Below are positions 1 through 64,000 of a DNA stretch of 64,000 bases, piece by piece. The translations under genes were made by a program, and so were the position numbers. Source of the stretch: Deferribacterales bacterium Deferri_01. GTDB lineage: Bacteria; Chrysiogenota; Deferribacteres; Deferribacterales; Geovibrionaceae. How positions within the stretch are numbered: the first letter of the stretch is position 1; the number at the start of each line of letters is the position of its first letter. The notes beneath the pieces were generated by a model. It was given only the letters and a program-made list of their open reading frames with translations. It made no database searches and was not told the origin of the DNA. The stretch spans positions 124,001 to 188,000 of the forward strand of contig LUZY01000013.1 in the NCBI GenBank assembly GCA_001603805.1, given 5' to 3'.

Positions 1-125
1 CAAATATCATTATGAGAGCAGAATCAATGACACAACCAGTGCTTTTATCATTAATAATATTGATTATTTTGACATTTATAACCTTCATTGCAGGTGTATT
101 CATGCTTAAGCGTTATTCTGAATAA
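1..125 (+). CDS. Small or 5'-truncated membrane protein, C-terminal end
   Basis: An open frame runs from the window edge to a TAA at 123-125. The first ATG in this frame is at 12 and would give a 37-residue protein with one hydrophobic helix (about residues 9-31) and a basic end (LKRYSE). No stop precedes that ATG inside the window and no clear ribosome binding site can be seen, so this may be the tail of a larger membrane protein that starts upstream or a genuine single-helix small protein. The function is not recognisable. Confidence 0.45.
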   Translation, partial: NIIMRAESMTQPVLLSLIILIILTFITFIAGVFMLKRYSE

Positions 126-153
126 ATTAAACCTCTCCTTTTTCCTAAAATAG

Positions 154-182
154 TTGACAAGTTTTATTTATAGAGTTAGAAA
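154..182 (+). promoter_or_regulatory. Possible sigma-70 promoter for the zinc-ribbon gene
   Basis: TTGACA at 154-159 is followed after 17 bases by TAGAAA at 177-182, in an AT-rich stretch 75 bases before the start at 258. The -35 box is perfect and the -10 box matches TATAAT at four of six positions. Confidence 0.45.
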
Positions 183-257
183 ATTAAAACTTTAATTTGC
201 ATTCCTAACAAACTGTCATCGTTTTAGTTAAATATTCCGAGGGAGAGGTTAAATTTG

Positions 258-404
258 ATGAGAGAAGAAACTGCTGAAAAGCAGACTCATAATGATAAAG
301 AATACAGATGCCCGAATTGTGGTAAGCTCCTTATGAAAGGGGATGTTAATATTGTTCAGATTAAATGCCCACGCTGTAAAAATATTGTTACTTTCAAAGG
401 GTAG
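258..404 (+). CDS. Small zinc-ribbon protein, Com-like
   Basis: This 48-residue protein starts at an ATG preceded by GGGAGAGG. It has two CxxC pairs, CPNCGK near residue 20 and CPRCKN near residue 38, which would bind one zinc ion. The spacing and the phrase IKCPRCKNIV resemble the Com family (Mu translational activator of mom, Pfam Mu-like Com). No phage or modification genes lie nearby, so a Mu-type role is not supported here; a nucleic-acid or protein-binding zinc ribbon is the safer reading. It precedes the radical SAM gene by 82 bases in the same orientation and may be cotranscribed with it. Confidence 0.75.
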   Translation: MREETAEKQTHNDKEYRCPNCGKLLMKGDVNIVQIKCPRCKNIVTFKG

Positions 405-486
405 TGTTCAGTAAGAGTCAAAAAGAACAGTATCTTTATTTTTTCCTATAAGCTATTATTGCCCCTGTTTCCTTCGGGGAGGGCTT

Positions 487-1842
487 ATGGGCTCAAATGA
501 AAATTATTTAAACCGCTTTGTTGAATCAGCAAAAAAAGAATACGGACAAGGGTATGATTCTCTACGTTTTCTAACACCTGAAGAAGCCGTTCGTGCTGTA
601 TCCAAAAGGACAGAGCTTCTTGAGAGCCTCAAAGGAAAAATTAAATGGGATTACTCAGGCACAAAGACAGATTCCGAAAACCTCTCCCCGGGCTGCCGCC
701 TCTGCGGAAGCGGTGAGTGGTCATGCCTTTTTATAAATAACAAATGCAACTGTTCCTGCTTTTACTGCCCTGCATCTCAGGATGAAAAGGGCGTTCCCGC
801 CACAAATACCGTGAGTTTTCCTGCTCCGGAGGAGTATGCGGCATACCTGAAAAAGTTCAGCTTCAAGGGTGCAAGCATCAGCGGTGGCGAGCCTCTGCTC
901 ACACCAAAACTTACTCTCGCTTTTATCAGAACAATAAAAAAAGCTTTCGGAAATAATATTTACCTCTGGATGTACACTAACGGTACTCTGGCGGATGATG
1001 AAATCCTCGCCAGCCTGCGTGATGCGGGGCTTGATGAGATACGTTTTGATATAGGCGCAACATCATACAAACTGGATAATCTGAAACGTGCCTGTGGAGT
1101 GATACCCACTGTTACTGTTGAGATTCCTGCAATACCTGAGGAAAAGGAGCTTTTACAGAAGCTTATGCCGGAACTTGCGGAAATGGGAGTCAAACATCTT
1201 AACCTCCACCAGTTGAGGCTTACTCCGTATAACTTTGAAAAACTTATTAAGAGAAACTACACATATATCCACGGTGAGAGGGTTACAGTTCTGGAATCAG
1301 AGCTTACAGCCCTTGAGGTCATTAAATACGGAAAAGACAACAACATTAATCTACCCGTCAATTACTGCTCTTTTGTTTATAAAAACCGTTTTCAGGCGGC
1401 AGGAGCGAGAAGGCGTAATGCCGGTTTTATAATGAAGGGTTACGAAACTCTCACCGAAAGCGGATTTATTCGTACTTTCTGCCTCAAAGGAGATAGCAAT
1501 GTACTTACCTCTCTTTCTTCTTCTTTTAGCGAAGGTCTGTTTATGATGAACGGCGGAGAGCTTTATGTACACCCGTCTTTGATGAAAAACCTTGATTTAT
1601 GCGGTATTAAGGTAGTTATAAGATATTCTGCGGCCCGCCAGATGGGTTCTGTGAGCTACCATAACCCGTTTATGGAGGTGAAGGTGACTAAAAGCAAAAA
1701 GATAGCTGTGGAGCGTTACCGCACCGGGGATGAAATTATACTTGGACAGGACGAAGCCGCCTCATTTGCCGATAAAGGAACGCTGCCTGAGAGGCTTGAT
1801 GAATATGAGTTTATAAAAGAAGGCTTGCAGGAATACATATAA
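487..1842 (+). CDS. Radical SAM protein with extra N-terminal cysteines
   Basis: This 451-residue protein has a radical SAM cluster motif C87-x3-C91-x2-C94 (CNCSCFYC), followed by a GGEP-type SAM-binding segment (SGGEPLL near residue 137). Three more cysteines, C70-x2-C73-x6-C80, lie just before the motif in a conserved-looking block (GCRLCGSGEWSC) and could bind metal or a second cluster. The C-terminal ~150 residues do not look like SPASM and remain unassigned. The ATG is preceded by GGGGAGGG. The arrangement, with a Cys block directly before CX3CX2C, recalls methanogen-type protein-modifying radical SAM enzymes such as Mmp10, but that comparison is from memory and not tested. The substrate is unknown. 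A small zinc ribbon gene precedes it. Confidence 0.8.
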   Translation: MGSNENYLNRFVESAKKEYGQGYDSLRFLTPEEAVRAVSKRTELLESLKGKIKWDYSGTKTDSENLSPGCRLCGSGEWSCLFINNKCNCSCFYCPASQDEKGVPATNTVSFPAPEEYAAYLKKFSFKGASISGGEPLLTPKLTLAFIRTIKKAFGNNIYLWMYTNGTLADDEILASLRDAGLDEIRFDIGATSYKLDNLKRACGVIPTVTVEIPAIPEEKELLQKLMPELAEMGVKHLNLHQLRLTPYNFEKLIKRNYTYIHGERVTVLESELTALEVIKYGKDNNINLPVNYCSFVYKNRFQAAGARRRNAGFIMKGYETLTESGFIRTFCLKGDSNVLTSLSSSFSEGLFMMNGGELYVHPSLMKNLDLCGIKVVIRYSAARQMGSVSYHNPFMEVKVTKSKKIAVERYRTGDEIILGQDEAASFADKGTLPERLDEYEFIKEGLQEYI

Positions 1843-1902
1843 ATTTTTTTCACTGCCACAGATAAAAATAGGCAGAAGCTGGCTTTAAATTGAGAAACTT
1901 TA

Positions 1903-2364
1903 TTAAAAGGCTGAATATTTAGTACGCTCCCAGCGATCCTCAGACAACTTCCCGCTTCTAACGGTACGGGAGATTATTTTGTTACTTAAAACTTTTATTT
2001 GAGCAGTGTAGTCAAATTCAGTATCTTTTTCTCCGCCCTTAATTTCAATTATAAATGAGCTTTTATCATCCTGTTTAATTTTTGCTTCGTATGGGTTTGC
2101 CAAATCCATGTAGACTGACAAGGGGACATCTACTTTGCTCTCTCCTACCTGAATTTCCAGAGAAGTTATCATATCCGCCTCAATGATATCTAAGCTTCCC
2201 CAGGCGTCATAGATTTTATAGGGATTGTCCATATCGTTCTGTGTGGTAATTTCGACAACTATATTGTTATAGTGTAACACTATTTTATCGTTTGAAATAT
2301 CAAACGCAAATGCTAATGATGAGAAAGTTATTGTGAACAAGAATATTTTCAGAAAAAGTTTCAT
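1903..2364 (-). CDS. Small exported protein of unknown function
   Basis: This 153-residue protein has a typical cleavable signal peptide (basic MKLFLK, a hydrophobic run, then SLAFA before FDIS at residue 21), so it should be periplasmic. The mature part is rich in alternating beta-strand-like segments and lacks cysteine, suggesting a small beta-sandwich. No family is recognised. It lies downstream of the amino acid symporter gene but is separated from it by a strong terminator, and it converges with the radical SAM gene. It probably has its own promoter. Confidence 0.65.
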   Translation of the reverse strand: MKLFLKIFLFTITFSSLAFAFDISNDKIVLHYNNIVVEITTQNDMDNPYKIYDAWGSLDIIEADMITSLEIQVGESKVDVPLSVYMDLANPYEAKIKQDDKSSFIIEIKGGEKDTEFDYTAQIKVLSNKIISRTVRSGKLSEDRWERTKYSAF

Positions 2365-2404
2365 AAATAAACCTCATTAAATATTGTTTAGTTTTAATTC
2401 GGAT

Positions 2405-2432
2405 AAAAAGAGCGTGCCATTTCAGGCACGCC
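2405..2432 (-). terminator. Intrinsic terminator of the symporter gene
   Basis: GCGTGCC (2412-2418) pairs with GGCACGC (2425-2431) around a six-base loop. Read on the minus strand the stem is followed by CTCTTTTT. It lies just past the stop of the symporter gene. Confidence 0.8.
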
Positions 2433-2442
2433 CTTTGTCTTT

Positions 2443-3783
2443 TTAATCTTTAATATTTGCGAAATAGTCTCTGGTTTCTTTGACCACCACAGGGGTAAGC
2501 CCGAGAAGACCTATAAGGTTTGGCACTGCCATCAGCCCGTTGAAAACATCGGAAAGCAGCCAAACTACATCAAGCTTGGAAATTGCACCGACTCCCACAA
2601 AGACTATGAAAACGTATCTGTAAACGGGGATTGACTTAAGCCCGAAGAGATACTCCATGGATCTTTCACCGTAGTAGCACCAGCCGAGGATTGTTGAGTA
2701 AGCAAATAGCGCAAGGCTTATAGCCACTATCACTGCTCCGCCTGAAAAACCAGTTGAGAATGCAAATGTGGTGAGATCCGCACCGTTTCTGCCGCTTGCC
2801 CATGTGTCGGTAACTATAAGAACAAGACCTGTCATTGTGCAGACAACTATAGTGTCGATGAATGTCTGAGTCATGGAAACAAGCGCCTGCGTTACAGGGT
2901 GTTTTGTCTGAGCGGCAGCAGCAGCTATGGGAGAGCTTCCGAGACCTGATTCGTTGGAGAAAACGCCTCTTGCCACACCCATTCTGATAGCGAGCATAAC
3001 CCCTGCGCCTGCAAAACCGCCTGTGGCAGCAGCAGGTGAGAATGCCTTTTCAAAAATAAGGGCAAAGGCACCGGGAACATGCCCAGCATACATAATAAGT
3101 ATTGCGATTGCGCTGATAATATAAAACACTATCATTACAGGAACAAGGATACTTGTTACTCTGCCTATACTTTTGATTCCGCCGAGAACAACAAGCGCCG
3201 TGATGAACATCAGCGTTATTCCGGTGAAATGAGCAGGTATGCCGAATGTACTTTTCATCGCATCAGCAACAGAGTTTGACTGAACCATGTTGCCGATACC
3301 GAATGAAGCCACAACAGCAAAAACTGCAAAGAGCATGCCGAGTTTTTTCCAGCCGAGACCGTTGGAGATATAGTACATAGGGCCACCGCTCATTGAGCCA
3401 TCTTCCTTTTGTACACGGTATTTAACGGCGAGAACCGCTTCGGCATATTTTGTCGCCATACCCACAAGTCCGGTTACCCACATCCAGAACATAGCACCGG
3501 GACCGCCTATGGCAATTGCTGTTGCCACACCGGCTATGTTACCCGTTCCCACTGTTGCGGAAAGGGCTGTCATAAGTGCCTGAAAATGTGTGATGTCTCC
3601 GGGGTGATCGTCTGCTTCTCTCTTTTTGATAAGAGCCAGCCAGAGTGAGTGAAAAAGTTTGGTGAACTGAAGGAATCTGAGGTTGATTGAAAGCCAGATA
3701 CCTGTGCCCACAAGTAAAACAAGAAGTGGCGGACCCCAAACGATTCCGCCTATTAGGTTAAGAATATGTTCAAATTGCTCCAC
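2443..3783 (-). CDS. Alanine/glycine:cation symporter (AGCS family)
   Basis: This 446-residue integral membrane protein of the sodium:alanine (or glycine/proton) symporter family imports small neutral amino acids with Na+ or H+. The family hallmark is clear near residues 70-100 ([15 protein letters not shown]), followed by a conserved GGPMYY segment near residue 134 and a [11 protein letters not shown] segment near residue 275. About ten to eleven hydrophobic helices are visible, and the length is normal for the family. It stands alone, with a terminator directly downstream. Exact substrate specificity cannot be read from sequence. Confidence 0.92.
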
Positions 3784-3939
3784 TGTTTACCCCCAATAAA
3801 GATTTGAGCGAAAATCATACTACTTAATTTCATTATTTTCAAACATTTGTTTTATGTTTTGAACCAAAGTGTTCGCCAGCAGGCTTGAGACAAAGCTGTG
3901 TTAAGGGCGGATAAATGTAACAGCGGTTTAAGGTGTGCT

Positions 3940-3979
3940 GTGCCCCCGTTTTTTCCCGCTGAAGATCAAACGGGGACAC
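3940..3979 (-). terminator. Strong hairpin after lutBA
   Basis: GTGCCCCCGTTT (from 3940) pairs with AAACGGGGACAC (3968-3979), a 12-base stem with one mismatch. It lies 28 bases past the stop of the lutBA gene on the minus strand. There is no good U-tract, so it may act as an RNA stabiliser or factor-assisted terminator rather than a classical intrinsic one. Confidence 0.5.
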
Positions 3980-4006
3980 AGGATAAGTTAGGAGAGGGGT
4001 AGAAGA

Positions 4007-6115
4007 TTATCTTAAAAACTCTGAAAGATGCATAACTTTAGTGCTTTTGCCCTTTTTGCCCAAACCTCCCGCTATCTGGATTACGCATCCCGGACAGTCG
4101 GTGAGGACAGTGTCTGCACCTGTTTTTTCTATATTTTCTGTTTTTTTATCGAGTATTCCGGCAGATATACCCGGATATTCAACAGACCACGAACCGCCGA
4201 AACCGCAGCATACATCACTGTCCTGCATCGGGATGAAGCTGTCTCCCAGAAGAGATGCCAGCAGATCCTCTGCGGATGAACCGAGCCCGCGTTTCTGGTG
4301 ACATGGTGTGTGATAAGTTACTTTTGCTTCCTTATTAAAAGAAACATCTGTAAGTTTTTTATCTTTAATGAACATAGCGAATGATTTAACCTTTTCCGAT
4401 ATGAGCCCGGCTTTTTTGAAGTCCTCCGGTCTGTCTTCGGTATAGTGCTTGAAATCTTCTTTGACGGCAAAGCCGCAGCTTGGGCAGAGAACCAGATAAG
4501 CTTCGTAATCATCCGGGTTTTTCATCTGTGCCAAACAGGCGGAGATGGTTTTTCGTCCGCCTTCACCGTCACCGCCGTGTATGGCAGGCAGCCCGCAGCA
4601 GGCGGCTTTATCAGGTATATCAACCTGATAGCCCTGTTTTTCCAGAAAGTTTACTAAGGCTGTTCCCATCTGAGGATAGAAATACTCCACAGCGCATCCG
4701 GGATAAAAAAAGATGCGCCCTTTAGGATTCTGCACAGAAGATCTGCCAGACATAATGTCTGTGAATGTTTTTTGTTTGATAGAGGGAAGCTCTCTGAAAT
4801 TTATTTCTCTGCCGGCAAAAGGGATTTTTTTGATTTTTCCGCCAGTTGTCAGTGGTGCGGCGAGTATGGAACCGGCTTTCATTATCACGCGGAAGCGTTT
4901 TCCGCTGCTTAAGATATTGCTGTAGAGGAATTTCTTGAGCGGGTTAAGACCAAACTTGCCGCCAATATTTACGTTAAGCTCGGCAATTATTTTTTGTAAA
5001 TCTATTCCAGACGGACAGTTGGTTGAACAGGCACGGCAGCCTATGCACATTTTCATTATGTCTCGTGCTTTTTCCTCGCCGTGGAACATCGCAGTCATTA
5101 TCAGCCCTATGGCTCCGAGATAAACATGACCGAATACGTGACCGCCAACCATTTCATAAGCCGGACAGACATTGGCGCAGCTCCCGCAGCGCATGCACTT
5201 GAGAGCTTCAGAGAAAAGAGGGTGGTCAAAAAAGGCAAGCCTTCCGTTATCGAGGAATATGTAATGAACTTCTTTTTGTCCTGTTTTCGATGTTTCGCAC
5301 GGAACCTGCCCCTTAATCCATGTGGTATATGTACTGATTCTTTGTCCTGTCGCACTCTTAGGGAGCATACGCACAACCTTGAGAGCTGTCTTAAAATCCG
5401 GCACAAGTTTCTCATAGCCCAAAAGAACAAAATGGACAGGGGGAACAGTTGCGGACAGCCTTGCATTGCCTTCGTTTGTGACTATGCCTATTGCTCCTGT
5501 GGACGCTACTGCGACATTAGCACCTGTGAGTCCTGCTCCTGCTTCAAAATAAGAATCTCTCAGAGCATGACGGGCTGTTTTAACCATTGCGTTGATATTT
5601 TCCCTGTCCAGACCGGCGTTAAGAAGTGCATTAAAGAGATCCGCTACCTGACCTCTGCTTTTATGTATGGCAGGCATAACCATATGAGACGGATGTTCCC
5701 CTGCAAGCTGTAGTATCCATTCACCGAGGTCGGTTTCCACAGGTTTAATGCCCCGGTTTTCAAGATAGGCGTTGAGCTTAATTTCCTCACTGGTCATGGA
5801 TTTTGATTTGACAATAGACTTTATGTTTTTATCTTTGCATATTTTTTCGATATATTTACAGGCATCAAGGCTTCCCGATGCTCTGTAAACCTTAGCACCG
5901 CTTTTTTCTGCATTTGCTTTGAACTCTTCAAACAGTGCTTCGCATTTCTCCCTTGTCATCGCTTTGAGGTTGTTCATCTCTTTCGTCATTGCGGTGAAGT
6001 CAAGCCCTGCATATGCGTTAGCCTTGGACGCTTTATATGCAGAGGCAAAGTTTTTCAGGTTAGTGTAAAGGATTTTATCATTCAGACTGCGTCTGATTCC
6101 GTCTTTTCCGCTCAT
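4007..6115 (-). CDS. Lactate utilisation Fe-S protein, LutB-LutA fusion
   Basis: This 702-residue cytoplasmic protein joins two normally separate subunits of the flavin-independent L-lactate dehydrogenase complex (LutABC/LldEFG). Residues ~60-290 are a LUD domain and ~300-370 carry two 4Fe-4S motifs (C307, C310, C313, C317 and C357, C360, C363, C367), as in LutB/LldF. Residues ~465-700 hold two cysteine-rich CCG domains (YPGC at 474, CCG at 506, TPCH at 605, CCG at 636, CPGC at 674), as in LutA/LldE. The gene follows lutC after 7 bases in the same operon. Expected role: oxidation of L-lactate to pyruvate with electron delivery to the respiratory chain. A terminal hairpin lies downstream. The fusion is intact, with no frameshift. 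Confidence 0.88.
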   Translation of the reverse strand: MSGKDGIRRSLNDKILYTNLKNFASAYKASKANAYAGLDFTAMTKEMNNLKAMTREKCEALFEEFKANAEKSGAKVYRASGSLDACKYIEKICKDKNIKSIVKSKSMTSEEIKLNAYLENRGIKPVETDLGEWILQLAGEHPSHMVMPAIHKSRGQVADLFNALLNAGLDRENINAMVKTARHALRDSYFEAGAGLTGANVAVASTGAIGIVTNEGNARLSATVPPVHFVLLGYEKLVPDFKTALKVVRMLPKSATGQRISTYTTWIKGQVPCETSKTGQKEVHYIFLDNGRLAFFDHPLFSEALKCMRCGSCANVCPAYEMVGGHVFGHVYLGAIGLIMTAMFHGEEKARDIMKMCIGCRACSTNCPSGIDLQKIIAELNVNIGGKFGLNPLKKFLYSNILSSGKRFRVIMKAGSILAAPLTTGGKIKKIPFAGREINFRELPSIKQKTFTDIMSGRSSVQNPKGRIFFYPGCAVEYFYPQMGTALVNFLEKQGYQVDIPDKAACCGLPAIHGGDGEGGRKTISACLAQMKNPDDYEAYLVLCPSCGFAVKEDFKHYTEDRPEDFKKAGLISEKVKSFAMFIKDKKLTDVSFNKEAKVTYHTPCHQKRGLGSSAEDLLASLLGDSFIPMQDSDVCCGFGGSWSVEYPGISAGILDKKTENIEKTGADTVLTDCPGCVIQIAGGLGKKGKSTKVMHLSEFLR

Positions 6116-6122
6116 TTTCTGC

Positions 6123-6602
6123 CTACCTGTCGGTAATTATGTAAACTGTCATTTCACATGGACCGTGAACGCCAATGGTGAGAACCCTTTCTATATCCGC
6201 AGTGCGGCTTGCTCCCGTGATAAAAGCTGTGAACGATGCAGGGTTTGATGTTTTTTCCTCAAGGAAGTTTGCTATGTCTTCCAGAGAAGGAACAATGCGT
6301 GACACCGGAACTGCAACATACAGTCTTTCTGCGAGGCAGGTGGCTTTACGCAGTGCTTCATCCGTGCTTTCAATTACCACGCTGCCTGTTTCAGCTATAG
6401 CGAAATCAGCTTCCACAAGGGCGGTGCTTATGCCTTCTTTTCCTGCGGAAACTTCCTGATTGTACTGCTTCTCTGTTTTAAGGCTGATATAATTGTAATT
6501 ATTGCTGCTTATTGATGAAAAAAAATCATCGCTGGAAATAAGTATATTTTTGCTGCTGACACTTTCTGAATATTTGATAAAGGTTTCGGTGAGTCCGCTC
6601 AT
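6123..6602 (-). CDS. lutC: Lactate utilisation protein C, LUD domain
   Basis: This 159-residue LUD-domain protein is the third component of the LutABC/LldEFG L-lactate oxidation system. The core is recognisable (ADFAIAETGSVVIES near residue 90 and ASRTADIERVLTIGVHGP near residue 130). It is shorter than many LutC proteins (about 200-240 residues), lacking part of the N-terminal region. It is the first gene of the lut operon, with GAGGA before the ATG at 6602, and it starts 18 bases from a perfect AGTGGT/ACCACT operator. It has no metal-binding cysteines. Confidence 0.85.
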   Translation of the reverse strand: MSGLTETFIKYSESVSSKNILISSDDFFSSISSNNYNYISLKTEKQYNQEVSAGKEGISTALVEADFAIAETGSVVIESTDEALRKATCLAERLYVAVPVSRIVPSLEDIANFLEEKTSNPASFTAFITGASRTADIERVLTIGVHGPCEMTVYIITDR

Positions 6603-6619
6603 TTCATCCTCACTTTTTA

Positions 6620-6634
6620 AGTGGTCTTACCACT
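6620..6634 (-). promoter_or_regulatory. LldR/FadR-type operator of the lut operon
   Basis: AGTGGT-CTT-ACCACT is a perfect six-base inverted repeat with a three-base spacer. It contains TGGTNNNACCA, the known recognition core of the GntR/FadR subfamily (LldR, PdhR). It begins directly after the -10 box, so a bound repressor would cover the start site. The likely ligand-responsive repressor is the FadR-type protein encoded at 12694-13407. Confidence 0.8.
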
Positions 6635-6663
6635 AGCGTATCCGCAGCTAAATTCTAAGTCAA
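6635..6663 (-). promoter_or_regulatory. Sigma-70 promoter of the lut operon
   Basis: On the minus strand TTGACT (6663-6658) and TACGCT (6640-6635) are separated by exactly 17 bases. Transcription would start near 6628, inside the operator, about 26 bases before the lutC start codon. Confidence 0.75.
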
Positions 6664-6798
6664 CAGTTTTTTATATGATGTATTTAAAATAGAGCAAAAG
6701 ATTAACTTATGTTTAAAGCATTGAATGATGGCTTTAATAAAGGGTTTCGGTGGTCTGAATTAATTATAACAAGTTTATAAAATGTGCAATAAAAAAGA

Positions 6799-6825
6799 TT
6801 GACAATGGTGTTCCAATGATATACT
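6799..6825 (+). promoter_or_regulatory. Probable sigma-70 promoter of the dctPQM-glcDF operon
   Basis: TTGACA (6799-6804) and TATACT (6820-6825) are spaced by 15 bases, somewhat short. The spacer contains AATGGTGTTCCAAT, an imperfect relative of the TGGTNNNACCA operator core. The predicted start site (~6832) falls at the left arm of the downstream inverted repeat. Confidence 0.6.
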
Positions 6826-6830
6826 TCTTG

Positions 6831-6857
6831 AAAGTGGTTTTAAAAATTTACCACTTT
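6831..6857 (+). promoter_or_regulatory. Wide-spaced operator-like inverted repeat before dctP
   Basis: AAAGTGGT (6831-6838) and ACCACTTT (6850-6857) form a perfect eight-base inverted repeat with an 11-base AT-rich spacer. The half-site AGTGGT is identical to that of the lut operator, but the spacing is 11 instead of 3. As at lut, it starts at the predicted transcription start. Shared control by the FadR-type repressor is likely; how one dimer spans the longer gap is unclear. Confidence 0.65.
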
Positions 6858-6888
6858 ACTTTTCAGGTTCTCTAGTCAGGAGGAAGAA

Positions 6889-8022
6889 ATGAAAAAACTG
6901 GTCAACTATTTAATTTCATGTGTGATGTTCACTGCACTGATGTTCACAGTAACCGGCTGCGGTCAGAACAAAAAAGCGGAAACTACCGCTGCTCCGGCTG
7001 TTGCAGAAAAAAAGATTTACAACTGGAAAATGGCTACTACCTGGTCAACGGGTATTCCATGGCACGACACAGCGGTACACTTCGCTGAAACCGTTGAAAA
7101 GATTACAGACGGTCAGCTTAAGATCAAGGTTTTTCCTGATGGCGCTCTTGTTCCTGCCTTCGAGGTGTTTGACGCTGTGAGAAACGGCGTTGTGGAAATG
7201 GGGCATGACTGGCCCGGATACTGGAAGGGAAAGGATGAGGGCTTTGTTGCTTTTGCTTCCGTTCCTTTTGGTCTGAACAATATCGAATACTCCATATGGC
7301 TTATGGAAGGCGGCGGAATGGCGCTTGCTGATGAGCTGTACGGAAACTTCGGTCTGAAGCCTCTCATGGGCGGAAATTCCGGTCAGGAGATGGGTTTCTT
7401 TACTAAAAACCCCGTGACTGATGTCAAACAGCTTGCCGGAATGAAGATAAGAACTGTTGGCTGGGCTGCCGATATTCTTAAGGAAATGGGTGTTTCTGTG
7501 ACTCCGCTTCCCGGCGGCGAAATTTATCTTGCTTTTGAAAGAGGTGTTCTTGATTCCGCAGAGTTCTCCACTCCGTTTATCACATACCCAATGGGTTTTC
7601 AGGAGATCGCAAAGAACGTAATGCTTCCCGGCTGGCATCAGACAGGTGTTCAGAACATGTTCAGCATCAACAAAAAAGCTTATGATGAACTTCCCCCTTA
7701 TCTTCAGCAGGCACTTATAATTGCATCATACGAGACTCAGATGTGGGATATCGCCAGAAGCGAAAAGAAAAATGCCGAAGCAATTCTCAAGTATCAGACA
7801 GAAGGAGTTTCATTTAATAAGCTGGATGCCCAGTCGCTTAATGAACTCAGAAAAACAACTGATGCGTATCTTGCCAAGCTCAGGTCAACAAACCCTCTGC
7901 TTGACAGAATACTCGGCTCGCAGAATGACTTCATAGCGGAATACTCCGTATGGAAGGATCTCCGAGGCGGGGTTGCTGCTTTTCCGAAGGATGAATACTT
8001 AAGCGGAAAACACTACGAATAA
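6889..8022 (+). CDS. dctP: TRAP transporter substrate-binding lipoprotein (DctP family)
   Basis: This 377-residue solute-binding protein belongs to a TRAP transporter. The N-terminus is a lipoprotein signal with lipobox VTGC (C24), so it is predicted to be membrane-anchored rather than free. The mature part begins with the DctP pattern YNWKMATTWSTG, with the family motif AGMKIRTVG near residue 185. The ATG at 6889 is preceded by CAGGAGGAAG. It is followed by dctQ and dctM and two 2-hydroxyacid oxidase genes, which points to lactate, glycolate or a related carboxylate as ligand. The ligand itself is inferred from context only. Confidence 0.92.
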   Translation: MKKLVNYLISCVMFTALMFTVTGCGQNKKAETTAAPAVAEKKIYNWKMATTWSTGIPWHDTAVHFAETVEKITDGQLKIKVFPDGALVPAFEVFDAVRNGVVEMGHDWPGYWKGKDEGFVAFASVPFGLNNIEYSIWLMEGGGMALADELYGNFGLKPLMGGNSGQEMGFFTKNPVTDVKQLAGMKIRTVGWAADILKEMGVSVTPLPGGEIYLAFERGVLDSAEFSTPFITYPMGFQEIAKNVMLPGWHQTGVQNMFSINKKAYDELPPYLQQALIIASYETQMWDIARSEKKNAEAILKYQTEGVSFNKLDAQSLNELRKTTDAYLAKLRSTNPLLDRILGSQNDFIAEYSVWKDLRGGVAAFPKDEYLSGKHYE

Positions 8023-8039
8023 AAAAAGTATAGTTTTAA

Positions 8040-8068
8040 GGGTGCGGGGCTGACTGGCTTCCGCATCC
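8040..8068 (+). terminator. Attenuator-like hairpin between dctP and dctQ
   Basis: GGGTGCGG (8040-8047) pairs with CCGCATCC (8061-8068), one G-T pair, followed by TGATTTATTTT. A partial terminator here would give more binding protein than permease, as is common in TRAP operons. Confidence 0.5.
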
Positions 8069-8166
8069 TGATTTATTTTCAGAGAGACTGCATGAAGTTT
8101 ACAAATATGTATTAAAGAGGCGGGCTAATCCGCACGGTATCCTTGCAGTCATTTTTCGGAGCAGAT

Positions 8167-8667
8167 ATGGGCAAATTAATCAAACTGATCGAAACAGTTA
8201 CAGAGTGGGTGGGAAAGGTGTTTTCGTACTCGGTGTATGCTCTGCTTGTTGTTGTGGTTTATGAGGTCATCAGCAGAAAGCTTTTCGGAAAGCCGACAAT
8301 ATGGGCATTCGACCTGAGTAATATGCTTTACGGAATAATGTTCCTAATGGGCTTCGGCTACACCTTGAAGCATAAAATGCACGTTGGAATAGATATTATA
8401 ACTGCCAAACTGAACCCTAAGGCGCAGGGGTGGATCTCCGTTGTGAGCTACCTTGTGTTCTTCTTTCCTTTTATAATTATAGCTATTCAGGCTTCAACAG
8501 TTTTTGCAATCCAATCATGGCAGGGGCTTGAGCGTGTGCAGTCACCCTGGGGCGCTCCGGTTTATCATTTTAAAACATTCCTGCCTTTGGGCTTCTGCTT
8601 CCTGCTTTTGCAGGGAATTGCCGAATTTCTTAAGGCTGTTCAGCAGATCAGGGGAGTGAGATCATGA
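8167..8667 (+). CDS. dctQ: TRAP transporter small permease (DctQ)
   Basis: This protein of about 166 residues has four hydrophobic helices and is the small membrane subunit of a TRAP transporter, bridging the binding protein and the large permease. A TTG eight codons upstream (8143) would also be in frame, but the ATG at 8167 has GGAG ten bases before it and gives the usual length. Family features include FDLSNMLYGIMFLMGFGYTL near residue 45 and the conserved HMHVGID-like segment (KHKMHVGIDI). Its stop overlaps the dctM start (ATGA), which implies translational coupling. Confidence 0.88.
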   Translation: MGKLIKLIETVTEWVGKVFSYSVYALLVVVVYEVISRKLFGKPTIWAFDLSNMLYGIMFLMGFGYTLKHKMHVGIDIITAKLNPKAQGWISVVSYLVFFFPFIIIAIQASTVFAIQSWQGLERVQSPWGAPVYHFKTFLPLGFCFLLLQGIAEFLKAVQQIRGVRS

Positions 8668-9986
8668 GTCCCGAATTTTTATCTATAGCAATGTTTGTTA
8701 TACTTCTTGTCGTGGTTTTTCTGGGGCATCCTCTGGGAATCACTCTCGGCGGGCTGGGTATAATTTTCGGAATTCTGGGTTATGGCCCCACGGCTTTTTT
8801 CATACTGGCAAACAAAAGTTACGGGCTTATGACGAACTATGTTCTCGTGGCTATACCTCTTTTTATATTAATGGCGCAGTTTCTTGATAAGTCCGGAGTA
8901 GCTGACGATCTGTATGAAACAATGTATGTTGTTATGGGCTCTGTAAAAGGCGGGCTGGCACTGGCTACAATAGTAGTATGCACTGTATTTGCCGCTACCA
9001 CAGGCATAGTCGGCGCTTCTGTTGTTGCCATGGGGCTTCTGGCTGCTCCCTCAATGGTGAAGAAGGGCTATGAACTCAGCCTTACTGCAGGGGTTATCAC
9101 CGCAGGAGGAACACTGGGCATTCTGATCCCTCCTTCCATAATGCTTGTGGTTTACGGCGGGCTGATTGGGATGAGCGTAGGAAAGCTGTTTATGGCAGCT
9201 GTTGTGCCGGGACTCCTTCTTGCGGCTCTGTATCTCGTGTATGCTTTCATATATTGCCATGTAAATCCGAAGGCTGGTCCTCCCATTCCAAAGGAGGAGA
9301 GAACCCATACAGGCATGCAGAAGTTTGTTATGATGTGTAAATCTCTTTTCCCGCCGCTTTTTCTCATTCTTGCGGTGCTGGGAAGCATTTCAGCAGGTAT
9401 AGCAACGCCGACGGAAGCAGCCGGGCTCGGATGCGTGGGCGCACTTCTTCTTGCTTTTGCCAATCGAAGGGTTAATCTCAAGCTTTTTAAGGATTCGGCA
9501 TACTCCACTCTTAAAATTACGTGTATGGTTATGCTGATCTTTGTCGGTGCGAATTTTTATACATCAATTTTTATGGGTTTAGGCGGCGGAGAGGTTTTTA
9601 CGGATATTCTCTTTTCTGTCAGCGACAACAGGTATATAATACTCGCCGTTATGATGTTTATCATCTTTCTTCTGGGCATGTTTGTTGACTGGCTCGGTAT
9701 CCTTCTGCTCTGCGTGCCGATATTCACTCCCATAGCAGTAAACCAGCTGGGCTTTGAACCTTTATGGTTTGCTATTCTTGTGTGTGTCAATCTTCAGATG
9801 TCATTCCTTACACCTCCTTTCGGATATGCTCTTTTTTATCTCAAAGGTGTTGCGCCGGAGGGGATGGAACTCAGCCATATTTATAAAGGGATTTTCCCGT
9901 TCGTTCTTATACAGCTTTTCGGGCTGGCATTGTGCGTACTTTTCCCCGAAATAATAACATGGCTGCCAAATGCGGTTTTTAAATAA
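8664..9986 (+). CDS. dctM: TRAP transporter large permease (DctM)
   Basis: This 440-residue membrane protein with about 12 hydrophobic helices is the large permease of the TRAP system and carries out Na+-coupled uptake of the organic acid. Visible family motifs are GHPLGITLGGLG near the N-terminus, the GGTLGILIPPSI segment near residue 148, and TPPFGYALFYLKG near residue 385. AGGGGAGTGAG precedes the ATG, which overlaps the dctQ stop by four bases. It is followed after 14 bases by glcD. Confidence 0.93.
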   Translation: MSPEFLSIAMFVILLVVVFLGHPLGITLGGLGIIFGILGYGPTAFFILANKSYGLMTNYVLVAIPLFILMAQFLDKSGVADDLYETMYVVMGSVKGGLALATIVVCTVFAATTGIVGASVVAMGLLAAPSMVKKGYELSLTAGVITAGGTLGILIPPSIMLVVYGGLIGMSVGKLFMAAVVPGLLLAALYLVYAFIYCHVNPKAGPPIPKEERTHTGMQKFVMMCKSLFPPLFLILAVLGSISAGIATPTEAAGLGCVGALLLAFANRRVNLKLFKDSAYSTLKITCMVMLIFVGANFYTSIFMGLGGGEVFTDILFSVSDNRYIILAVMMFIIFLLGMFVDWLGILLLCVPIFTPIAVNQLGFEPLWFAILVCVNLQMSFLTPPFGYALFYLKGVAPEGMELSHIYKGIFPFVLIQLFGLALCVLFPEIITWLPNAVFK

Positions 9987-10000
9987 AGAGTGAGGACAAA

Positions 10001-11374
10001 ATGCTTTCCAAAAGCCTGATAGCGAAATTTGCCGGAACAGCCGGAAAAAATGTCTGGACCGAAGAAGAGGATCTCATGTGCTATGCATATGATGCTTCCT
10101 TCTGTGAAATGTGTGTTCCTGAAATTGTTGTTAAACCTGAGAATGCTGAACAAGTTAGAGAGATTGTCAGGCTTTGTTTTGATGAAAACATCCCTCTGGT
10201 AACAAGGGGAGCAGGAACAAATCTCAGCGGAGGCACGCTGCCCGTTAAAGGCGGCTGCGTTCTGCTCACGTCCGGGCTTAACAGGATTATTGAAATAAAC
10301 ACCGAAGATATGTATGCGGTTGTTCAGTCGGGAGTGGTTACTGCGGATCTTGCTTCTGCGGTAAGTGCAAAAGGGCTGCTTTACCCGCCTGATCCGGGAA
10401 GCATGAAGATGTCAACCATCGGCGGCAATGTGGCGGAAAACGCAGGGGGACTGCGTGCCCTGAAATACGGCGTAACCGGTGATTACGTTATGGGAACAAG
10501 GTTTTTTGATATGGAAGGCAATGCGGTGATTGCCGGAGGTAAAACAGTTAAGATGGTTACGGGTTTTAACCTGAACGGTCTTATGGTTTCCTCTGAAGGT
10601 CTGCTCGGAGTCATGACGGAACACATCTTAAAGCTTGTTCCTCAACCGCAGGCTACCCGCTCCCTCCTTGTCATATATGATGATCTTATGAAAGCGAGTG
10701 TTACTGTATCTGAAATAATCGGAGCGAAGATAACTCCCGCCACCCTTGAGCTGATGGACAGGTTTACCATAAAAACTGTTGAGGAAGCCGCCAGAATCGG
10801 TCTGCCCACCGATGCGGACGGTCTTCTTCTCATAGAAGTGGATGGACATCCGGCAGCAGTGGAGGATGAGTACGCCAAAGTTAAAGCAATATGCGAGAAA
10901 CAGGGCGGCAAGGTGCATGTGGCTGAAACACATGAGGAAAGGGATAATCTTTGGGAAGCACGGAGGAAAGCATTAAGCAGTCTGGCACGTCTCAAACCGA
11001 CTCTTATTCTTGAGGACGCTACAGTCCCCCGAAGCCGAATTCCTGAAATGATGCAGTGTATAAGGGACATAACCGTCAAATACAGCCTAACCGTGGGAAC
11101 ATTCGGTCACGCCGGCGACGGCAACCTCCATCCGACTATTCTTACCGATAAACGTGATAAAAATGAGATGGCAAGAGTTGAAAAAGCTATAGATGAAATA
11201 TTTTCCGCCGCCCTCAGGCTGGAAGGGACAATAAGCGGTGAACACGGCATAGGCTCTGCCAAGGCTAAGTATCTTGAAAGTGAGGTCGGAGCGGGAACAA
11301 TCCGTTTCATGAAAAATCTGAAAAACGGTCTTGACCCCAAGAACCTTTTGAATCCTCATAAAATGGGGCTGTAG
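10001..11374 (+). CDS. glcD: FAD-linked 2-hydroxyacid oxidase (GlcD/D-lactate dehydrogenase type)
   Basis: This 457-residue flavoprotein has a PCMH-type FAD-binding domain at residues ~40-220 (RGAGTNLSGG near 67; PGSMKMSTIGGNVAENAGG near 132) and an FAD-oxidase C domain at ~225-455 (GTFGHAGDGNLHP near 367; GEHGIG near 413). The length fits GlcD and D-lactate dehydrogenases. It oxidises D-lactate or glycolate with transfer of electrons to the Fe-S partner encoded next. The stop codon directly abuts the ATG of glcF. D-lactate versus glycolate cannot be decided from sequence. Confidence 0.9.
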   Translation: MLSKSLIAKFAGTAGKNVWTEEEDLMCYAYDASFCEMCVPEIVVKPENAEQVREIVRLCFDENIPLVTRGAGTNLSGGTLPVKGGCVLLTSGLNRIIEINTEDMYAVVQSGVVTADLASAVSAKGLLYPPDPGSMKMSTIGGNVAENAGGLRALKYGVTGDYVMGTRFFDMEGNAVIAGGKTVKMVTGFNLNGLMVSSEGLLGVMTEHILKLVPQPQATRSLLVIYDDLMKASVTVSEIIGAKITPATLELMDRFTIKTVEEAARIGLPTDADGLLLIEVDGHPAAVEDEYAKVKAICEKQGGKVHVAETHEERDNLWEARRKALSSLARLKPTLILEDATVPRSRIPEMMQCIRDITVKYSLTVGTFGHAGDGNLHPTILTDKRDKNEMARVEKAIDEIFSAALRLEGTISGEHGIGSAKAKYLESEVGAGTIRFMKNLKNGLDPKNLLNPHKMGL

Positions 11375-12610
11375 ATGGACGAGCTGATTAAAGAGCTGAA
11401 ACAGCTTGAAGAGATGATGCTACAGTGCATGAAGTGCGGCACATGCCAGTCGGACTGCCCTCTTTACCGCACTGACGGAAGGGAATCATCAGTCGCCAGA
11501 GGGAAAATCTCCCTTCTTCAGTCTGTTTATGAGGGAAGAATTGAAGATGCGGGCAGGATATTGAAGCATCTTGATCAGTGCCTGCTCTGTACCCGATGTC
11601 TTAAAGCATGCCCAAGCGGAGTAAAAACAGATGAAATTTTCCTGAAAGGCAGGGAGATTCTTAGAAAAATTAAAAAACTTCCGAAATGGCAGAAGATTAT
11701 CCTTAAAACCGCCATGGAGAAGCCTGAGCTTATGGCAAAAATGGCTCCTCTTATGCACATGGGGCTTAAGTTCGGGAGCAAAAAAATTAAGGAAGGAATA
11801 TACCGCCCGATGCTGCCTGCTCTCGGCGGACGAAATGTTGTTGAAATAAAAAGCGAAGCTTTTGTAAAAAAATACGGCGGGCTTAATAAGGCTGATAATG
11901 AATTAATGCGTGTGGTTTTTTATCCGGGCTGTGCGGTTAATCTTATCTATACAGAATGGGGCATATCTGTTGTTGAGGTATTAAAACATTTCGGCGTGTC
12001 GGTTTATGTGCCTGAAACTAATATATGCTGCGGAATACCTGCTGCATCAATGGGAGAGCTTGAAATGTATCGTAATGCCGTCAGGGCAAATTACGATGCC
12101 TTGGCGCAGTATGGCGATGCACAGTATATAATAACCTGTTGCCCTACATGCAGATATGGTCTTTTTGAGATGGGACCTAAACAGACCGGAACAGAATGCC
12201 CGCTTACGGTTATGGATATACTGGTTTTTCTTGAAGAAGTTCTGAAAGTTGAGATACAGACAGGAGAAAAGGGCAGGAGTACAATTCATTTTCCGTGTCA
12301 TTATCAGGACAGCAAAAAGGCTCTTGCGGAAAAATTTGTTCTTTCGCACACAGAAACAGAGTATGTGAAGCTTGAAAATCAAAGCTGCTGCGGCTTTGCC
12401 GGAACTTTCAGCATTAAGTATTATGAACGATCCAAAGGTTTTTCCGTTTCTAAAATAGATGAGATGAAAGAGAAAAAGGTGAACAAAGTATATACACCAT
12501 GTCCGGGGTGCGCTATGCAGCTTGCTGATGCAGCAGCGGGTGAGGGTATGGATGCGGAAGTCACTCATCCGGTGACAGAACTTTATAAGTTCATTAAAGG
12601 AATAAAATAG
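11375..12610 (+). CDS. glcF: Fe-S subunit of 2-hydroxyacid oxidase (GlcF-like)
   Basis: This 411-residue protein has two N-terminal 4Fe-4S motifs (C18, C21, C24, C28 and C69, C72, C75, C79) and two CCG domains (YPGC near 188, CCG near 217, CCPTC near 255, CCG near 342, PCPGC near 376). It is the electron-transfer partner of the flavoprotein encoded immediately upstream, with no intergenic base. Together they should oxidise glycolate or D-lactate. The domain order matches GlcF rather than LutA. Confidence 0.9.
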   Translation: MDELIKELKQLEEMMLQCMKCGTCQSDCPLYRTDGRESSVARGKISLLQSVYEGRIEDAGRILKHLDQCLLCTRCLKACPSGVKTDEIFLKGREILRKIKKLPKWQKIILKTAMEKPELMAKMAPLMHMGLKFGSKKIKEGIYRPMLPALGGRNVVEIKSEAFVKKYGGLNKADNELMRVVFYPGCAVNLIYTEWGISVVEVLKHFGVSVYVPETNICCGIPAASMGELEMYRNAVRANYDALAQYGDAQYIITCCPTCRYGLFEMGPKQTGTECPLTVMDILVFLEEVLKVEIQTGEKGRSTIHFPCHYQDSKKALAEKFVLSHTETEYVKLENQSCCGFAGTFSIKYYERSKGFSVSKIDEMKEKKVNKVYTPCPGCAMQLADAAAGEGMDAEVTHPVTELYKFIKGIK

Positions 12611-12625
12611 CGTTTCACGCAAAAA

Positions 12626-12656
12626 ATATATTAGAAAAATCATTTTTTTAATATAT
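12626..12656. repeat. 31-base AT-rich near-perfect palindrome
   Basis: ATATATTAGAAAAAT (12626-12640) and ATTTTTTTAATATAT (12642-12656) flank a single C. Only one base pair is a G-T wobble. It lies between glcF and the repressor gene and could be a terminator of the glc operon, an operator for the repressor's own gene, or a cruciform. Confidence 0.6.
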
Positions 12657-12693
12657 ACTCGTTCAATGTTAGTCACACTTGAAGGCCGTTGAA

Positions 12694-13407
12694 ATGAAGT
12701 TTGAAAAAATAAGACAAAAAAAAATAAGCGACATTATCTACGAACAGATAAAAAAAATGATACTCACGGCGCAGCTTGCTCCGGGTGAGAAGCTCCCCTC
12801 GGAAAGAGATCTTGCCGTTCAGCTCGGCGTGAGCAGACCTTCCCTGCGTGAGGCGCTGAACAAGCTTGAGGCTCAGGGGTTTCTTTCCCAGAACCACGGT
12901 GACGGCACTTATGTTAAGTCTCTGACATCACAGACAATAGATAAGGCTATGGAGGAATTCATCAAGCGTGAGGACGCCATAGTCGACCTTATGGAAGTGC
13001 GTAAAATTCTTGAAACATGGGCGGCAAAAACCGCCGCCATGCGTGCCAGTGATGAAGAGATAGCAAATATGAAAGAATATCTGGATGAAATGCATGCCGC
13101 TCTTAATAAAGGAGAGGTAGGGCATATTCCCGATGCAAACTTTCATAACACAATATCCTATGCCACCAATAATATACTTCTGATACATATCATGAATACT
13201 ATCTATCAGTGGGTGGAAAAAGTCAGCTATGAGGTTCGCTCAAGGCTTTATACTGATAATGAACGTTTTGAGAAGCTATATCTCCAGCACCAAAAAATAT
13301 ATGAAAGCATAAATGCCCGTGAACCGGAAGACGCATACAGGGCAATGCTTGAACATATGGAATATGTTGTTGAGGAAGTTAATGAAATAGTCAGAAGTAA
13401 CAAGTGA
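12694..13407 (+). CDS. GntR-family transcriptional regulator, FadR/LldR subfamily
   Basis: This protein of about 237 residues has an N-terminal winged helix (LPSERDLAVQLGVSRPSLRE near residue 30-55) and a C-terminal all-helical FCD ligand-binding domain (~75-230) with conserved metal-binding type D and H residues (DANFHNTI near 150). An upstream TTG at 12679 is in frame, but GAAGG sits eight bases before the ATG at 12694, which is preferred. Its location at the end of the lactate gene cluster and the TGGTNNNACCA operators at 6620-6634 make it the likely repressor of both operons, with lactate or a related acid as inducer. Confidence 0.88.
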   Translation: MKFEKIRQKKISDIIYEQIKKMILTAQLAPGEKLPSERDLAVQLGVSRPSLREALNKLEAQGFLSQNHGDGTYVKSLTSQTIDKAMEEFIKREDAIVDLMEVRKILETWAAKTAAMRASDEEIANMKEYLDEMHAALNKGEVGHIPDANFHNTISYATNNILLIHIMNTIYQWVEKVSYEVRSRLYTDNERFEKLYLQHQKIYESINAREPEDAYRAMLEHMEYVVEEVNEIVRSNK

Positions 13408-13546
13408 TATTTATTATTTCTTATTAGTAACTTATAATTAAGTATATGCACAGTATGTAATTTTTATTGCGGTTCTCTGCTGCTTTTCTCCGTCTGTATG
13501 GTATACTTTAAAACGGACAAATGATGTCCCCAAACTGGGGGAATTT

Positions 13547-14572
13547 ATGAATCAGAGAAGCGACAGGCAGATTGTACTTGTAGTTGATGATGTTCCGGAG
13601 AATATCGATATTCTTAGTAATATCCTTAGGTCTGATTATAAAGTTAAAGTAGCCACTAACGGGCGTAAAGCCCTTGAAATTGCTGAAAAAGATCTCCCTG
13701 ATATTATTCTGCTGGATGTTATGATGCCCGACCTCAGCGGTTATGATGTATGCCGTGCCCTTAAATCAAATCTCATAACACGCTCCATACCTGTTATATT
13801 TGTAACCGCAAAGGATGAGATAAAAGACGAGTCCATGGGATTTGACGCCGGCGGGGCGGATTATATCACAAAGCCTGTCAGCTCTCCTATTGTTCTGGCG
13901 AGAGTCAGGACGCAGCTTGCTATGTATGATCATATGCGTATGCTTGAAAACATGGTTCGTGAGAGAACAAAAGAACTTCATGAAACAAGGCTGGAGATAA
14001 TAAGGCGCCTCGGATTTGCTGCTGAATATAAAGACAACGAGACGGGAATGCATGTTATCCGTATGAGCCGTTTTTGCCACCTTATTGCAAAAAAGATAGG
14101 TATGAAAACTTCTGAATCAGAGCTGATTCTCGCAGCATCACCTATGCATGATGTAGGCAAAATAGGCATTCCTGACAGTATTCTGCTCAAGCCCGCTAAA
14201 CTGGATGAGCATGAATGGGAGATAATGAAGCATCACCCCTGTATCGGCTATAAGATTATCGGCGGGCATGAATCCGAGCTGCTTAATACTGCTGCCATTG
14301 TTGCTCTCACCCACCATGAAAAATGGGATGGGACGGGTTATCCGGAAGGACTTAAGGGTGACAATATTCCTCTTGCGGGTAGAATTGCAGCTATAGGGGA
14401 TGTGTTCGATGCTCTTATAAGTGTCAGACCTTATAAGCAGGCATGGAGTATTGAAAAAGCAGCAGAATACATCCGCAGTGAAAGTGGGAAACATTTTGAA
14501 CCACGGTTGGTGGAGGCTTTTCTGAAATGTCTGCCTGAAGCAGTCAGAATCAACGACGAATACGGTGACTGA
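13547..14572 (+). CDS. Response regulator with HD-GYP phosphodiesterase output
   Basis: This 341-residue protein has a receiver domain at residues ~9-125 (acidic pair DD at 14-15, phospho-acceptor D57 in LLDVMM, K near 109) and an HD-GYP domain at ~150-330 (HD in MHDVGKIGIP near 203; HHEKWDGTGYP near 260). HD-GYP domains hydrolyse cyclic di-GMP. All key motifs are intact, so it is probably active and phosphorylation-controlled. Its stop overlaps or abuts the start of the hybrid kinase, so the kinase is its likely partner. Confidence 0.92.
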   Translation: MNQRSDRQIVLVVDDVPENIDILSNILRSDYKVKVATNGRKALEIAEKDLPDIILLDVMMPDLSGYDVCRALKSNLITRSIPVIFVTAKDEIKDESMGFDAGGADYITKPVSSPIVLARVRTQLAMYDHMRMLENMVRERTKELHETRLEIIRRLGFAAEYKDNETGMHVIRMSRFCHLIAKKIGMKTSESELILAASPMHDVGKIGIPDSILLKPAKLDEHEWEIMKHHPCIGYKIIGGHESELLNTAAIVALTHHEKWDGTGYPEGLKGDNIPLAGRIAAIGDVFDALISVRPYKQAWSIEKAAEYIRSESGKHFEPRLVEAFLKCLPEAVRINDEYGD

Positions 14573-14573
14573 A

Positions 14574-17500
14574 ATGGCTGAACGGAAGTCAATATTTAAA
14601 CTTTTAAAATCTTTTGCAGGTGTGGCTGTTTTATTTATTGTTCCGCTTACAGCATCTTACTTTGCTGTCTACCTGACTGAAAAGATTTCTATATTCAAAA
14701 AACGTTCCGAAATTTCGATCATAGCTTCTGAAATTGTAGATAATATACATGCCAGAACAATTTACAGTAAAAATATGGGCGCAGCATCTATCACAGGAGT
14801 CCTTAATCCTAATGTTAAAGATATTGTTCAGGGCAAATTGCCATACGATGATCCTTCTGTTCTTGGAGTACAGGATGTGATTTTAAAAGAAAATAATGCG
14901 GAAGCTGTTTATCTTCTTAATAAAAACGGTATAGTTGTTTCTTACTCCGATGTTGCTCCAATTTCACTTACAGGTCAGAATTTCAGTTTCAGACCATATT
15001 TTATTCAGGCAATGCTAGGGAGACAGAGTATTTTTGCAGCTCAGGGAATATCTTCTAAAATCAGGGGAATTTATATCTCCACTCCTATTTATTCGGAAAA
15101 AAGGTCTGACTCTGAAATAATAGGCGTAGTTGTTGTTAAAGATTCAATAAGCGGTTTGGAGGATATGTTACGTAAATATGAAGACCCTGTTTTTATGGTA
15201 TCTCCGCATGGAGTTGTTTTTGCCACAAACCGCACAGAATATCTTTATAAAGTCGCAGGCAAGCTTAGTGATACACGAAAAAACAGTCTTGCATCCTTAC
15301 GCCGCTTCGGCGCTGCTTTTGATCAGGATGCAGAAGAACTCGGAGCTGTTCTTGACGGGCAGGATATCACTCTCGGCGGAGAAAAGTATCTTGTAAAAAC
15401 ACATCCTATTGACTGGAATGACATGGAAGGAAGATGGCAGATAGCATATCTGGTTAATATGAAGAGTATTCTCCTGCCAGCTTTAAAATATACTGTTTAT
15501 TGGTCGGTATTTGCTGTTTTTTTCATTCTTTTGGGAACGCTTCATATTGCTTTAGGTAACAGAAGGCAGAGATTGGAAATAGAAGCACAGAACAGAAAGA
15601 TATTCAAAGCTGTGGAACAGACACCTGCTGCTATACTTATTACAGATAATGAAGGGTTTATTGAATACGCCAATCCTAAGTTTACAGAACTGACAGAATA
15701 TACATTTGAGGAAGCCAAAGGGAAAAAACCGGCCATACTTACCCCTGAATTAAGCGGTGAAAGCTGTGACGAAGTATGGGAAACAATAAAAACAGGCAAT
15801 GAATGGCACGGGGAATTCCTGAATACAAAAAAATCAGGCGAAACCTACTGGGAGTCCGTTCTTGTTGCTCCCGTTAAGGACAGATTCGGAGAAATAACTA
15901 ATTTTGTCAGTATCAAAGAAGACATCACAGAAAAGAAAAAAGCAATGACAGCCATTGAAGACGCCCGTAAGATAGCGGAAAATGCCGCAGAGTCTAAATC
16001 AATGTTCCTGGCGAACATGAGCCATGAAATACGCACGCCGCTTAATGCCATAATAGGTTTGAGTGATCTTGCCTTGAAAACAGAACTTACCCTTAAGCAG
16101 GCTGATTATATAAGAAAAGTTAGAAATGCGGGGATATCTCTTCTGGGAATAGTTAACGATATTCTGGATTTTTCTAAGATTGAAGCAGGAAAAATTGAGT
16201 TGGAAAGTGTTGAGTTCTCTCTGGATACTGTATTGGAGCATCTTATTACTGTAGTATTCCAGAAAGCGGAAGAGAAGGGGCTTGAGTTCCTGCTTCATGT
16301 GGGAAGTGATGTTCCTCCTGTGATTAAGGGTGACTCGCTGCGACTCAGCCAGATTCTTATCAATCTTGTTAATAATGCAGTTAAATTTACAGAAGAAGGG
16401 GAAATAGAGCTTAGTGTGACTCTGGTTAGGGAGTTTGAAGGCAGAGTTGAAATTATGTTCTCAGTAAGAGACACAGGTGTTGGGTTGCTTGATGAACAGA
16501 GACACAGGCTTTTTGACGCTTTCTCACAGGCTGACGGATCCACAACCAGAAAATACGGAGGTACAGGGCTGGGTTTAAGCATATCTAAAAAGCTCTCTCA
16601 TTTAATGGGTGGAGAAATAAGTGTCGAAAGCGAGTACGGCAAAGGAAGTGTATTTGCTTTTACTGCAGTATTTGAAATAGGTGCAACCCCTAAGCGTGAA
16701 TTCAAATATGGGCATGAGGAACTAAAAGATATGAAAGTTCTTGTGGTTGACGATAATTCATCCGCAAGACAGATAATTATGGAAATTCTGGAAAACCTTG
16801 AGTTTGAAGCAGAGGAAACAGACTGCGCAGAATCAGCAATAAACCTTATAAAGCAAAATGATGCTTCCGATCCGTATAAAATTGTGCTGATGGACTGGAA
16901 AATGCCCGGACTGAACGGTCTGGAGGCTTCCTTAATAATCAAAAATGATCCGGATATAAAGAACACACCGATAATAGCTCTTGTGACTGCCTTTGGCAGA
17001 GATCTGGACAGAAAAACAGTTAAAAACTACGAACTGGAAGGCTTTATAACCAAGCCTGTTACTCCTTCGTCACTCATTGACGGACTTTTATCTGTTGTTT
17101 TTAAGTCCGGTTATGACAAGCCAATTGAAAAAATAGTTTCTGTTGAAAATTTCAAAGGTGTTCATGTTCTGGTGGTTGATGATAATGATGTTAACCGGCA
17201 GATAGCGGTCGAACTTCTGGAGGACACAGGCGCAATTGTTTCCGAGGCGGTGGACGGAAAGCAGGCTGTTGATTTTGTTTTATCCGGTGAAAGATGCGAT
17301 ATTGTTTTTATGGATCTCCAGATGCCTGTGATGGACGGTTATGAGGCTGTGAAACTTATCAGGGAAGACAAACGCTTTGCTGAACTTCCGATTGTGGCTA
17401 TGACAGCGCATGCTCTTAATATTGAAAGAGAAAAAACCCGTGCAGCGGGCATGAACAGTCATATAACAAAACCGCTTATCCCAGAAGAAATTTATGAGTG

Positions 17501-18152
17501 TCTCAAAAATTTCTGCATAACCGGAGAGTTCGGAGGAGCATGCAGTGTTGTTATAGCTGATTCTATCAATCAGCCGGACTTAAACCCCATAGACGGGATT
17601 GATTTCAGAAAAGGACTAAAAACAGTCGCAGGTAAAACAGATCTGTACATAAGGATGCTTGGAAAATTTGCTGACTCCAATGCAGATACCGTTATGCGGC
17701 TCAGGACATTTCTTGGAGAAAATGATCTTAAATCTGCTGAAATGCTTGTTCATTCTGTTAAAGGTGTGGCGGGGAATATCGGAGCAATCAGGCTTTATAA
17801 CATATCAGACAAACTTGAGCGTCTTTTAATTGAGGGAAAAGACTTTGTTTTTGAAGCAGACAGGTTTACCGAAGAGATCAACCGTGTGATAGCTTCAATA
17901 AAAAATTCTCAAAAAGAAGATGAGAAGTCGAAGAAACCTTCTATTCAGGTTTCAAAAGAGGATTTTGAGAAAATAATCAATAAGATGTGCAGCCTCCTTG
18001 AGGATGATGATAGTGAGATTGTGGATTATTTTATGAGCGTGAGAGAGCAGGCTTCTGCATTTTTCAGCGAACAGGAAATGAAAAGACTCCAGAAAGCGGT
18101 TAATAACTATGAGTTTGAAGAAGCTTTAAAAATTCTCAGAAATGAAATTTAA
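14574..18152 (+). CDS. Hybrid sensor histidine kinase (Cache-PAS-HisKA-HATPase-REC-REC-Hpt)
   Basis: This membrane-bound sensor kinase of about 1192 residues has a TM helix near 14-32, a periplasmic Cache-type sensor (~35-300), a second TM (~303-325), a PAS domain (~340-450), a HisKA dimerisation domain with H484 in MSHEIRTPLN, an HATPase domain (~595-710), two receivers (phospho-acceptors D774 and D914) and an Hpt domain (H1060 in HSVKG). The first receiver has MDWKMPG, so both receivers look competent. An in-frame GTG at 14565 overlaps the upstream gene; the ATG at 14574, one base after the upstream stop, is preferred. It probably relays phosphate to the HD-GYP regulator. Its 3' end overlaps arsC tail-to-tail by 17 bases. 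Confidence 0.9.
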   Translation: MAERKSIFKLLKSFAGVAVLFIVPLTASYFAVYLTEKISIFKKRSEISIIASEIVDNIHARTIYSKNMGAASITGVLNPNVKDIVQGKLPYDDPSVLGVQDVILKENNAEAVYLLNKNGIVVSYSDVAPISLTGQNFSFRPYFIQAMLGRQSIFAAQGISSKIRGIYISTPIYSEKRSDSEIIGVVVVKDSISGLEDMLRKYEDPVFMVSPHGVVFATNRTEYLYKVAGKLSDTRKNSLASLRRFGAAFDQDAEELGAVLDGQDITLGGEKYLVKTHPIDWNDMEGRWQIAYLVNMKSILLPALKYTVYWSVFAVFFILLGTLHIALGNRRQRLEIEAQNRKIFKAVEQTPAAILITDNEGFIEYANPKFTELTEYTFEEAKGKKPAILTPELSGESCDEVWETIKTGNEWHGEFLNTKKSGETYWESVLVAPVKDRFGEITNFVSIKEDITEKKKAMTAIEDARKIAENAAESKSMFLANMSHEIRTPLNAIIGLSDLALKTELTLKQADYIRKVRNAGISLLGIVNDILDFSKIEAGKIELESVEFSLDTVLEHLITVVFQKAEEKGLEFLLHVGSDVPPVIKGDSLRLSQILINLVNNAVKFTEEGEIELSVTLVREFEGRVEIMFSVRDTGVGLLDEQRHRLFDAFSQADGSTTRKYGGTGLGLSISKKLSHLMGGEISVESEYGKGSVFAFTAVFEIGATPKREFKYGHEELKDMKVLVVDDNSSARQIIMEILENLEFEAEETDCAESAINLIKQNDASDPYKIVLMDWKMPGLNGLEASLIIKNDPDIKNTPIIALVTAFGRDLDRKTVKNYELEGFITKPVTPSSLIDGLLSVVFKSGYDKPIEKIVSVENFKGVHVLVVDDNDVNRQIAVELLEDTGAIVSEAVDGKQAVDFVLSGERCDIVFMDLQMPVMDGYEAVKLIREDKRFAELPIVAMTAHALNIEREKTRAAGMNSHITKPLIPEEIYECLKNFCITGEFGGACSVVIADSINQPDLNPIDGIDFRKGLKTVAGKTDLYIRMLGKFADSNADTVMRLRTFLGENDLKSAEMLVHSVKGVAGNIGAIRLYNISDKLERLLIEGKDFVFEADRFTEEINRVIASIKNSQKEDEKSKKPSIQVSKEDFEKIINKMCSLLEDDDSEIVDYFMSVREQASAFFSEQEMKRLQKAVNNYEFEEALKILRNEI

Positions 18153-18570
18153 AGCTCTTCAGCCATTCAGCTATTCTCTGTTTTATCTGATCTCTTATTT
18201 CCATTGTAAAGGCAAGTTTTTCATCATCTGTCCCTATGAAAGAGGACGGATCAGGAAACACCCAGTGGATTTTTTCTCCCGAACCGGGGAAAACCGGACA
18301 TTTATCTGCCGCCTCTTTATCGCATACGGCGATTACATAGTCGTATGTGCGTCCTTCTTTAAGATAATCCATGACAGCGTTCGTACTGTTTTGTGAAATA
18401 TCTATCCCTGCAGCAGCCATCGCCTTCACTGCAAAGGGATTAAGCACGCCCGGCTCAATCCCTGCGCTTTCAGAGTGAAAATATTCCGAAGCCATACTGT
18501 TGAGCAAAGCTTCAGCCATCTGGCTCCTTGCACTGTTGTGAATACATATGAAAAGGACACGCTTTTTCAT
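18136..18570 (-). CDS. arsC: Arsenate reductase, thioredoxin-coupled (LMW phosphatase fold)
   Basis: This 144-residue enzyme reduces arsenate to arsenite. The P-loop is C9-x5-R15 (CIHNSARS), with two more cysteines C83 and C91 in the positions used for the disulfide relay of pI258/Bacillus-type ArsC. The ATG at 18570 lies one base after the stop of the thioredoxin-like gene. A longer in-frame start (18639) would only add a low-complexity stretch that overlaps that gene in another frame, so it is rejected. The end overlaps the hybrid kinase gene convergently. Confidence 0.92.
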   Translation of the reverse strand: MKKRVLFICIHNSARSQMAEALLNSMASEYFHSESAGIEPGVLNPFAVKAMAAAGIDISQNSTNAVMDYLKEGRTYDYVIAVCDKEAADKCPVFPGSGEKIHWVFPDPSSFIGTDDEKLAFTMEIRDQIKQRIAEWLKSFKFHF

Positions 18571-18571
18571 A

Positions 18572-18871
18572 TCAGCATCCGCAACCGCCGCATCCGCACC
18601 CGCCGGAGCTTTCTCCGTCGCTGAAGTCATATTCCTCATTGATTATCATCTCTTTGATCACATCAACAGAAGGAAGCGGTTTGCCTTCATGCTCCACAAC
18701 TTCGTCAATAACAAGTCCGGGAGTAACCATAACGTATTTTGATATTTCAGAAGGCTCTTTAACATATTCCACTGTAATATCAGTGCGTTCAAGCTCTTCA
18801 ACAGCTTTGAGAACGTTTTCATAAACGATCTGGCAGTTGCGGCAGCCGGGTCCGAGAACTTTAATAATCAT
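18572..18871 (-). CDS. Small thioredoxin-like redox protein with Cys-rich tail
   Basis: This 99-residue protein has a thioredoxin/glutaredoxin-like fold of the small redox-active disulfide family (C10-x2-C13 in GPGCRNCQ, cis-Pro in VTPGLVID). A glycine/cysteine tail with four cysteines (GGCGCGGCGC, C92, C94, C97, C99) follows an acidic linker. It lies between the permease and arsC genes, with 10- and 1-base gaps, and is therefore the probable reductant for ArsC. The tail could bind arsenite or another soft metal as a chaperone; that is inference. Confidence 0.85.
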   Translation of the reverse strand: MIIKVLGPGCRNCQIVYENVLKAVEELERTDITVEYVKEPSEISKYVMVTPGLVIDEVVEHEGKPLPSVDVIKEMIINEEYDFSDGESSGGCGCGGCGC

Positions 18872-18881
18872 GATACACCTC

Positions 18882-20042
18882 TTAAAATTTTCCGTAAATC
18901 ATACCCGCACATACGGACATGATAATTACAAGACATATATATACCAGAGTTTTTTTTGTGCCTATAACACTTCTTATTACCAGCATTGAAGGAAGGCTTA
19001 GTGCCGGTCCGGAGAGGAGGAGAGCCAGTGCAGGTCCTTTTCCCATGCCTGCTCCCATGAGTCCCTGAAGTATAGGGATTTCTGTAAGGGTGGCAAAGTA
19101 CATCAATGCGCCTATTACCGAAGCTGTCAGTACAGAACTGAAACTGTTTCCACCCACAAGGCTTTCAATAATGGAGGAAGGGATGACACCTTCGTATCCC
19201 GGTCTTCCAAGAAGAAATCCGGCAGCGAACACTCCTATGAAGAGCAGGGGGATAATAAGTTTTGCGTAATGCCATGTTTCATCCAGCCATGTTGTGCGTT
19301 CGCCTTTATCCATGGTTCTGAAAGAAAGGATTACGGTCATGATAAGGCAGACAGCAGCAAGATACCACTTCAGCGAATAGATTAATGTGAAAAGACTGCC
19401 GCTTTCTGAATCAGGTTTTGCCCATGTTGCAAAAACAAGTCCGGCAGTCATAACGCTGAAAAACAGAATAACTTCAAATACCGAACGTTTTTCCTTTTGT
19501 CTCGAGGCTTTTTTTACAGATGTTTCCTGTTTCGGCTGGTCTTTGAAGATAAGTGCCATCAAAAGACCTATTATAACAGAGAAAGCAATAGAGCCCAGAG
19601 CCCTTGCTATCCCCATTTCAGCTCCCAGAACCCTCGCAGTGAGAATTATAGCCAGTATATTGACCGCAGGACCTGAATAAGCAAACGCCATAGCCGGACC
19701 AAGACCTGCTCCTCTGGAATATATGCCGGCAAACAGTGGAAGAACAGTGCATGAGCAGACTGCAAGCACACTGCCGGAGACTGATGCTACTCCGTATGCA
19801 GTAATTCGCTTTGCTCCGGCACCGAAATACTTGACCACTGAAGCCTGTGAGACCATAATGCTCATAGCTCCGGCTATAAAGAGAGCAGGAATAAGGCAGG
19901 TGAGCGTATGTTCACGCACGTAATCCTGAAGCAGGTAGAAGGCTTCCAGCAGCGCTGCTGAAACCTTGGGTGATGAAAACGGTACAAAGTACAGAAACAG
20001 AAAAAGTGCAGCGATAGTCAGGAAGATATTTCTTTCTTTCAT
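18882..20042 (-). CDS. Permease of the ArsP/YraQ family, probable arsenic efflux
   Basis: This 386-residue membrane protein with about nine to ten hydrophobic segments has the family hallmark VCSCTVLPLFAGIYSRGAGL near residue 97 and a second conserved block (PILQGLMGAGMGKGPALALL) near residue 322. Members (ArsP, DUF318 permeases, SO_0444 type) export arsenicals or other metals. Its position at the head of an operon with a thioredoxin-like gene and arsC, opposite arsR, argues for arsenite or organoarsenical efflux. Which arsenical is carried cannot be read from the sequence. Confidence 0.85.
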   Translation of the reverse strand: MKERNIFLTIAALFLFLYFVPFSSPKVSAALLEAFYLLQDYVREHTLTCLIPALFIAGAMSIMVSQASVVKYFGAGAKRITAYGVASVSGSVLAVCSCTVLPLFAGIYSRGAGLGPAMAFAYSGPAVNILAIILTARVLGAEMGIARALGSIAFSVIIGLLMALIFKDQPKQETSVKKASRQKEKRSVFEVILFFSVMTAGLVFATWAKPDSESGSLFTLIYSLKWYLAAVCLIMTVILSFRTMDKGERTTWLDETWHYAKLIIPLLFIGVFAAGFLLGRPGYEGVIPSSIIESLVGGNSFSSVLTASVIGALMYFATLTEIPILQGLMGAGMGKGPALALLLSGPALSLPSMLVIRSVIGTKKTLVYICLVIIMSVCAGMIYGKF

Positions 20043-20098
20043 TGTTCAGCCTCTTTCGGATTAATATACCTTTCTGTCGTGCCGGTCAATATATTTTT

Positions 20099-20452
20099 AT
20101 GGATATAAAAATGAAAACTTATCAGGAAAGGATGGTAATACTGAAAGCTCTTGCGGATGAAAGCAGGCTTAAGATACTTATGCTTCTTCAGATTCGCCCT
20201 TTATGCGTTTGTGAGATCAATTATATGATGGATATTGCCCTGTCCACCATATCAGCTCACCTGAAGGTTCTGAAAAAAGCAGGGCTGATTACGGACAAAA
20301 AAGATGGCAGGTGGATAACATACAGCCTCACTGATGAAGCATACATAAGGAAGCTGCTGCTTTTATGTGCGGAAGGCATAGATTTCTCAGAAGAGGAAAA
20401 AAAGCTTTCGTCCGCAGACAGGCTTATGTGTGCCGAAAAACTTTATGAATAG
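20099..20452 (+). CDS. arsR: ArsR-family metalloregulator
   Basis: This winged-helix repressor of about 113-117 residues has the ArsR metal site CVC (C32 and C34 counted from the ATG at 20111) at the start of the recognition region, with the DNA-contacting STISAHLKVLKKAGL segment following. It senses As(III)/Sb(III) by releasing DNA. Two close ATGs (20099 and 20111) are possible starts; an upstream in-frame ATG at 20042 overlaps the divergent permease gene and gives a poor extension. The divergent layout with the permease implies autoregulation plus control of the ars operon from the ~56-base shared region. Confidence 0.9.
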   Translation: MDIKMKTYQERMVILKALADESRLKILMLLQIRPLCVCEINYMMDIALSTISAHLKVLKKAGLITDKKDGRWITYSLTDEAYIRKLLLLCAEGIDFSEEEKKLSSADRLMCAEKLYE

Positions 20453-20494
20453 GGGATTACAGATGTTTTATAAAGACGGGTGAGCAATTATTGA

Positions 20495-20514
20495 TGTGAA
20501 TTTTCACATTTTTT
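20495..20514 (+). terminator. Possible intrinsic terminator of arsR
   Basis: TGTGAA (20495-20500) and TTCACA (20503-20508) are followed by six T residues. The stem is short and AT-rich, so it is probably a weak terminator. Confidence 0.5.
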
Positions 20515-20595
20515 GTTGCACTATCCCGCCATTATTATATCTTGTAACCCATAGTTTTATTACTAACAGATGTTTATTCAGTTAACGGAGGTTAA

Positions 20596-21618
20596 TTGTT
20601 GAGCGTGTATTCTCCTCTCAGGTGTGTGGACGAACAGGCACTGCGGTTTGTCAAAAATATTGATTTAGTATTATCCAAACGTGTTCAGAGAGATATTTTC
20701 AGCTCCGAAAGCAAATGGCACAGAGCTGATATGAAACACAGTCAGGTTATGGATATAAAACTGGATGTTATATCCATTGCTGATAACTGCGTGGAATGGG
20801 CTGAAAAACTGGAAAAGGAATTTTACGGCTGGATTGCTGACTGTAATCGGGATCTTACCCAGTGGGATGAACCGGTTAGAAAGGCTCTTTCTTTTGATAA
20901 ACCCAGTGAAGGTGTTTTCACTTACTATAATGCTGCCATAACCTACCTCAAGAGCCTTGTAACTTTCTGCAAGTCAGAAATGCTTGTAACACTTGATGAT
21001 GATGACAGAAGATACCTTGATGACCTGATCAACACTGCTTCCGGTTTAAAGAAAACAATCAGCGGCATATATAATTACTGCTATGAAATAAACACAGTGA
21101 ACTCCGACCTTGTGGAAGGAACCAAAGAGGCTCTGCAGGAGCTGTACAAAGGTGTTGAAAGGCTTTTGCGTGTCTGCGCCGAGGCTATAAGCACAGGTTT
21201 TTCCCTGCGGCGAAAATTTAACAACAGAAAATTCGCCAGTGAATACAACTCTGATTATATACATGCCTCCGGCGGAAGAATTATTGAAACAGCAAACCTT
21301 GTCTGGATGTTCAGGTTTATTTTCTGGTTCGGAAACAAACAGAAACCGGATGAATATCCCATAAACCATATTCTCTCCCTTGAAAACAAAGATGTTATCG
21401 AGTTCCGTAGAAATGTTAATACCATTATGCGCCGTGTAATAGGCGAACGCCATCCGCTTTATATGAGGTTTAACACTCTTATGTCTTCTGTTATTCAGGG
21501 TATGGGGCTTAAAAAACTGGACAACAGCCAGCTTGAATACCTTGAGAACACTTTTTTTGACATGTGGGCAATAGCCGCCGCCAGAACAATTTTGGCTGAA
21601 AAGGAGAGGGAAACGTAA
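20596..21618 (+). CDS. Conserved-looking hypothetical protein, helical
   Basis: This soluble protein of about 340 residues is predicted to be mostly alpha-helical, with no signal peptide, membrane segment or recognised motif. Two tandem TTG codons (20596, 20599) follow GGAGG at 20587-20591; the second has the better spacing. The codon use and the strong ribosome binding site support a real gene. Neighbouring genes are a PAS protein and sensory regulators, but no function can be assigned. Confidence 0.7.
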   Translation: MLSVYSPLRCVDEQALRFVKNIDLVLSKRVQRDIFSSESKWHRADMKHSQVMDIKLDVISIADNCVEWAEKLEKEFYGWIADCNRDLTQWDEPVRKALSFDKPSEGVFTYYNAAITYLKSLVTFCKSEMLVTLDDDDRRYLDDLINTASGLKKTISGIYNYCYEINTVNSDLVEGTKEALQELYKGVERLLRVCAEAISTGFSLRRKFNNRKFASEYNSDYIHASGGRIIETANLVWMFRFIFWFGNKQKPDEYPINHILSLENKDVIEFRRNVNTIMRRVIGERHPLYMRFNTLMSSVIQGMGLKKLDNSQLEYLENTFFDMWAIAAARTILAEKERET

Positions 21619-21656
21619 ATAAATGTAAATCGGTTGTGCATTTTACCTTCACACGC

Positions 21657-21670
21657 TATATTTAAATATA
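21657..21670. repeat. 14-base perfect AT palindrome upstream of the PAS gene
   Basis: TATATTTAAATATA is fully self-complementary and lies 26 bases before the preferred PAS-gene start at 21696. Such AT palindromes arise by chance, so a regulatory role is only possible. Confidence 0.35.
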
Positions 21671-21695
21671 CACAATGCAGCCGAGGAATGATTTT

Positions 21696-22118
21696 ATGGA
21701 CTCCCGTATACAGACAAACAATGAAGTATTAAAGTATCCTCTTAAACACACTTCTTTGCAAAAATGCCTTCTAAGCGATGAACAGCGCACTTCCGAACGT
21801 ATTATGATGGCAATAGATCCTGCCAGTGGGCAAATTTTGGACTGCAGTAATGCTGCTCTGAGGTTTTACGGCTATTCTTTTGAAACTATTACTTCAATGA
21901 AAATAAGCGAAATCAACACATTACCGTATTTTGTCGTCATGAAAAAGCGGCTGGAAGCATCGAAGAAAAACAGAAGCAGTTTTATTTTCCCGCACAAACT
22001 TGCAGACGGGAGAGTTAAAGATGTTGAGGTAGTCTCCTTCACTCATATTATAGACGGAAGAAAATATCTTATCTCTGAGATAAAAGATATCGCTGAAAAG
22101 GGGCTTGCCATAGGCTGA
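21696..22118 (+). CDS. Single PAS-domain protein
   Basis: This protein of about 140 residues has a PAS fold (ILDCSNAALRFYGYS near residue 47 followed by beta strands KLADGRVKDVEV and IIDGRKYLISEIKDI). No output domain is attached, so it is either a stand-alone sensor or an adaptor for another kinase. An upstream ATG at 21675 is in frame, but GAGGA lies eight bases before the ATG at 21696. It converges with the NtrC-type regulator gene with a 7-base gap. Confidence 0.75.
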   Translation: MDSRIQTNNEVLKYPLKHTSLQKCLLSDEQRTSERIMMAIDPASGQILDCSNAALRFYGYSFETITSMKISEINTLPYFVVMKKRLEASKKNRSSFIFPHKLADGRVKDVEVVSFTHIIDGRKYLISEIKDIAEKGLAIG

Positions 22119-22125
22119 CAAGACC

Positions 22126-23520
22126 CTACTGTTCCGAAAGATGTCTGTATATTGTCTGTCTGTTTATGCCTAAGAGCTGTGCAGCTTTTGATATATTTCC
22201 CTCAGCTTGATCCAGTGCCATCTTGATAAGGTGATCACTGACCTCTTTAATAGTTGGGAAAGAGCCCCTGTAGTCTATATCCAGTCTGTCGGCTATTCCT
22301 GCTATCTCTTCCTGAATCTCCAGTTTTAACCCTTTGCGCCTGAAGTAATCTGCAATGAGTTTTTCATCTATTGTTTCGGGGTAGGTCTCTGCAACCATAT
22401 CATATAATATGCCTTCAAGTTCACGTACGTTACCCGGATAGTCGTAACCTGTCATAAGCATAAGAGCCGGTGCGGTTATACTTGGTTTGCGGATGTTGTA
22501 TTTCTCCGCAATTTCAGCCAGCAGATGCTCTGTAACCGGAAATATATCTTCCTTGCGCTCTCTTAAAGGAGGTATGGTTATATTATGGAACATTAGTCTG
22601 TAGTAGAGATCTTTTCTGAATTCTCCTGTCTCGCTCATTTTTTTCAGATCCCTGTTGGTTGCCGCAACGATTTTTGTATTTATCTGTCGTATGCTGTCAG
22701 AACCAAGAGGATAATATGAGTTATCCTGAAGCAGACGGAGAAGCTTGACCTGTGAACCCTGCTGGAGATCTCCTATTTCATCCAGAAAAAGCACGCCGTT
22801 TTCAGCAGATTTTACAAGCCCTTCACGCATTCCGTCAGCTCCGGTGAATGCACCTTTAACGTGCCCGAAAAGCGTGTCTGAAAAAACCGTATCATCAAGG
22901 CCGGAAACATTAACTTTGATCATCCGTCCCTTCATGCCGGACATATCATATATCAACTCAGCTATAAGTTCTTTCCCGACCCCTGTTTCTCCGGTGATAA
23001 GCACAGGGGTAGGGGTGGGAGCTATGTTTTTCATATAGCCGAAAATTCTCGTCATTCTTGAGCTGTTCGTTACAAATCTGTGGGAAATTACGCTGTGGTC
23101 TCCCGGATCAAAGAACTCTTCCTTGAGTTTATCCAGTTCTTTCATAGTGAAATAGTGCTTTATAGCCTTTGAAACTGCAGCAATGAACCTGTTTTTACCG
23201 GATGCCTTTGTCACATAATCAAAAGCTCCCTGCCTGACAGCGGAGACAACCGTTTCCGAATCCTCTGCCGCTGTGACTATTACAACAGGTATTTCAGGAA
23301 ACTTGAAATTTATATCAGTAAGCAGATCCAATCCGTTTATGTGAGGCATATTCAGGTCAAGAAGGATCAGGCAGAAATCACCTGTGTCGAGAGTGCTTAG
23401 AACCTTGCGGCTGTCTTCAATGCAGACAGGGGTCTGGGTAAAGTTTTTTTCCACAATACGGGCAGTATATTCAAGATGCGAAGGGTCGTCATCGACGAGC
23501 ATTATTTTATAAGTATCCAT
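22126..23520 (-). CDS. Sigma-54-dependent response regulator (NtrC family)
   Basis: This 464-residue protein has a receiver (~3-120; D55 in LLDLNMP), an AAA+ sigma-54 activation domain (~145-380) with Walker A GETGVGKE, the sigma-54 contact loop GAFTGA and Walker B-type LFLDEIGD, and a Fis-type helix-turn-helix at the C-terminus (AAQLLGINRQTIYRHL). The preferred ATG is at 23520; a longer frame to 23592 would add 24 residues of poor character. No cognate kinase gene is adjacent. It is divergent to a gene with a near-perfect sigma-54 promoter, which is its most likely target. Confidence 0.92.
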   Translation of the reverse strand: MDTYKIMLVDDDPSHLEYTARIVEKNFTQTPVCIEDSRKVLSTLDTGDFCLILLDLNMPHINGLDLLTDINFKFPEIPVVIVTAAEDSETVVSAVRQGAFDYVTKASGKNRFIAAVSKAIKHYFTMKELDKLKEEFFDPGDHSVISHRFVTNSSRMTRIFGYMKNIAPTPTPVLITGETGVGKELIAELIYDMSGMKGRMIKVNVSGLDDTVFSDTLFGHVKGAFTGADGMREGLVKSAENGVLFLDEIGDLQQGSQVKLLRLLQDNSYYPLGSDSIRQINTKIVAATNRDLKKMSETGEFRKDLYYRLMFHNITIPPLRERKEDIFPVTEHLLAEIAEKYNIRKPSITAPALMLMTGYDYPGNVRELEGILYDMVAETYPETIDEKLIADYFRRKGLKLEIQEEIAGIADRLDIDYRGSFPTIKEVSDHLIKMALDQAEGNISKAAQLLGINRQTIYRHLSEQ

Positions 23521-23823
23521 AATAAAATATTTTATTGGGTTTATTTTCAGATTGCAAGTGATCTGGTTAGAGTATGCTTCAAAAAGTGTCACTAAAAATG
23601 AAAAATAGGACTCAATATGTATTTTTTTGAAGCAGATATTTTTTATTATTTGAGTGCTATTTAGGGTGCTTATTACAGTATTAAGTAAGCTAAAGAATTG
23701 CTAGGTATCATGTTTATCAGGCGATAAGTTTTCGTTTTGTGTGGTTTAAACCGGATTGGCACGCTGCTTGCATTATACACAGGCAGATACAACAAAGTGC
23801 ATCATTATTTAACGAGGTGGTTT
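23521..23823. other. 303-base divergent intergenic region with regulatory sites
   Basis: This AT-rich control region lies between the NtrC-type regulator and the degenerate receiver gene. It contains the sigma-54 promoter at 23757-23772 and two candidate activator sites: TTATC-AGGC-GATAA (23714-23727) and GCTTA...TAAGC (23668-23690). The latter sits about 95-115 bases before the predicted start, within the usual enhancer range. No small gene is seen. Confidence 0.55.
23757..23772 (+). promoter_or_regulatory. Sigma-54 promoter
   Basis: TGGCACGCTGCTTGCA matches the sigma-54 consensus TGGCACG-N4-TTGCA, with GG at 23758-23759 and GC at 23770-23771 exactly ten bases apart. The predicted start near 23783 leaves a ~40-base leader to the ATG at 23824. 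Confidence 0.88.
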
Positions 23824-24195
23824 ATGGTCGCCGAAACAAAATTTGAAAACGTAAGTCTGCTTTACTTCTGCGAAGGAGAACATATTTCAGAGGAGTTTGT
23901 ACTCTCCGTAAAAAATAGCGTAAAAAGGCTTACTGTTGGCAGGAACCTCAGTGATATGTCATCAATTATAGACAATATAGAGGTGGATGTACTTCTTCTG
24001 GATATTAACCCTGACAGGATTCCGGCGGAAGTTTTGAACACTTTTCTCGCTAAAATGAAAAGAAAGAATGAAAACCTTTCTGTGATAGTGGTTACAAAGC
24101 CAAGCGAGTTTGCAGACAATCTGATTGAAGCGGATTTTGTTGTCAGCAGAGAAATAAACCCTGAGCAGCTTAGGCGGCTTGTGGAGCTTTGCTGA
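23824..24195 (+). CDS. Degenerate receiver-like protein under sigma-54 control
   Basis: This 123-residue protein fits a receiver-like alpha/beta pattern: beta1 VSLLYFCEGE, a beta3 strand ending in VLLLDINPD, and beta4 LSVIVVTKP. The usual acidic pair after beta1 is missing or altered (CEGE) and the conserved lysine is not at its normal place, although D in LLLDINPD might still be the acceptor site. GAGGTGG precedes the ATG. The sigma-54 promoter and the divergent NtrC-type regulator suggest that this is a dedicated target, perhaps a phosphate sink or protein-interaction switch. Function unknown. Confidence 0.65.
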   Translation: MVAETKFENVSLLYFCEGEHISEEFVLSVKNSVKRLTVGRNLSDMSSIIDNIEVDVLLLDINPDRIPAEVLNTFLAKMKRKNENLSVIVVTKPSEFADNLIEADFVVSREINPEQLRRLVELC

Positions 24196-24363
24196 CACAT
24201 CTGACGGGCACGGCTGCCTCCGGGCGGATATGAGACCGTGTCTGATTACATATATCTGAATAGTGTATCTGACGGGCAGGGCAGTCTGTTCTTTGAACAG
24301 GCTATTGAGAGCCCTGCCCACCTAAATCTGAATTTATATCTGATTAGATCTGAAAAGGCAGAA
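24196..24363. repeat. Convergent spacer with RTCTGA repeats and nested hairpin
   Basis: Seven copies of (A/G)TCTGA occur at 24199, 24240, 24254, 24267, 24326, 24338 and 24348. The 12-mer ATCTGACGGGCA is present twice (24199-24210, 24267-24278). A hairpin is formed by GGGCAGGGC (24274-24282) and GCCCTGCCC (24311-24319), enclosing a second stem CTGTTC/GAACAG (24286-24300). There is no clear U-tract. The spacer separates two convergent genes, so it is not a promoter region for either. Confidence 0.6.
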
Positions 24364-24789
24364 TTATTTCAGTTCAACTGAAATAGAGGTGTAGTTTCTG
24401 CCGTTATCTCTGAACATACTGTATGTACGGCACATAGCTCCGATAAGCCTGAGTCCTTTGCCCGAAGGGGCATAAAGTTCATCATCGGAGTTATAATGGC
24501 ATGGCTGTCTGAGCACCTCCTGATCAGGCAGCCACTCCCTGCCGCTATCAACAAAATGAAGCTCAATTCTATTATTATATATGTTTATTTCCGCAGTTAT
24601 ATTGTCAGCTTCTTTATCCATTTTCCCATGTCTTACAACATTAACAAAGAACTCATGGGCTATATAGCGCACCTTCATTGCAGGTGATGTTCCGATTCCG
24701 GCATGGGTTAGAGCTGTTTCAAGCTTTTCACACTCATCAGTTATCTCTGATAAGTCAGGTTTCACAGAAAGTTTTATGGTATTTTTCAT
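24364..24789 (-). CDS. RsbW/SpoIIAB-like histidine-kinase-fold ATPase
   Basis: This 141-residue protein is a stand-alone HATPase domain of the anti-sigma/serine kinase type. The N box is present in modified form (HEFFVNVVRHG near residue 45), followed by a G1-like DSGREW segment and a G2-like SGKGLRLIGAM segment near residue 110. Such proteins bind sigma factors or anti-sigma-factor antagonists by partner switching. No antagonist (STAS) gene or sigma factor is adjacent. It is divergent to the BIG2 lipoprotein gene. Confidence 0.8.
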   Translation of the reverse strand: MKNTIKLSVKPDLSEITDECEKLETALTHAGIGTSPAMKVRYIAHEFFVNVVRHGKMDKEADNITAEINIYNNRIELHFVDSGREWLPDQEVLRQPCHYNSDDELYAPSGKGLRLIGAMCRTYSMFRDNGRNYTSISVELK

Positions 24790-24916
24790 TATTACCGCCT
24801 GCGGCAGTTGTTATTTTTCAGCGAAAAAGGTAATGTTTACTGTTAAAGTTATTATCGCAGCATTACGATTGAATATTAGTATTATTTTTTCGTCTTTGAA
24901 TTTCAGGAGGTTATCC

Positions 24917-27900
24917 GTGAGTTTCAGAAAAGTCTTTTTTTTCATGCTTATAGCGATGTCATTTCTTCTCTCTGCATGCGGCAGCAGCGGTGGCGGAGGC
25001 AGTGACGGCAGCACTGTCAGGCTTGAAAACATAGTTATCAGCCCGCCTTCAGCCAGTATCCTTATCGGACGCACCGCACAGCTTGAAGCTGTTGCCTTAT
25101 ATTCTGACGACACATCGGTTGATGTTACAACCACTGCTGACTGGAGTTCATCTAACAACGCCGTAGCCACCGTGAGTGCAACCGGACTTATAACCGGAGT
25201 TACAAGCGGAACAGCGGTTATTACTGCCGAATACGGCAACAAGACTAAAACTGCAAATGTGTTAGTCGGTGACGGTGAAATTCTCATAGGCGTATCTGTC
25301 ACCCCCACGAAACCTATTCTATCTCTCGGTTCTGCTGAACAGCTTACTGCAACCGGGATTTATCATAATACTGCACTTGGCAAAATAACAAAAGACGTGA
25401 CTGCTGAAGCCGAATGGGAAACTTCTGCTTCGGCAGTTGCCGGTGTGAATAACGCTGCTAACAAGGGGTTTGTCCTGTCCGCAGGTGCCGGAACTGCAAA
25501 TATAACCGCAAGTCTGGGCGGATTTGACGGAGTTGCCGCTGTTACGGTGAGCAATGCCACTCTCCAGAGGGTCGAGATTGAGCCAGACTTACCTGTAAAC
25601 GCCGTGAACGCCACAAGGCAGATGACCTTAGTCGGCTACTATTCAGACGGCACCACAAGAGACCTTACATCCGAAGCCACATGGGTTTCCCAGAGTACCG
25701 GAGTTGCAACCATTAACAGCACAGGTCTTATTTCAACCCGTAGCGTAGGAACTTCCGTTATTGTGGCTACTGTCGGCTCTATTACGGATCAGACAACTCT
25801 GAGCGTTGAACCTATCAGTGTTGTTTCAATTGATATAACGCCTGCTGCGGTGAGCCTCGCTGCGGGAACGACCATTCAGCTTACAGCCACCGGAACTTAT
25901 TCCGACGGAAGCACGCAGGACATAACCGCTGATGCTTCCTGGAGTACCTCAAACTCGGCAAGGGCAACTGTCTCTACCGGCGGTCTGGTAACCGGTGTTT
26001 CTGTAGGTACAGCCAATATTACTGCCGCTGTTGGTGCTGTGTCCGGCTCTGTGGCTGTTACTGTTACCAGTGCAGAGCTTTCTTCCATTGAAGTTACACC
26101 CGGTTCTGTGTCAATAGCAAACGGATTTGACCAGCAGTTCACAGCCACCGGGGTTAACACCAACGGCACAACCGCAGACATAACAGACAGTGTCGTATGG
26201 TCTTCATCAAACGGAGCGGTTGCAGGCATAAGCAACACAGCGGGAACAAAAGGGCTTGCATCCTCTTTTTCCATGGGAACAGCCGATATAACCGCCTCTT
26301 TGGGCATGGTAACAAGTCTGCCTGTTACTATGAATGTAACAGACGCAGTTGTTCAGTCGATTCAGATTACGCCGGAAGCTCCCTCGGTTCCCCTTGGGCT
26401 TACACAGCAGTTTACCGCAACTGCAACATATTCAAACAATACAACAATGGATGTGACGTCCCTTGTAACATGGTCGGTCAGCGACCCCTTCGCCGCTGTG
26501 AGTAATGCAGCCGGAACAAGAGGCATGGCATACACCCTTGCGCAGGGAACAACCGTTGTTACCGCAACTCTTGGAAGCCATAGTGATACCACTAACTTTA
26601 CTGTGACCCCTGCGGTGCTTAACACCGTTCAGGTTACCCCGCTCACTGCCAGCCTTTCAAAAGGCAGCACCCAGCAGTTTACTGCCGTGGGCATATATTC
26701 AGATAACACAAACGTTGATATTACATCTTCCGTTACATGGGCATCCACAGACGCTTCAATAGCTTCTGTGAGCAACGCCGTCGGAACAAAAGGGCTTGTA
26801 ACGGCTGTTAACTCCAATGCCGCACCTGTAACAATCTCCGCTGCATTAAGCGGAATCACAGGTACATCAACTGTTACGGTTACCGCTGTTTCACTTTCAC
26901 ATATATCCGTTACTCCGTCCGGTACAAGTGTCGCACTGGGCAATAATCTTCAGATGACTGCCATTGGCATTTACTCTGACTATACAACACAGGATATAAC
27001 AGACCTTGTTACATGGGGTTCATCCGCAACTGCCGTTGCCACGGTAAGCAACGCCGCAGGAACTAAAGGGCTTGTCACAAGCCTTACGGAAGGAACAGCC
27101 AACATCACCGCAACATACAGCGGCAGAACAGGAACGGCAGGAATTACTGTAAACCCTGCAACGCTGGATTCCATAGTCCTTAACCCGATTATGGTAAGCA
27201 GCCTTCCTGTGGGCAGCACAAGGCAGTTCCTCGCAACGGGCTACTATTCTGACGGAACATCCATGGATGTGACATCCGCTGCCACATGGACATCAAGCAG
27301 CACCGCCAGAGCAACAGTGAGCAACGCCGCCGGAAGCAAAGGAATGGTCACAGCCATAAGCGTCGGTGCAACGAACATTACAGCTGCGATCGGCTCTGTA
27401 ACATCGGCGAATGCCCCTGTTACTGTAACTGCCGCAACACTTGATGTCATCAATATAACCCCTGCTGCTCCCACTGCAGTGGAGGGAACTACGGTGCAGT
27501 TCACTGCAACGGGCGTATATTCCGATGGTTCAAGTGCTGATATAACTTCTTCAGTTACATGGATATCAGATGCTCCTTCTGTTGCGTCAATAAGCAACGC
27601 TGCCGGAACAAAAGGGCTTGCGACAGCCATAACAAACAACGCTACTCCTGTTACGATAATCGCTTATCTCTCAGGTGCGGCAGGTTCAACCACTCTGAAG
27701 GTTGATGCGGCTACGCTTACTTCAATTGCTGTAACTCCTGCTTCTCCGTCCATAGCTCTCGGCAGCAGTCAGCAGTTTACAGCCACCGGAACTTACTCCA
27801 CAGGCTTTACAACTGACATAACAGAGCAAGTTACATGGACTCTCAGTAACTACTCCATAGCTTCCATAAGCAATACCGCAGGCACAAGAGGGCTTGCCGT

Positions 27901-28525
27901 ATCTGTGGCGCAGGGCTCAACAACTGTCACCGCAACTCTCAGCGGAGTGACATCCCCTTCTGTTACGCTCACTGTGACTCCGGCAACGCTGACCAGTATA
28001 ACCGTTACACCCGCTCCTTTCTCTGTGGTTGTAGGTGAAACTGTTCAGCTCACTGCCATAGGGCATTACTCCAACGGAAGCACGGAGATAATAACCGACA
28101 CGGCTTCGTGGTCATCCCTCATGACTTCCCGTGCAACGGTAGGAGACACATCAGGGGTAAATAAAGGGCTTGTGACTGGTATTGTTGCCGGCACAACCAC
28201 AATAAGAGCTATACAGGGCGGTGTCACAGGCACTGCCGCTGTGACTGTGACGGGATATGCGATAACATCAATATCTCTTACTCCGGCGTCTACGACTATT
28301 GCCAACGGAGCCACACAGCAGTATACAGCTATAGCCACATACACTAATGGTTCTACGGAAGACATTACAAGCGCCGCAGGTACAACATGGTCAAGCGATG
28401 ACACGAGCATAGCTACGGTTAACGCAACAGGGCTTGCCACGGGTGACGCGGCAAATGACGGAACTGTTACCATAACAGTGAACAAGGCAGGGGTATCGCA
28501 GACAGCGGATCTCACTGTAAACTAA
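24917..28525 (+). CDS. Large lipoprotein with 13 BIG2 (Ig-like) repeats
   Basis: This surface-type protein of about 1202 residues starts at GTG 24917, preceded by CAGGAGG. The N-terminus is a lipoprotein signal ending in LLSAC (Cys 21), followed by a glycine/serine linker. The rest is about 13 tandem bacterial Ig-like group 2 domains of ~85-90 residues, each with the pattern (I/V)xVTPxxxS(I/V)xxG, QxTAxGxYSDG(S/T)xxDIT and GxAxITA. No enzymatic domain follows. The likely role is in adhesion, the envelope or a matrix. A longer in-frame start at 24776 would overlap the divergent gene and bury the signal peptide, so it is rejected. Repeat number may vary between strains. Confidence 0.88.
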   Translation: MSFRKVFFFMLIAMSFLLSACGSSGGGGSDGSTVRLENIVISPPSASILIGRTAQLEAVALYSDDTSVDVTTTADWSSSNNAVATVSATGLITGVTSGTAVITAEYGNKTKTANVLVGDGEILIGVSVTPTKPILSLGSAEQLTATGIYHNTALGKITKDVTAEAEWETSASAVAGVNNAANKGFVLSAGAGTANITASLGGFDGVAAVTVSNATLQRVEIEPDLPVNAVNATRQMTLVGYYSDGTTRDLTSEATWVSQSTGVATINSTGLISTRSVGTSVIVATVGSITDQTTLSVEPISVVSIDITPAAVSLAAGTTIQLTATGTYSDGSTQDITADASWSTSNSARATVSTGGLVTGVSVGTANITAAVGAVSGSVAVTVTSAELSSIEVTPGSVSIANGFDQQFTATGVNTNGTTADITDSVVWSSSNGAVAGISNTAGTKGLASSFSMGTADITASLGMVTSLPVTMNVTDAVVQSIQITPEAPSVPLGLTQQFTATATYSNNTTMDVTSLVTWSVSDPFAAVSNAAGTRGMAYTLAQGTTVVTATLGSHSDTTNFTVTPAVLNTVQVTPLTASLSKGSTQQFTAVGIYSDNTNVDITSSVTWASTDASIASVSNAVGTKGLVTAVNSNAAPVTISAALSGITGTSTVTVTAVSLSHISVTPSGTSVALGNNLQMTAIGIYSDYTTQDITDLVTWGSSATAVATVSNAAGTKGLVTSLTEGTANITATYSGRTGTAGITVNPATLDSIVLNPIMVSSLPVGSTRQFLATGYYSDGTSMDVTSAATWTSSSTARATVSNAAGSKGMVTAISVGATNITAAIGSVTSANAPVTVTAATLDVINITPAAPTAVEGTTVQFTATGVYSDGSSADITSSVTWISDAPSVASISNAAGTKGLATAITNNATPVTIIAYLSGAAGSTTLKVDAATLTSIAVTPASPSIALGSSQQFTATGTYSTGFTTDITEQVTWTLSNYSIASISNTAGTRGLAVSVAQGSTTVTATLSGVTSPSVTLTVTPATLTSITVTPAPFSVVVGETVQLTAIGHYSNGSTEIITDTASWSSLMTSRATVGDTSGVNKGLVTGIVAGTTTIRAIQGGVTGTAAVTVTGYAITSISLTPASTTIANGATQQYTAIATYTNGSTEDITSAAGTTWSSDDTSIATVNATGLATGDAANDGTVTITVNKAGVSQTADLTVN

Positions 28526-28538
28526 GATATGAATTAAG

Positions 28539-28573
28539 GGCAGGGGGCTGAATCAGCCTCCTGTCTTCTTTTT
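28539..28573 (+). terminator. Intrinsic terminator of the BIG2 gene
   Basis: A 12-base-pair stem (28539-28550 with 28554-28565, two G-T pairs, three-base loop) is followed by TTCTTTTT. It lies between two convergent genes and ends the BIG2 transcript. Confidence 0.78.
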
Positions 28574-28581
28574 GATTATAT

Positions 28582-31011
28582 TTATCTGGGAAGCTCGATT
28601 GTGAAAGATGCTCCGCTGTTTTCATTGCGGGCGTTTATTTTTCCGTCCATGTTTGTTTCAATCACTGTCCGGCACATGTAAAGTCCTACGCCGGTTCCTT
28701 TTCCCTGTTCCTTGGTTGTAAAATAGGGGAGAAATATTTCAGGCATTATGTCTTCCGGGATGCCGCCGCCGTTATCCTTAACTTCAATCACAATATGATC
28801 ATCTGTTAAAGAAATGAAAGTTTCTATAGTACCTGTTCTGGGAACAAGCCCTTTTTCTCTGTTTTCCGCTATGGCTTCAATCGCATTGTGGTAAATATTC
28901 AGCATAACCTGCTTAAATTCTGTGGGAAACCCTTCAGATTCAAAGGCTTTATTTTTGCAGTCATCTGTTTTTATGTTTCCTGTCACAGAAATAGGCTTGG
29001 AATTGTTTATTACCGCAGTGAGTTCTATATTGGCATATTCAGCCTTGGCTGTTGCCATTGCGAGACTTTCAAAAACCATCTCAACAATATTAAAGCGCAC
29101 TCTCGCCTCGTTGGCTGCGTAAAAATTTCTGAAATCGTCAATGGTTTTAGAGAGATAAAGAATAAGGTACATACAGCTTTCCGTCATGCTCTTAACATAT
29201 TCGAGATTCATCTCACCGCTTTCAAAGGAGTCTTCAAAGTCTTGAATATAAAGTCCAAGGGCATTTATAGGCTGACGCCACTGATGGGCTATTGAGTTTA
29301 TCATCTGCCCCATTGCAGTAAATTTTGACTGCTCAAAGAGAAGATGTTCATTTTTCCTGCGTTTTTCTGTTTCTGCTGCTACGGCTTGTTCAAGGTTGCG
29401 GTTAAGCTCTTCAAGTTGTGCTGTTTTTGCTATTAGCTCTTTCTCAAGGCGTATTCCTGAAGTATTGTTTTCGAGAACACCAAGAACAGTCTCTACATCT
29501 CCCTGGCTGTTAAAAAGGGGAATCCCTGTAAAAGTTGTACGCATTTGCCCGGAAGAGGAATGGATTTCCAGCTCTTTTATTATTATAAAGCTTTTCATTA
29601 TCTCAGCATCTCTGTCTGTTGAACTGAAAACAGGAAGGTTAGGGTACTCTTCACGGAGTTCATCCTCTGTTTTCCCCAGAGCGGATGATGCAGGGATATT
29701 CAGTATTCCCACCATGGCATCGTTCCAGAGGGAAAATCTGTAGCCGTTTTTTGTGTTTTTTGCATAAACACCTAAAGGAATGCTGTCAGTTACGGTTTTA
29801 AAGAACTTTTTCTGCTCGTTATTATGTCTGCTTTCTTCAAAGAGAACTGACATAACCGGACGCAGGCTTTCATACAGTTCGCGGAATTCAAACGGGAGTA
29901 AAGAGACTGAGTTTCTGTCCGTTTTTTTAATTTCAAATGTTCCGTTAAGCGTATCCTTCAGGCTGCTTACCCCTTTATTTAATTTCCGCCTGGCATAAAG
30001 AAAAATCAGAATTATCCCTGAACACATTATAAAAAACGCTGCTGCTGTTTTTGCTGTGTCCTGTGCGGTCAAAGATGCTTCCGGTGAAAACGCTGCGTTA
30101 TTGACTGGGGCGGTTTTGCCTATGACCCAGTTCCAGTCTTCTATAGGCAATACATAAGAGAGCATCCTAACGGGTTTACCGCTTTTAAAATCCTGAAGGG
30201 AGTAGTAAATAAATCCTCCTCCGTTTTCTGCCATGCTTATATGACTGTGCAGCATGTCTCTGCCGTCCGGGTCTGATATTTCCATCAGGTCTTGTCCTGT
30301 GTTCTCACCCGTAAGCACAGTGCCTTCATTAGTTATGATGAAAAGATCGCCATTTTCTGATTCAATAGCGGATATAAATTCTGCTGTTTTGCGCATTATG
30401 CTTTTTTCAAAATCGTTAGTCATAACAGCAGAGCATATGTAAATATCCAGTTCTTCAAAATATTTTACAAAGATTTGTTTTTCCTGTGATTTATTATCTC
30501 CGATAGTCATAAACCCATGATTTTCATTTGCCGCTGTTTTAAGCTTTTTGGGATCTATGGGGTTTAGGAGATCTGCGGATACTGGTGAAAACAGAACTTT
30601 CCCCTGTCCGGAAACGGCAAAAGTATATCCGCTGCCTTCCATGAACCGCAAATGCAGAAGAGGGATTCTGATCAGATTGATTATTCTTTCCCTGCCTCCT
30701 CCGGCATGTTCTTTATAAACTTCTTTTGATATAAGAAAAGCTTTTGAAGCGGAGTCTGAAAGTTTCTGGTTGATTTTCTGTTTGCTGTCAAGGCGTAAGT
30801 GATTTATATAGCTATGAAAAAGTTCTGAATCGTGTTTTAACTCTGTTTTTATCAGGTTAGTTTGTTCCGATGCTGCTGATTCAGCTTTTACATATTCCAA
30901 TTCATTTGTCTTCTGAAAAAAAAGCAAAGCAAAAGGCACAGCGGAAATAAAACCCGCCGCAGCAAAACACAGGAGTATAACGGTTGTTAACCTGCTGAAA
31001 ATATTTCTCAT
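28582..31011 (-). CDS. Membrane sensor histidine kinase with Cache and PAS domains
   Basis: This 809-residue protein has a TM helix (~10-32), a large periplasmic Cache-type sensor (~35-315), a second TM (~320-340, AFFIMCSGIILIFLYAR), a PAS domain (~400-530), a coiled coil, a dimerisation helix with the phospho-acceptor histidine in AHQWRQPINA, and an HATPase domain ending at the C-terminus (DNGGGIPEDIMPEIF, GTGVGLYMCRTVI). The HQWRQP H box is typical of a kinase group common in epsilonproteobacteria and Deferribacteres. No response regulator is adjacent on this strand. The signal is unknown. Confidence 0.9.
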   Translation of the reverse strand: MRNIFSRLTTVILLCFAAAGFISAVPFALLFFQKTNELEYVKAESAASEQTNLIKTELKHDSELFHSYINHLRLDSKQKINQKLSDSASKAFLISKEVYKEHAGGGRERIINLIRIPLLHLRFMEGSGYTFAVSGQGKVLFSPVSADLLNPIDPKKLKTAANENHGFMTIGDNKSQEKQIFVKYFEELDIYICSAVMTNDFEKSIMRKTAEFISAIESENGDLFIITNEGTVLTGENTGQDLMEISDPDGRDMLHSHISMAENGGGFIYYSLQDFKSGKPVRMLSYVLPIEDWNWVIGKTAPVNNAAFSPEASLTAQDTAKTAAAFFIMCSGIILIFLYARRKLNKGVSSLKDTLNGTFEIKKTDRNSVSLLPFEFRELYESLRPVMSVLFEESRHNNEQKKFFKTVTDSIPLGVYAKNTKNGYRFSLWNDAMVGILNIPASSALGKTEDELREEYPNLPVFSSTDRDAEIMKSFIIIKELEIHSSSGQMRTTFTGIPLFNSQGDVETVLGVLENNTSGIRLEKELIAKTAQLEELNRNLEQAVAAETEKRRKNEHLLFEQSKFTAMGQMINSIAHQWRQPINALGLYIQDFEDSFESGEMNLEYVKSMTESCMYLILYLSKTIDDFRNFYAANEARVRFNIVEMVFESLAMATAKAEYANIELTAVINNSKPISVTGNIKTDDCKNKAFESEGFPTEFKQVMLNIYHNAIEAIAENREKGLVPRTGTIETFISLTDDHIVIEVKDNGGGIPEDIMPEIFLPYFTTKEQGKGTGVGLYMCRTVIETNMDGKINARNENSGASFTIELPR

Positions 31012-31120
31012 TATTGATAATCCTTTAACGAAGTATATTTTAAAAAGGCATCATAATCAATGACGATAATCAGCGATTTTGATATATTCGGCTATATAAT
31101 GATGTGTTATAGATAGGCTC

Positions 31121-33937
31121 ATGGATAAATTAATCAGTCATCTTCATAAAGGGCAGTTTGCCTCATCTCTTAACTATGAAAGGGTTATACCTTCCAGAGA
31201 TGCGGAATACGAAGAACTCGGCATCATAGAATCGGACATAATAAGAAATGCTGTCCGTGATATGGGGATAGAAAAACTTTACACTCATCAGGCAGAGAGC
31301 TACCGGCATGTCAAAGAAGGGCGGGACATTATCGTAACCACCCCCACAGCCAGCGGGAAGACTCTCTGCTATAATCTTCCTGTAATTGAAGATATATATC
31401 ATAACCGCAATGTGCGTGCCCTTTATCTTTTTCCTCTTAAGGCGCTGGGTCATGACCAGCAGAAGAGCTTAGAAAACTTCATCAGCGAAATTCCCCTTGG
31501 CGGTGGAATAAAAACCGCTGTCATTGATGGTGACACTGATAAAAAACTCCGCCGTAAAATTTTAAAGGATCAGCCCAATATAGTAATCAGCAACCCTGAT
31601 ATAATGCACTACTCAATGCTTGCCAAGCGTGAGGAGTGGGACGGTTTTTTAAGCGGACTTAAGTATCTGATTGTAGATGAACTGCACACATACAGAGGCG
31701 TTTTCGGAAGCCATGTTTATAATTTATTTGCCCGTTTTCAGCGCCTTTATCCCAATATACGTATTATCTCCTGCTCCGCCACCATAGGAAGCCCTGCTGA
31801 GTTTGCCTCACAGCTTTTCGGACGTGAGTTTGTCCATGTCTCAAAGAGCGGTGCTCCTGCGGGGAAAAAGCATTTCCTTATGTTTAATCCTGATATTCCG
31901 GCGGCGGCTCTGGCTAATTATCTTCTTAAGGTTAATATCGAAGCCGGGGTTAAGACAATCTGCTTCACCAAATCACGCAAGCAGACGGAAACAATATTTG
32001 CCAGAGCAATTTCAAATGACCCAACTTACGCATCCGCCTTAAGCTCATACAGGGCTGGTTTTCTGCCGGAGGAAAGGCGTGAGATAGAAAAAAAGTTCTC
32101 AAGCGGCAAGCTGAAGGCTGTAATCTCCACATCGGCATTTGAACTGGGGCTTGATATAGGCGGTGTTGACTCGACCATTCTTGTCGGGTATCCGGGTTCG
32201 ATGATGAGCCTATGGCAGAGGGCAGGGCGAAGCGGTAGAGGGGTTAAGGACAGTCTTATTATCCTCATAGCAGGTAATGATGCACTGGATCAGTATTATG
32301 TGAGGAAACCCGAACTGCTTTTCGATGGACAGTTTGAGGAACTGGCGGTTGACAGGGACAATACAGAGATAAACGAGGGGCATATAATATGCGCCGCTTA
32401 TGAAAAGCCTGTTTCAAGGGATGAGGCGTATTACAAAGACAATGCCTCTCTAATAGAGAAGCTGGCCGCAGACGGACGGCTTTTTGAGGAAGCCGGCGGC
32501 GGCAGATTATTTGCTCTGGGCAGGTATCCGTATGGTGATATTGACTTACGCATGGCAGGGGAAAGCTACACCCTGAACTGCTCAAAGATAATGATCGCCA
32601 CAAACTCCGGCAGGCGTGTTTATACAGAAAACTTTAAAGGAGCTGTCTACCTCCACAGGGGCAGTCAGTTTATTGTAACAGATACGGACAGACAGAAGCG
32701 TGAGATAGAGCTTCAGCCTTTTAACGGAAACTACTTTACTGTTCCTCTCACTGAGAAACAGACATCTGTTCTGGAAGAGCGTAAACGCCTTACAGACGGA
32801 AACATGAGAGCATGCTTCAGCGACCTGCGTGTTACAGAAAGGCTGACAGGATATTCCAAAATATCTGCCCGAACAGGGGAAAAGCTTCAGGATGTTAACC
32901 TTGAGGAAGATCCCGTGATGTTTGAAACAAAAGGAATGTATTTCCTCATGCCCGCCGCCTTTCGTCAGGAGATAGAGGAACGGGGCATGAACTACATGGG
33001 CTCAATACATGCCTTTGAACATGCCGTTATTGCCATGCTGCCCACTGTTGTACTAAGCTCAAGGGATGATGTGGGCGGTATCTCATACCCTTATCATCCT
33101 CAGCTTGAAAGCTCTGCTGTTTTTGTTTACGACGGTTATCCGGGCGGAGTCGGCATAGTAAAAAGAGCTTTCGGCAGGATAAGAGAACTGCTGGAAACCA
33201 CGCTCAATCAGGTGAAATACTGTGGATGTGAGGATGGATGCCCCGCCTGTATATACTCGCCTAAATGCGGCAGCGGTAATTACCCGCTGGATAAAAAAGG
33301 GGCGGTGTATCTTATTCAGCGCCTTCTTGAGGCCGATTTGAAGGAAGAGGAGGAAAAACCTGTGATAAAAGCAGAAAACAGCGGCGAAGTGCTGGTTTAT
33401 GACATAGAAACAAAATATTCGGCTGAAGATGTCGGCGGGTGGAATAACAGTCACAAGATGGGTGTTTCCGTTGCTGTTGTTTATTCCATGAATACAGGGG
33501 AATATTCTGCCTACCGTGAGGAAAAGGTTAACGAACTTACAGAAAGGCTCGCATCCGCAAGGATGATACTGGGCTTTAATAATATAGGCTTTGACAACAA
33601 GGTCTTATCCGGTTACGGTATGCCCGCTTTCAGGGGAACTTTCGTGTTTGACATGCTGGCGGATGTCCGCAGTCTTACCGGACAGAGGTTTTCCCTTGAA
33701 AAACTCGCCACAGCGACCCTGAATACAGGTAAGTCCGCAGACGGACTCATGGCGCTTCAATGGTATAAGGAAGGGCGGTTTGATCTCATAGAAGAATACT
33801 GCACGAAGGATGTCGAGGTCACAAAGGATCTGTTCATGTTCGGAGTAAACAACGGTTTTATACATGCTCCGGTGAAGGACGGAAGCCTCATCCGCATACC
33901 AGTGAAATGGAAGGAGATTCTTGCTTCCTATCTGTGA
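31121..33937 (+). CDS. MrfA/YprA-like DEAH-box helicase fused to DEDDy exonuclease
   Basis: This 938-residue protein has a superfamily 2 helicase core at residues ~45-400 (Walker A TPTASGKT at 74-81, DELH near 190, SAT near 219, QRAGRSGRG near 365), a middle region and a DUF1998-type cysteine cluster (C701, C703, C707, C710, C716), which form the MrfA/YprA architecture. It is followed by an RNase H-like exonuclease at ~757-905 (D761 and E763 in YDIE, D825 in GFDNKV, Y893-x3-D897). In Bacillus, MrfA and the exonuclease MrfB are separate neighbours that repair mitomycin-type damage; here they are one chain, with a DEDDy rather than DEDDh signature. The gene is monocistronic. The DNA-repair role is inferred from the family. 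Confidence 0.85.
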   Translation: MDKLISHLHKGQFASSLNYERVIPSRDAEYEELGIIESDIIRNAVRDMGIEKLYTHQAESYRHVKEGRDIIVTTPTASGKTLCYNLPVIEDIYHNRNVRALYLFPLKALGHDQQKSLENFISEIPLGGGIKTAVIDGDTDKKLRRKILKDQPNIVISNPDIMHYSMLAKREEWDGFLSGLKYLIVDELHTYRGVFGSHVYNLFARFQRLYPNIRIISCSATIGSPAEFASQLFGREFVHVSKSGAPAGKKHFLMFNPDIPAAALANYLLKVNIEAGVKTICFTKSRKQTETIFARAISNDPTYASALSSYRAGFLPEERREIEKKFSSGKLKAVISTSAFELGLDIGGVDSTILVGYPGSMMSLWQRAGRSGRGVKDSLIILIAGNDALDQYYVRKPELLFDGQFEELAVDRDNTEINEGHIICAAYEKPVSRDEAYYKDNASLIEKLAADGRLFEEAGGGRLFALGRYPYGDIDLRMAGESYTLNCSKIMIATNSGRRVYTENFKGAVYLHRGSQFIVTDTDRQKREIELQPFNGNYFTVPLTEKQTSVLEERKRLTDGNMRACFSDLRVTERLTGYSKISARTGEKLQDVNLEEDPVMFETKGMYFLMPAAFRQEIEERGMNYMGSIHAFEHAVIAMLPTVVLSSRDDVGGISYPYHPQLESSAVFVYDGYPGGVGIVKRAFGRIRELLETTLNQVKYCGCEDGCPACIYSPKCGSGNYPLDKKGAVYLIQRLLEADLKEEEEKPVIKAENSGEVLVYDIETKYSAEDVGGWNNSHKMGVSVAVVYSMNTGEYSAYREEKVNELTERLASARMILGFNNIGFDNKVLSGYGMPAFRGTFVFDMLADVRSLTGQRFSLEKLATATLNTGKSADGLMALQWYKEGRFDLIEEYCTKDVEVTKDLFMFGVNNGFIHAPVKDGSLIRIPVKWKEILASYL

Positions 33938-34002
33938 TTGAATATTTTAAAACAATAATCGTTTTTTAATGATTTTTGCTTTATTTTCAGACCTTCCCCG
34001 TC

Positions 34003-34031
34003 TTGACTTGGCATCTTTATTACAGTATCAT
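34003..34031 (+). promoter_or_regulatory. Sigma-70 promoter of the hom-apgM-lysC-cimA operon
   Basis: TTGACT (34003-34008) and TATCAT (34026-34031) are 17 bases apart. The leader to the hom ATG is about 60 bases and shows no leader peptide or attenuator structure. Confidence 0.65.
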
Positions 34032-34098
34032 TGCAGACTTTAATTCAACAAAACGGAAGAAGCGTTCGTTTTTTAGGTAATCTTTTCGGAGGTATTTG

Positions 34099-35421
34099 AT
34101 GGAAAAGAAAATTAATGTGGGCATCATCGGTTATGGAACCGTGGGCAAAGGCACTCTTGAAACTTTAAAGCATAATGTTAAAAGCACAGCCGTTAAAACG
34201 GGTCTGGATATTAACGTTAAAGCTGTTGCCGATCTCCGCATTAACGATTACACGAACGATACGCTTCTTCAGACAGTGCCGGTGCGAACGACTGACGCTA
34301 TGGATATAATAAACGACCCTGAAATAGATATAGTTGTGGAGCTTATCGGCGGATATGAAGTTGCCAAACGGTTCATACTTGAGGCTATTTCAAAGGGAAA
34401 ACATGTTGTTACTGCTAACAAGGCTCTCCTTGCTGTTTACGGAGCAGAGATCTTCAAAGCTGCTGAGGCTAAGGGAGTCACCATCGGCTTTGAAGCCAGT
34501 GTGGGCGGCGGTATCCCCATAGTCAATGTTCTCAAGGAAGACCTTGCCGCTAACCGTATCCTTGAGATAACAGGGATAATCAACGGCACGGCAAACTACA
34601 TCCTCTCCAAAATGGAGGACGAGGGCAAAGAATTTGACGAAGTTCTGAAAGAGGCTCAGGCTCTCGGTTATGCAGAAGCTGACCCGACATTTGATGTGGA
34701 AGGACACGATACTGCCCACAAGATAGCAATCCTTGCTTCCATAGGCTTTGCGACTCTCGTTCCTTTTGAGAAAGTATTTGTGGAAGGCATAACAAGCATC
34801 AAGCAGGTGGATATAGATTTCGCCAAAAAGCTCGGATGCAGAATAAAGCTTCTCGCAATAGCAAAAAGGCATGATGATGATATCGAAGTGCGGGTTCACC
34901 CCACTATGATACCTGCGACAGACCTCATGGCTCAGGTTAACGGTGTTTTCAATGCAATCAGCGTTAAAGGCAACAAAGTCGGCGATACCTTCCACTACGG
35001 ACGCGGCGCAGGCGGCGAGGCTACTTCGAGTGCTGTTGCCGGAGATATTATTGGTATAGCCAGAGATATAAACGCAGGTGCAGAACGCAGAGTTCCTGTT
35101 CTCGGATTTACAAAAGATCTTACATATTACTATCCCATAAGGGATATTAAAGAAATAGAGTCCAGCTTCTATCTCCGTTTTCTGGCGGTGGATGAACCAG
35201 GCTCACTCAGCAGGATAGCCAGTGTGCTTGCTAAATACGGCATAAGCATTTATCAGGCTATCCAGAGCTGCAGGCAGAACAGCGGCGAAACAGTGCCCCT
35301 TGTGTTCATGACTCACCTTACGGAAGGGAGCAAGGTTATGCACGCTGTAAACGAAATAAATAACCTTAATGTTGTCCGTGACAAAACAGTAGTAATACGT
35401 GTTGAAGGTCTGGAAGACTGA
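34099..35421 (+). CDS. hom: Homoserine dehydrogenase
   Basis: This 440-residue enzyme reduces aspartate semialdehyde to homoserine with NAD(P)H. It has an N-terminal Rossmann segment (GIIGYGTVGKGT), a catalytic domain (GIINGTANYILSKM near residue 160; ALGYAEADPTFDVEG near 193) and a C-terminal ACT domain (~350-428) for allosteric control, probably by threonine. CGGAGG lies six bases before the ATG at 34099; an upstream TTG is less likely. It is the first gene of an aspartate-family operon. Confidence 0.95.
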   Translation: MEKKINVGIIGYGTVGKGTLETLKHNVKSTAVKTGLDINVKAVADLRINDYTNDTLLQTVPVRTTDAMDIINDPEIDIVVELIGGYEVAKRFILEAISKGKHVVTANKALLAVYGAEIFKAAEAKGVTIGFEASVGGGIPIVNVLKEDLAANRILEITGIINGTANYILSKMEDEGKEFDEVLKEAQALGYAEADPTFDVEGHDTAHKIAILASIGFATLVPFEKVFVEGITSIKQVDIDFAKKLGCRIKLLAIAKRHDDDIEVRVHPTMIPATDLMAQVNGVFNAISVKGNKVGDTFHYGRGAGGEATSSAVAGDIIGIARDINAGAERRVPVLGFTKDLTYYYPIRDIKEIESSFYLRFLAVDEPGSLSRIASVLAKYGISIYQAIQSCRQNSGETVPLVFMTHLTEGSKVMHAVNEINNLNVVRDKTVVIRVEGLED

Positions 35422-35506
35422 ACGCTAACACCGGAGATACTCAGGTTCTGTTTCAGAGTACAGACTCCGTTAAAATGCGGACTTTAATAAAGAAGGCAGG
35501 TTTATA

Positions 35507-36679
35507 ATGAAATATCTTGTTCTGTTATGTGACGGAATGAGCGACCATAAAATCGATGAACTGGGCGGTAAAACTGTGATGCAGTACGCCGATACCTCAA
35601 ACTTTGACCTGATGGCTTCAGGCGGGGTATGCGGCTTCATACGCACAGCTCACGGCGGACTTTATCCCGGCAGCGATATATGCAACCTCTCCGTTATGGG
35701 GTATGACCCCTTTAAATACTACACAGGCAGAAGCCCGCTTGAAGCGGGTGCTATGGGCATATCCCTCGGTGAAAAGGATATGGCCTTCCGCTGCAATCTT
35801 GTCACACTCACTGATGACAGGCTTGTTATGGATGACTTCAGCGCTCATCACATATCTGGCGATACTGCAAAAAAAGCAATTGCCGCTCTGAATGAGCTTT
35901 TTAAGGATGACGGCGTTGAATTCTACGCAGGTGTCGGCTATCGCAATATAATGATAATCCGCAATGCGGACTTTGAGCTTAAAACTACTCCTCCGCACGA
36001 TATTATGGGGCAGGAAATAGAAAAATATCTTCCCACTGGCAAAGGTTCTGACAAAATCAATGCTATACTCACTAAGGCATCGGATATTTTTAAAGACAAT
36101 GCTTATGAGCGTGCAAATGCAATATGGCTCTGGGGAGAGGGCGGAAGACCTATGCTCCCTTCCTTTGAGGAAATGTACGGGCTTAAGGGCTCGGTTATCG
36201 CCGCTGTGGATCTTATCAAAGGTATTGGCACATTTGCAGGCATGAATATAATAAACGTTCCCGGTGCAACCGGATTCATAGACACTAACTTTGAAGGCAA
36301 AGCGGAATACGCAGTGAAAGCCTTTAATGACTCCGACTATGTTTTTCTCCATGTGGAAGCTCCTGACGAGGCCGGACACATGGGAAGCATTGAAGAAAAG
36401 GTGCGTGCAGTGGAAAATATAAACAGCAGAATGCTCCCCATACTGCTGGACGGTCTTCGTTCCTTCGGTGATTTCCGTATTCTGGTTACTCCCGATCACC
36501 CGACGCCCGTTAAAATCCGTACCCACGTTAATGAGCCTGTTCCGGCAATTATATACGGCTCAGGCGTGGAAGCCGACTCTAACAAAGCGTATAATGAGTT
36601 TATCAAGCCCTCCTTCTTCATGGAAGAAGGTTACAGAATAGCGCAGTATTTTCTGAAATCTGCCGTTATAAAGGGGTAA
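35507..36679 (+). CDS. apgM: ApgM-type phosphoglycerate mutase family protein; candidate homoserine kinase substitute
   Basis: This 390-residue protein belongs to the alkaline-phosphatase superfamily of archaeal-type cofactor-independent phosphoglycerate mutases (COG3635). The metal-binding DGM near residue 9, the serine nucleophile segment [14 protein letters not shown] near residue 64, the [12 protein letters not shown] block and TPDHPTP near residue 327 are all present. It lies between hom and lysC, 85 bases after hom. No thrB is visible in this operon. A subset of this family is annotated in comparative genomics as a functional analogue of homoserine kinase, and the operon context fits that better than glycolysis. 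Both activities remain possible. Confidence 0.85.
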
Positions 36680-36690
36680 AGGAGGAGAAA

Positions 36691-37905
36691 GTGAGCCTTG
36701 TTGTGATGAAATTCGGTGGAACCAGTGTGGGCTCTATCGAACGAATTAAGAATGTCGCCAGAATTATTGCAAAAAAGAAGGATCAGGGGCATGACGTTGT
36801 TGTGACTTCCTCCGCCATGTCAGGCGAGACGGACAGACTGATCGGTCTTTTAAAGGAAATTGATAAGGACTACGATTTAAGAGAGTACGATGCCCTTGTT
36901 TCCACGGGCGAATCAGCAAGCTGCCCACTCGTTGCTCAGGCGCTTATTTCGATGGGCTATAAGGCTGTTTCTCTTTCAGGGATCCAGATAGGCATGGAAA
37001 CGGATCAGGCGCACTCCAAAGCCCGTATAATGAAAATTGACGGCTCAAGAATTAAAAAAGAACTCGCAGACGGTAAAATCTGCATAGTTGCAGGCTTTCA
37101 GGGCTTTAACCCTGTTACAAATGACATTGCGACACTGGGCAGAGGCGGTTCAGATACCTCTGCAGTGGCAATTGCAGCTGCAATTAAGGCTGATGTCTGC
37201 GAAATATATACAGATGTTGACGGGATATACACCGGCGACCCCAGAATTGTGAGAAAAGCTAAAAAGCTTGATAAAATCAGCTATGACGAAATGCTTGAAC
37301 TTGCCTCCCTCGGCGCAAAGGTGCTTCAGTCCAGAAGCGTTGAGTTCGGCATGAACTATAATGTTGACATAATGGTGCTTTCATCCCTTGAAGACAAACC
37401 CGGAACTTTGGTTACTAAGGAGGACGACGAAATGGAGCAGGTAGTAGTAAGAGGCGTAGCAAGCGATAAAAATCAGGCTAAAATTACAATAAAAAGCGTG
37501 CCGGACAGACCCGGTATCGCTGCAACTATATTCACAAGACTTGCAAAAGAGGCAATAAATGTTGACGTTATAATCCAGAACGTCAGCACGGAAGGAAACA
37601 CTGATCTTTCCTTCACTGTATCTAAAACCGACCTTAGCCGTTCGCTCACGGTTTGCAGAGACACTGCAAAAGAGATAGGAGCGAAGGAGGTTCTGGCGGA
37701 CGAAGACATCGCAAAGGTTTCCATAGTGGGAGTCGGCATGAGAAGTCATGCAGGCGTAGCCGCTAAGATGTTTGAAGTCCTCGCCGCAAACAGCATTAAC
37801 ATACAGATGATTACCACAAGCGAAATAAAGGTATCATGCGTTGTTGATGAAAAATTTGCGGAACTCGCAGTTAGAGTTCTCCACGAGGCTTTTGTAGAGG
37901 ATTAG
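36691..37905 (+). CDS. lysC: Aspartokinase
   Basis: This 404-residue enzyme phosphorylates aspartate, the first step to lysine, threonine, methionine and isoleucine. It has the amino-acid kinase N-terminus ([10 protein letters not shown]), a catalytic domain to ~250 ([13 protein letters not shown] near residue 150; [14 protein letters not shown] near 171) and two C-terminal ACT repeats (~265-400) for feedback inhibition. It starts at GTG 36691 after AGGAGGAGA, 11 bases behind apgM. It is a monofunctional single-chain type like the alpha subunit of Bacillus aspartokinase II; an internal start giving a separate beta subunit is possible (GAGGAC...ATG near 37432). Confidence 0.95.
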
Positions 37906-37906
37906 A

Positions 37907-39484
37907 ATGACTAAAGTCGATATATATGACACCCTCCTGAGGGATGGAACTCAGGCTGAGGATGTCAACTTCACGGTTAAGGATAAGGTAAAGCTCGCTG
38001 AAGCTTTCTGCGATTTTGGAATACGGTTTATAGAAGGCGGATGGCCCGGCTCGAACCCAAGAGATATTGAGTTCTTCAAGGCTATTAAGAAATCTTCTGC
38101 ACCTATTGACTGTATTGCCGCTTTCGGCAGCACCAGAAGAGCAAAAAGAAGCTGCGAGACAGATGAAAACCTTCAGGCTCTCCTTGAGGCAGAGGTTCCT
38201 AACCTGACTATTTTCGGGAAAACATGGGATCTGCACGTTAGAGAGGCTCTGAAGCTTTCTCTGGATGAAAACCTTGATCTTATCCACAGCTCCGTGAGCT
38301 ATCTCAAGAGCAAGGTAGACAGAGTGTTTTATGATGCGGAACATTTCTTTGACGGCTATAAAGCCAACAGGGAATACGCCATAAAGACACTTCTCGCCGC
38401 TAAGGATGCGGGAGCAAACTGCCTTGTTCTCTGTGATACCAACGGCGGAACTATGCCGGACAGCCTGGTGGAGATCATCGAAGATGTTAAAAAACATGTC
38501 GGCGATTATCCGCTGGGCATACACTGCCATAACGACAGTGACTGCGCTGTTGCCAACTCAACCCTTGCGGTTAAGCACGGCATCACGCAGGTTCAGGGAA
38601 CAATGAACGGATACGGTGAAAGGTGCGGGAATGCAAACCTTGCATCGGTTATTCCCAACTTACAGCTTAAATACGGTTTCGAGTGTGTTCCGGCGGAAAA
38701 CCTCAAAAGATTGAGAGTGCTTTCCCGCCTTGTAAATGAACTCGGTAACCTTAAGCATAACATCCATCAGCCATATGTAGGGCGTTCTGCCTTTGCTCAC
38801 AAGGGTGGGGTGCATGTAAGTGCTATTATGAAAAACTCACGCACTTACGAACACATAGAGCCGGAGCAGGTGGGCAATACCCAGCGTGTTCTGGTTTCCG
38901 ACCTTTCAGGCAAAAGCAACCTCATATACAAGGCTAAAGACTTCGGGCTTGATATAGACAGCAATGACCCTGCTATAACCGAAGTTGTAGAAAAGCTGAA
39001 AGAGCTTGAAAACAAAGGCTTCCAGTATGAAGGCGCAGAGGCTTCCTTTGAGCTTCTTCTGCGTAAGGCTATGGGCGGTTTTGAGCCTTTTTTTGACTCT
39101 CTGAATTTCAGAGTTATAGATGAAATGAGAGAGGAAGAGGGCAGCACCATGGCGGAAGCCACTGTGATGATTGAGGTTCAGGGCGAAACAGAACACACGG
39201 CAGCTACCGGTAACGGTCCTGTTAACGCTTTAGACAATGCAATCAGAAAGGCTCTTTCCAGATTTTACCCTAACTTAAACGGCATGACCCTTGCTGATTA
39301 TAAAGTACGCATCCTCACCACCGGAACAGGTACACAGGCTCTTACCAGAGTGCTTATCGAGTCCAAGGATGATACGGACACATGGGGTACTGTCGGAGTT
39401 GCTCACAACATTATTGAGGCGAGCTATCAGGCGCTGATCGACTCCATAGAATATAAACTTCTTAAAGACAGGGAGAATGCGTAA
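37907..39484 (+). CDS. cimA: (R)-citramalate synthase
   Basis: This 525-residue enzyme of the alpha-isopropylmalate/homocitrate synthase family condenses pyruvate and acetyl-CoA to citramalate for isoleucine synthesis. It has the DRE-TIM start [13 protein letters not shown], the HCHND metal site near residue 205, a [12 protein letters not shown] segment and a C-terminal LeuA-type regulatory domain (~385-520). The DGTQAE variant and the long linker fit the CimA type rather than LeuA. It begins one base after lysC and is the last gene of the operon. It links threonine-pathway genes with a threonine-independent route to 2-oxobutanoate. Confidence 0.9.
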
Positions 39485-39489
39485 AACAC

Positions 39490-39517
39490 TTGAAACTTGA
39501 ATTTTTTGCTGTATAAT
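39490..39517 (+). promoter_or_regulatory. Sigma-70 promoter of a predicted small RNA
   Basis: TTGAAA (39490-39495) and a perfect TATAAT (39512-39517) are separated by 16 bases, starting six bases after the cimA stop. The predicted start is near 39524. No start codon with ribosome binding site follows before the terminator. Confidence 0.65.
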
Positions 39518-39521
39518 AGCA

Positions 39522-39623
39522 TTGTTAAGTTAGTAACAAGTAAAAGTTAAATAGAATCTTGCCCGGCTATCTCTATGCTTTATCCCTCCTCCCCCCTTAA
39601 AGCATATAGCCGGGATTTTTTTT
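39522..39623 (+). ncRNA. Predicted ~100-nt small RNA with C-rich terminator loop
   Basis: Between the promoter and the T-run there is a short hairpin (TTGTTA 39522-39527 / TAACAA 39534-39539), a single-stranded A-rich linker, and a long terminator stem-loop. No coding frame with a ribosome binding site is seen. The 15-base loop of the terminator (39583-39597) is almost pure C and U (TCCCTCCTCCCCCC) and would pair with GGAGG-type ribosome binding sites. It could act as an antisense regulator of translation. No known RNA family is recognised. Confidence 0.55.
39562..39623 (+). terminator. Intrinsic terminator with two-part stem
   Basis: CCCGGCTAT (39562-39570) pairs with ATAGCCGGG (39606-39614), and ATGCTTTA (39575-39582) with TAAAGCAT (39598-39605), with a four-base bulge on the 5' side. 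Eight T residues follow (39616-39623). It would also end read-through from cimA. Confidence 0.88.
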
Positions 39624-39719
39624 CTCCGCTTTCAATCAATCCGTGGCAATTTACTCTCTTAGGGTGTATTTTCTTATCATAAGACAATAAAGTGTGATTT
39701 AACTTTAAGGAGGTTTCAA

Positions 39720-40001
39720 ATGGACGAACTTAAAGACTTTTTTTATGCAGGTCTCGGTGCTGCACTTACTGCAAAGGAAAGAATGGAAAAAGACCTTGAA
39801 GAGCTGAAAGAAAAAGGTAAAGGCGGCAAAGAAGAATTTAAACAAAAATATGAGGAAGCTAAAGCTAAAGCCAAAGCTTTTGAAGAAGAATTCGATAAAA
39901 AACTGAAAGAAAAGGTAAAAAATATCCTCTCCGAAATAGGCGTTGCTACCAAGGAGGATTTGGCAGAGCTTAAAAAGCTTATTGAAGAGAAGAATAAGTG
40001 A
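39720..40001 (+). CDS. Phasin-like coiled-coil protein
   Basis: This 93-residue protein is highly charged (Lys/Glu-rich) and consists of one long coiled-coil helix, with a short hydrophobic N-terminus (DFFYAGLGAALTAKE) and a C-terminal segment (IGVATKEDLAELKKLIEE) like that of phasin/PHA regulator-type small proteins. AAGGAGG precedes the ATG. It overlaps the ABC1 kinase gene by four bases, so the two are translationally coupled. In this superfamily such pairs with UbiB-like kinases recur, but no polyhydroxyalkanoate genes are present here, so a PHA granule role is unproven. Confidence 0.75.
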   Translation: MDELKDFFYAGLGAALTAKERMEKDLEELKEKGKGGKEEFKQKYEEAKAKAKAFEEEFDKKLKEKVKNILSEIGVATKEDLAELKKLIEEKNK

Positions 40002-41557
40002 AATCAGGTTTTTTAAGCCTGTATTCCCCGGTGAGAATCTACCGTGTGTTCATGGTTCTTCTCACCGTTTTTCTTATTATAAAGGACAGAAAAAGTTTTC
40101 TGCTGATGAAGCCTCTTAACCCAAAGAGGCTGAAACACTATATTTATGCACTGGGTGCAAGTTTTATCAAGCTGGCACAGGTTCTGGCCACCAGAGCAGA
40201 TTTTTTCACGGAAGACTACCTTGAAGAGCTTCGGGATCTTCATGACGATATCCCGAAAATGAGCGAAAAGGACTTCTGCGCTGTTTATAAAAAAGCCTTT
40301 GGCGAGAAGAAACACTTTACAACATTTCTTGACGCCCCCATTGCCAGTGCATCCATAGGGCAGGTTCACCACGCAGTGCTTACTGACGGAACAGAGGTTG
40401 CCGTAAAACTGAGAAGGCTTAATATAGAGAAGGTTGTGAATGCGGATATCCGTATTTTGAGTTTCTTTAACAGGCTTTTTAAACCTTTGTTCTCTGAATA
40501 TACAAAAAACTCCGTAGAAGCTGTTATCGCTGAATTTACAGATATGATCCGCAAAGAGGTTGATCTCTATACAGAACTTCTTAATCTGAAAAAATTTATA
40601 ACAATGTATCCTGACAGCGGAATCAGATTCCCAAAACCTTATGAAAAATACTGTTCCTCTGATGCTCTTGTGATGAGTTTTGAGCATGGGTACAGATTTG
40701 ATGACAAAAAAGTTCTTGCACGCCTGAATATCAGCATAAAAGACATAATGGGCAAGCTGATTTATTTTTATACGCAACAGATGCTTGTTAAAGGCTTTTT
40801 CCATGCTGATCCGCATCCCGGCAACCTTTTGGTGACAGCGGAAGGGGAGCTTATCCTTCTTGATTTCGGCATGGTAAAAAGAATCAGTGAATACACCAGA
40901 AGATCAATAATAGAGCTTATTAAATCCGCAAATGAAAGGGACTTTGAAACATATGTGCGTGCATGTAAAAAGCTGGGCATTATTGCTGCAGATGCCCCTG
41001 ATGCCTTGCTTCAGGATGCGGCGGAAAGGATGTTTAACATTTTTTCTGATGATACGCTAGATGCAAAAAGTATGCAGGTGCTTGCTTTTGAGGTTCTTAA
41101 CACTGTTAAAGATATGCCGTTTAAGCTTCCGCAGGAGGCTATCTACATAATGCGTGTCAGCTCAATAATAGAAGGGCTTGGGACAACATACATAAGTAAC
41201 TTCAATGGCATAAAGGATATTCTGCCGATTCTGAAAGAAAATCTGCCAAAAGCCCTTGGATTGGATGAACGAATATTTGATCAAATAAAGGGTGAAGTCA
41301 TGGAATTACCCATGACGTTTAAGAAAATCAAGAAAATTATCAACAGCATGAGCGATGATTCTCTTGAAATAAAGCTCTCAAGGGAGAGTATAGACTATAT
41401 AAGAGAACGTTCCCGCATATATTACCGTCCGCTCGCTTATGGTATTCTAACTATGATTACAGGCTTTTTTATTGTGTTTTTGGGTTTTGAACACAGTCCG
41501 CTCATCGGCAGTATTGTATTCGGTGCAGGGCTGGTTAAGGTTATCTTTACTATTTAA
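39998..41557 (+). CDS. ABC1/UbiB-family atypical kinase
   Basis: This 519-residue protein has the ABC1/AarF/UbiB fold: the KxGQ-like element (here SFIKLAQVLATRAD near residue 50), an Ala-rich loop (PIASASIGQVH near residue 115) in place of the glycine loop, the VIB lysine in EVAVKLRR, and the FHADPHPGNL and LLDFGMV catalytic segments near residues 267-293. Two C-terminal hydrophobic helices (~475-515) anchor it in the membrane. Family members support quinone synthesis or lipid homeostasis through ATPase activity. It starts at GTG 39998, overlapping the phasin-like gene. Confidence 0.88.
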   Translation: MKSGFLSLYSPVRIYRVFMVLLTVFLIIKDRKSFLLMKPLNPKRLKHYIYALGASFIKLAQVLATRADFFTEDYLEELRDLHDDIPKMSEKDFCAVYKKAFGEKKHFTTFLDAPIASASIGQVHHAVLTDGTEVAVKLRRLNIEKVVNADIRILSFFNRLFKPLFSEYTKNSVEAVIAEFTDMIRKEVDLYTELLNLKKFITMYPDSGIRFPKPYEKYCSSDALVMSFEHGYRFDDKKVLARLNISIKDIMGKLIYFYTQQMLVKGFFHADPHPGNLLVTAEGELILLDFGMVKRISEYTRRSIIELIKSANERDFETYVRACKKLGIIAADAPDALLQDAAERMFNIFSDDTLDAKSMQVLAFEVLNTVKDMPFKLPQEAIYIMRVSSIIEGLGTTYISNFNGIKDILPILKENLPKALGLDERIFDQIKGEVMELPMTFKKIKKIINSMSDDSLEIKLSRESIDYIRERSRIYYRPLAYGILTMITGFFIVFLGFEHSPLIGSIVFGAGLVKVIFTI

Positions 41558-41597
41558 AAATCTTTGCCTTTCTTTACATTCATTTTTTACTGTTTTC

Positions 41598-41625
41598 TTG
41601 AAATAAAATAACAGTGTGCTATAAT
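41598..41625 (+). promoter_or_regulatory. Sigma-70 promoter
   Basis: TTGAAA (41598-41603) and a perfect TATAAT (41620-41625) are 16 bases apart. Just after the predicted start (~41632) a mini-hairpin GCAC-TTGCG-GTGC precedes six T residues (to ~41660), which could attenuate transcription into the small gene at 41695. Confidence 0.6.
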
Positions 41626-41694
41626 ATTAATCATAAGCGCTGCACTTGCGGTGCTTTTTTATTACATGCTTTTAAAATATACGGTGGTTGCCAA

Positions 41695-41967
41695 ATGGAA
41701 CAGAACAGTGTTTTTGAAAAATTGAAATCAGCAGTAATAAAAGCGCAGAATGAGCTTGATCTGCCTGATTATATTGCGGACTCTGTTATGGAGATAGCTT
41801 CAAGACCTACATTCTTTGCATCTAAAACCAATATAGTTTCTGATTTGGCTGATATGGTTCTGGACTATCACACCTATGCAGAAGCCTGCTGTGAAAGGCT
41901 GGGAGCATCTGCCAGCGATATTCAGTATGTTGTAGATTACATAAAGTCGAGTGTAAGAGGCAGTTAG
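41695..41967 (+). CDS. Small hypothetical protein, helical
   Basis: This 90-residue soluble protein is predicted to be all alpha-helical, with a conserved-looking acidic and aromatic core (LADMVLDYHTYAEACCERL). GGTGG precedes the ATG at 41695. A longer frame to 41614 runs through the promoter leader and is rejected. No family is recognised. It converges with the hydrolase gene, overlapping it by four bases. Confidence 0.6.
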   Translation: MEQNSVFEKLKSAVIKAQNELDLPDYIADSVMEIASRPTFFASKTNIVSDLADMVLDYHTYAEACCERLGASASDIQYVVDYIKSSVRGS

Positions 41968-42788
41968 ACAAATTCTGTAAGCCCTGCTTTCGTCATTATC
42001 ACAGATTCGCCCAGAGAGTTTCTGATTTTGAAAAAAGCGTCAATACCTGTGCAATGTCCTGTCAGGATGTTATCTATTTTTTTAGGTTTCAGGTATTCTG
42101 CAACCGAAGAGATCTGGTTTCCTTCTGCTCTGAAAAGATGGAACCCTCCTACAAGGGAGCGTATTCTCAAGCCGGGGAACAGCCTTTCAGTGTGTTCAAC
42201 TATGTTGGTTATTCCGCAGTGAGAACAACCTGTGACTATTACTAAAGCATCCTCGTCAATGAACGCAAGAAACAGCTCATCATCAAATGGATCTTTCTTA
42301 AACTCTCCGTCTGACTCAACAAACAGATTCTGATCCGCTGAAAATTCAGTATATCTGGGTATGTCACCGCAGAGGAAAACATTTTCTGCTATTTCGGTTT
42401 TTCCTTTTATTTTGGTTATGTTGTAGAGGTTTTTCAGTTCATTCTCTGTTGAATCAAAGCCTATGAAGCTGAAGGAACCGTCAACATTTCTTTTCATGTG
42501 TCTGTTGAATACATTATGATGAGCGTACAGACTGTCTGCCAGAGCAGCGCCTTTCTTCATAGCTTGGATGAGACCGCCTGTGTGATCGTAATGTCCGTGG
42601 GTTATCACTGCAATGTCAAATTTTTCTTTCATACCCAGAGCATCCATGTTATGTGCCAGCGCCATTCCTTGTCCTGTATCGAGAAGGATGCGCTTGCCGG
42701 CGGCCTCAATAGCACAGGAAAAGCCGTGTTCGGAGCAGAGATTCATCGTGTCTGTATAGTTGTCGGCAAGAATCGTGATTTTTATCAT
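41964..42788 (-). CDS. Metallo-beta-lactamase-fold hydrolase
   Basis: This 274-residue MBL-fold protein has the two-metal motif THGHYDHTGG near residue 61, a conserved LLDTGQG segment near 36, and further ligands in GCSHCGITN (near 191) and GFHL (near 217). This pattern matches the subgroup that includes the ribofuranosylaminobenzene 5'-phosphate synthase-type proteins of archaea and anaerobes; in bacteria the substrate is unknown. It is monocistronic, on the minus strand. Confidence 0.85.
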   Translation of the reverse strand: MIKITILADNYTDTMNLCSEHGFSCAIEAAGKRILLDTGQGMALAHNMDALGMKEKFDIAVITHGHYDHTGGLIQAMKKGAALADSLYAHHNVFNRHMKRNVDGSFSFIGFDSTENELKNLYNITKIKGKTEIAENVFLCGDIPRYTEFSADQNLFVESDGEFKKDPFDDELFLAFIDEDALVIVTGCSHCGITNIVEHTERLFPGLRIRSLVGGFHLFRAEGNQISSVAEYLKPKKIDNILTGHCTGIDAFFKIRNSLGESVIMTKAGLTEFV

Positions 42789-42854
42789 ATTAAACTATAG
42801 CTTATTTTTCATTCATGGCAAAGGGGAAGGGCAGGGTGTAGGTTTAAATTATCA

Positions 42855-42884
42855 TAAAAAAAGAGCGCCCTGAAATCAGGGCGC
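42855..42884 (-). terminator. Intrinsic terminator of glnA
   Basis: GCGCCCTGA (42865-42873) pairs with TCAGGGCGC (42876-42884). On the minus strand the stem is followed by CTCTTTTTTT. Confidence 0.88.
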
Positions 42885-42914
42885 CCCGTGAAAAGTCTTG
42901 CGGAAGTTGACTTT

Positions 42915-44324
42915 TTACGCGTCGTAATACAGGAAGAATTCGTGGGGGTGGGGTCTGCTGTTAACAGACGTGATTTCTTCCCTTTTCCATTCGATCCATG
43001 AAGAGATAACATCTTCAGTGAAAACATCCCCTTTAAGAAGGAATTCGTGATCTTTTTCAAGAGCATCAATAGCCTCACCGAGAGATGCAGGCATCTGAGG
43101 AATAGCTGAAAGCTCGATAGGATCAAGATCATAAAGGTTTTTATCCATAGGCTCGCCCGGATCAATTTTGTTCTGTATGCCGTCCAGACCTGCCATCATC
43201 ATTACTGTGAACGCAAGGTAGGGGTTGCATGTGGGGTCGGGGAAACGTACTTCAATTCTTTTCGCTTTGGGCGAAGCAGAGTACATAGGTATTCTTATGG
43301 ATGCTGATCTGTTTCTTGAAGAGTAAGCAAGGCTTACGGGAGCTTCAAAGCCGGGAACAAGACGTTTGTAGGAGTTTGTTCCGGGGTTAGTGAAAGCAGC
43401 GATAGCCTTAGCGTGTTTAATTATACCGCCGATGTAGTAAAGACCCATTTCACTCAGTCCAGCGTATGAATCACCTGCGAAGAGGGGTTTACCGTCTTTC
43501 CAGAGAGACTGGTGGCAGTGCATACCGGAACCATTGTCTCCGTAGAGGGGTTTGGGCATGAAAGTAGCTGTTTTGCCGTACTGACGTGCAACGTTTTTAA
43601 CTACATATTTGTATTTCATGAGCATATCAGCCATTTCGACCATAGGAGCAAACTTCATGTCAATTTCACACTGACCGCCGGTTGCAACTTCGTGGTGGCT
43701 GTTTTCTATAACGAGACCAAGCTCTTCCATTTTCAGAACCATTTCAGCTCTGAGGTTAGCCAGAGTATCTGTGGGCTGGCAGGGGAAGTAGCCTTCTTTC
43801 GGTCTTACTTTATAGCCAAGGTTATTGCCTTCGTCTCTTCCTGTGTTCCACTCTCCTTCGTCAGAGTCAACAAAATAGAAGGCTTCGTTTTTTCCGGAAG
43901 AATACTGAATGTTATCAAATATGAAAAATTCTGCTTCAGGTCCGAAGTAAGAACTATCAGCTATGCCTGTGCCTTTCAGGTAGTTGATTGCTTTAATAGC
44001 GATGTTTCTGGGGTCTCTTGTGTAACGTTCTTTGCTGATAGGATCAAAAACGTTGCAGGTTACAACCATTGTAGGAATGTCCATAAAAGGGTCTACAAAA
44101 GCGGTTTCAGGATCAGGAAGCAGAATCATATCACTGTTGTTGATGGCCTGCCATCCTCTGATACTAGAGCCGTCAAACCCGAGACCTTCCTCAAAGAAGT
44201 CCTCTGTAAACTGATGGCTGGGGATAGTGGTGTGCTGCCACGTTCCGAGGAAATCGCAGAATCTGATATCTATCAGTCTGATTTCCTGTTCTTTGATAAC
44301 CTTGAGCAATTCCTTAGCTGTCAT
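42915..44324 (-). CDS. glnA: Glutamine synthetase, type I
   Basis: This 469-residue enzyme forms glutamine from glutamate, ammonia and ATP. It has the N-terminal beta-grasp domain, the catalytic signature [10 protein letters not shown] near residue 50, the ATP-binding region [16 protein letters not shown] near 258, and the adenylylation-type tyrosine Y398 in NLYDL. The length and the tyrosine segment indicate the GSI-beta type, controlled by adenylylation. It follows glnB after 35 bases in one operon led by a sigma-54 promoter. A strong terminator follows. Confidence 0.96.
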
Positions 44325-44359
44325 GTTGCCTCCTAAATTCTATGGAAAAAGACCCCCGC

Positions 44360-44719
<360 letters not shown>

Positions 44720-44724
44720 TTAAA

Positions 44725-44740
44725 GCAATTACAGTGCCAG
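44725..44740 (-). promoter_or_regulatory. Sigma-54 promoter of glnB-glnA
   Basis: On the minus strand TGGCACTGTAATTGCT matches the sigma-54 consensus, with GG and GC separated by exactly ten bases. This implies activation by an NtrC-type protein under nitrogen limitation. Confidence 0.85.
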
Positions 44741-44915
44741 AAAATATACGGCATCTGCTTTTATTCATTTTTGTAAGGTTTCAGACAAAATGAGCCTTGC
44801 CAGTGTCGGCTTAGGAGAATTCCTGAGTTTTTAAAATCTCCCACACTTACTCATAAAAAAGCACTTTTGAGCTGCTGAACGGATTATTGGCGGTTAAAAA
44901 CTGACCAACAGGTGA

Positions 44916-45605
44916 TTAATTCTTAGCCAGCTTTGCGTCTATGAGCCTTTTTCTTTCTATGAGAACAGAAGTATCCCTGCCGAGTTTTCCGTATGCCTCA
45001 ATCATAATTGCTAAATCTCTGGATATTCCAAGTGTCCAGCCGTATGTGCTGTCGATTACACGGGCTTTTTCTGCAAGCTCACAGGATTTCTCCGGTTCAG
45101 AATCCGTTAAGTTTGCGGCAATAAGCCTGTATAGTCTGACTTTTGAGTCAGGGTTTGTGTTTCCACCATCAGCATAGGAGAGCAGGTCTGAGTATTTACC
45201 AGTTTTCATGAATTCTGCTATCAATGAAAAGGGTTTTTCAAGATCGTCGGTATCTTTGATGCTGTCACCAGCAAGAAAAGATATGATAAGTTTTTCATCA
45301 ACGCATTCTGCAAGCTCAGAATATGCAGACGCTTTTGCAAGCTCATCAGAGGATGCCTCCTGTTCGGCAAGAACATATTTTGTTATGTAGAGGCGGGATA
45401 TATTGCAGACGGAATCCATTCTCTGAAAAGCGTCAAGGGCTTTATAAAATGTGATGTCAGCCATTTTGCTGTCACCTTTGTAATAGTAAGATGAGTAGTT
45501 TTTATGCAGTGATGATGCGTATATGTACTCGGCAGAGCTTTTCGGCTTATCTCCACAGGCTGCCGCAGTAAGGCAGAACAGTACCAGCAGGGTTATTCTT
45601 TTCAT
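44916..45605 (-). CDS. Lipoprotein of the MCE operon
   Basis: This 229-residue protein has a lipoprotein signal peptide (MKRITLLVLFCLTAAAC, Cys 17). The mature part is helical and TPR-like in appearance (repeated aromatic/alanine spacing, YSELAECVDEKL, CELAEKARVID) and lacks recognised motifs. It overlaps the mlaD-like gene by four bases and closes the operon. Possible roles are a periplasmic partner of the MCE protein, as auxiliary lipoproteins are in other MCE systems. Confidence 0.7.
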   Translation of the reverse strand: MKRITLLVLFCLTAAACGDKPKSSAEYIYASSLHKNYSSYYYKGDSKMADITFYKALDAFQRMDSVCNISRLYITKYVLAEQEASSDELAKASAYSELAECVDEKLIISFLAGDSIKDTDDLEKPFSLIAEFMKTGKYSDLLSYADGGNTNPDSKVRLYRLIAANLTDSEPEKSCELAEKARVIDSTYGWTLGISRDLAIMIEAYGKLGRDTSVLIERKRLIDAKLAKN

Positions 45606-46585
45606 GGCAGCTTCACCTTTTCACCCGTAACCACAGAACCGTCATTGAACGGCCATCTTTGTTCGAGGTTATGCAGAATCCGGTCGGATGTCTTGAGTAT
45701 GGAGTCCGCCTGACTTTTAATTTCGGTGATGTTGTCTGTAGCTTCGGCTATATCACCCGAAATTTCATTTGCGTTGTCTATTGTGGGCTGCGCACTTTCC
45801 ACAGCGTTCTGTATAGACTGAATACCTTCTTTAAATGTTTGAAGGGCGCTGTTAAGTTTATCAATGGACTCGTCGGTCCGCTCGACCTTGTTATTAACAT
45901 TTCCTGCTATATCATTAAGCTGAGTCTGGAGTATTTCAATACGCCCGACTATATTCTGAACCTCATTTTTGATATAATCACTGCGGACAAGATAGCCCAC
46001 TGAGCCGGTTTTGTTATGAAGGTCATCCCCCACATCTCCGAGACCGCTGAAAAATCTGTCTATATTTTTGCTCTGGTCTTCAATCGTCTGGGTAATGTTT
46101 GCGACATTGTTAACTATTTCCTTAACATCATCTATAACCGGCTGCGCCTGCTCTATAAGAGCCGCCAGACCGCCTTCACGGATAAGGTTGAAGGAGGTGC
46201 CGTCCTGTATTTCAAGTGAATCAGGCGAGCCGCCGCTGAAGACTATGAAGCTTGAACCGATAATATTTTGTGATGTAAGCTTTGCTGTTGAGTCCTGTTT
46301 GATCCATTTGGTGTACTGTTTCGGGATTTTAGTGTGAAGAACAACATTTCCGTCTTCCATAAGCTCAACTTCGTAAACTCTGGATATGGTGAACCCTGCG
46401 TACTTCACAGGCATGCTTTTTGTGATTCCATCGCCTGAGTCAGTGAGGATTGAAACGTTAATTTTAGGCATAAAGAGCTTTTTCTTAATGGCAAAGGTCA
46501 CCAGAATAGCAGCCATCAGTGCGATGGATATTATTACAAAAAGTCCTACCTTGAGTTCGAGGTTTGCAAATTTATTTCCAGCCAT
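45602..46585 (-). CDS. mlaD: MCE/MlaD-family lipid transport protein
   Basis: This 327-residue protein has one N-terminal TM helix (~12-33), a MCE domain (~40-125: ILTDSGDGITKSMPVKYAGF, IIGSSFIVFSGG) and a long coiled-coil C-terminal region (~140-310) rich in Asn, Asp and Ile. MCE proteins form hexameric rings or tubes that pass phospholipids between the membranes. The long helical tail exceeds E. coli MlaD (183 residues) and is more like the MlaD of other phyla. The start lies 40 bases inside the upstream ATPase-like gene. Confidence 0.88.
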   Translation of the reverse strand: MAGNKFANLELKVGLFVIISIALMAAILVTFAIKKKLFMPKINVSILTDSGDGITKSMPVKYAGFTISRVYEVELMEDGNVVLHTKIPKQYTKWIKQDSTAKLTSQNIIGSSFIVFSGGSPDSLEIQDGTSFNLIREGGLAALIEQAQPVIDDVKEIVNNVANITQTIEDQSKNIDRFFSGLGDVGDDLHNKTGSVGYLVRSDYIKNEVQNIVGRIEILQTQLNDIAGNVNNKVERTDESIDKLNSALQTFKEGIQSIQNAVESAQPTIDNANEISGDIAEATDNITEIKSQADSILKTSDRILHNLEQRWPFNDGSVVTGEKVKLP

Positions 46586-47073
46586 AAGTCAAAGTCCAGC
46601 TCCGTATAGTTTTCAAGATCCTGAAACAGATATCTGTGGTTTATATGATCGATAATAACCGAATTATCCCTTGTTTCACAACGTAAAAAATCCTTAAACT
46701 TTTCTTCATATTCAGCAGCGTACATCCTTCTGGGGCTTACTATGATTATCCATTTCGGCTGAAGGTACGTTACCTGAAGATACTTTACCATAAGTTTTTC
46801 AAAATCCGTGAGAAAGTCCGGTCTGGTATCAATGATATGAGGCATTTCCAAACGTTTCAGGTCGTTTTCTATCATTTTTCTGCCTTCTTTAAGGCTCAGA
46901 TTAAAGTGGTAGCTGGCGGGGAGTATAATATTTTCAAAAACAGAGAGGTTGCCGATTATCGGGAGCCTGCTCGTTACAATTCCTATATGCTCAGTTTTAG
47001 TTAATTCAAGTATCTGGTCAAGCCAGCGCTCTTTCTGGGCTTCGCTGGTGTAGTATATAAATGTGTTTGTCAT
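46546..47073 (-). CDS. Degenerate ABC ATPase-like protein of the MCE operon
   Basis: This 175-residue protein occupies the MlaF position of the operon. The region after the P-loop of an ABC ATPase can be traced: a Q-loop-like stretch (NLSVFENIILP, residues 42-52), then FLTDFEKLMVKYLQ (88-100) where LSGGQ-type signatures normally lie, and WIIIVSP (108-114) in place of Walker B. There is no Walker A, the signature is not recognisable as LSGGQ, and the catalytic Glu after Walker B is absent. It is about 80 residues shorter than MlaF. It looks like a nucleotide-binding domain that has lost its ATP site. The frame is intact and overlaps its neighbours, so it is not an obvious pseudogene. Confidence 0.7.
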   Translation of the reverse strand: MTNTFIYYTSEAQKERWLDQILELTKTEHIGIVTSRLPIIGNLSVFENIILPASYHFNLSLKEGRKMIENDLKRLEMPHIIDTRPDFLTDFEKLMVKYLQVTYLQPKWIIIVSPRRMYAAEYEEKFKDFLRCETRDNSVIIDHINHRYLFQDLENYTELDFDLWLEINLQTSNSR

Positions 47074-47858
47074 AAATACATCCCCAGCATTATTGTGAAT
47101 ACCTGTATGAGTATGAAAGCGTAAAAAAGTCTCATCATCCCCCGGAGGAGAGCAATGGGAATTTCTGTTACTGCCGCTTTTGTTTCCAAAGCAGTGTAAA
47201 TAGGTATGCTCATGAGGGCAAAACCCAGAAAGAAGACTTTTATCAGGAAGGTAATGATATCAAACAATTCCAGATTATCAAATATTGTGGTGAGCATGTA
47301 GTCCAGTGACATATCCTGCAGAAAGCTCAGAATAAAATAACCGCCCAGCAGAGATACGCACACAAATATAGTGGAAAGCGCCATCATACATATAACTCCT
47401 GCGGCAATTCTGGGCAGGTACAGGTATTCATAAGGGTCTATGGAAAGCGACTGGAGAGTGTCTATCTCCCTGTTCATTTTCATCAAGGCTATTTCCGCCG
47501 TGACAGCGGTTGCAGAGCGCAGCGCAAGAAGTATTGAAGTGACAAGCGGCGCTATCTGATTGAAAGAAATGACAACCATTATTCTGCCGAGCTGGTCTAT
47601 TCCGCCCACAAGATCCGCAGCCTGCATCAGCGAACCGACCATAGCAACGCCTATAATGAGCGAAATTGCAATATAAACAGGAAGAATCTGAACGCCTGTA
47701 AAATAGATCTGCCTGACAAAAACCAGGAAAACAGCAGGGTTGAAGAGTTTGAATTTAATGAGGGTTTTTAAAACCTTGTTTGAGAATATAGTGAAGCCAT
47801 GAAAAAAAACGGCAATATCTATAAAATTACGACCAATCTTTTTAATAAATGTTTCCAT
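47070..47858 (-). CDS. mlaE: MlaE-family ABC permease
   Basis: This 262-residue permease of the Mla/MCE lipid transport system has five to six hydrophobic helices and the family features VAMVGSLMQAADLVGGIDQLG-like (near residue 75) and ALRSATAVTAEIALMKMNREIDTL (near 112), which includes the conserved E-x-ALMKMNREIDT-like coupling region. It is the first gene of the operon and overlaps the ATPase-like gene by four bases. Confidence 0.9.
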   Translation of the reverse strand: METFIKKIGRNFIDIAVFFHGFTIFSNKVLKTLIKFKLFNPAVFLVFVRQIYFTGVQILPVYIAISLIIGVAMVGSLMQAADLVGGIDQLGRIMVVISFNQIAPLVTSILLALRSATAVTAEIALMKMNREIDTLQSLSIDPYEYLYLPRIAAGVICMMALSTIFVCVSLLGGYFILSFLQDMSLDYMLTTIFDNLELFDIITFLIKVFFLGFALMSIPIYTALETKAAVTEIPIALLRGMMRLFYAFILIQVFTIMLGMYL

Positions 47859-47968
47859 ACAAAATTATATTAAATCTTTTATGAAAATCAACCAATATCA
47901 TTAAATCGTTTTAATTCACTATTAATATTTTTTATGAAAAAGTAACTGGAAGCTTGATTATAAAACGG

Positions 47969-47997
47969 TTGACGCATTTTTGAATTATTGTTATAAA
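47969..47997 (+). promoter_or_regulatory. Sigma-70 promoter of nifJ
   Basis: TTGACG (47969-47974) and TATAAA (47992-47997) are 17 bases apart. The leader to the nifJ ATG at 48086 is about 80 bases. Confidence 0.7.
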
Positions 47998-48085
47998 CTT
48001 TAGAAGATTTAAATTAGGTCTATTATTCAGGTTATATTCTGCAACCGTAAGGATCTTGTCAAATACTCAAAACCAAGGAGGAATA

Positions 48086-51000
48086 ATGGCTAACAGAAGA
48101 AAAGTCAACATCGACGGCAATACCGCTGCCGCCCATGTTGCCCATGCAACCAATGAAGTCATAGCGATCTACCCCATAACTCCCTCTTCTGTAATGGGCG
48201 AAATTGCAGACGAGAAAAGTGCCGTTGGCGAAGCCAACATATGGGGCACAGTGCCCAGAGTCGTTGAGCTTCAGTCAGAAGGCGGAGCCTCAGGTACTGT
48301 TCACGGCGCACTTTCAACCGGCGCACTCACAACTACCTTCACTGCTTCGCAGGGCCTTCTTCTTATGATTCCAAACATGCTGAAAATTGCAGGAGAGCTT
48401 ACTCCTACTGTTTTCCATGTGAGCGCGCGTGCCATCGCTACACACGCTCTTTCCATTTTCGGAGACCACTCCGATGTTATGAGCTGCCGCCAGACAGGCT
48501 GGTCAATGCTCTGTTCAAACAATCCTCAGGAGGTTATGGACTTCGCTCTTATCTCTCAGGCGGCATCTCTTGAGGGCAGAATCCCTGTTCTCCATTTCTT
48601 CGATGGTTTCAGAACTTCCCACGAAATCCGCACCACAGAAGAACTCACACTCGAAGATATGAGAGCAATGATCAGTGATGAGCTTGTGCGCAACCACAGA
48701 GCCAGAGCGCTTACTCCTGACTGTCCTACTATAAAAGGTACTGCACAGAACCCTGACGTATTCTTCCAGAGCCGTGAAACGGCTAATAAATATTACTCTG
48801 ACTTCCCTGCAATTATGCAGAAACAGATGAACAAGTTTGCCGACCTTACGGGCAGACAGTACAACCTTGTTGACTACTTCGGCGCTCCGGATGCTGAAAA
48901 AATCATCATCATCATGGGCTCAGGCGCTGATGTTGCTGAAGAAACTGTCGAATACATGACTTCTCTCGGCGAGAAAGTCGGTATAATAAAGATCAGACTT
49001 TACAGGCCTTTCCCCCTTGTTGATTTTATAAATGCTATTCCTAAAACAGTTAAGAAAATGGCTGTTCTGGACAGAACAAAAGAGCCCGGCTCAATCGGCG
49101 AACCCATGTATCTTGATGTACGTACGGCAATCGGCGAAGCTATGCAGAAAAAAATCTTCAAATTTGAAGGTTATCCTGTAATAGTCGGCGGAAGATATGG
49201 TCTTGGCTCAAAAGAGTTTACTCCCGCTATGGTTAAAGCTGTTTTTGACAACCTTGATAAAGAAGATCCTATGAACGGATTCTCTGTAGGTATTGAGGAT
49301 GACCTCAATAAAACAAGCCTTCCTTACGACGGCGGCTGGTTGACTCCCAGAGACGGCGTTTACAACGCTATGTTCTTCGGTCTCGGTTCTGACGGAACTG
49401 TAGGCGCCAACAAAAACTCCGCTAAAATTATCGGAGAATACACTGATAATAATGTTCAGGCGTATTTTGTTTATGACTCAAAGAAAGCAGGTTCTATGAC
49501 AACTTCGCACCTGCGTTTCGGCAAAAAGGATATTAAAAGCTCATATCTTGTTCAGGAAGCTGACTTTGTTGCATGTCACAACTTCTCATTCCTTGACAAG
49601 TATGAAATGCTCAGATTCCTCAAACCCGGAGGAACATTCCTTCTTAACAGCCAGTTTGATAAGGATACTGTTTGGGCTCACCTTCCTGAAATAGTCAAAA
49701 AACAGATTATTGCTAAGAAGGCGAAATTCTTCGTTATTAACGCTGTTGATGCAGCAGAGAAGATAGGTCTCGGCTCTAGATACAACGTTATCCTTCAAAC
49801 AGCTTTCTTCAAAGAATCAGGGATTCTTCCCTTTGAAAAAGCGAAAGAAGCGATCAGTGATGCTATCAGAAAATCTTACGGAAGATACGGTGAAAAGGTA
49901 GTCAACATGAACCTTCAGTCCGTTGAAGCCGGTGCCAACGAGCTTTATGAGGTTGATTACTCCAAAGAGGATCAACTCGGTGTTAAGGATAACGAAGTTA
50001 TTCCTTTCCCCATCATAAATAACTGCGTGACTGATAAAGACGCAACTCCCTTTGTTAAAGATGTTACAAGCGTGCTTGTAGCTAACAGAGGCGATGAAGT
50101 ACCCGTTTCCAAACTTCCTGTTGACGGTACTTTCCCCACAGGAACAGCCAAATTTGAAAAACGCAATATCGCCATCAATGCTCCCGTTTGGGAAGAAGAG
50201 CTTTGCATTCAGTGTGCTATCTGCTCATTCGTATGCCCACACGCTGCTATCAGGACTATGGTTTATGACCCTGCCGTCCTCGATAAAGCACCTAAGGCAT
50301 TTAAATCAGGCGATGCCAGAGGAAAAGATTTCGCAGGTATGAAGTTTACTGTACAGCTTGCTCCTGAAGACTGCACAGGCTGCGGTGCATGCGTACACAA
50401 CTGCCCTGCAAAAAGCAAGACAGATCCTTCAATAAAAGCTATCAATATGAAACCTCAGCATGAAATCAAAGATCAGGAAGCGGAAAACTTTGCGTTCTTC
50501 CTCACAATCCCTGAACTTCCCGTTGAGAAATACAACAAAAATTCACTCAAAGGAAGCCAGCTTTCTCCCCATATGTTTGAATTCTCAGGCGCTTGCGCAG
50601 GATGTGGTGAAACCCCCTATGTTAAGCTGCTTGCACAGCTTTTCGGGGACAGAGCTATAATCGCTAACGCAACAGGCTGCTCATCAATCTACGGCGGTAA
50701 CCTGCCTACCACTCCCTACACTACAAGATGTGACGGAAGAGGTCCGGCATGGTCCAACTCACTGTTTGAAGACAACGCTGAGTTCGGTTACGGAATGAGA
50801 CTCACTGTTGACCAGTTTGAGCTTCAGGCTAAAGAACTTATGGAAAAACTCGGCGACAAGCTTGATAAGGCTCTTGTTGCTGAAATCCTCAACGCAGAGC
50901 AGAAAGACCAGCTTCAGATCGAACAGCAGAGGGAAAGAGTTGCCAAACTTAAAGCTTCTCTTGAAAAAATCGGCTCAGAAGATTCCAAAAACCTTATATC

Positions 51001-51676
51001 TCTTGCCGATTACCTTGTTAAGAAATCCGTATGGATTCTTGGCGGTGACGGATGGGCGTATGACATAGGTTACGGCGGTCTTGACCATGTTCTCGCTGCT
51101 ACAGAGAACATCAATGTGCTTGTGCTTGATACTGAAGTTTACTCGAACACAGGTGGTCAGGCTTCAAAATCAACACCTATTGGTGCTGCTGCTAAGTTTG
51201 CTTTCTCCGGTAAAGTACCTGAGAAAAAAGACCTCGGCATGATAGCCATGACATACGGTCACATATATGTTGCCAAGGTATCCCTTGCAAACCCTGCGCA
51301 GTGTATCAAAGCATTTGTTGAGGCAGAGCAGTACGATGGTCCTTCAATCATTATTGCTTACTCACATTGCATTGCACACGGTATCGACATGTCAAGCGGT
51401 GTAGATGCTCAGAAAAGGGCTGTTAACTCCGGCTACTGGCCTCTGTTCCGTTTCCACCCTGACAAATTTGAGGCAGGTGAAAACCCCCTCACTTTCGACA
51501 GCAAAGATCCTTCTATGAGCCTGAAAGACTTCATGGCTACAGAAAACAGATTTAAAGTTGTCCAGAAAATGTTCCCCGAAAAAGCAAAAGCGCTTGCTGA
51601 AGTAGCGGACGAAAAAGTAAAACGCAGATTCTCCATCTACAAACAGCTTGCTGAAAAGATGGATTGCAGCAAATAA
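48086..51676 (+). CDS. nifJ: Pyruvate:ferredoxin (flavodoxin) oxidoreductase
   Basis: This 1196-residue single-chain enzyme converts pyruvate and CoA to acetyl-CoA, CO2 and reduced ferredoxin. Domain order from the N-terminus: the pyrimidine-binding and gamma/alpha domains (~5-625; PITPSSVMGE near 30), two 4Fe-4S motifs (CIQCAICSFVCP near 710 and CTGCGACVHNCP near 765), and the TPP-binding domain with a third cluster (CAGCGETPY near 840, GDGWAYDIGYGG near 985, EVYSNTGGQ). AAGGAGG lies just before the ATG at 48086; an in-frame non-ATG start upstream is rejected. It is monocistronic with a strong terminator. Central to anaerobic pyruvate use and the sink for pyruvate from lactate. Confidence 0.96.
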   Translation: MANRRKVNIDGNTAAAHVAHATNEVIAIYPITPSSVMGEIADEKSAVGEANIWGTVPRVVELQSEGGASGTVHGALSTGALTTTFTASQGLLLMIPNMLKIAGELTPTVFHVSARAIATHALSIFGDHSDVMSCRQTGWSMLCSNNPQEVMDFALISQAASLEGRIPVLHFFDGFRTSHEIRTTEELTLEDMRAMISDELVRNHRARALTPDCPTIKGTAQNPDVFFQSRETANKYYSDFPAIMQKQMNKFADLTGRQYNLVDYFGAPDAEKIIIIMGSGADVAEETVEYMTSLGEKVGIIKIRLYRPFPLVDFINAIPKTVKKMAVLDRTKEPGSIGEPMYLDVRTAIGEAMQKKIFKFEGYPVIVGGRYGLGSKEFTPAMVKAVFDNLDKEDPMNGFSVGIEDDLNKTSLPYDGGWLTPRDGVYNAMFFGLGSDGTVGANKNSAKIIGEYTDNNVQAYFVYDSKKAGSMTTSHLRFGKKDIKSSYLVQEADFVACHNFSFLDKYEMLRFLKPGGTFLLNSQFDKDTVWAHLPEIVKKQIIAKKAKFFVINAVDAAEKIGLGSRYNVILQTAFFKESGILPFEKAKEAISDAIRKSYGRYGEKVVNMNLQSVEAGANELYEVDYSKEDQLGVKDNEVIPFPIINNCVTDKDATPFVKDVTSVLVANRGDEVPVSKLPVDGTFPTGTAKFEKRNIAINAPVWEEELCIQCAICSFVCPHAAIRTMVYDPAVLDKAPKAFKSGDARGKDFAGMKFTVQLAPEDCTGCGACVHNCPAKSKTDPSIKAINMKPQHEIKDQEAENFAFFLTIPELPVEKYNKNSLKGSQLSPHMFEFSGACAGCGETPYVKLLAQLFGDRAIIANATGCSSIYGGNLPTTPYTTRCDGRGPAWSNSLFEDNAEFGYGMRLTVDQFELQAKELMEKLGDKLDKALVAEILNAEQKDQLQIEQQRERVAKLKASLEKIGSEDSKNLISLADYLVKKSVWILGGDGWAYDIGYGGLDHVLAATENINVLVLDTEVYSNTGGQASKSTPIGAAAKFAFSGKVPEKKDLGMIAMTYGHIYVAKVSLANPAQCIKAFVEAEQYDGPSIIIAYSHCIAHGIDMSSGVDAQKRAVNSGYWPLFRFHPDKFEAGENPLTFDSKDPSMSLKDFMATENRFKVVQKMFPEKAKALAEVADEKVKRRFSIYKQLAEKMDCSK

Positions 51677-51690
51677 TACCTTAAATATCA

Positions 51691-51723
51691 AAGCCCTTCG
51701 GAAATTCCGAAGGGCTTTTTTTA
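51691..51723 (+). terminator. Intrinsic terminator of nifJ
   Basis: AGCCCTTCGGAA pairs with TTCCGAAGGGCT around a one- to four-base loop, followed by six to seven T residues. The symmetric form may also serve the convergent gene. Confidence 0.9.
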
Positions 51724-54099
51724 ATGCTTTGCCTGTTTTATAAGCTTTTCTATATCCACATGGTCTATTTGTTTTGTCTTTAAGTATTTTTCTGCGTATT
51801 CCATATAAACTTCTTTTTGAAGAAAGAGTTTGAAAATATCGAAGTCGATGTGATCGTCTTTTGCCATAAAGCTCATGATATTTAAAGCTTCAGACAGAGG
51901 TTTTGCGTTTTTATACGGTCTGTCAGAGGCTGTTAAAGCTTCAAATATATCTGCTATTGCCATTATTCTGGCTGGTATGGAAAGATCCTCTGCGCTGAGT
52001 TTTCTCGGATAACCTGTTCCTTTGAGGGTTTCATGGTGTGACCCGGCATATTCCGGAACGCGCCTGAGATCATCTGTAAACGGGATACTTTCAAGCATCT
52101 TTATTGTCATGATTATATGTTCATTTATTTTAAATCTCTCTTCTTTATTAAGTGTTCCTCTATCTATTAAAAGGTTATAAAGCTCACCCCTGTTATTAAA
52201 GTACTCCGGTACATTAACCTTGAATTTCAGGCTTTCATATTCTCCTGCGTCAATCAACCGTTCATGTCTTATGATATGTTCAGGTTTATCAGACAGCAGA
52301 TTCTCTATGCACGGCAGAGAGGGCTCTGGATAATTATGTAAACGGAGTTTTTCGGAGCTACTCAGACCAAGCCTGTCACTGAAGTATCTGGTCCATTTAA
52401 TTTGTGAAATCTCTTTCAGTTTCTCAGATTTTTTCTCATCCATAAATTCAGCGCCGATGTTGCACTCTGCTACAAAAGAGAAGTCATCTTTTATTTTGTT
52501 ATGTCTTTCCGCAAGCTCCTGCTCAAATAATTGTTTTTTATCCGGTTCGGCAAGCAGCTTTTTGTAGTAGTCTATCACCACATCACGGTAAAGCACTTCA
52601 AATCTGGTTCTTATTTCATGAATTCTATTGTATATAGTTTCCAGTTTAGTTGCTTTATCAACAACGTATTCAGGTGTTACTACCTTTCCGCAGTCATGAA
52701 GCCATGAAGCAACTTTAAATTCTCTCCATTCATTTTCATTCCTGAAAGAAAACTCTGAGAGCTTTCCTTCAATGCTCTCACTCGCTGCTTTTGCCAGCAT
52801 AACTGCAATAATCGGAACTCTTTCGCAATGACCGCCTGTATAAGGAGATTTTGCATCTATAGCCCCTGCAAGTATTTTTATAAAAGAATCTGTAAGTTTT
52901 ATCTGATCTTTTTCATATTTTTTAATAGATTTTGCCATGTTTTTCAATGAGATGGAAAGTTTATGAAATTCATCAATACGCGTGAGTATAACTTCTGTTG
53001 TTTCATAGTTTTGTTCAGAGATGTCTGCTGTCATACTTTTAAGCTTGTCAATAGGGTGTATGAATATTTTTCTGATGATATAAGAAACCGGAAGATAAAT
53101 TATTCCCATTATAATAACAGATATAGCTATTGTGTTGAGTAAGGTTTGGTTAATATTTTCCAGAATGGACGCTCTTGCAACGACTGATGAAAGAAACCAT
53201 CTGCTTTCACAATTTCCTGATACAGGTGTGATAAAGTATATATAGCTTACACCGGAAGAACTGCTTGTTTTCCCTTTATGATTTCCTTGTGTTGCTGCAT
53301 CAAATATATCCTGAGCTTCCTTTATTCCCAGATCTTTAATTTTTGCCAGAATACCGTTTTTGTTTTCAAAATTAAATGATGCGGCTATGATCTGTTGTTT
53401 ATCACTGAAAAGAAAAAGTCTTCCGTTTACAAGGCCTGCCTTGCTTTTCAGCAGTGCTGATAAGTTATCAAGAGTGTAATCCGCTCCGCATATGTACATC
53501 ACTTTTCCGTTTTCATCCATAGCCGAAAGAGAGATTGTAACTCCTGGTTTGTTTGTGGATGCAAAAAAGTACGGATCAGTTCTGTGCGCACCTGATGAGT
53601 TCGCAGCATTTTGGAACCAGCTCCTTTCCCTTGGGTCATAACTGATTACAAAGCTTTCAGCAGATTTTGTATTAAAGTCATTATCTTTGAAGTAGTATGT
53701 GTCTGAATTTTTTCTGACTTCAATGACTCGGAGAGCAAGCTCCGGGTCTCTTCTGGCTTGAATGAAATTGCCTTCCATATCGGCAACATAGATACTTGAT
53801 AAGTTCTTGTCCGAATTGAGGTGTTCTTTCATAATCCTTGTAAAGATGTCAGTATTATCAAGTATTTTATTGTTTTCAATTGTATTTGCCAATACAGACA
53901 GTTTATTTTCTGTGTTTTTCAGACTGCTGCTGAGTGATTCGGTTATGTTTCTGTTAACCTCGGTTATTTTAGCTTCTGTCAGATTCAGCGCATATTTCTG
54001 ACCGTTGAAATAAAAGTTGCCGATGAGAAAAAATGAAAGAACAAGTGTCATTGTGCTGAACAATGACAGAATGCTCACAGTGAAAGTATATTTTTTCAT
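51721..54099 (-). CDS. Membrane HD-GYP phosphodiesterase with Cache sensor and large insert
   Basis: This 792-residue protein has TM1 (~9-30), a periplasmic double-Cache-like sensor (~35-315), TM2 (~317-342), HAMP (~345-395) and an HD-GYP domain. The HD pair (LHDCGKVVTPEY near residue 466) and the GYP motif (HHETLKGTGYP near 690) are both intact, but are separated by about 220 residues rather than the ~60 seen in the other HD-GYP protein of this window. The insert of ~160 residues is charged and helical. Probably a cyclic di-GMP phosphodiesterase controlled by an external ligand. Confidence 0.88.
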   Translation of the reverse strand: MKKYTFTVSILSLFSTMTLVLSFFLIGNFYFNGQKYALNLTEAKITEVNRNITESLSSSLKNTENKLSVLANTIENNKILDNTDIFTRIMKEHLNSDKNLSSIYVADMEGNFIQARRDPELALRVIEVRKNSDTYYFKDNDFNTKSAESFVISYDPRERSWFQNAANSSGAHRTDPYFFASTNKPGVTISLSAMDENGKVMYICGADYTLDNLSALLKSKAGLVNGRLFLFSDKQQIIAASFNFENKNGILAKIKDLGIKEAQDIFDAATQGNHKGKTSSSSGVSYIYFITPVSGNCESRWFLSSVVARASILENINQTLLNTIAISVIIMGIIYLPVSYIIRKIFIHPIDKLKSMTADISEQNYETTEVILTRIDEFHKLSISLKNMAKSIKKYEKDQIKLTDSFIKILAGAIDAKSPYTGGHCERVPIIAVMLAKAASESIEGKLSEFSFRNENEWREFKVASWLHDCGKVVTPEYVVDKATKLETIYNRIHEIRTRFEVLYRDVVIDYYKKLLAEPDKKQLFEQELAERHNKIKDDFSFVAECNIGAEFMDEKKSEKLKEISQIKWTRYFSDRLGLSSSEKLRLHNYPEPSLPCIENLLSDKPEHIIRHERLIDAGEYESLKFKVNVPEYFNNRGELYNLLIDRGTLNKEERFKINEHIIMTIKMLESIPFTDDLRRVPEYAGSHHETLKGTGYPRKLSAEDLSIPARIMAIADIFEALTASDRPYKNAKPLSEALNIMSFMAKDDHIDFDIFKLFLQKEVYMEYAEKYLKTKQIDHVDIEKLIKQAKH

Positions 54100-54191
54100 T
54101 GTGCCGGCTCCGATTGTGCATCACTATAATTAACGATAACACAATATCAAATTAAAAGCCGGATTGACGATTAAGTATCGGGTGGAATAAA

Positions 54192-55355
54192 TCAGAATGG
54201 TTTATATGAGAAGGGGATCTTGATAAAAAAAGTTGTTCCGCTTTCCCTGCGGGTTTCAAAACGGACTTTGCCTTTAAGATAGTTTTCCGTGAGAAGTTTT
54301 ATGCTGTATGTTCCCAGCCCGCGCCCTTTACCCTTTGTGGAAAATGAGCGCTGGAATAACTGCAGCTGAACATCTTTTTGCATAAAACCGTTATTATGTA
54401 CAAAGAAAACGGCGGAGTCATCTTCTCTGTAGCATCCTATAAGGACTTTTTCTCCTTCCAGACTTGCTTCCAGCGCATTTTTAAGCATATTGCCGAGAAT
54501 ACGCCTAAGAACAGTTTTATCAGTTTCGATAAGAATATTTTCTGAGTTTTCACTTACAGCAACGCTTTTCTGAAAAGCAGTACTGTGATTGGAGTAAATC
54601 ATTGCTGCTTCATTTATAATATCAAGGCTTTCCGAAGGTTCGATATTTATAACAAGCTCTTTTGATTCGGCAAGGGTTAAGAGCCTGTGAGAATGAACTT
54701 CTTCAACCAGTGCCTTCGATGTTCCGTACAGAATATGGTGGTATTCCTCGCAGTCTTCCGGCGGCGGAGAGTCCTTAAGTATATCGCTCATTGTATGAAT
54801 AACGCCGGCGAGATTGGAAATATCATGATAAAATATCCGCTCAAGGATAATTCGCCGTTTTTCATCTGCAATATTTTTAGCAATAAAAAGAATGTACTCA
54901 GAATTATTGATCGGTATTATCCTTGTAGTTACAAGCAGATCAAAGGCATCACCGTGTTCTGTTACAATGCGGCATTCTTTTACTTCGTCAGACACTAAAT
55001 TTGCAGCGAGTATTGCATTTACTGCGCCGCACTGCGAGCAGTATTCAGTTGTTCCGCAGGCGGGACAACCGTCTATGAAGGCATGTTCGCAGGTCAGTGC
55101 CTCACCGGGGCGCATCCCAAGCAGTGTATCCTGCTTCTGTAATCCAAGAAGATTTAAGAGAAGCCTGTTTGCAAAAATTATCTGTCTGTTTTCATCAAGA
55201 ACCGCAACAGTATCAGGAAGAGAGTTAAGAATGCTGCAGATATATGGAGCGCTTTTAATCTCCTCTGCTTTTTTTCTTATCTCTGCATCTGAAGTACGTT
55301 CTGCCGGAGCAAAGAAAGTGTGCAGATTCTTGTTTTCTTCCAAATAGTTCCTCAT
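54192..55355 (-). CDS. Histidine kinase with Cys/His-rich PAS domain
   Basis: This 387-residue soluble protein has a PAS domain (~40-165), a dimerisation helix with the phospho-acceptor in FYHDISN (near 175) and an HATPase domain (~270-385; NALEAS N box, GRGLGTYS G2 box). The PAS domain carries a compact ligand set: C89-E-H91, C97-x2-C100, C106-x2-C109. These could bind zinc, a heme-free metal or an Fe-S cluster and act as a redox or metal sensor. It has no TM helix. The gene lies 36 bases downstream of the soluble ABC ATPase gene in the same orientation, so it probably belongs to that operon. Confidence 0.85.
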   Translation of the reverse strand: MRNYLEENKNLHTFFAPAERTSDAEIRKKAEEIKSAPYICSILNSLPDTVAVLDENRQIIFANRLLLNLLGLQKQDTLLGMRPGEALTCEHAFIDGCPACGTTEYCSQCGAVNAILAANLVSDEVKECRIVTEHGDAFDLLVTTRIIPINNSEYILFIAKNIADEKRRIILERIFYHDISNLAGVIHTMSDILKDSPPPEDCEEYHHILYGTSKALVEEVHSHRLLTLAESKELVINIEPSESLDIINEAAMIYSNHSTAFQKSVAVSENSENILIETDKTVLRRILGNMLKNALEASLEGEKVLIGCYREDDSAVFFVHNNGFMQKDVQLQLFQRSFSTKGKGRGLGTYSIKLLTENYLKGKVRFETRRESGTTFFIKIPFSYKPF

Positions 55356-55391
55356 TCGATGACAATACCGAAAATATTTATCATCTGCAAT

Positions 55392-56390
55392 TTAAATTAT
55401 CGTATCATCAATATTATCAAGTCTTCCGCCCGTGCGGAGAATATTTCTCATGGCAAGGAGCTTTTCATCCAGCTTTCTTAATGCCTCAAGACTTTTTCTT
55501 TCTTCTCCTGTGGTTTCGATTATCTCGTTGATACCGCCGTTTTTGATTACTATTCTTTTTGAACCCATAAGCGCCAGAATAGGGTCGTGTGTTGCCATAA
55601 GAACGAGTTTTTCTTCTTTAACAAGGAGTTCAAGAGCTTTTTTTCTGTCTATTCCGGCATTCTCAATTTCATCCACAAGCACAACGGGTGATTTGCTTAA
55701 AAAAGCAGTATCAGCTATCATCAGCGCACGGGATTGACCGCCGCTGAGAGATGTCACAGGTGTGTCAGGTTTAAATTTTTCTCCAGCAAGCATGTTTGCC
55801 TGCTCGATTATTAAAGCGGTCTTTTCTGCGGGATTTTCCACAAGCCTGCTTTCAGCGTGCATCATGACAAATTCTTCGGCAGTTAAGTCCATTACGAAGT
55901 TCATGTTCTGCGAAAGCTGCGCCACAAGCTTATGTTCCAGAGAGTAACGCATTGACAAATCCGGCTTTTCGCCGTTTATCAGAATACGCCTTCCGGTGGG
56001 GGTGTCTCCGTCTGCCAGCCATTCAATATCAGCCAGAAGGCGGCTTTTTCCCGAACCGGTAGGTCCTACTATGCAGATTATATCACCTTTGCTTATGGTA
56101 AGCTCAACATTTTCAGGATTTCCGCTTTTATCGTGTCCGCCGATCACTGTAAGGCTGTTTACATCCATCCCTTTGTCATTCATCATCGCTTCAAAATCTG
56201 CGGCGAAGGCTTCCAACGACTGGAAGAAATTCTCCGGATCAATTCCCAGATCCTCTAGCTTGTCTTCCGGGATGTTTCTCACGTATTCGGCAGGGGTAAT
56301 TTCATGGTTGTCTATCTTTAGACCGAAGCTTTCAAAGAAATCGGTCATATATGTCTGTTCGGAAAATTTTCTGTCAGCGGCTTTTTTCAT
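55392..56390 (-). CDS. Soluble ABC ATPase of a permease-less operon
   Basis: This 332-residue protein has a helical N-terminal domain (~15-60, ITPAEYVRNIPEDKLEDLGI) that resembles the small DUF1858/ScdA_N-like domain, followed by a complete ABC nucleotide-binding domain: Walker A GPTGSGKS (109-116), signature LSGGQ (215-219), Walker B VVLVDE (236-241) and H268 switch. It is clearly active-looking. No permease gene is present in the operon. The ATG at 56390 follows GGAGGAG; the longer frame to 56423 is rejected. It follows the GTPase gene by four bases. Confidence 0.85.
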   Translation of the reverse strand: MKKAADRKFSEQTYMTDFFESFGLKIDNHEITPAEYVRNIPEDKLEDLGIDPENFFQSLEAFAADFEAMMNDKGMDVNSLTVIGGHDKSGNPENVELTISKGDIICIVGPTGSGKSRLLADIEWLADGDTPTGRRILINGEKPDLSMRYSLEHKLVAQLSQNMNFVMDLTAEEFVMMHAESRLVENPAEKTALIIEQANMLAGEKFKPDTPVTSLSGGQSRALMIADTAFLSKSPVVLVDEIENAGIDRKKALELLVKEEKLVLMATHDPILALMGSKRIVIKNGGINEIIETTGEERKSLEALRKLDEKLLAMRNILRTGGRLDNIDDTII

Positions 56391-56394
56391 TTTT

Positions 56395-57084
56395 CTACTC
56401 CTCCATATCCATTTTGCGGACATTGCCCATCTGATAAGTATCGCCTATGCGCCTTTCTCCCAAGCAATATGAGCAGAGAGCAGAGGGCATTGAAAAACGA
56501 AGCATGCGCCCTTTAAGAGTCTCAATCTCGTCTCCGCTGATAAAAAGACGTGAAAGCTCATACGCACCCTGTCCGGTAATTCCGTTGACATTCATTATTG
56601 TCGCAGCAGGATTTGCTATTTTCACTCTTGAAGCGAAGACCTCTCTTTCCGCCTGTGATACAATATCTCCCTTGGTGATGATCACTATATCCGCTGATTT
56701 CAGCATAGGACCAATCTTCTTAGGTGTGTTGACGCCACTGAGGTTATCTATAACGCACACGGCGGTTATATCCTTTATATGAGGTGAACATCTGTTGCAG
56801 AGACCGGCACTCTCGCTTATGAGTATATCAAGCCCTTTATCTGTTCCCCAGCGCACGCACTCTTCAACATTGCTTACGAAGAAATGGTCGGGACACAAAG
56901 CGCCTGATAAGCCTTTCTTAACGGGTACGCCTTTTTTTTCGTACAGCTTGTCATCATCAGTGGTAAGGCAGTCAAACTTGACAACCCCTGTTTTAAGCCC
57001 TCTGGAGGCGAGGGCGTCTATGGTTTTCAGAATTACCGATGTTTTGCCCGATGAAGGGGGACCGGAAACTGTTATAAATTTCAT
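56395..57084 (-). CDS. HypB/CooC-like P-loop GTPase with CxxC motifs
   Basis: This 229-residue nucleotide-binding protein of the SIMIBI class (metal-insertion GTPase type) has the P-loop GPPSSGKT (8-15), a guanine-specificity-like TKGD (137-140) in place of NKxD, and C64, C96-x2-C99 (CNRC) and C204-x2-C207 (CSYC) as possible metal ligands. The last pair is in a tail with conserved aromatic residues (GDTYQMGNVRKM). It resembles HypB and UreG, but no hydrogenase or urease genes are nearby. GAGG precedes the ATG at 57084; upstream TTG and ATG are alternatives. The gene lies between the binding-protein-like gene and the ABC gene. Confidence 0.8.
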   Translation of the reverse strand: MKFITVSGPPSSGKTSVILKTIDALASRGLKTGVVKFDCLTTDDDKLYEKKGVPVKKGLSGALCPDHFFVSNVEECVRWGTDKGLDILISESAGLCNRCSPHIKDITAVCVIDNLSGVNTPKKIGPMLKSADIVIITKGDIVSQAEREVFASRVKIANPAATIMNVNGITGQGAYELSRLFISGDEIETLKGRMLRFSMPSALCSYCLGERRIGDTYQMGNVRKMDMEE

Positions 57085-57092
57085 CATCAACC

Positions 57093-58280
57093 TCAGGAGT
57101 TTTTAAATACGTTCATTGTTTCTTCTATAACCTGATCAATATCATTATTTTCAATGAAATCCCAGCCTATCCACTTAAAAGGAGCATAATCTGGAAGAAC
57201 ATTGTTTACATCAGGGTGAGTAGATGGAAAAAGCCCTTTCTGTGTAAGTATTTCTCCGACTTCCTTCCCTGCAACAGCCTGTGCAAGAGGGCGTACCCCT
57301 TCTTTATCTCTGGCGAGCATGAAAACAGGGCTCACTATTGCTCCGTCTTCAGGGAAGAGTACCTTCACAGTTTTGAGCCCGGCAAGCATTTTGGTGAAGA
57401 AATAGGGCATTATTGTTATATAAGGCTTATCTGCGACCTTTTTACCGGCATTTTTGACCATTTCGGCAGGGTGCATTGATTTGATAAGGCATTTGCCTAG
57501 TTTCTTTACTCCTTCCATGCCGTGTTCCTTATAAATGCTGAGGAGTATGGCGTTGAACAGGTCAAAGTCGCCTACGGGGAGAGCCACTTTGTTTTCATAT
57601 TCAGGACGAAGCAGATCCGCCCATGTTTTAGGCTCAGGCATGTCCCCTTGTTCTTCAAGGTTCAGCATGAATACTGCAGGAACAAGGGCAACAATGGAGA
57701 GTAAGCCTCTTGGATCCTCAAGTTTCAGGTCAGCGAAGCGTTTATTTATCCCTGTTTCAACAAGATTTCTGAAGCTGCCGTCAGCATCAAGCTTATCGCG
57801 GAATTTTTTACTGAAAAACAGCTCAAAACCCGCTGAAAGGTAAATGTCTGAGAGAGATGCCACAGAGTCAGCATTTCTTATTTCAGCATTCATCCAGTCC
57901 GCACCGACAGACGCAGCTTCAAGTTTATATGTAACGGAAACGCCTTCGCTTTCAGCGTATGCGTCTATCTTTTCGAGAATAGGGAGTCGGACAGGGCAGG
58001 GAAGAAGCCCTTTCATGCTGACTGCGCCTTCTGTTTTGGCTTTCTTCAGAGTGACATCCGCTGCTGCTTCGTTTGAGTTTACTTTTTCATCAAGAAGAGC
58101 AACAAAGGTTCCGACATCATATTTTTTGTTTTTCAGGGCTGTTTCAAGTTTAAGAAATTTGCCGAGAGTGTTGAGTTTGGCATCATCTTTAAAATGCTCA
58201 AAACCGTTTGATACGAATATGTCTCTTGTTTCAGGGTGATTATCGATTATTTCTTTAATTGTCATTTCAGCGAAGTTCAT
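57093..58280 (-). CDS. Cytosolic substrate-binding-protein-like protein with DUF1858-like N-terminus
   Basis: This 395-residue protein starts with a short helical domain of DUF1858 type (TIKEIIDNHPETRDIFVSNGF, residues ~7-27) and continues with a periplasmic-binding-protein fold related to the iron/thiamine (SBP_bac) group (segments near 90-390, GLLSIVALVPAVFMLNLEEQ, PYITIMPYFFTKM, VSPVFMLARDKEG, GLFPSTHP). There is no signal peptide or lipobox, so it is predicted to stay in the cytoplasm, which is unusual for this fold. It is the first gene of the operon with the GTPase and ABC ATPase and is preceded by GAGGTAG. Confidence 0.8.
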   Translation of the reverse strand: MNFAEMTIKEIIDNHPETRDIFVSNGFEHFKDDAKLNTLGKFLKLETALKNKKYDVGTFVALLDEKVNSNEAAADVTLKKAKTEGAVSMKGLLPCPVRLPILEKIDAYAESEGVSVTYKLEAASVGADWMNAEIRNADSVASLSDIYLSAGFELFFSKKFRDKLDADGSFRNLVETGINKRFADLKLEDPRGLLSIVALVPAVFMLNLEEQGDMPEPKTWADLLRPEYENKVALPVGDFDLFNAILLSIYKEHGMEGVKKLGKCLIKSMHPAEMVKNAGKKVADKPYITIMPYFFTKMLAGLKTVKVLFPEDGAIVSPVFMLARDKEGVRPLAQAVAGKEVGEILTQKGLFPSTHPDVNNVLPDYAPFKWIGWDFIENNDIDQVIEETMNVFKNS

Positions 58281-58381
58281 AACTACCTCTGTATTTTATA
58301 TTTATAACCTGTTTATACGTCTTTGTGAGTTTTAATATAAACATGAGAGGGAAAAATGAATTGATTGATGTCAAATAAAAC

Positions 58382-58410
58382 AAAAAAAGACCGGAGTTTT
58401 ATCTCCGGTC
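58382..58410 (-). terminator. Intrinsic terminator of the TRAP-TAXI permease
   Basis: GACCGGAG (58389-58396) pairs with CTCCGGTC (58403-58410). On the minus strand it is followed by seven T residues. Confidence 0.9.
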
Positions 58411-58418
58411 TTTGATGA

Positions 58419-60149
58419 TTATGCTGCTTTGGGAGCAAATCTGTTTCTGATGCTGTAATACCATGCAAAGCTGAGAAAATATGAATACAGCCATGTTCCA
58501 ACTATAATCAAAATGAATGCCTTTACAATATCCATCGAAGACCCGTCCAGCGAAAATGCGGGAACATACCCGAAAAGGAACGGAGCAAGATAAAGGAATT
58601 TGGCAAACTTAAATGAGTTGAAAGCCGTTTTCCACATATGCGCTTCTGCGATTGCAGCGCCTGCAAATGCAGCTATGCATACTGGCGGTGTTATGTTTGA
58701 GTCCTGACTGAGCCAGTAAACAATCATATGCGCTGCTATAGGGCTTACGCCGAGGTGAGTAAGCGCCGGAACTGCCACTACGGCTGTAATAAGATAAGCA
58801 GCAGTAACGGGAACACCCATTCCGAGAATGAGTGATGCAAGGGCGATGAGGAGTATGGTCAGCCAGAGTTTTCCTTCTGCAAGGCTGATGACTATATCAG
58901 CAAAGGTAAGGATCAGTCCGCTGAATGTGAGCATTGCGATGATGATACCTATTACTCCGACTGTGGCGCCTATTTTAAGGCTGCTTTCCGCCCCTTTTCT
59001 GGCTGCATCCACCACACCGGGGAGGTCAATTCTTGTTTCTTTCTTAAACCAGCTTATGACAAGGCATGTGAGTATGCCGACAACTGCCGAAAGACCTGCG
59101 TCATAACCAATAATCATAAGAACAGTGATCACCGCCAGAGGCAGGATATAATACCATCCTTCTTTGAAGATTTTGAGGGCGGATTCTTCTGATTTTTCGC
59201 CTCTTATGTTATGGATTTTAGCTTCGTAATGGACCATTACAAAAACACTGAAAAAGTACATCATTGCGGGGAATATGGCTATAAGCATTATCTTGGAGTA
59301 GGGTATGCCTGTCAGCTCCGCCATGATGAAGCCTCCTGCCCCCATGATGGGTGGCATAAACATTCCGCCTATTGATGCCGCAGGCTCAACAGCGCCCGCC
59401 ACATGAGGTTTAAAGCCCACTTTTTTCATGAGTGGTATTGTGAAAGCTCCGGTTGAAACTGTGTTTGCTATGGCACTGCCGGAAATAGAGCCGAACAGGG
59501 CGCTTGCTATAACGGCAACCTTTGCCGGTCCGCCTGTTCTGTGACCAACGAGAACAACAGGGAGATCTATGAAGAATTTCTGCGCTCCTGATTTTTCAAG
59601 GAAAGCACCGAAAATTACAAACAGAAGGACGTATGTTGCAAGAACATCTGCCATAATCCCGAACACGCCGTCGTTTTTATAGAAACAGGTTACGCATATT
59701 TCTATAAAAGAGCCGCCCGGGTGCATAAGAAGTTCAGGCGCATAAGGTCCGTAAACCCCATAGAGCAGAAGAACTGTACCTATAATAACAAACACTGTGC
59801 CTACCGCTCTGCGGGCAACCTCGATTCCTATAAGAACGCCTATAACAGCTATGATTCCGTCAGTCTGTGTTTCTGCCCCTGTTCTGTAGTTCAGAGCTTC
59901 AAAATTCATCATGAAATAGACAACAGTGACCGCTGACAGAATCAAAAGAATATAATCCACTATACGGAAGAATATGCTTTTCGATTTGTAGACCAGAAAA
60001 ACAAGGATGTATGTAACAAAAACATACACTCCTTTGTGGTATTGGGTGGCGGCTGGCACAACAAGTGCCGAATATGAATAGAAAAGAACGAGAAAAAGCG
60101 CCATCCCGTCAAAAAAATATTTCTCGATTTTTGTAAGTTTATCGTACAC
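58419..60149 (-). CDS. TRAP transporter fused permease (4TM/12TM)
   Basis: This 576-residue membrane protein joins the small and large permease subunits of a TRAP transporter of the TAXI type: N-terminal hydrophobic helices (~15-160) followed by a DctM-like part (~165-560; GSISGSAIANTVSTGAFTIPLMKKVGF near 215, PPIMGAGGFIMAELTGIPY near 255). The C-terminal region contains the second TPPVCIAAFAGA-like segment near 488. It follows the TAXI binding protein gene, separated by a hairpin at 60188-60207. Confidence 0.92.
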   Translation of the reverse strand: MYDKLTKIEKYFFDGMALFLVLFYSYSALVVPAATQYHKGVYVFVTYILVFLVYKSKSIFFRIVDYILLILSAVTVVYFMMNFEALNYRTGAETQTDGIIAVIGVLIGIEVARRAVGTVFVIIGTVLLLYGVYGPYAPELLMHPGGSFIEICVTCFYKNDGVFGIMADVLATYVLLFVIFGAFLEKSGAQKFFIDLPVVLVGHRTGGPAKVAVIASALFGSISGSAIANTVSTGAFTIPLMKKVGFKPHVAGAVEPAASIGGMFMPPIMGAGGFIMAELTGIPYSKIMLIAIFPAMMYFFSVFVMVHYEAKIHNIRGEKSEESALKIFKEGWYYILPLAVITVLMIIGYDAGLSAVVGILTCLVISWFKKETRIDLPGVVDAARKGAESSLKIGATVGVIGIIIAMLTFSGLILTFADIVISLAEGKLWLTILLIALASLILGMGVPVTAAYLITAVVAVPALTHLGVSPIAAHMIVYWLSQDSNITPPVCIAAFAGAAIAEAHMWKTAFNSFKFAKFLYLAPFLFGYVPAFSLDGSSMDIVKAFILIIVGTWLYSYFLSFAWYYSIRNRFAPKAA

Positions 60150-60181
60150 TTAAGTCCTCCGATAAAACCAGATTAACCCTA

Positions 60182-60207
60182 ATAAAAGCGGCAGGATGCC
60201 CTGCCGC
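60182..60207 (-). terminator. Attenuator hairpin between TAXI binding protein and permease
   Basis: GCGGCAGG (60188-60195) pairs with CCTGCCGC (60200-60207) around a four-base loop. On the minus strand TTTTATT follows. Partial termination would favour the binding protein over the permease. Confidence 0.75.
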
Positions 60208-60274
60208 ATATTTTGTACATTTTTTTTACAGTAGGGTGCTGCCAGGGGTTGAATCCTGACAGTGGTCTTTCTTG

Positions 60275-61237
60275 TTACTTAAGTACACCCATTTCTTTCC
60301 AGTATTTTGCAGCACCGGGGTGAACAGGGGTGGCTATGCCAGTGAGACCGCCTTCAATGCTCATTTCTTTTGCTGATTTATGGATTTCAACAAGGTGTTT
60401 AAAGCCTGCGGGGCTGTAAACGGCTTTTGTCATTTCATAAACAACATTCTCTGGCACATCTTTGTTAACTACCCATATGGCTCCGTCCTGAATTGTTTCA
60501 ACAGGTTCAGTCTGCCCTTTATAAGTATTTGCAGGGATGACAACTTTTGAATAAAAAGGATATTCGTCAAGGAGTCCGCCTTTCTGAGCATCGTTCCAGA
60601 GGCTCATTATTTTAACATCTGTCTGAAGGGCTGCTTCGATAACGGAAGAGTTGGGGAATCCTGCGAATACCCAGAAACCGTCAAGCTGATTGTTGCCGAA
60701 AGCCGCAGCGGCGTTTCTATAGCCTATGAACTGAGGTTTCATCTTGTCCCAAACTTTGAGCTGAGTGAAGTAGCGCTCTGCATTGGAAGCTGCTCCGGAA
60801 CCTGCATCACCGACACCCACTCTTTTACCTGCGAGATCAGCAGTGGAGTTTACTTTAGAATCTGCTCTCACGATCATGTGAGCAGGAGCGCCGTAAAAAT
60901 AGCCGATCGCCATAACATTTTCATATTTTCTTGTGTCTCCGGTGAGCTGACCTTTTCTGGCAAGGAACACGTCGCCAGCGTACGCAACGCCCATACTTGC
61001 TCTGCCTGAATCAACAAGCCTTACGTTTTCAACCGACCCATTTGATGCGCTCGCAAGGATTCTGATATCCGGTGTTTTGATAAGCTGTGCTATGCCGTTT
61101 GCATAGTACATGAATGTTCCGCCTGAGGGACCGCCTGAAAACTTGTACATAGCGGCGGACGCAGCAGCGGGAAGAGCTATCAGCGCCGTGCAGAGCGCAA
61201 AAATAGCAAAAGCTGTTCTGAAAAGTCCTGACTTCAT
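60275..61237 (-). CDS. TRAP-TAXI solute-binding protein
   Basis: This 320-residue periplasmic binding protein has a cleavable signal peptide (ending AAASA near residue 28) and the TAXI family pattern (GGPSGGTFMYYANGIAQL near 36, SNGSVENVRLVDSGRASMG near 65, GKRVGVGDAGSGAASNAE near 142). Ligands of this family include glutamate and other carboxylates; this one is not known. The coupled fused permease is encoded downstream on the same strand. Confidence 0.92.
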   Translation of the reverse strand: MKSGLFRTAFAIFALCTALIALPAAASAAMYKFSGGPSGGTFMYYANGIAQLIKTPDIRILASASNGSVENVRLVDSGRASMGVAYAGDVFLARKGQLTGDTRKYENVMAIGYFYGAPAHMIVRADSKVNSTADLAGKRVGVGDAGSGAASNAERYFTQLKVWDKMKPQFIGYRNAAAAFGNNQLDGFWVFAGFPNSSVIEAALQTDVKIMSLWNDAQKGGLLDEYPFYSKVVIPANTYKGQTEPVETIQDGAIWVVNKDVPENVVYEMTKAVYSPAGFKHLVEIHKSAKEMSIEGGLTGIATPVHPGAAKYWKEMGVLK

Positions 61238-61428
61238 AAAACTTCCTCCATCATTTGATATGAAAAAATACCATTAAAAGGTACTAATTACAATGGTTTT
61301 GTTGTTTTTATAAAACTGTTTCTTTTTGTAAGTGATTAAAACAAAACGACTTTTATGGTACTATCTCCGTGATTCTTTTAAGTGAAAACGTAATTTAGTA
61401 AAACAATTATTAAATCAGATAAACATCA

Positions 61429-61872
61429 TCAGCGTGATATAAGCACTGAACAATGAGCTTTTCTTGAGACTTTTTCTGTGATGCTGCCAAAGAAAAAACC
61501 ATCTAAAGCACTTTTACCTTTGGAAGAAATTACAATAAGGTCACATGCCATAGTGTCTGCAGTTTTAATAATTTCATCATATGGATTGCCGTGGTTAATT
61601 CTGATAGTCGGTTTAACTGTGCTTCCGGTGAATATGTCTTTTTTTATTTTATCCATTTCATGCTCAATGTGTTCGTCCAGGTGCCTGTTGATTTCTTCAA
61701 GTTTGGAATCATCAAGGAAGAACAAGGGGAGGTTCTCTGCCTCTTTTGCTTTAACATGAATTATCACCAGTTCTGAATCAAACTGTTCGGCAATATCTTT
61801 AGCCTGCTGAACAGCGACTTTGGATGCAGATGAAAAATCTGTCGGAACCAGTATTTTCTTTGGTTTGAACAT
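61429..61872 (-). CDS. Universal stress protein (UspA family)
   Basis: This 147-residue UspA-domain protein starts with the typical KILVPTDFSSAS beta1 segment and ends with the ATP-binding-type loop SSKGKSALDGFFFGSITEKV. It is expected to bind ATP and act under stress. It is monocistronic, 191 bases from the TAXI gene. Confidence 0.9.
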   Translation of the reverse strand: MFKPKKILVPTDFSSASKVAVQQAKDIAEQFDSELVIIHVKAKEAENLPLFFLDDSKLEEINRHLDEHIEHEMDKIKKDIFTGSTVKPTIRINHGNPYDEIIKTADTMACDLIVISSKGKSALDGFFFGSITEKVSRKAHCSVLISR

Positions 61873-61941
61873 AAAATTGCTCCTGTTGTTATTGTCGGAT
61901 TAGAATATGATTTTGTTTTGATGCTTTTGAATGTTCAGATT

Positions 61942-62688
61942 TTAAATATGGTTTGAAAAATAATCAAGAAAATTGTCTGACCTCTTGGAAGTTTCTTCAT
62001 TATTGTTAACAGAAGTGTATTCGCAGTGGAGCATCAGGCGTGGAAATTCTCTTCCTCCGTAAAGTTTATCACCTACAATAGGGAAGCCGGAGTGCGACAA
62101 ATAGGCTCTTAGCTGGTGTCTGTTAGCATGCTTAAGTTCAGCGTTGACAACAGAAAAGCCTTTAAAAAACATGCGGCAGGTGAATATGACTGGATTTACT
62201 CCTTTAGTATCAAGAACTTTTACTTTTTTACGTTTTGCGGCATCGATGGCGTTGTCCATATACAATCTATCTGGAAACCTGTTTTCAACTATAGCAATAT
62301 ATATTTTATTAACGTCCTTAATATCAACTTTATTTCCAACAGCAGCAAGGACTCCGTCCGTTTCATGGTCCAGTCTTGAAATGAGCCTGTGTGTGTTTGG
62401 TACTAAGTCACTTATGGAAATAGGATCTTCAGGCGTATGACGTTCACTGTGCATAAACGGCGGTTTGTAATAAAAAATAACATCGTTCTTGATAGAGATT
62501 ATAAAAGAATCTGTATCGTAAATTTGTTCCGTTTGTTTTATTTCCAATAAAGGATTTTCATCGCCTGCAACTTCAATATCTTTTCTGACAGCTCTGCTGT
62601 TCAGGCTTACTCTGCCTTCTGTTATATATTTCTTTGCGTTTCTGCGTGAAATACCGTATATCTCACTTAATCTTGCGGACAGTCTCAT
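61942..62688 (-). CDS. RluA-family pseudouridine synthase
   Basis: This 248-residue protein has an N-terminal S4 RNA-binding domain (~1-50, LSEIYGISRRNAKKYITEGRV) and a pseudouridine synthase domain with the catalytic aspartate in SRLDHETDG (near residue 107) and the conserved HQLRAYLSHSGFPIVGDKLYGG block near 190. The RLDxxTSG motif is altered to RLDHETDG, but the catalytic Asp remains. It is shorter than typical RluA/RluD proteins. Target base (rRNA or tRNA) unknown. It is divergent from prmA. Confidence 0.85.
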   Translation of the reverse strand: MRLSARLSEIYGISRRNAKKYITEGRVSLNSRAVRKDIEVAGDENPLLEIKQTEQIYDTDSFIISIKNDVIFYYKPPFMHSERHTPEDPISISDLVPNTHRLISRLDHETDGVLAAVGNKVDIKDVNKIYIAIVENRFPDRLYMDNAIDAAKRKKVKVLDTKGVNPVIFTCRMFFKGFSVVNAELKHANRHQLRAYLSHSGFPIVGDKLYGGREFPRLMLHCEYTSVNNNEETSKRSDNFLDYFSNHI

Positions 62689-62717
62689 GGACTGTATTTT
62701 ATCATAACGGAGCAGAA

Positions 62718-63497
62718 ATGAAAGAATATAGATATTTTAAACAGAATGAAGAGTTTGAAGAAGCTCTCTTTGATATGGAACTTACTGTTATTGAAGACAG
62801 TTTTAAAAATGAAGAAACGGTTTACATTGTATATTCAGACACCGATCTTACAGATATTTTCAAGAGCTTCGGAATCGAATTTACAGCAGCAGATATAAAC
62901 GAAACAGGCTGGGAAGAAAAATGGAAGGAGTTCCTCCAGCCCGGCTGGCTTACAGATAATGTCTTCTTTTGCTTTGATGCCGAAACTCCCGCTCCGTCCG
63001 GCAAGGCAGTCCGCATTATTCCTGCCCTTGCTTTCGGAACAGGAACACATGCCACAACGCAGGCGGCTGCAAGGCTTCTGGAAAGTGTTTGTCAGGGAAA
63101 ATCAGTAGCAGATGTGGGCTGCGGGAGTGCGATACTTGCCATAACAGCATCTGTCTGCGGTGCTGAAAAAGTTTATGCTTTTGATATAGATGAACTCGCC
63201 ATGGGGAACGCCCATGAGAATATTGAACTCAACGGATGCAAAAATATTGAAGCATGGGCAGGTGGAATCGAGAGCCTGAACCATCATGCTGATGTGATAG
63301 TGGCAAATATTATTACTTCGGTTCTGAAAGTTATCCACGGTGAGGTCATAGCAAAACAGCCGGAATATATAGTTTACTCAGGCATACTTCAAGAAGAATA
63401 TGAAGAATTTATGTCAGATATAGATATTTCCGATTATGCGGTTGAGGCTGTGGAAGAAGTTAAGGAGTGGAAAGGAGTGCGTCTTAAAAGATGTTAG
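62718..63497 (+). CDS. prmA: Ribosomal protein L11 methyltransferase
   Basis: This 259-residue SAM-dependent methyltransferase trimethylates ribosomal protein L11. It has a short N-terminal substrate domain, the PrmA signature ALAFGTGTHATTQ near residue 108, SAM motif I VADVGCGSAILAI near 130, and the ANII motif near 196. CGGAG lies before the ATG at 62718; a longer frame (62634) overlaps the divergent gene and is rejected. The stop overlaps the start of the next gene by seven bases. Confidence 0.9.
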   Translation: MKEYRYFKQNEEFEEALFDMELTVIEDSFKNEETVYIVYSDTDLTDIFKSFGIEFTAADINETGWEEKWKEFLQPGWLTDNVFFCFDAETPAPSGKAVRIIPALAFGTGTHATTQAAARLLESVCQGKSVADVGCGSAILAITASVCGAEKVYAFDIDELAMGNAHENIELNGCKNIEAWAGGIESLNHHADVIVANIITSVLKVIHGEVIAKQPEYIVYSGILQEEYEEFMSDIDISDYAVEAVEEVKEWKGVRLKRC

Positions 63498-64000
63498 GAG
63501 TAATAGGTGATGTGCATGGATGTGTCAGGACGCTTGATGCTCTTCTGAACAGGCTTTTCGGAGAATACGACATTCACCGGCTGATTTTCCTTGGTGATAT
63601 AGTTGACAGAGGCAGATACTCCAAGGAGGTCTGCGATCTCATTATAGAACTTAAAAAGGAGTATGATGTTACTCTCCTGTTGGGCAATCATGAGGATGTC
63701 ATGATGGACTACCTGCGCTCCTCTCTTCGTTACGGCTTTAAGCAGTTTATGAAACTTGGCGGAGACAAAACAATAAGCTCATTCACCGGAGGGCGGTTCG
63801 ACAAAGAAATGGCTCAGGGAAAGGATGTTTCACTCCTTGCTTACAAATACTTTGAGCCTTATATGGGTTTCTTCAACTCCGCAGTGATATGCGATTCAAT
63901 GGATTACGGTTTTCTCAGACTCCATTTTTCCCATGCCGGTATTGGTGATGGTTCGGGAAACGGAGATGATGAATCATTTAGTCCTCAATTCCGCTTTGTA
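63491..64000 (+). CDS. Metallophosphoesterase (Ser/Thr phosphatase type), 3'-truncated by window
   Basis: An open frame from the ATG at 63491 runs off the window after 170 codons. It has the three phosphoesterase motifs in order: GDVHG near residue 6, GDIVDRG near 36 and GNHE near 66, spaced as in the bacterial PP1-like (diadenosine tetraphosphatase/PrpA) group. The start overlaps the prmA stop by seven bases, so it is probably translated from the same mRNA. Substrate unknown. Confidence 0.88.
   Translation, partial: MLGVIGDVHGCVRTLDALLNRLFGEYDIHRLIFLGDIVDRGRYSKEVCDLIIELKKEYDVTLLLGNHEDVMMDYLRSSLRYGFKQFMKLGGDKTISSFTGGRFDKEMAQGKDVSLLAYKYFEPYMGFFNSAVICDSMDYGFLRLHFSHAGIGDGSGNGDDESFSPQFRFV

Follow-up and report, generated by a model that had tools for sequence, protein, structure and literature searches.

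The cimA locus and its downstream intergenic region

In the 64,000-nt stretch of Deferribacterales DNA analysed here (the window), an aspartate kinase gene precedes that for citramalate synthase (cimA; TIGR00977, 777 bits), which is followed by an intergenic region, by a gene at 39720 that is weakly phasin-like (scoring under the curated cut-offs), and then by a gene for an ABC1/UbiB-type kinase. The intergenic region contains a near-consensus promoter, a short leader and a hairpin that is also an intrinsic terminator (Table 1). As the initial annotation had it, the promoter consists of TTGAAA and TATAAT elements with a 16-nt spacer; it has 11 of 12 consensus matches, and when the 90 nt upstream were dinucleotide-shuffled 200 times, no shuffle attained its score of 11.5 (including a 0.5 bonus for TTG). 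From the −10 box to the end of the hairpin and its eight T residues is ~100 nt. No coding frame with a ribosome-binding site was found among the start codons between promoter and hairpin, in agreement with the earlier claim: apart from TTG (frames of 3 aa and 13 aa), only the ATG at 39575 is present, and this has no ribosome-binding site and opens a 35-aa frame crossing the terminator. The window thus has an intergenic unit with its own promoter and intrinsic terminator, as expected of an sRNA gene, although the promoter is weak in the families f2 and f7 and in some members of f1.

The predicted transcript (39524-39624) folds with −24.2 kcal/mol (z −3.5). The hairpin alone gives −23.2 kcal/mol (z −6.0), with no shuffle being equally good. 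The terminator was initially described as perfect, but its stem is imperfect, having a 4-nt asymmetry on its 5' side. A small 5' hairpin (GUUA/UAAC), likewise described initially, is present but weak, is missing from the centroid structure and is not conserved outside the genus.

Table 1. Positions of the predicted elements of the sRNA gene, numbered from the first nucleotide of the window
Feature	Position	Strand	Remarks
−35 element TTGAAA	39490..39495	+	similar TTGNNN boxes in f1, f3, f5, f8
−10 element TATAAT	39512..39517	+	sequence match
5' leader	39524..39560	+	from a transcription start predicted, not mapped; A/U-rich; kept within genus only
Conserved sRNA core (hairpin, also intrinsic terminator)	39561..39620	+	covariance models R1/R2, 86-87 bits
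Outer stem, 5' side	39562..39569	+	pairs with 39607-39614; 3/8 pairs covary, 5 invariant
Inner stem, 5' side, GCUUU	39577..39581	+	pairs with 39599-39603; one pair C-G to U-A
Unpaired loop	39582..39598	+	17 nt; core CCCUCCUCCCC at 39584-39594
Inner stem, 3' side	39599..39603	+	pairs with 39577-39581
Outer stem, 3' side	39607..39614	+	pairs with 39562-39569
U8 tail of terminator	39616..39623	+	possible Hfq contact

Conservation of the hairpin and of its loop

Across homologues, the hairpin comprises two helices, of 8 and 5 pairs, around a loop of 14-17 nt, and the AUUUUU that follows the stem is invariant in 26 genomes. Both helices covary. On ten sequences the covariation score is 0.287 compared with 0.134 in shuffles, four pairs are changed on both sides, and all 130 of 130 cells are paired, as against 93.5% in shuffles and 23-49% when the partner is slid; on 26 sequences (16 distinct) 99% of cells are paired, in an alignment that is model-fitted and hence biased towards structure. 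Because any terminator has a stem, covariation alone is no proof of a function beyond termination. The informative evidence is the unpaired loop core, which is about as conserved as the stems: variation per site among distinct sequences is 0.12 in the loop core and 0.08-0.15 in the stems, but rises to 0.39 at the edges of the loop and to 0.42-0.60 in the internal loop. The C-rich pyrimidine loop noted initially is therefore a conserved property, CCUCCCC being present in 26 of 26 genomes, and it holds CCUCCU, the anti-Shine-Dalgarno core. Both a covarying conserved structure and a conserved unpaired seed, as looked for in an sRNA, are found.

Distribution in Deferribacterales

Of 39 related genomes searched by BLAST with the intergenic region, 26 have the hairpin, and matches in other genera are limited to it and its immediate flanks. 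Covariance models (R1, then R2, built from 26 sequences) identified exactly one strong copy in every one of these 26 genomes, which come from six Deferribacterales families and include Denitrovibrio acetiphilus and Calditerrivibrio nitroreducens. The model gave no match better than chance in a further 19 genomes of the order, from families f4 and f6, in f9 and f10, which belong to the same class and phylum, or in 334 genomes representing other phyla. A pattern scan over 84,980 species returned 84 places, and among these a clear model score was confined to Deferribacterales records. Weak model matches in f4, f6, f9 and f10, and a second one in genome G003, were rejected as, where inspected, they were mostly plain CCCGG terminators without the loop. 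Plain CCCGG...CCGGGAUUUUU hairpins lacking the C-rich loop (e.g. in L165, L166, L167 and L080) recur as terminators in the phylum.

The proposed check against Rfam was made with release 15: cmscan of the whole window gave no family above its gathering threshold, the hairpin was unmatched at E values up to 10 in a permissive scan of 39000-40200, and permissive scans of six homologous loci matched only one unrelated place. A separate locus (L045, 4616-4713, minus strand) matches Rfam n00280 just under the gathering score (60.1 versus 65.2 bits); n00280 is described as an sRNA of C. difficile located within a helicase gene, and the match is probably conserved coding sequence. No described sRNA of Deferribacterota was found in the literature searched.

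Sequence comparison shows that six families share the hairpin by descent, and it thus extends well outside the strain in which it was proposed. We conclude that this order-wide sRNA gene family, which is absent from Rfam, is real, with its transcription being predicted. The conserved unit is the ~60-nt terminator hairpin alone; the initial proposal of a free-standing RNA is supported by the occurrence in six families, but its ~100-nt length is not what is conserved.

Co-occurrence with Hfq

A Pfam Hfq domain is encoded in all 26 sRNA-bearing genomes and in 0 of 18 tested f4 and f6 members, which lack the sRNA. In these (G014, G016, G021, G023, G028, G029 and G032-G043) every Hfq-domain protein is absent. 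Five outgroup genomes have Hfq and lack the sRNA. In an RpoB tree f4 and f6 fall next to f1, inside the range of the sRNA-bearing families, such that absence of the sRNA from them is best read as loss. Whether f4 and f6 are one lineage or two affects how often this occurred, with 46% of bootstrap trees giving one change; one or two joint losses mean that the co-occurrence is statistically not strong. It supports Hfq dependence, favouring without proving it. The combination expected of an Hfq-dependent sRNA, an Hfq-encoding genome and an RNA with a U-rich terminator tail, is present here.

The sRNA-bearing genomes encode, in addition to a normal Hfq of ~74-84 aa, a protein of ~170 aa with two tandem Hfq-like domains (L419, at G000:C14:38001-39500, and L421), the C-terminal one being canonical and the N-terminal one diverged. 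A response-regulator receiver gene lies in the same stretch as this tandem protein.

Proposed mode of action and comparison with known sRNAs

We consider it likely that the locus is a gene for a small trans-acting regulatory RNA, the functional unit of which would be one hairpin doubling as its own terminator. The RNA is probably Hfq-dependent and, by analogy with studied systems, would most likely switch genes off by placing its C-rich loop on ribosome-binding sites. RNA polymerase would start near 39524 and stop in the U run; Hfq may then bind the U tail, together with the A/U-rich leader where there is one, and present the loop, which would pair with ribosome-binding sites more G-rich than plain GGAGG and so keep the ribosome from entering, blocking translation.

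The statement that C-rich loops of regulatory RNAs block translation is borne out by RepG and NfeR1. RepG of Helicobacter pylori pairs via a C/U-rich terminator loop, and its second stem-loop alone is enough for repression (PMC8295292). The likeness is limited to this placement of the pairing site in the terminator loop: RepG, which has an extra stem-loop at its 5' end, acts on a homopolymeric G run within the leader of tlpB, whereas the Deferribacterales RNA carries CCUCCUCCCC and is found together with Hfq, and no sequence or phylogenetic link between the two is known. The NfeR1 loop motif, CCUCCUCCC, targets ribosome-binding sites and represses translation (PMC10746234); in the NfeR1/alpha-r14 and cuckoo (CcsR) sRNAs of Alphaproteobacteria this anti-Shine-Dalgarno motif is ultraconserved in hairpin loops with variable stems (PMC10746234, PMC3927594). 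The same loop motif occurs in the unrelated Deferribacterales RNA, in which there is only one conserved hairpin, rather than several with CCUCCUCCC loops; this hairpin is the terminator and its stems are conserved. NfeR1, by comparison, does not depend on Hfq and contains three such hairpins within ~123 nt, and the CcsR RNAs are processed from the ccaF1 (DUF1127) transcript. The sibling sRNAs NmsRA and NmsRB of Neisseria meningitidis repress TCA-cycle mRNAs by anti-Shine-Dalgarno motifs with possible Hfq involvement (PMC5362039), and in this resemble the RNA proposed here, but they are sibling genes with two such sites each and have no known sequence in common with the hairpin. Yfr1 of cyanobacteria (54-69 nt) is similarly short, widely kept (phylum-wide) and lost in a few lineages, with one ultraconserved unpaired CU-rich motif (PMC2190773), although this motif, ACUCCUCACAC, lies between two hairpins and not in a terminator loop. 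The analogy with RepG, NfeR1 and NmsR leads us to expect repression of mRNAs with ribosome-binding sites richer in G than GGAGG.

Candidate targets

The proposed complementarity of the loop to ribosome-binding sites is supported by the comparative evidence, but GGAGG pairing alone cannot define targets since GGAGG is the ordinary ribosome-binding site. Exact matches to the perfect loop complement, GGGGAGGAGGG, elsewhere in the genomes of the genus lie inside coding sequences and not at start codons, and were rejected; one of them is in a gene common to the three species of the genus. The frequency of GGGGRGG 4-10 nt before ATG is near control in most genomes and not clearly above it. On comparing about 100 such places from six genomes, only a livF-like gene had clear orthologues with a common GGGGRGG site, and it was discarded as a target because the sequence is fixed by an overlapping upstream Leu-Gly-Glu-Glu frame; one distant GGGGRGG match involves two acyl-CoA-synthetase-like genes.

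Within the window, the aspartate kinase gene lysC, with its GTG start behind AAAGGGGTAAAGGAGGAGAAA (36661-36691), is the best loop pairing partner among 48 genes (−22.8 kcal/mol). As a conserved target it was rejected, the pairing being weaker in most relatives and inconsistent.

The gene sdhB was chosen from candidates in genome G005. Its ribosome-binding site pairs unusually strongly in f1, f3 and f7, and poorly in most Hfq-less genomes; against a background of 52-58 genes it comes out top in three genomes. Its pairing energy falls in the top 10% in five genomes (G000, G005, G003, G017 and G020) and outside it in two others (G025 and G012). Once Shine-Dalgarno strength is regressed out, the former five have residual ranks of 0.23, 0.06, 0.06, 0.05 and 0.04, respectively, and the latter two 0.75 and 0.31. 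The pairing fails in f2 and f8, and much of the signal is a strong Shine-Dalgarno sequence, such that sdhB is at most a candidate target, to be taken as a weak lead.

That the target searches gave no specific mRNA, and that the loop carries the CCUCCU core, would also fit an sRNA with another loop partner, in that the loop might sponge a G-rich sRNA, be bound by a protein or, by mimicking the 3' end of the 16S rRNA, act on translation generally. We regard this as distinctly unlikely, given that the studied C-rich loops of other phyla pair with mRNAs (PMC8295292, PMC10746234, PMC5362039).

Gene neighbourhoods and promoters in relatives

Across the six families the hairpin has at least six different gene neighbourhoods. 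It is found 3' of cimA, co-oriented and within 67-508 nt, in f1 and f7, and 3' of panD in f8; from sequence, the upstream gene is glycosyltransferase-like or another in f3 and thioesterase-like or another in f2; and f5 (G015) has a divergent upstream gene. The arrangement in f1 and f7, and the use of CCCGG...CCGGGAUUUUU stems as terminators elsewhere in the phylum, are what would be expected were the hairpin only the intrinsic terminator of cimA, its sequence being otherwise meaningless; we judge this very improbable, as the hairpin is found away from cimA in f2, f3, f5 and f8, cimA and the hairpin are separated by a near-consensus promoter, and the loop core, conserved like the stems, is unneeded for a terminator.

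Most f1 genomes, as well as f3 and f7, have a convergent gene downstream; in the window genus, which is probably Geovibrio, in f2 (a lipoprotein gene 10-23 nt downstream of the hairpin) and in a single f8 genome the downstream gene is close by on the same strand. The latter arrangement would suit a role of the hairpin as cis-acting leader or attenuator of that gene, either the phasin-like gene or the f2 lipoprotein gene, but such a role is hardly credible in view of the opposite strand of the downstream gene in the other f1 genera, f3 and f7, the location of the phasin-like gene elsewhere in other genera, and the presence of a single conserved structure with no alternative antiterminator.

Promoter-like sequence beats shuffles in most f1 members and in f3, f5 and f8, but in f2, f7 and the f1 genomes G005 and G007 the match is no better than in AT-rich shuffles. 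The best match ends 9-61 nt before the hairpin, and leader length and sequence vary in other families; the 9-nt distance in f5 and, by a weak match, in f2 implies a transcript that would be little more than the hairpin. Because neighbours, downstream strand and leader length differ between families, the element is neither just a cimA terminator nor a leader of the phasin-like gene.

Implications

The trans-acting sRNA proposed here represents a new family of a known kind of regulator, one that would be lineage-defining within a deep-branching phylum. A more far-reaching version, in which it is a terminator-only sRNA (in some families a hairpin of ~55-60 nt) that has been a core, single-copy, Hfq-coupled regulator since the origin of the order, disappeared along with Hfq from two families and has a conserved respiratory regulon, sdhB included, under its control, is speculative and, taken as a whole, rather unlikely. 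With its putative seed inside the terminator's own loop, the layout would be among the simplest possible, and it may provide an independent case of C-rich anti-Shine-Dalgarno loops. The two families from which both the sRNA and Hfq are missing constitute a natural test of Hfq dependence.

Follow-up and report, generated by a model that had tools for sequence, protein, structure and literature searches.

Analysis of this operon alongside its relatives indicates that the subunit in the ATPase position of an MlaE-type MCE transporter is a pseudo nucleotide-binding domain (psNBD), which on the evidence of its sequences is maintained by selection, class-wide, along with a private subfamily of MlaE permeases. 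We consider it likely that psNBD is structural, holding the coupling helices of MlaE within an MCE lipid bridge in which this subunit carries out no ATP hydrolysis, and the psNBD branch of the MlaE-type transporter family appears to work without ATP hydrolysis of its own. The wider proposition, that in a monophyletic, multi-phylum MlaE subfamily the ATPase has been exchanged for a structural pseudo-NBD and lipids pass from one membrane to the other without ATP hydrolysis, seems to us evenly poised; if true, the architecture of an ABC transporter would have become a lipid bridge that works passively or draws on some other drive. The prevailing view is that MlaE-type transporters cannot move lipids unless MlaF hydrolyses ATP, and both the direction of MCE transport and its energetics are under debate. 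Organisms that keep a live NBD beside a conserved MlaE complex whose NBD is dead offer a built-in control that separates the NBD as structure from the NBD as motor. We found no published MlaE system with a pseudo-NBD in the open-licence literature.

The operon and its pseudo nucleotide-binding domain

The window (the whole 64,000-nucleotide stretch of DNA analysed) comes from a 2.85-Mb genome and carries, at 47858-44916 on the (-) strand, a four-gene operon in the order MlaE, psNBD, MlaD, lipoprotein (Table 1). An earlier sequence-only reading had described these genes as overlapping head to tail, and so they do: the psNBD frame runs from 47073 to 46546 (-), with overlaps of 4 nt between MlaE and psNBD (MlaE stop at 47070), 40 nt between psNBD and MlaD (MlaD start at 46585) and 4 nt between MlaD and the lipoprotein. 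MlaE and MlaD both exceed curated Pfam cut-offs, which places the co-encoded permease and MCE-domain protein in the MCE/MlaE-type transporter family, and the alignment shows that the permease keeps the region from TM2 through the coupling helix to TM3 (ALMKMNREIDTLQSLSIDP...PRI). The operon has no MlaB gene. The all-helical model of the lipoprotein has a pLDDT of 93 with weak matches to TPR proteins, and its lipobox Cys is invariant in 28 relatives. Matches to DUF4441 and Cps2T in the Pfam/NCBIfam search were weak and were set aside.

Table 1. Features of the operon, in window positions.
Feature	Position	Strand	Basis
MlaE-type MCE permease, 262 aa	47070..47858	(-)	PF02405 1.1e-44; PDB MlaE 7ch8 3e-17; alignment and tree
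psNBD (pseudo nucleotide-binding domain), 175 aa; Walker A, signature, Walker B and Q-loop Gln all absent	46546..47073	(-)	
Residues 38-56 of psNBD, PIIGNLSVFENIILPASYH, its best-conserved segment, just after the Q-loop position	46906..46962	(-)	column entropy
MlaD-type MCE protein, 327 aa, with a single TM, a single MCE domain and, at the C-terminus, a long helical tail	45602..46585	(-)	PF02470 5.3e-9; PDB MCE proteins
Lipoprotein, 229 aa, all-helical, TPR-like fold; lipobox Cys17	44916..45605	(-)	

No curated ABC family in Pfam or NCBIfam reaches its cut-off in psNBD, and PF00005 is unmatched. Searched against the PDB as a single sequence it matches NBDs at E 0.004, and as a profile of 30 orthologues it matches solved NBDs at E 1.6e-8. 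The HMM alignment to MlaF that the sequence-only reading had proposed as a check gives 96% probability and E 4.5e-9 against a profile of eight intact deferribacterial MlaFs (hhalign), over 96 ungapped columns that start ahead of the Q-loop, reach Walker B and cover only the middle of MlaF. An AlphaFold2 model built from a 30-row alignment is confident (pLDDT 91.4, pTM 0.87), and its best fold matches in the PDB are NBDs (Foldseek E 1.1e-8, TMq 0.74). By sequence profile, profile-profile comparison and predicted fold, psNBD is a genuine relative of ABC domains and the remnant of an NBD; at 175 aa it is not a full-length MlaF, the active ATPase with a C-terminal 'handshake' that binds MlaE and MlaB. 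Elements of the model include a strand at residues 3-8, a helix at 11-24, a strand at 30-33, the helical domain at 45-102 and a strand at 108-112. Read from this order, the first strand and helix would be the former P-loop strand and helix 1, with just two residues left between them, and the antiparallel ABC-beta subdomain would be gone. Single-profile scores of psNBD are higher for MacB/LolD-like NBDs (49 bits) than for the genome's own MlaF (22 bits). We nevertheless favour an ABC ATPase ancestor that was probably of the MlaF (MCE) type rather than the LolD/MacB type, because the profile-profile alignment with MlaF is long and ungapped and because an 'ALISN(L/M)S' motif is common to psNBD and partly degenerate MCE NBDs.

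The motifs of an ABC ATPase (Walker A, LSGGQ, the Walker B Asp-Glu, the Q-loop Gln and the H-loop) do not place psNBD among the active enzymes. The first four are missing from all 30 aligned orthologues, so that the losses first reported for this one frame (Walker A, LSGGQ and the Walker B catalytic residue) recur throughout the set that was proposed for comparison, and a His near the H-loop position occurs in only 11 of 29 rows. At the former LSGGQ the orthologues read L-x-x-[FY]-[EQ], and where the Q-loop Gln stood they have S, K, Y or R, with an entropy of about 2.0-3.1 over positions 34-36. The sequence-only reading had also held that the Q-loop and helical-domain layout was kept; this stands for the helical domain and for the stretch P38-H56 just after the Q-loop, and fails for the Q-loop Gln itself.

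A six-frame search across the operon returned no P-loop-like motif in 31 of 32 operons, the single match being a chance antisense one, and the same search detected the P-loop in all seven intact control loci. The operon encodes no ATP site. The two findings that could have overturned the original claim were looked for and neither was found: a Walker A hidden by a frameshift or an upstream start is ruled out by the six-frame result, and assembly truncation of an intact MlaF by the near-equal length and overlaps in 32 independently assembled operons. An ABC-type ORF about 8 kb upstream, at window positions 55392-56423, was considered as a nearby intact MlaF and rejected; it encodes a stand-alone, LSGGQ-bearing ATPase of 343 aa in a separate cluster with P-loop GTPase-like and solute-binding-like genes.

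Selection and pairing with a divergent permease

Across the phylum, 38 of 51 genomes have both psNBD, scoring over 100 bits, and a divergent MlaE, scoring at least 35 bits and mostly 100-170; the other 13 have neither. Every operon inspected (32/32) has the order MlaE-psNBD-MlaD-lipoprotein. In close pairs the dN/dS of psNBD is 0.03-0.25, far below 1, with several dS values near saturation, and with the class-wide orthologues this bears out the view that the frame is kept by selection. These dN/dS values lie above those of MlaE and MlaD, so psNBD is the faster-changing protein. Conservation is concentrated in residues 38-56, with a mean column entropy of 1.10 versus about 1.6-2.6 elsewhere, and is low at the former P-loop helix and Q-loop. 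Conserved residues outside the MlaD overlap are P38, N48, Y55, L88 and F129. W164 is encoded within the overlap (window 46546-46585), where the TG of its TGG codon also belongs to the ATG of MlaD. This double use accounts for its invariance, so we discounted it as a functional residue; it illustrates how gene overlap can impose conservation.

That psNBD is a decaying pseudogene or an assembly artefact is hardly credible. One species, a Denitrovibrio sp. MAG (G007; L135 / L170), does carry an in-frame TAG that shortens psNBD to 142 aa, the sole case seen, but purifying selection, class-wide conservation, near-constant length and overlaps and a confident fold all stand against this explanation, which the orthologues contradict. 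In genus g6, the divergent MlaE and psNBD are present or absent jointly (G013 and G020 versus G027), which suggests a recent joint loss.

The wider search combined a survey of 385 genomes with a scan of named genomes, including the relatives Seleniivibrio, Denitrovibrio and Calditerrivibrio. Four further loci (L175, L177, L183 and L184) encode MlaE, a short psNBD, MlaD and a lipoprotein; another (L176) has the same gene set with MlaE broken and psNBD and MlaD in one frame, and two (L185 and L186) contain the MlaE-psNBD pair. One of these operons (L177, DZAY01000030.1) lies in a MAG labelled Helicobacter cetorum (isolate name SulCav), a label that looks doubtful. In the phylum of G281, psNBD occurs in 21 of 28 genomes at 93-150 bits, with a divergent-type MlaE directly upstream in 20 of the 21 and the remaining one at a contig edge. 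The proteins there are about 130-147 aa long (about 125-147 aa with the psNBDs of the other MAGs included), lack Walker A throughout and end the former Walker B in [DE]RPF. Within this phylum, genus g113 has MlaE and psNBD coupled, with MlaD and the lipoprotein not adjacent; in G281 of that genus (L260 / L185) the pair adjoins a dihydrolipoamide dehydrogenase-like gene on the opposite strand.

This coupling bears on the idea that psNBD functions outside the transporter, for example as a chaperone for MlaE insertion. Its rapid sequence change and the loss of all motifs would suit such a role; its translational overlap with MlaE, found at the large majority of loci and even where the rest of the operon is non-adjacent, and the perfect phyletic pairing of psNBD with the divergent MlaE argue against it, and we regard it as quite improbable.

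In a tree of 46 MlaE rows, in which the NBD was not used, the root was not inferred and the L154 row has a very long branch, all 25 pseudo-NBD-linked permeases fall on one side of a 100/100 branch, corresponding to one change of state.

A proposed structural role and the source of energy

The NBD of an MCE transporter has two jobs, clamping the coupling helices of the permease and burning ATP, and in intact NBDs the region after the Q-loop lines the coupling-helix groove. Of these jobs, psNBD could retain only the clamping. In ABC transporters the permease places its coupling helix in an NBD cleft (PMC7367683); in MlaE, this helix sits between TM2 and TM3 (PMC7790496). By homology and conservation, we suggest that psNBD is an ABC ATPase descendant turned structural subunit. 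Two copies would bind the MlaE dimer at its coupling helices, using the conserved segment after the former Q-loop, and in this way cap the dimer and keep its cytoplasmic side together. MlaE would lie under the MCE ring of MlaD, whose helical tail would extend towards the TPR-like, putatively outer-membrane lipoprotein, and the three would form a trans-envelope bridge, with lipid as its presumed cargo, that operates without ATP hydrolysis at the psNBD subunit. Flow might be passive, down a gradient, or have another drive, e.g. proton motive force.

The structural pseudo-ATPase proposed from the sequence alone is supported by the class-wide orthologues, the low dN/dS, the confidently predicted NBD-like fold and the unbroken pairing with an MlaE subfamily of its own. 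Two observations weigh against a structural subunit: psNBD evolves faster than MlaE and MlaD, and G007 carries its in-frame TAG. Canonical Mla requires ATP hydrolysis, since the MlaF variants K47A and E170Q fail to complement (PMC7367683), and an ATP-free MlaE complex is therefore without direct precedent.

Against the ATP-free reading stands an intact MlaE-MlaF pair in nearly every genome; all well-sampled genomes have either such a locus or, failing that, a canonical MlaE in addition to the divergent one. The sequence-only reading had offered two options, an ATP-free complex or an ATPase borrowed from elsewhere, and had called for a genome search for a second, intact MlaF; there is one, in an MlaE-MlaF locus of the same genome (G000:C13, about 268.4-269.9 kb) with GPSGTGKS, LSGGM and YDEP motifs. 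The MlaF of this other MCE operon, or another NBD, might power the divergent MlaE, with psNBD as an accessory or competitor on the same coupling helices, an MlaB-like regulator. A canonical second MlaE is present in nearly all psNBD genomes, and mycobacterial MceG shows that one ATPase can serve several MCE transporters (PMC9947336). However, no ATP site would be complete in a mixed psNBD/MlaF dimer, because neither the Walker A half nor the signature half of the composite site is present in psNBD; the conserved face of psNBD is the groove that MlaF would need; and the divergent MlaE was never found beside an intact NBD in the loci inspected. We consider a borrowed motor unlikely and, because of the incomplete site in any mixed dimer, rank it below ATP-free working.

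Comparison with other MCE systems

MlaFEDB of E. coli, Pseudomonas and Acinetobacter likewise has an MlaE permease, an MlaD MCE ring and a co-encoded ABC-type subunit. Its MlaF (about 270 aa), however, is an active ATPase, and mutation of Walker A/B abolishes its function (PMC7367683), whereas psNBD has no ATP site and its operon no MlaB. The three-gene MlaEFD systems of most diderms (Veillonella type) are closer in their minimal MlaE-F-D set, long MlaD and lack of MlaA/B/C in the operon, but their MlaF is intact (PMC10665443). That survey assigned MlaF by synteny and noted its annotation as uncertain (PMC10665443); surveys of this kind will miss or mis-assign subunits of the psNBD type. Brucella MpcEFDA has the same four-gene order, MlaE-ATPase-MlaD-lipoprotein, and a trans-envelope needle model (PMC12436622). 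It differs in its ATPase, described as an MlaF homologue in a well-conserved ABC transporter (PMC12436622), and in its lipoprotein, which is PqiC-like rather than TPR-like.

MCE systems without a dedicated ATPase include PqiABC and LetAB, although their membrane component, PqiA/LetA, is no ABC permease and they hold no NBD relic. We know of no pseudo-NBD in the mycobacterial Mce1/Mce4 operons. For PqiABC and LetAB, passive transport, an unidentified ATPase and PMF are the candidate energy sources (PMC10897342), and PqiABC is a possible precedent for ATP-free MCE systems. Mce1/Mce4 also lack an active ATPase of their own in the operon, the difference being that the shared MceG is encoded elsewhere (PMC9947336).

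Intermediate NBDs are found among MCE loci, which suggests stepwise decay. Those of L187/L188, L224 and L179/L181 share the MlaE-NBD-MlaD arrangement and an altered signature (LSMGE, LSTGH and LSLGE, respectively), and those of L187/L188 and L179/L181 also have the 'ALISN(L/M)S' motif of psNBD. Unlike psNBD, they are full-length (about 241-259 aa) and keep Walker A, their changes being confined to the signature, the Walker B Glu or the H-loop. L224 (G155) has lost the H-loop, and L179/L181, from Nitrospirota MAGs, combine LSLGE with IDDP. The full-length NBDs of L187/L188 and L263 (G214, G067), also in MlaE-NBD-MlaD loci, keep Walker A as GKSGSGKS, but their signature reads LSMGE, their Walker B is WDNP, with Asn for Glu, and SDD replaces the H-loop His, a combination that possibly allows ATP binding with poor hydrolysis.
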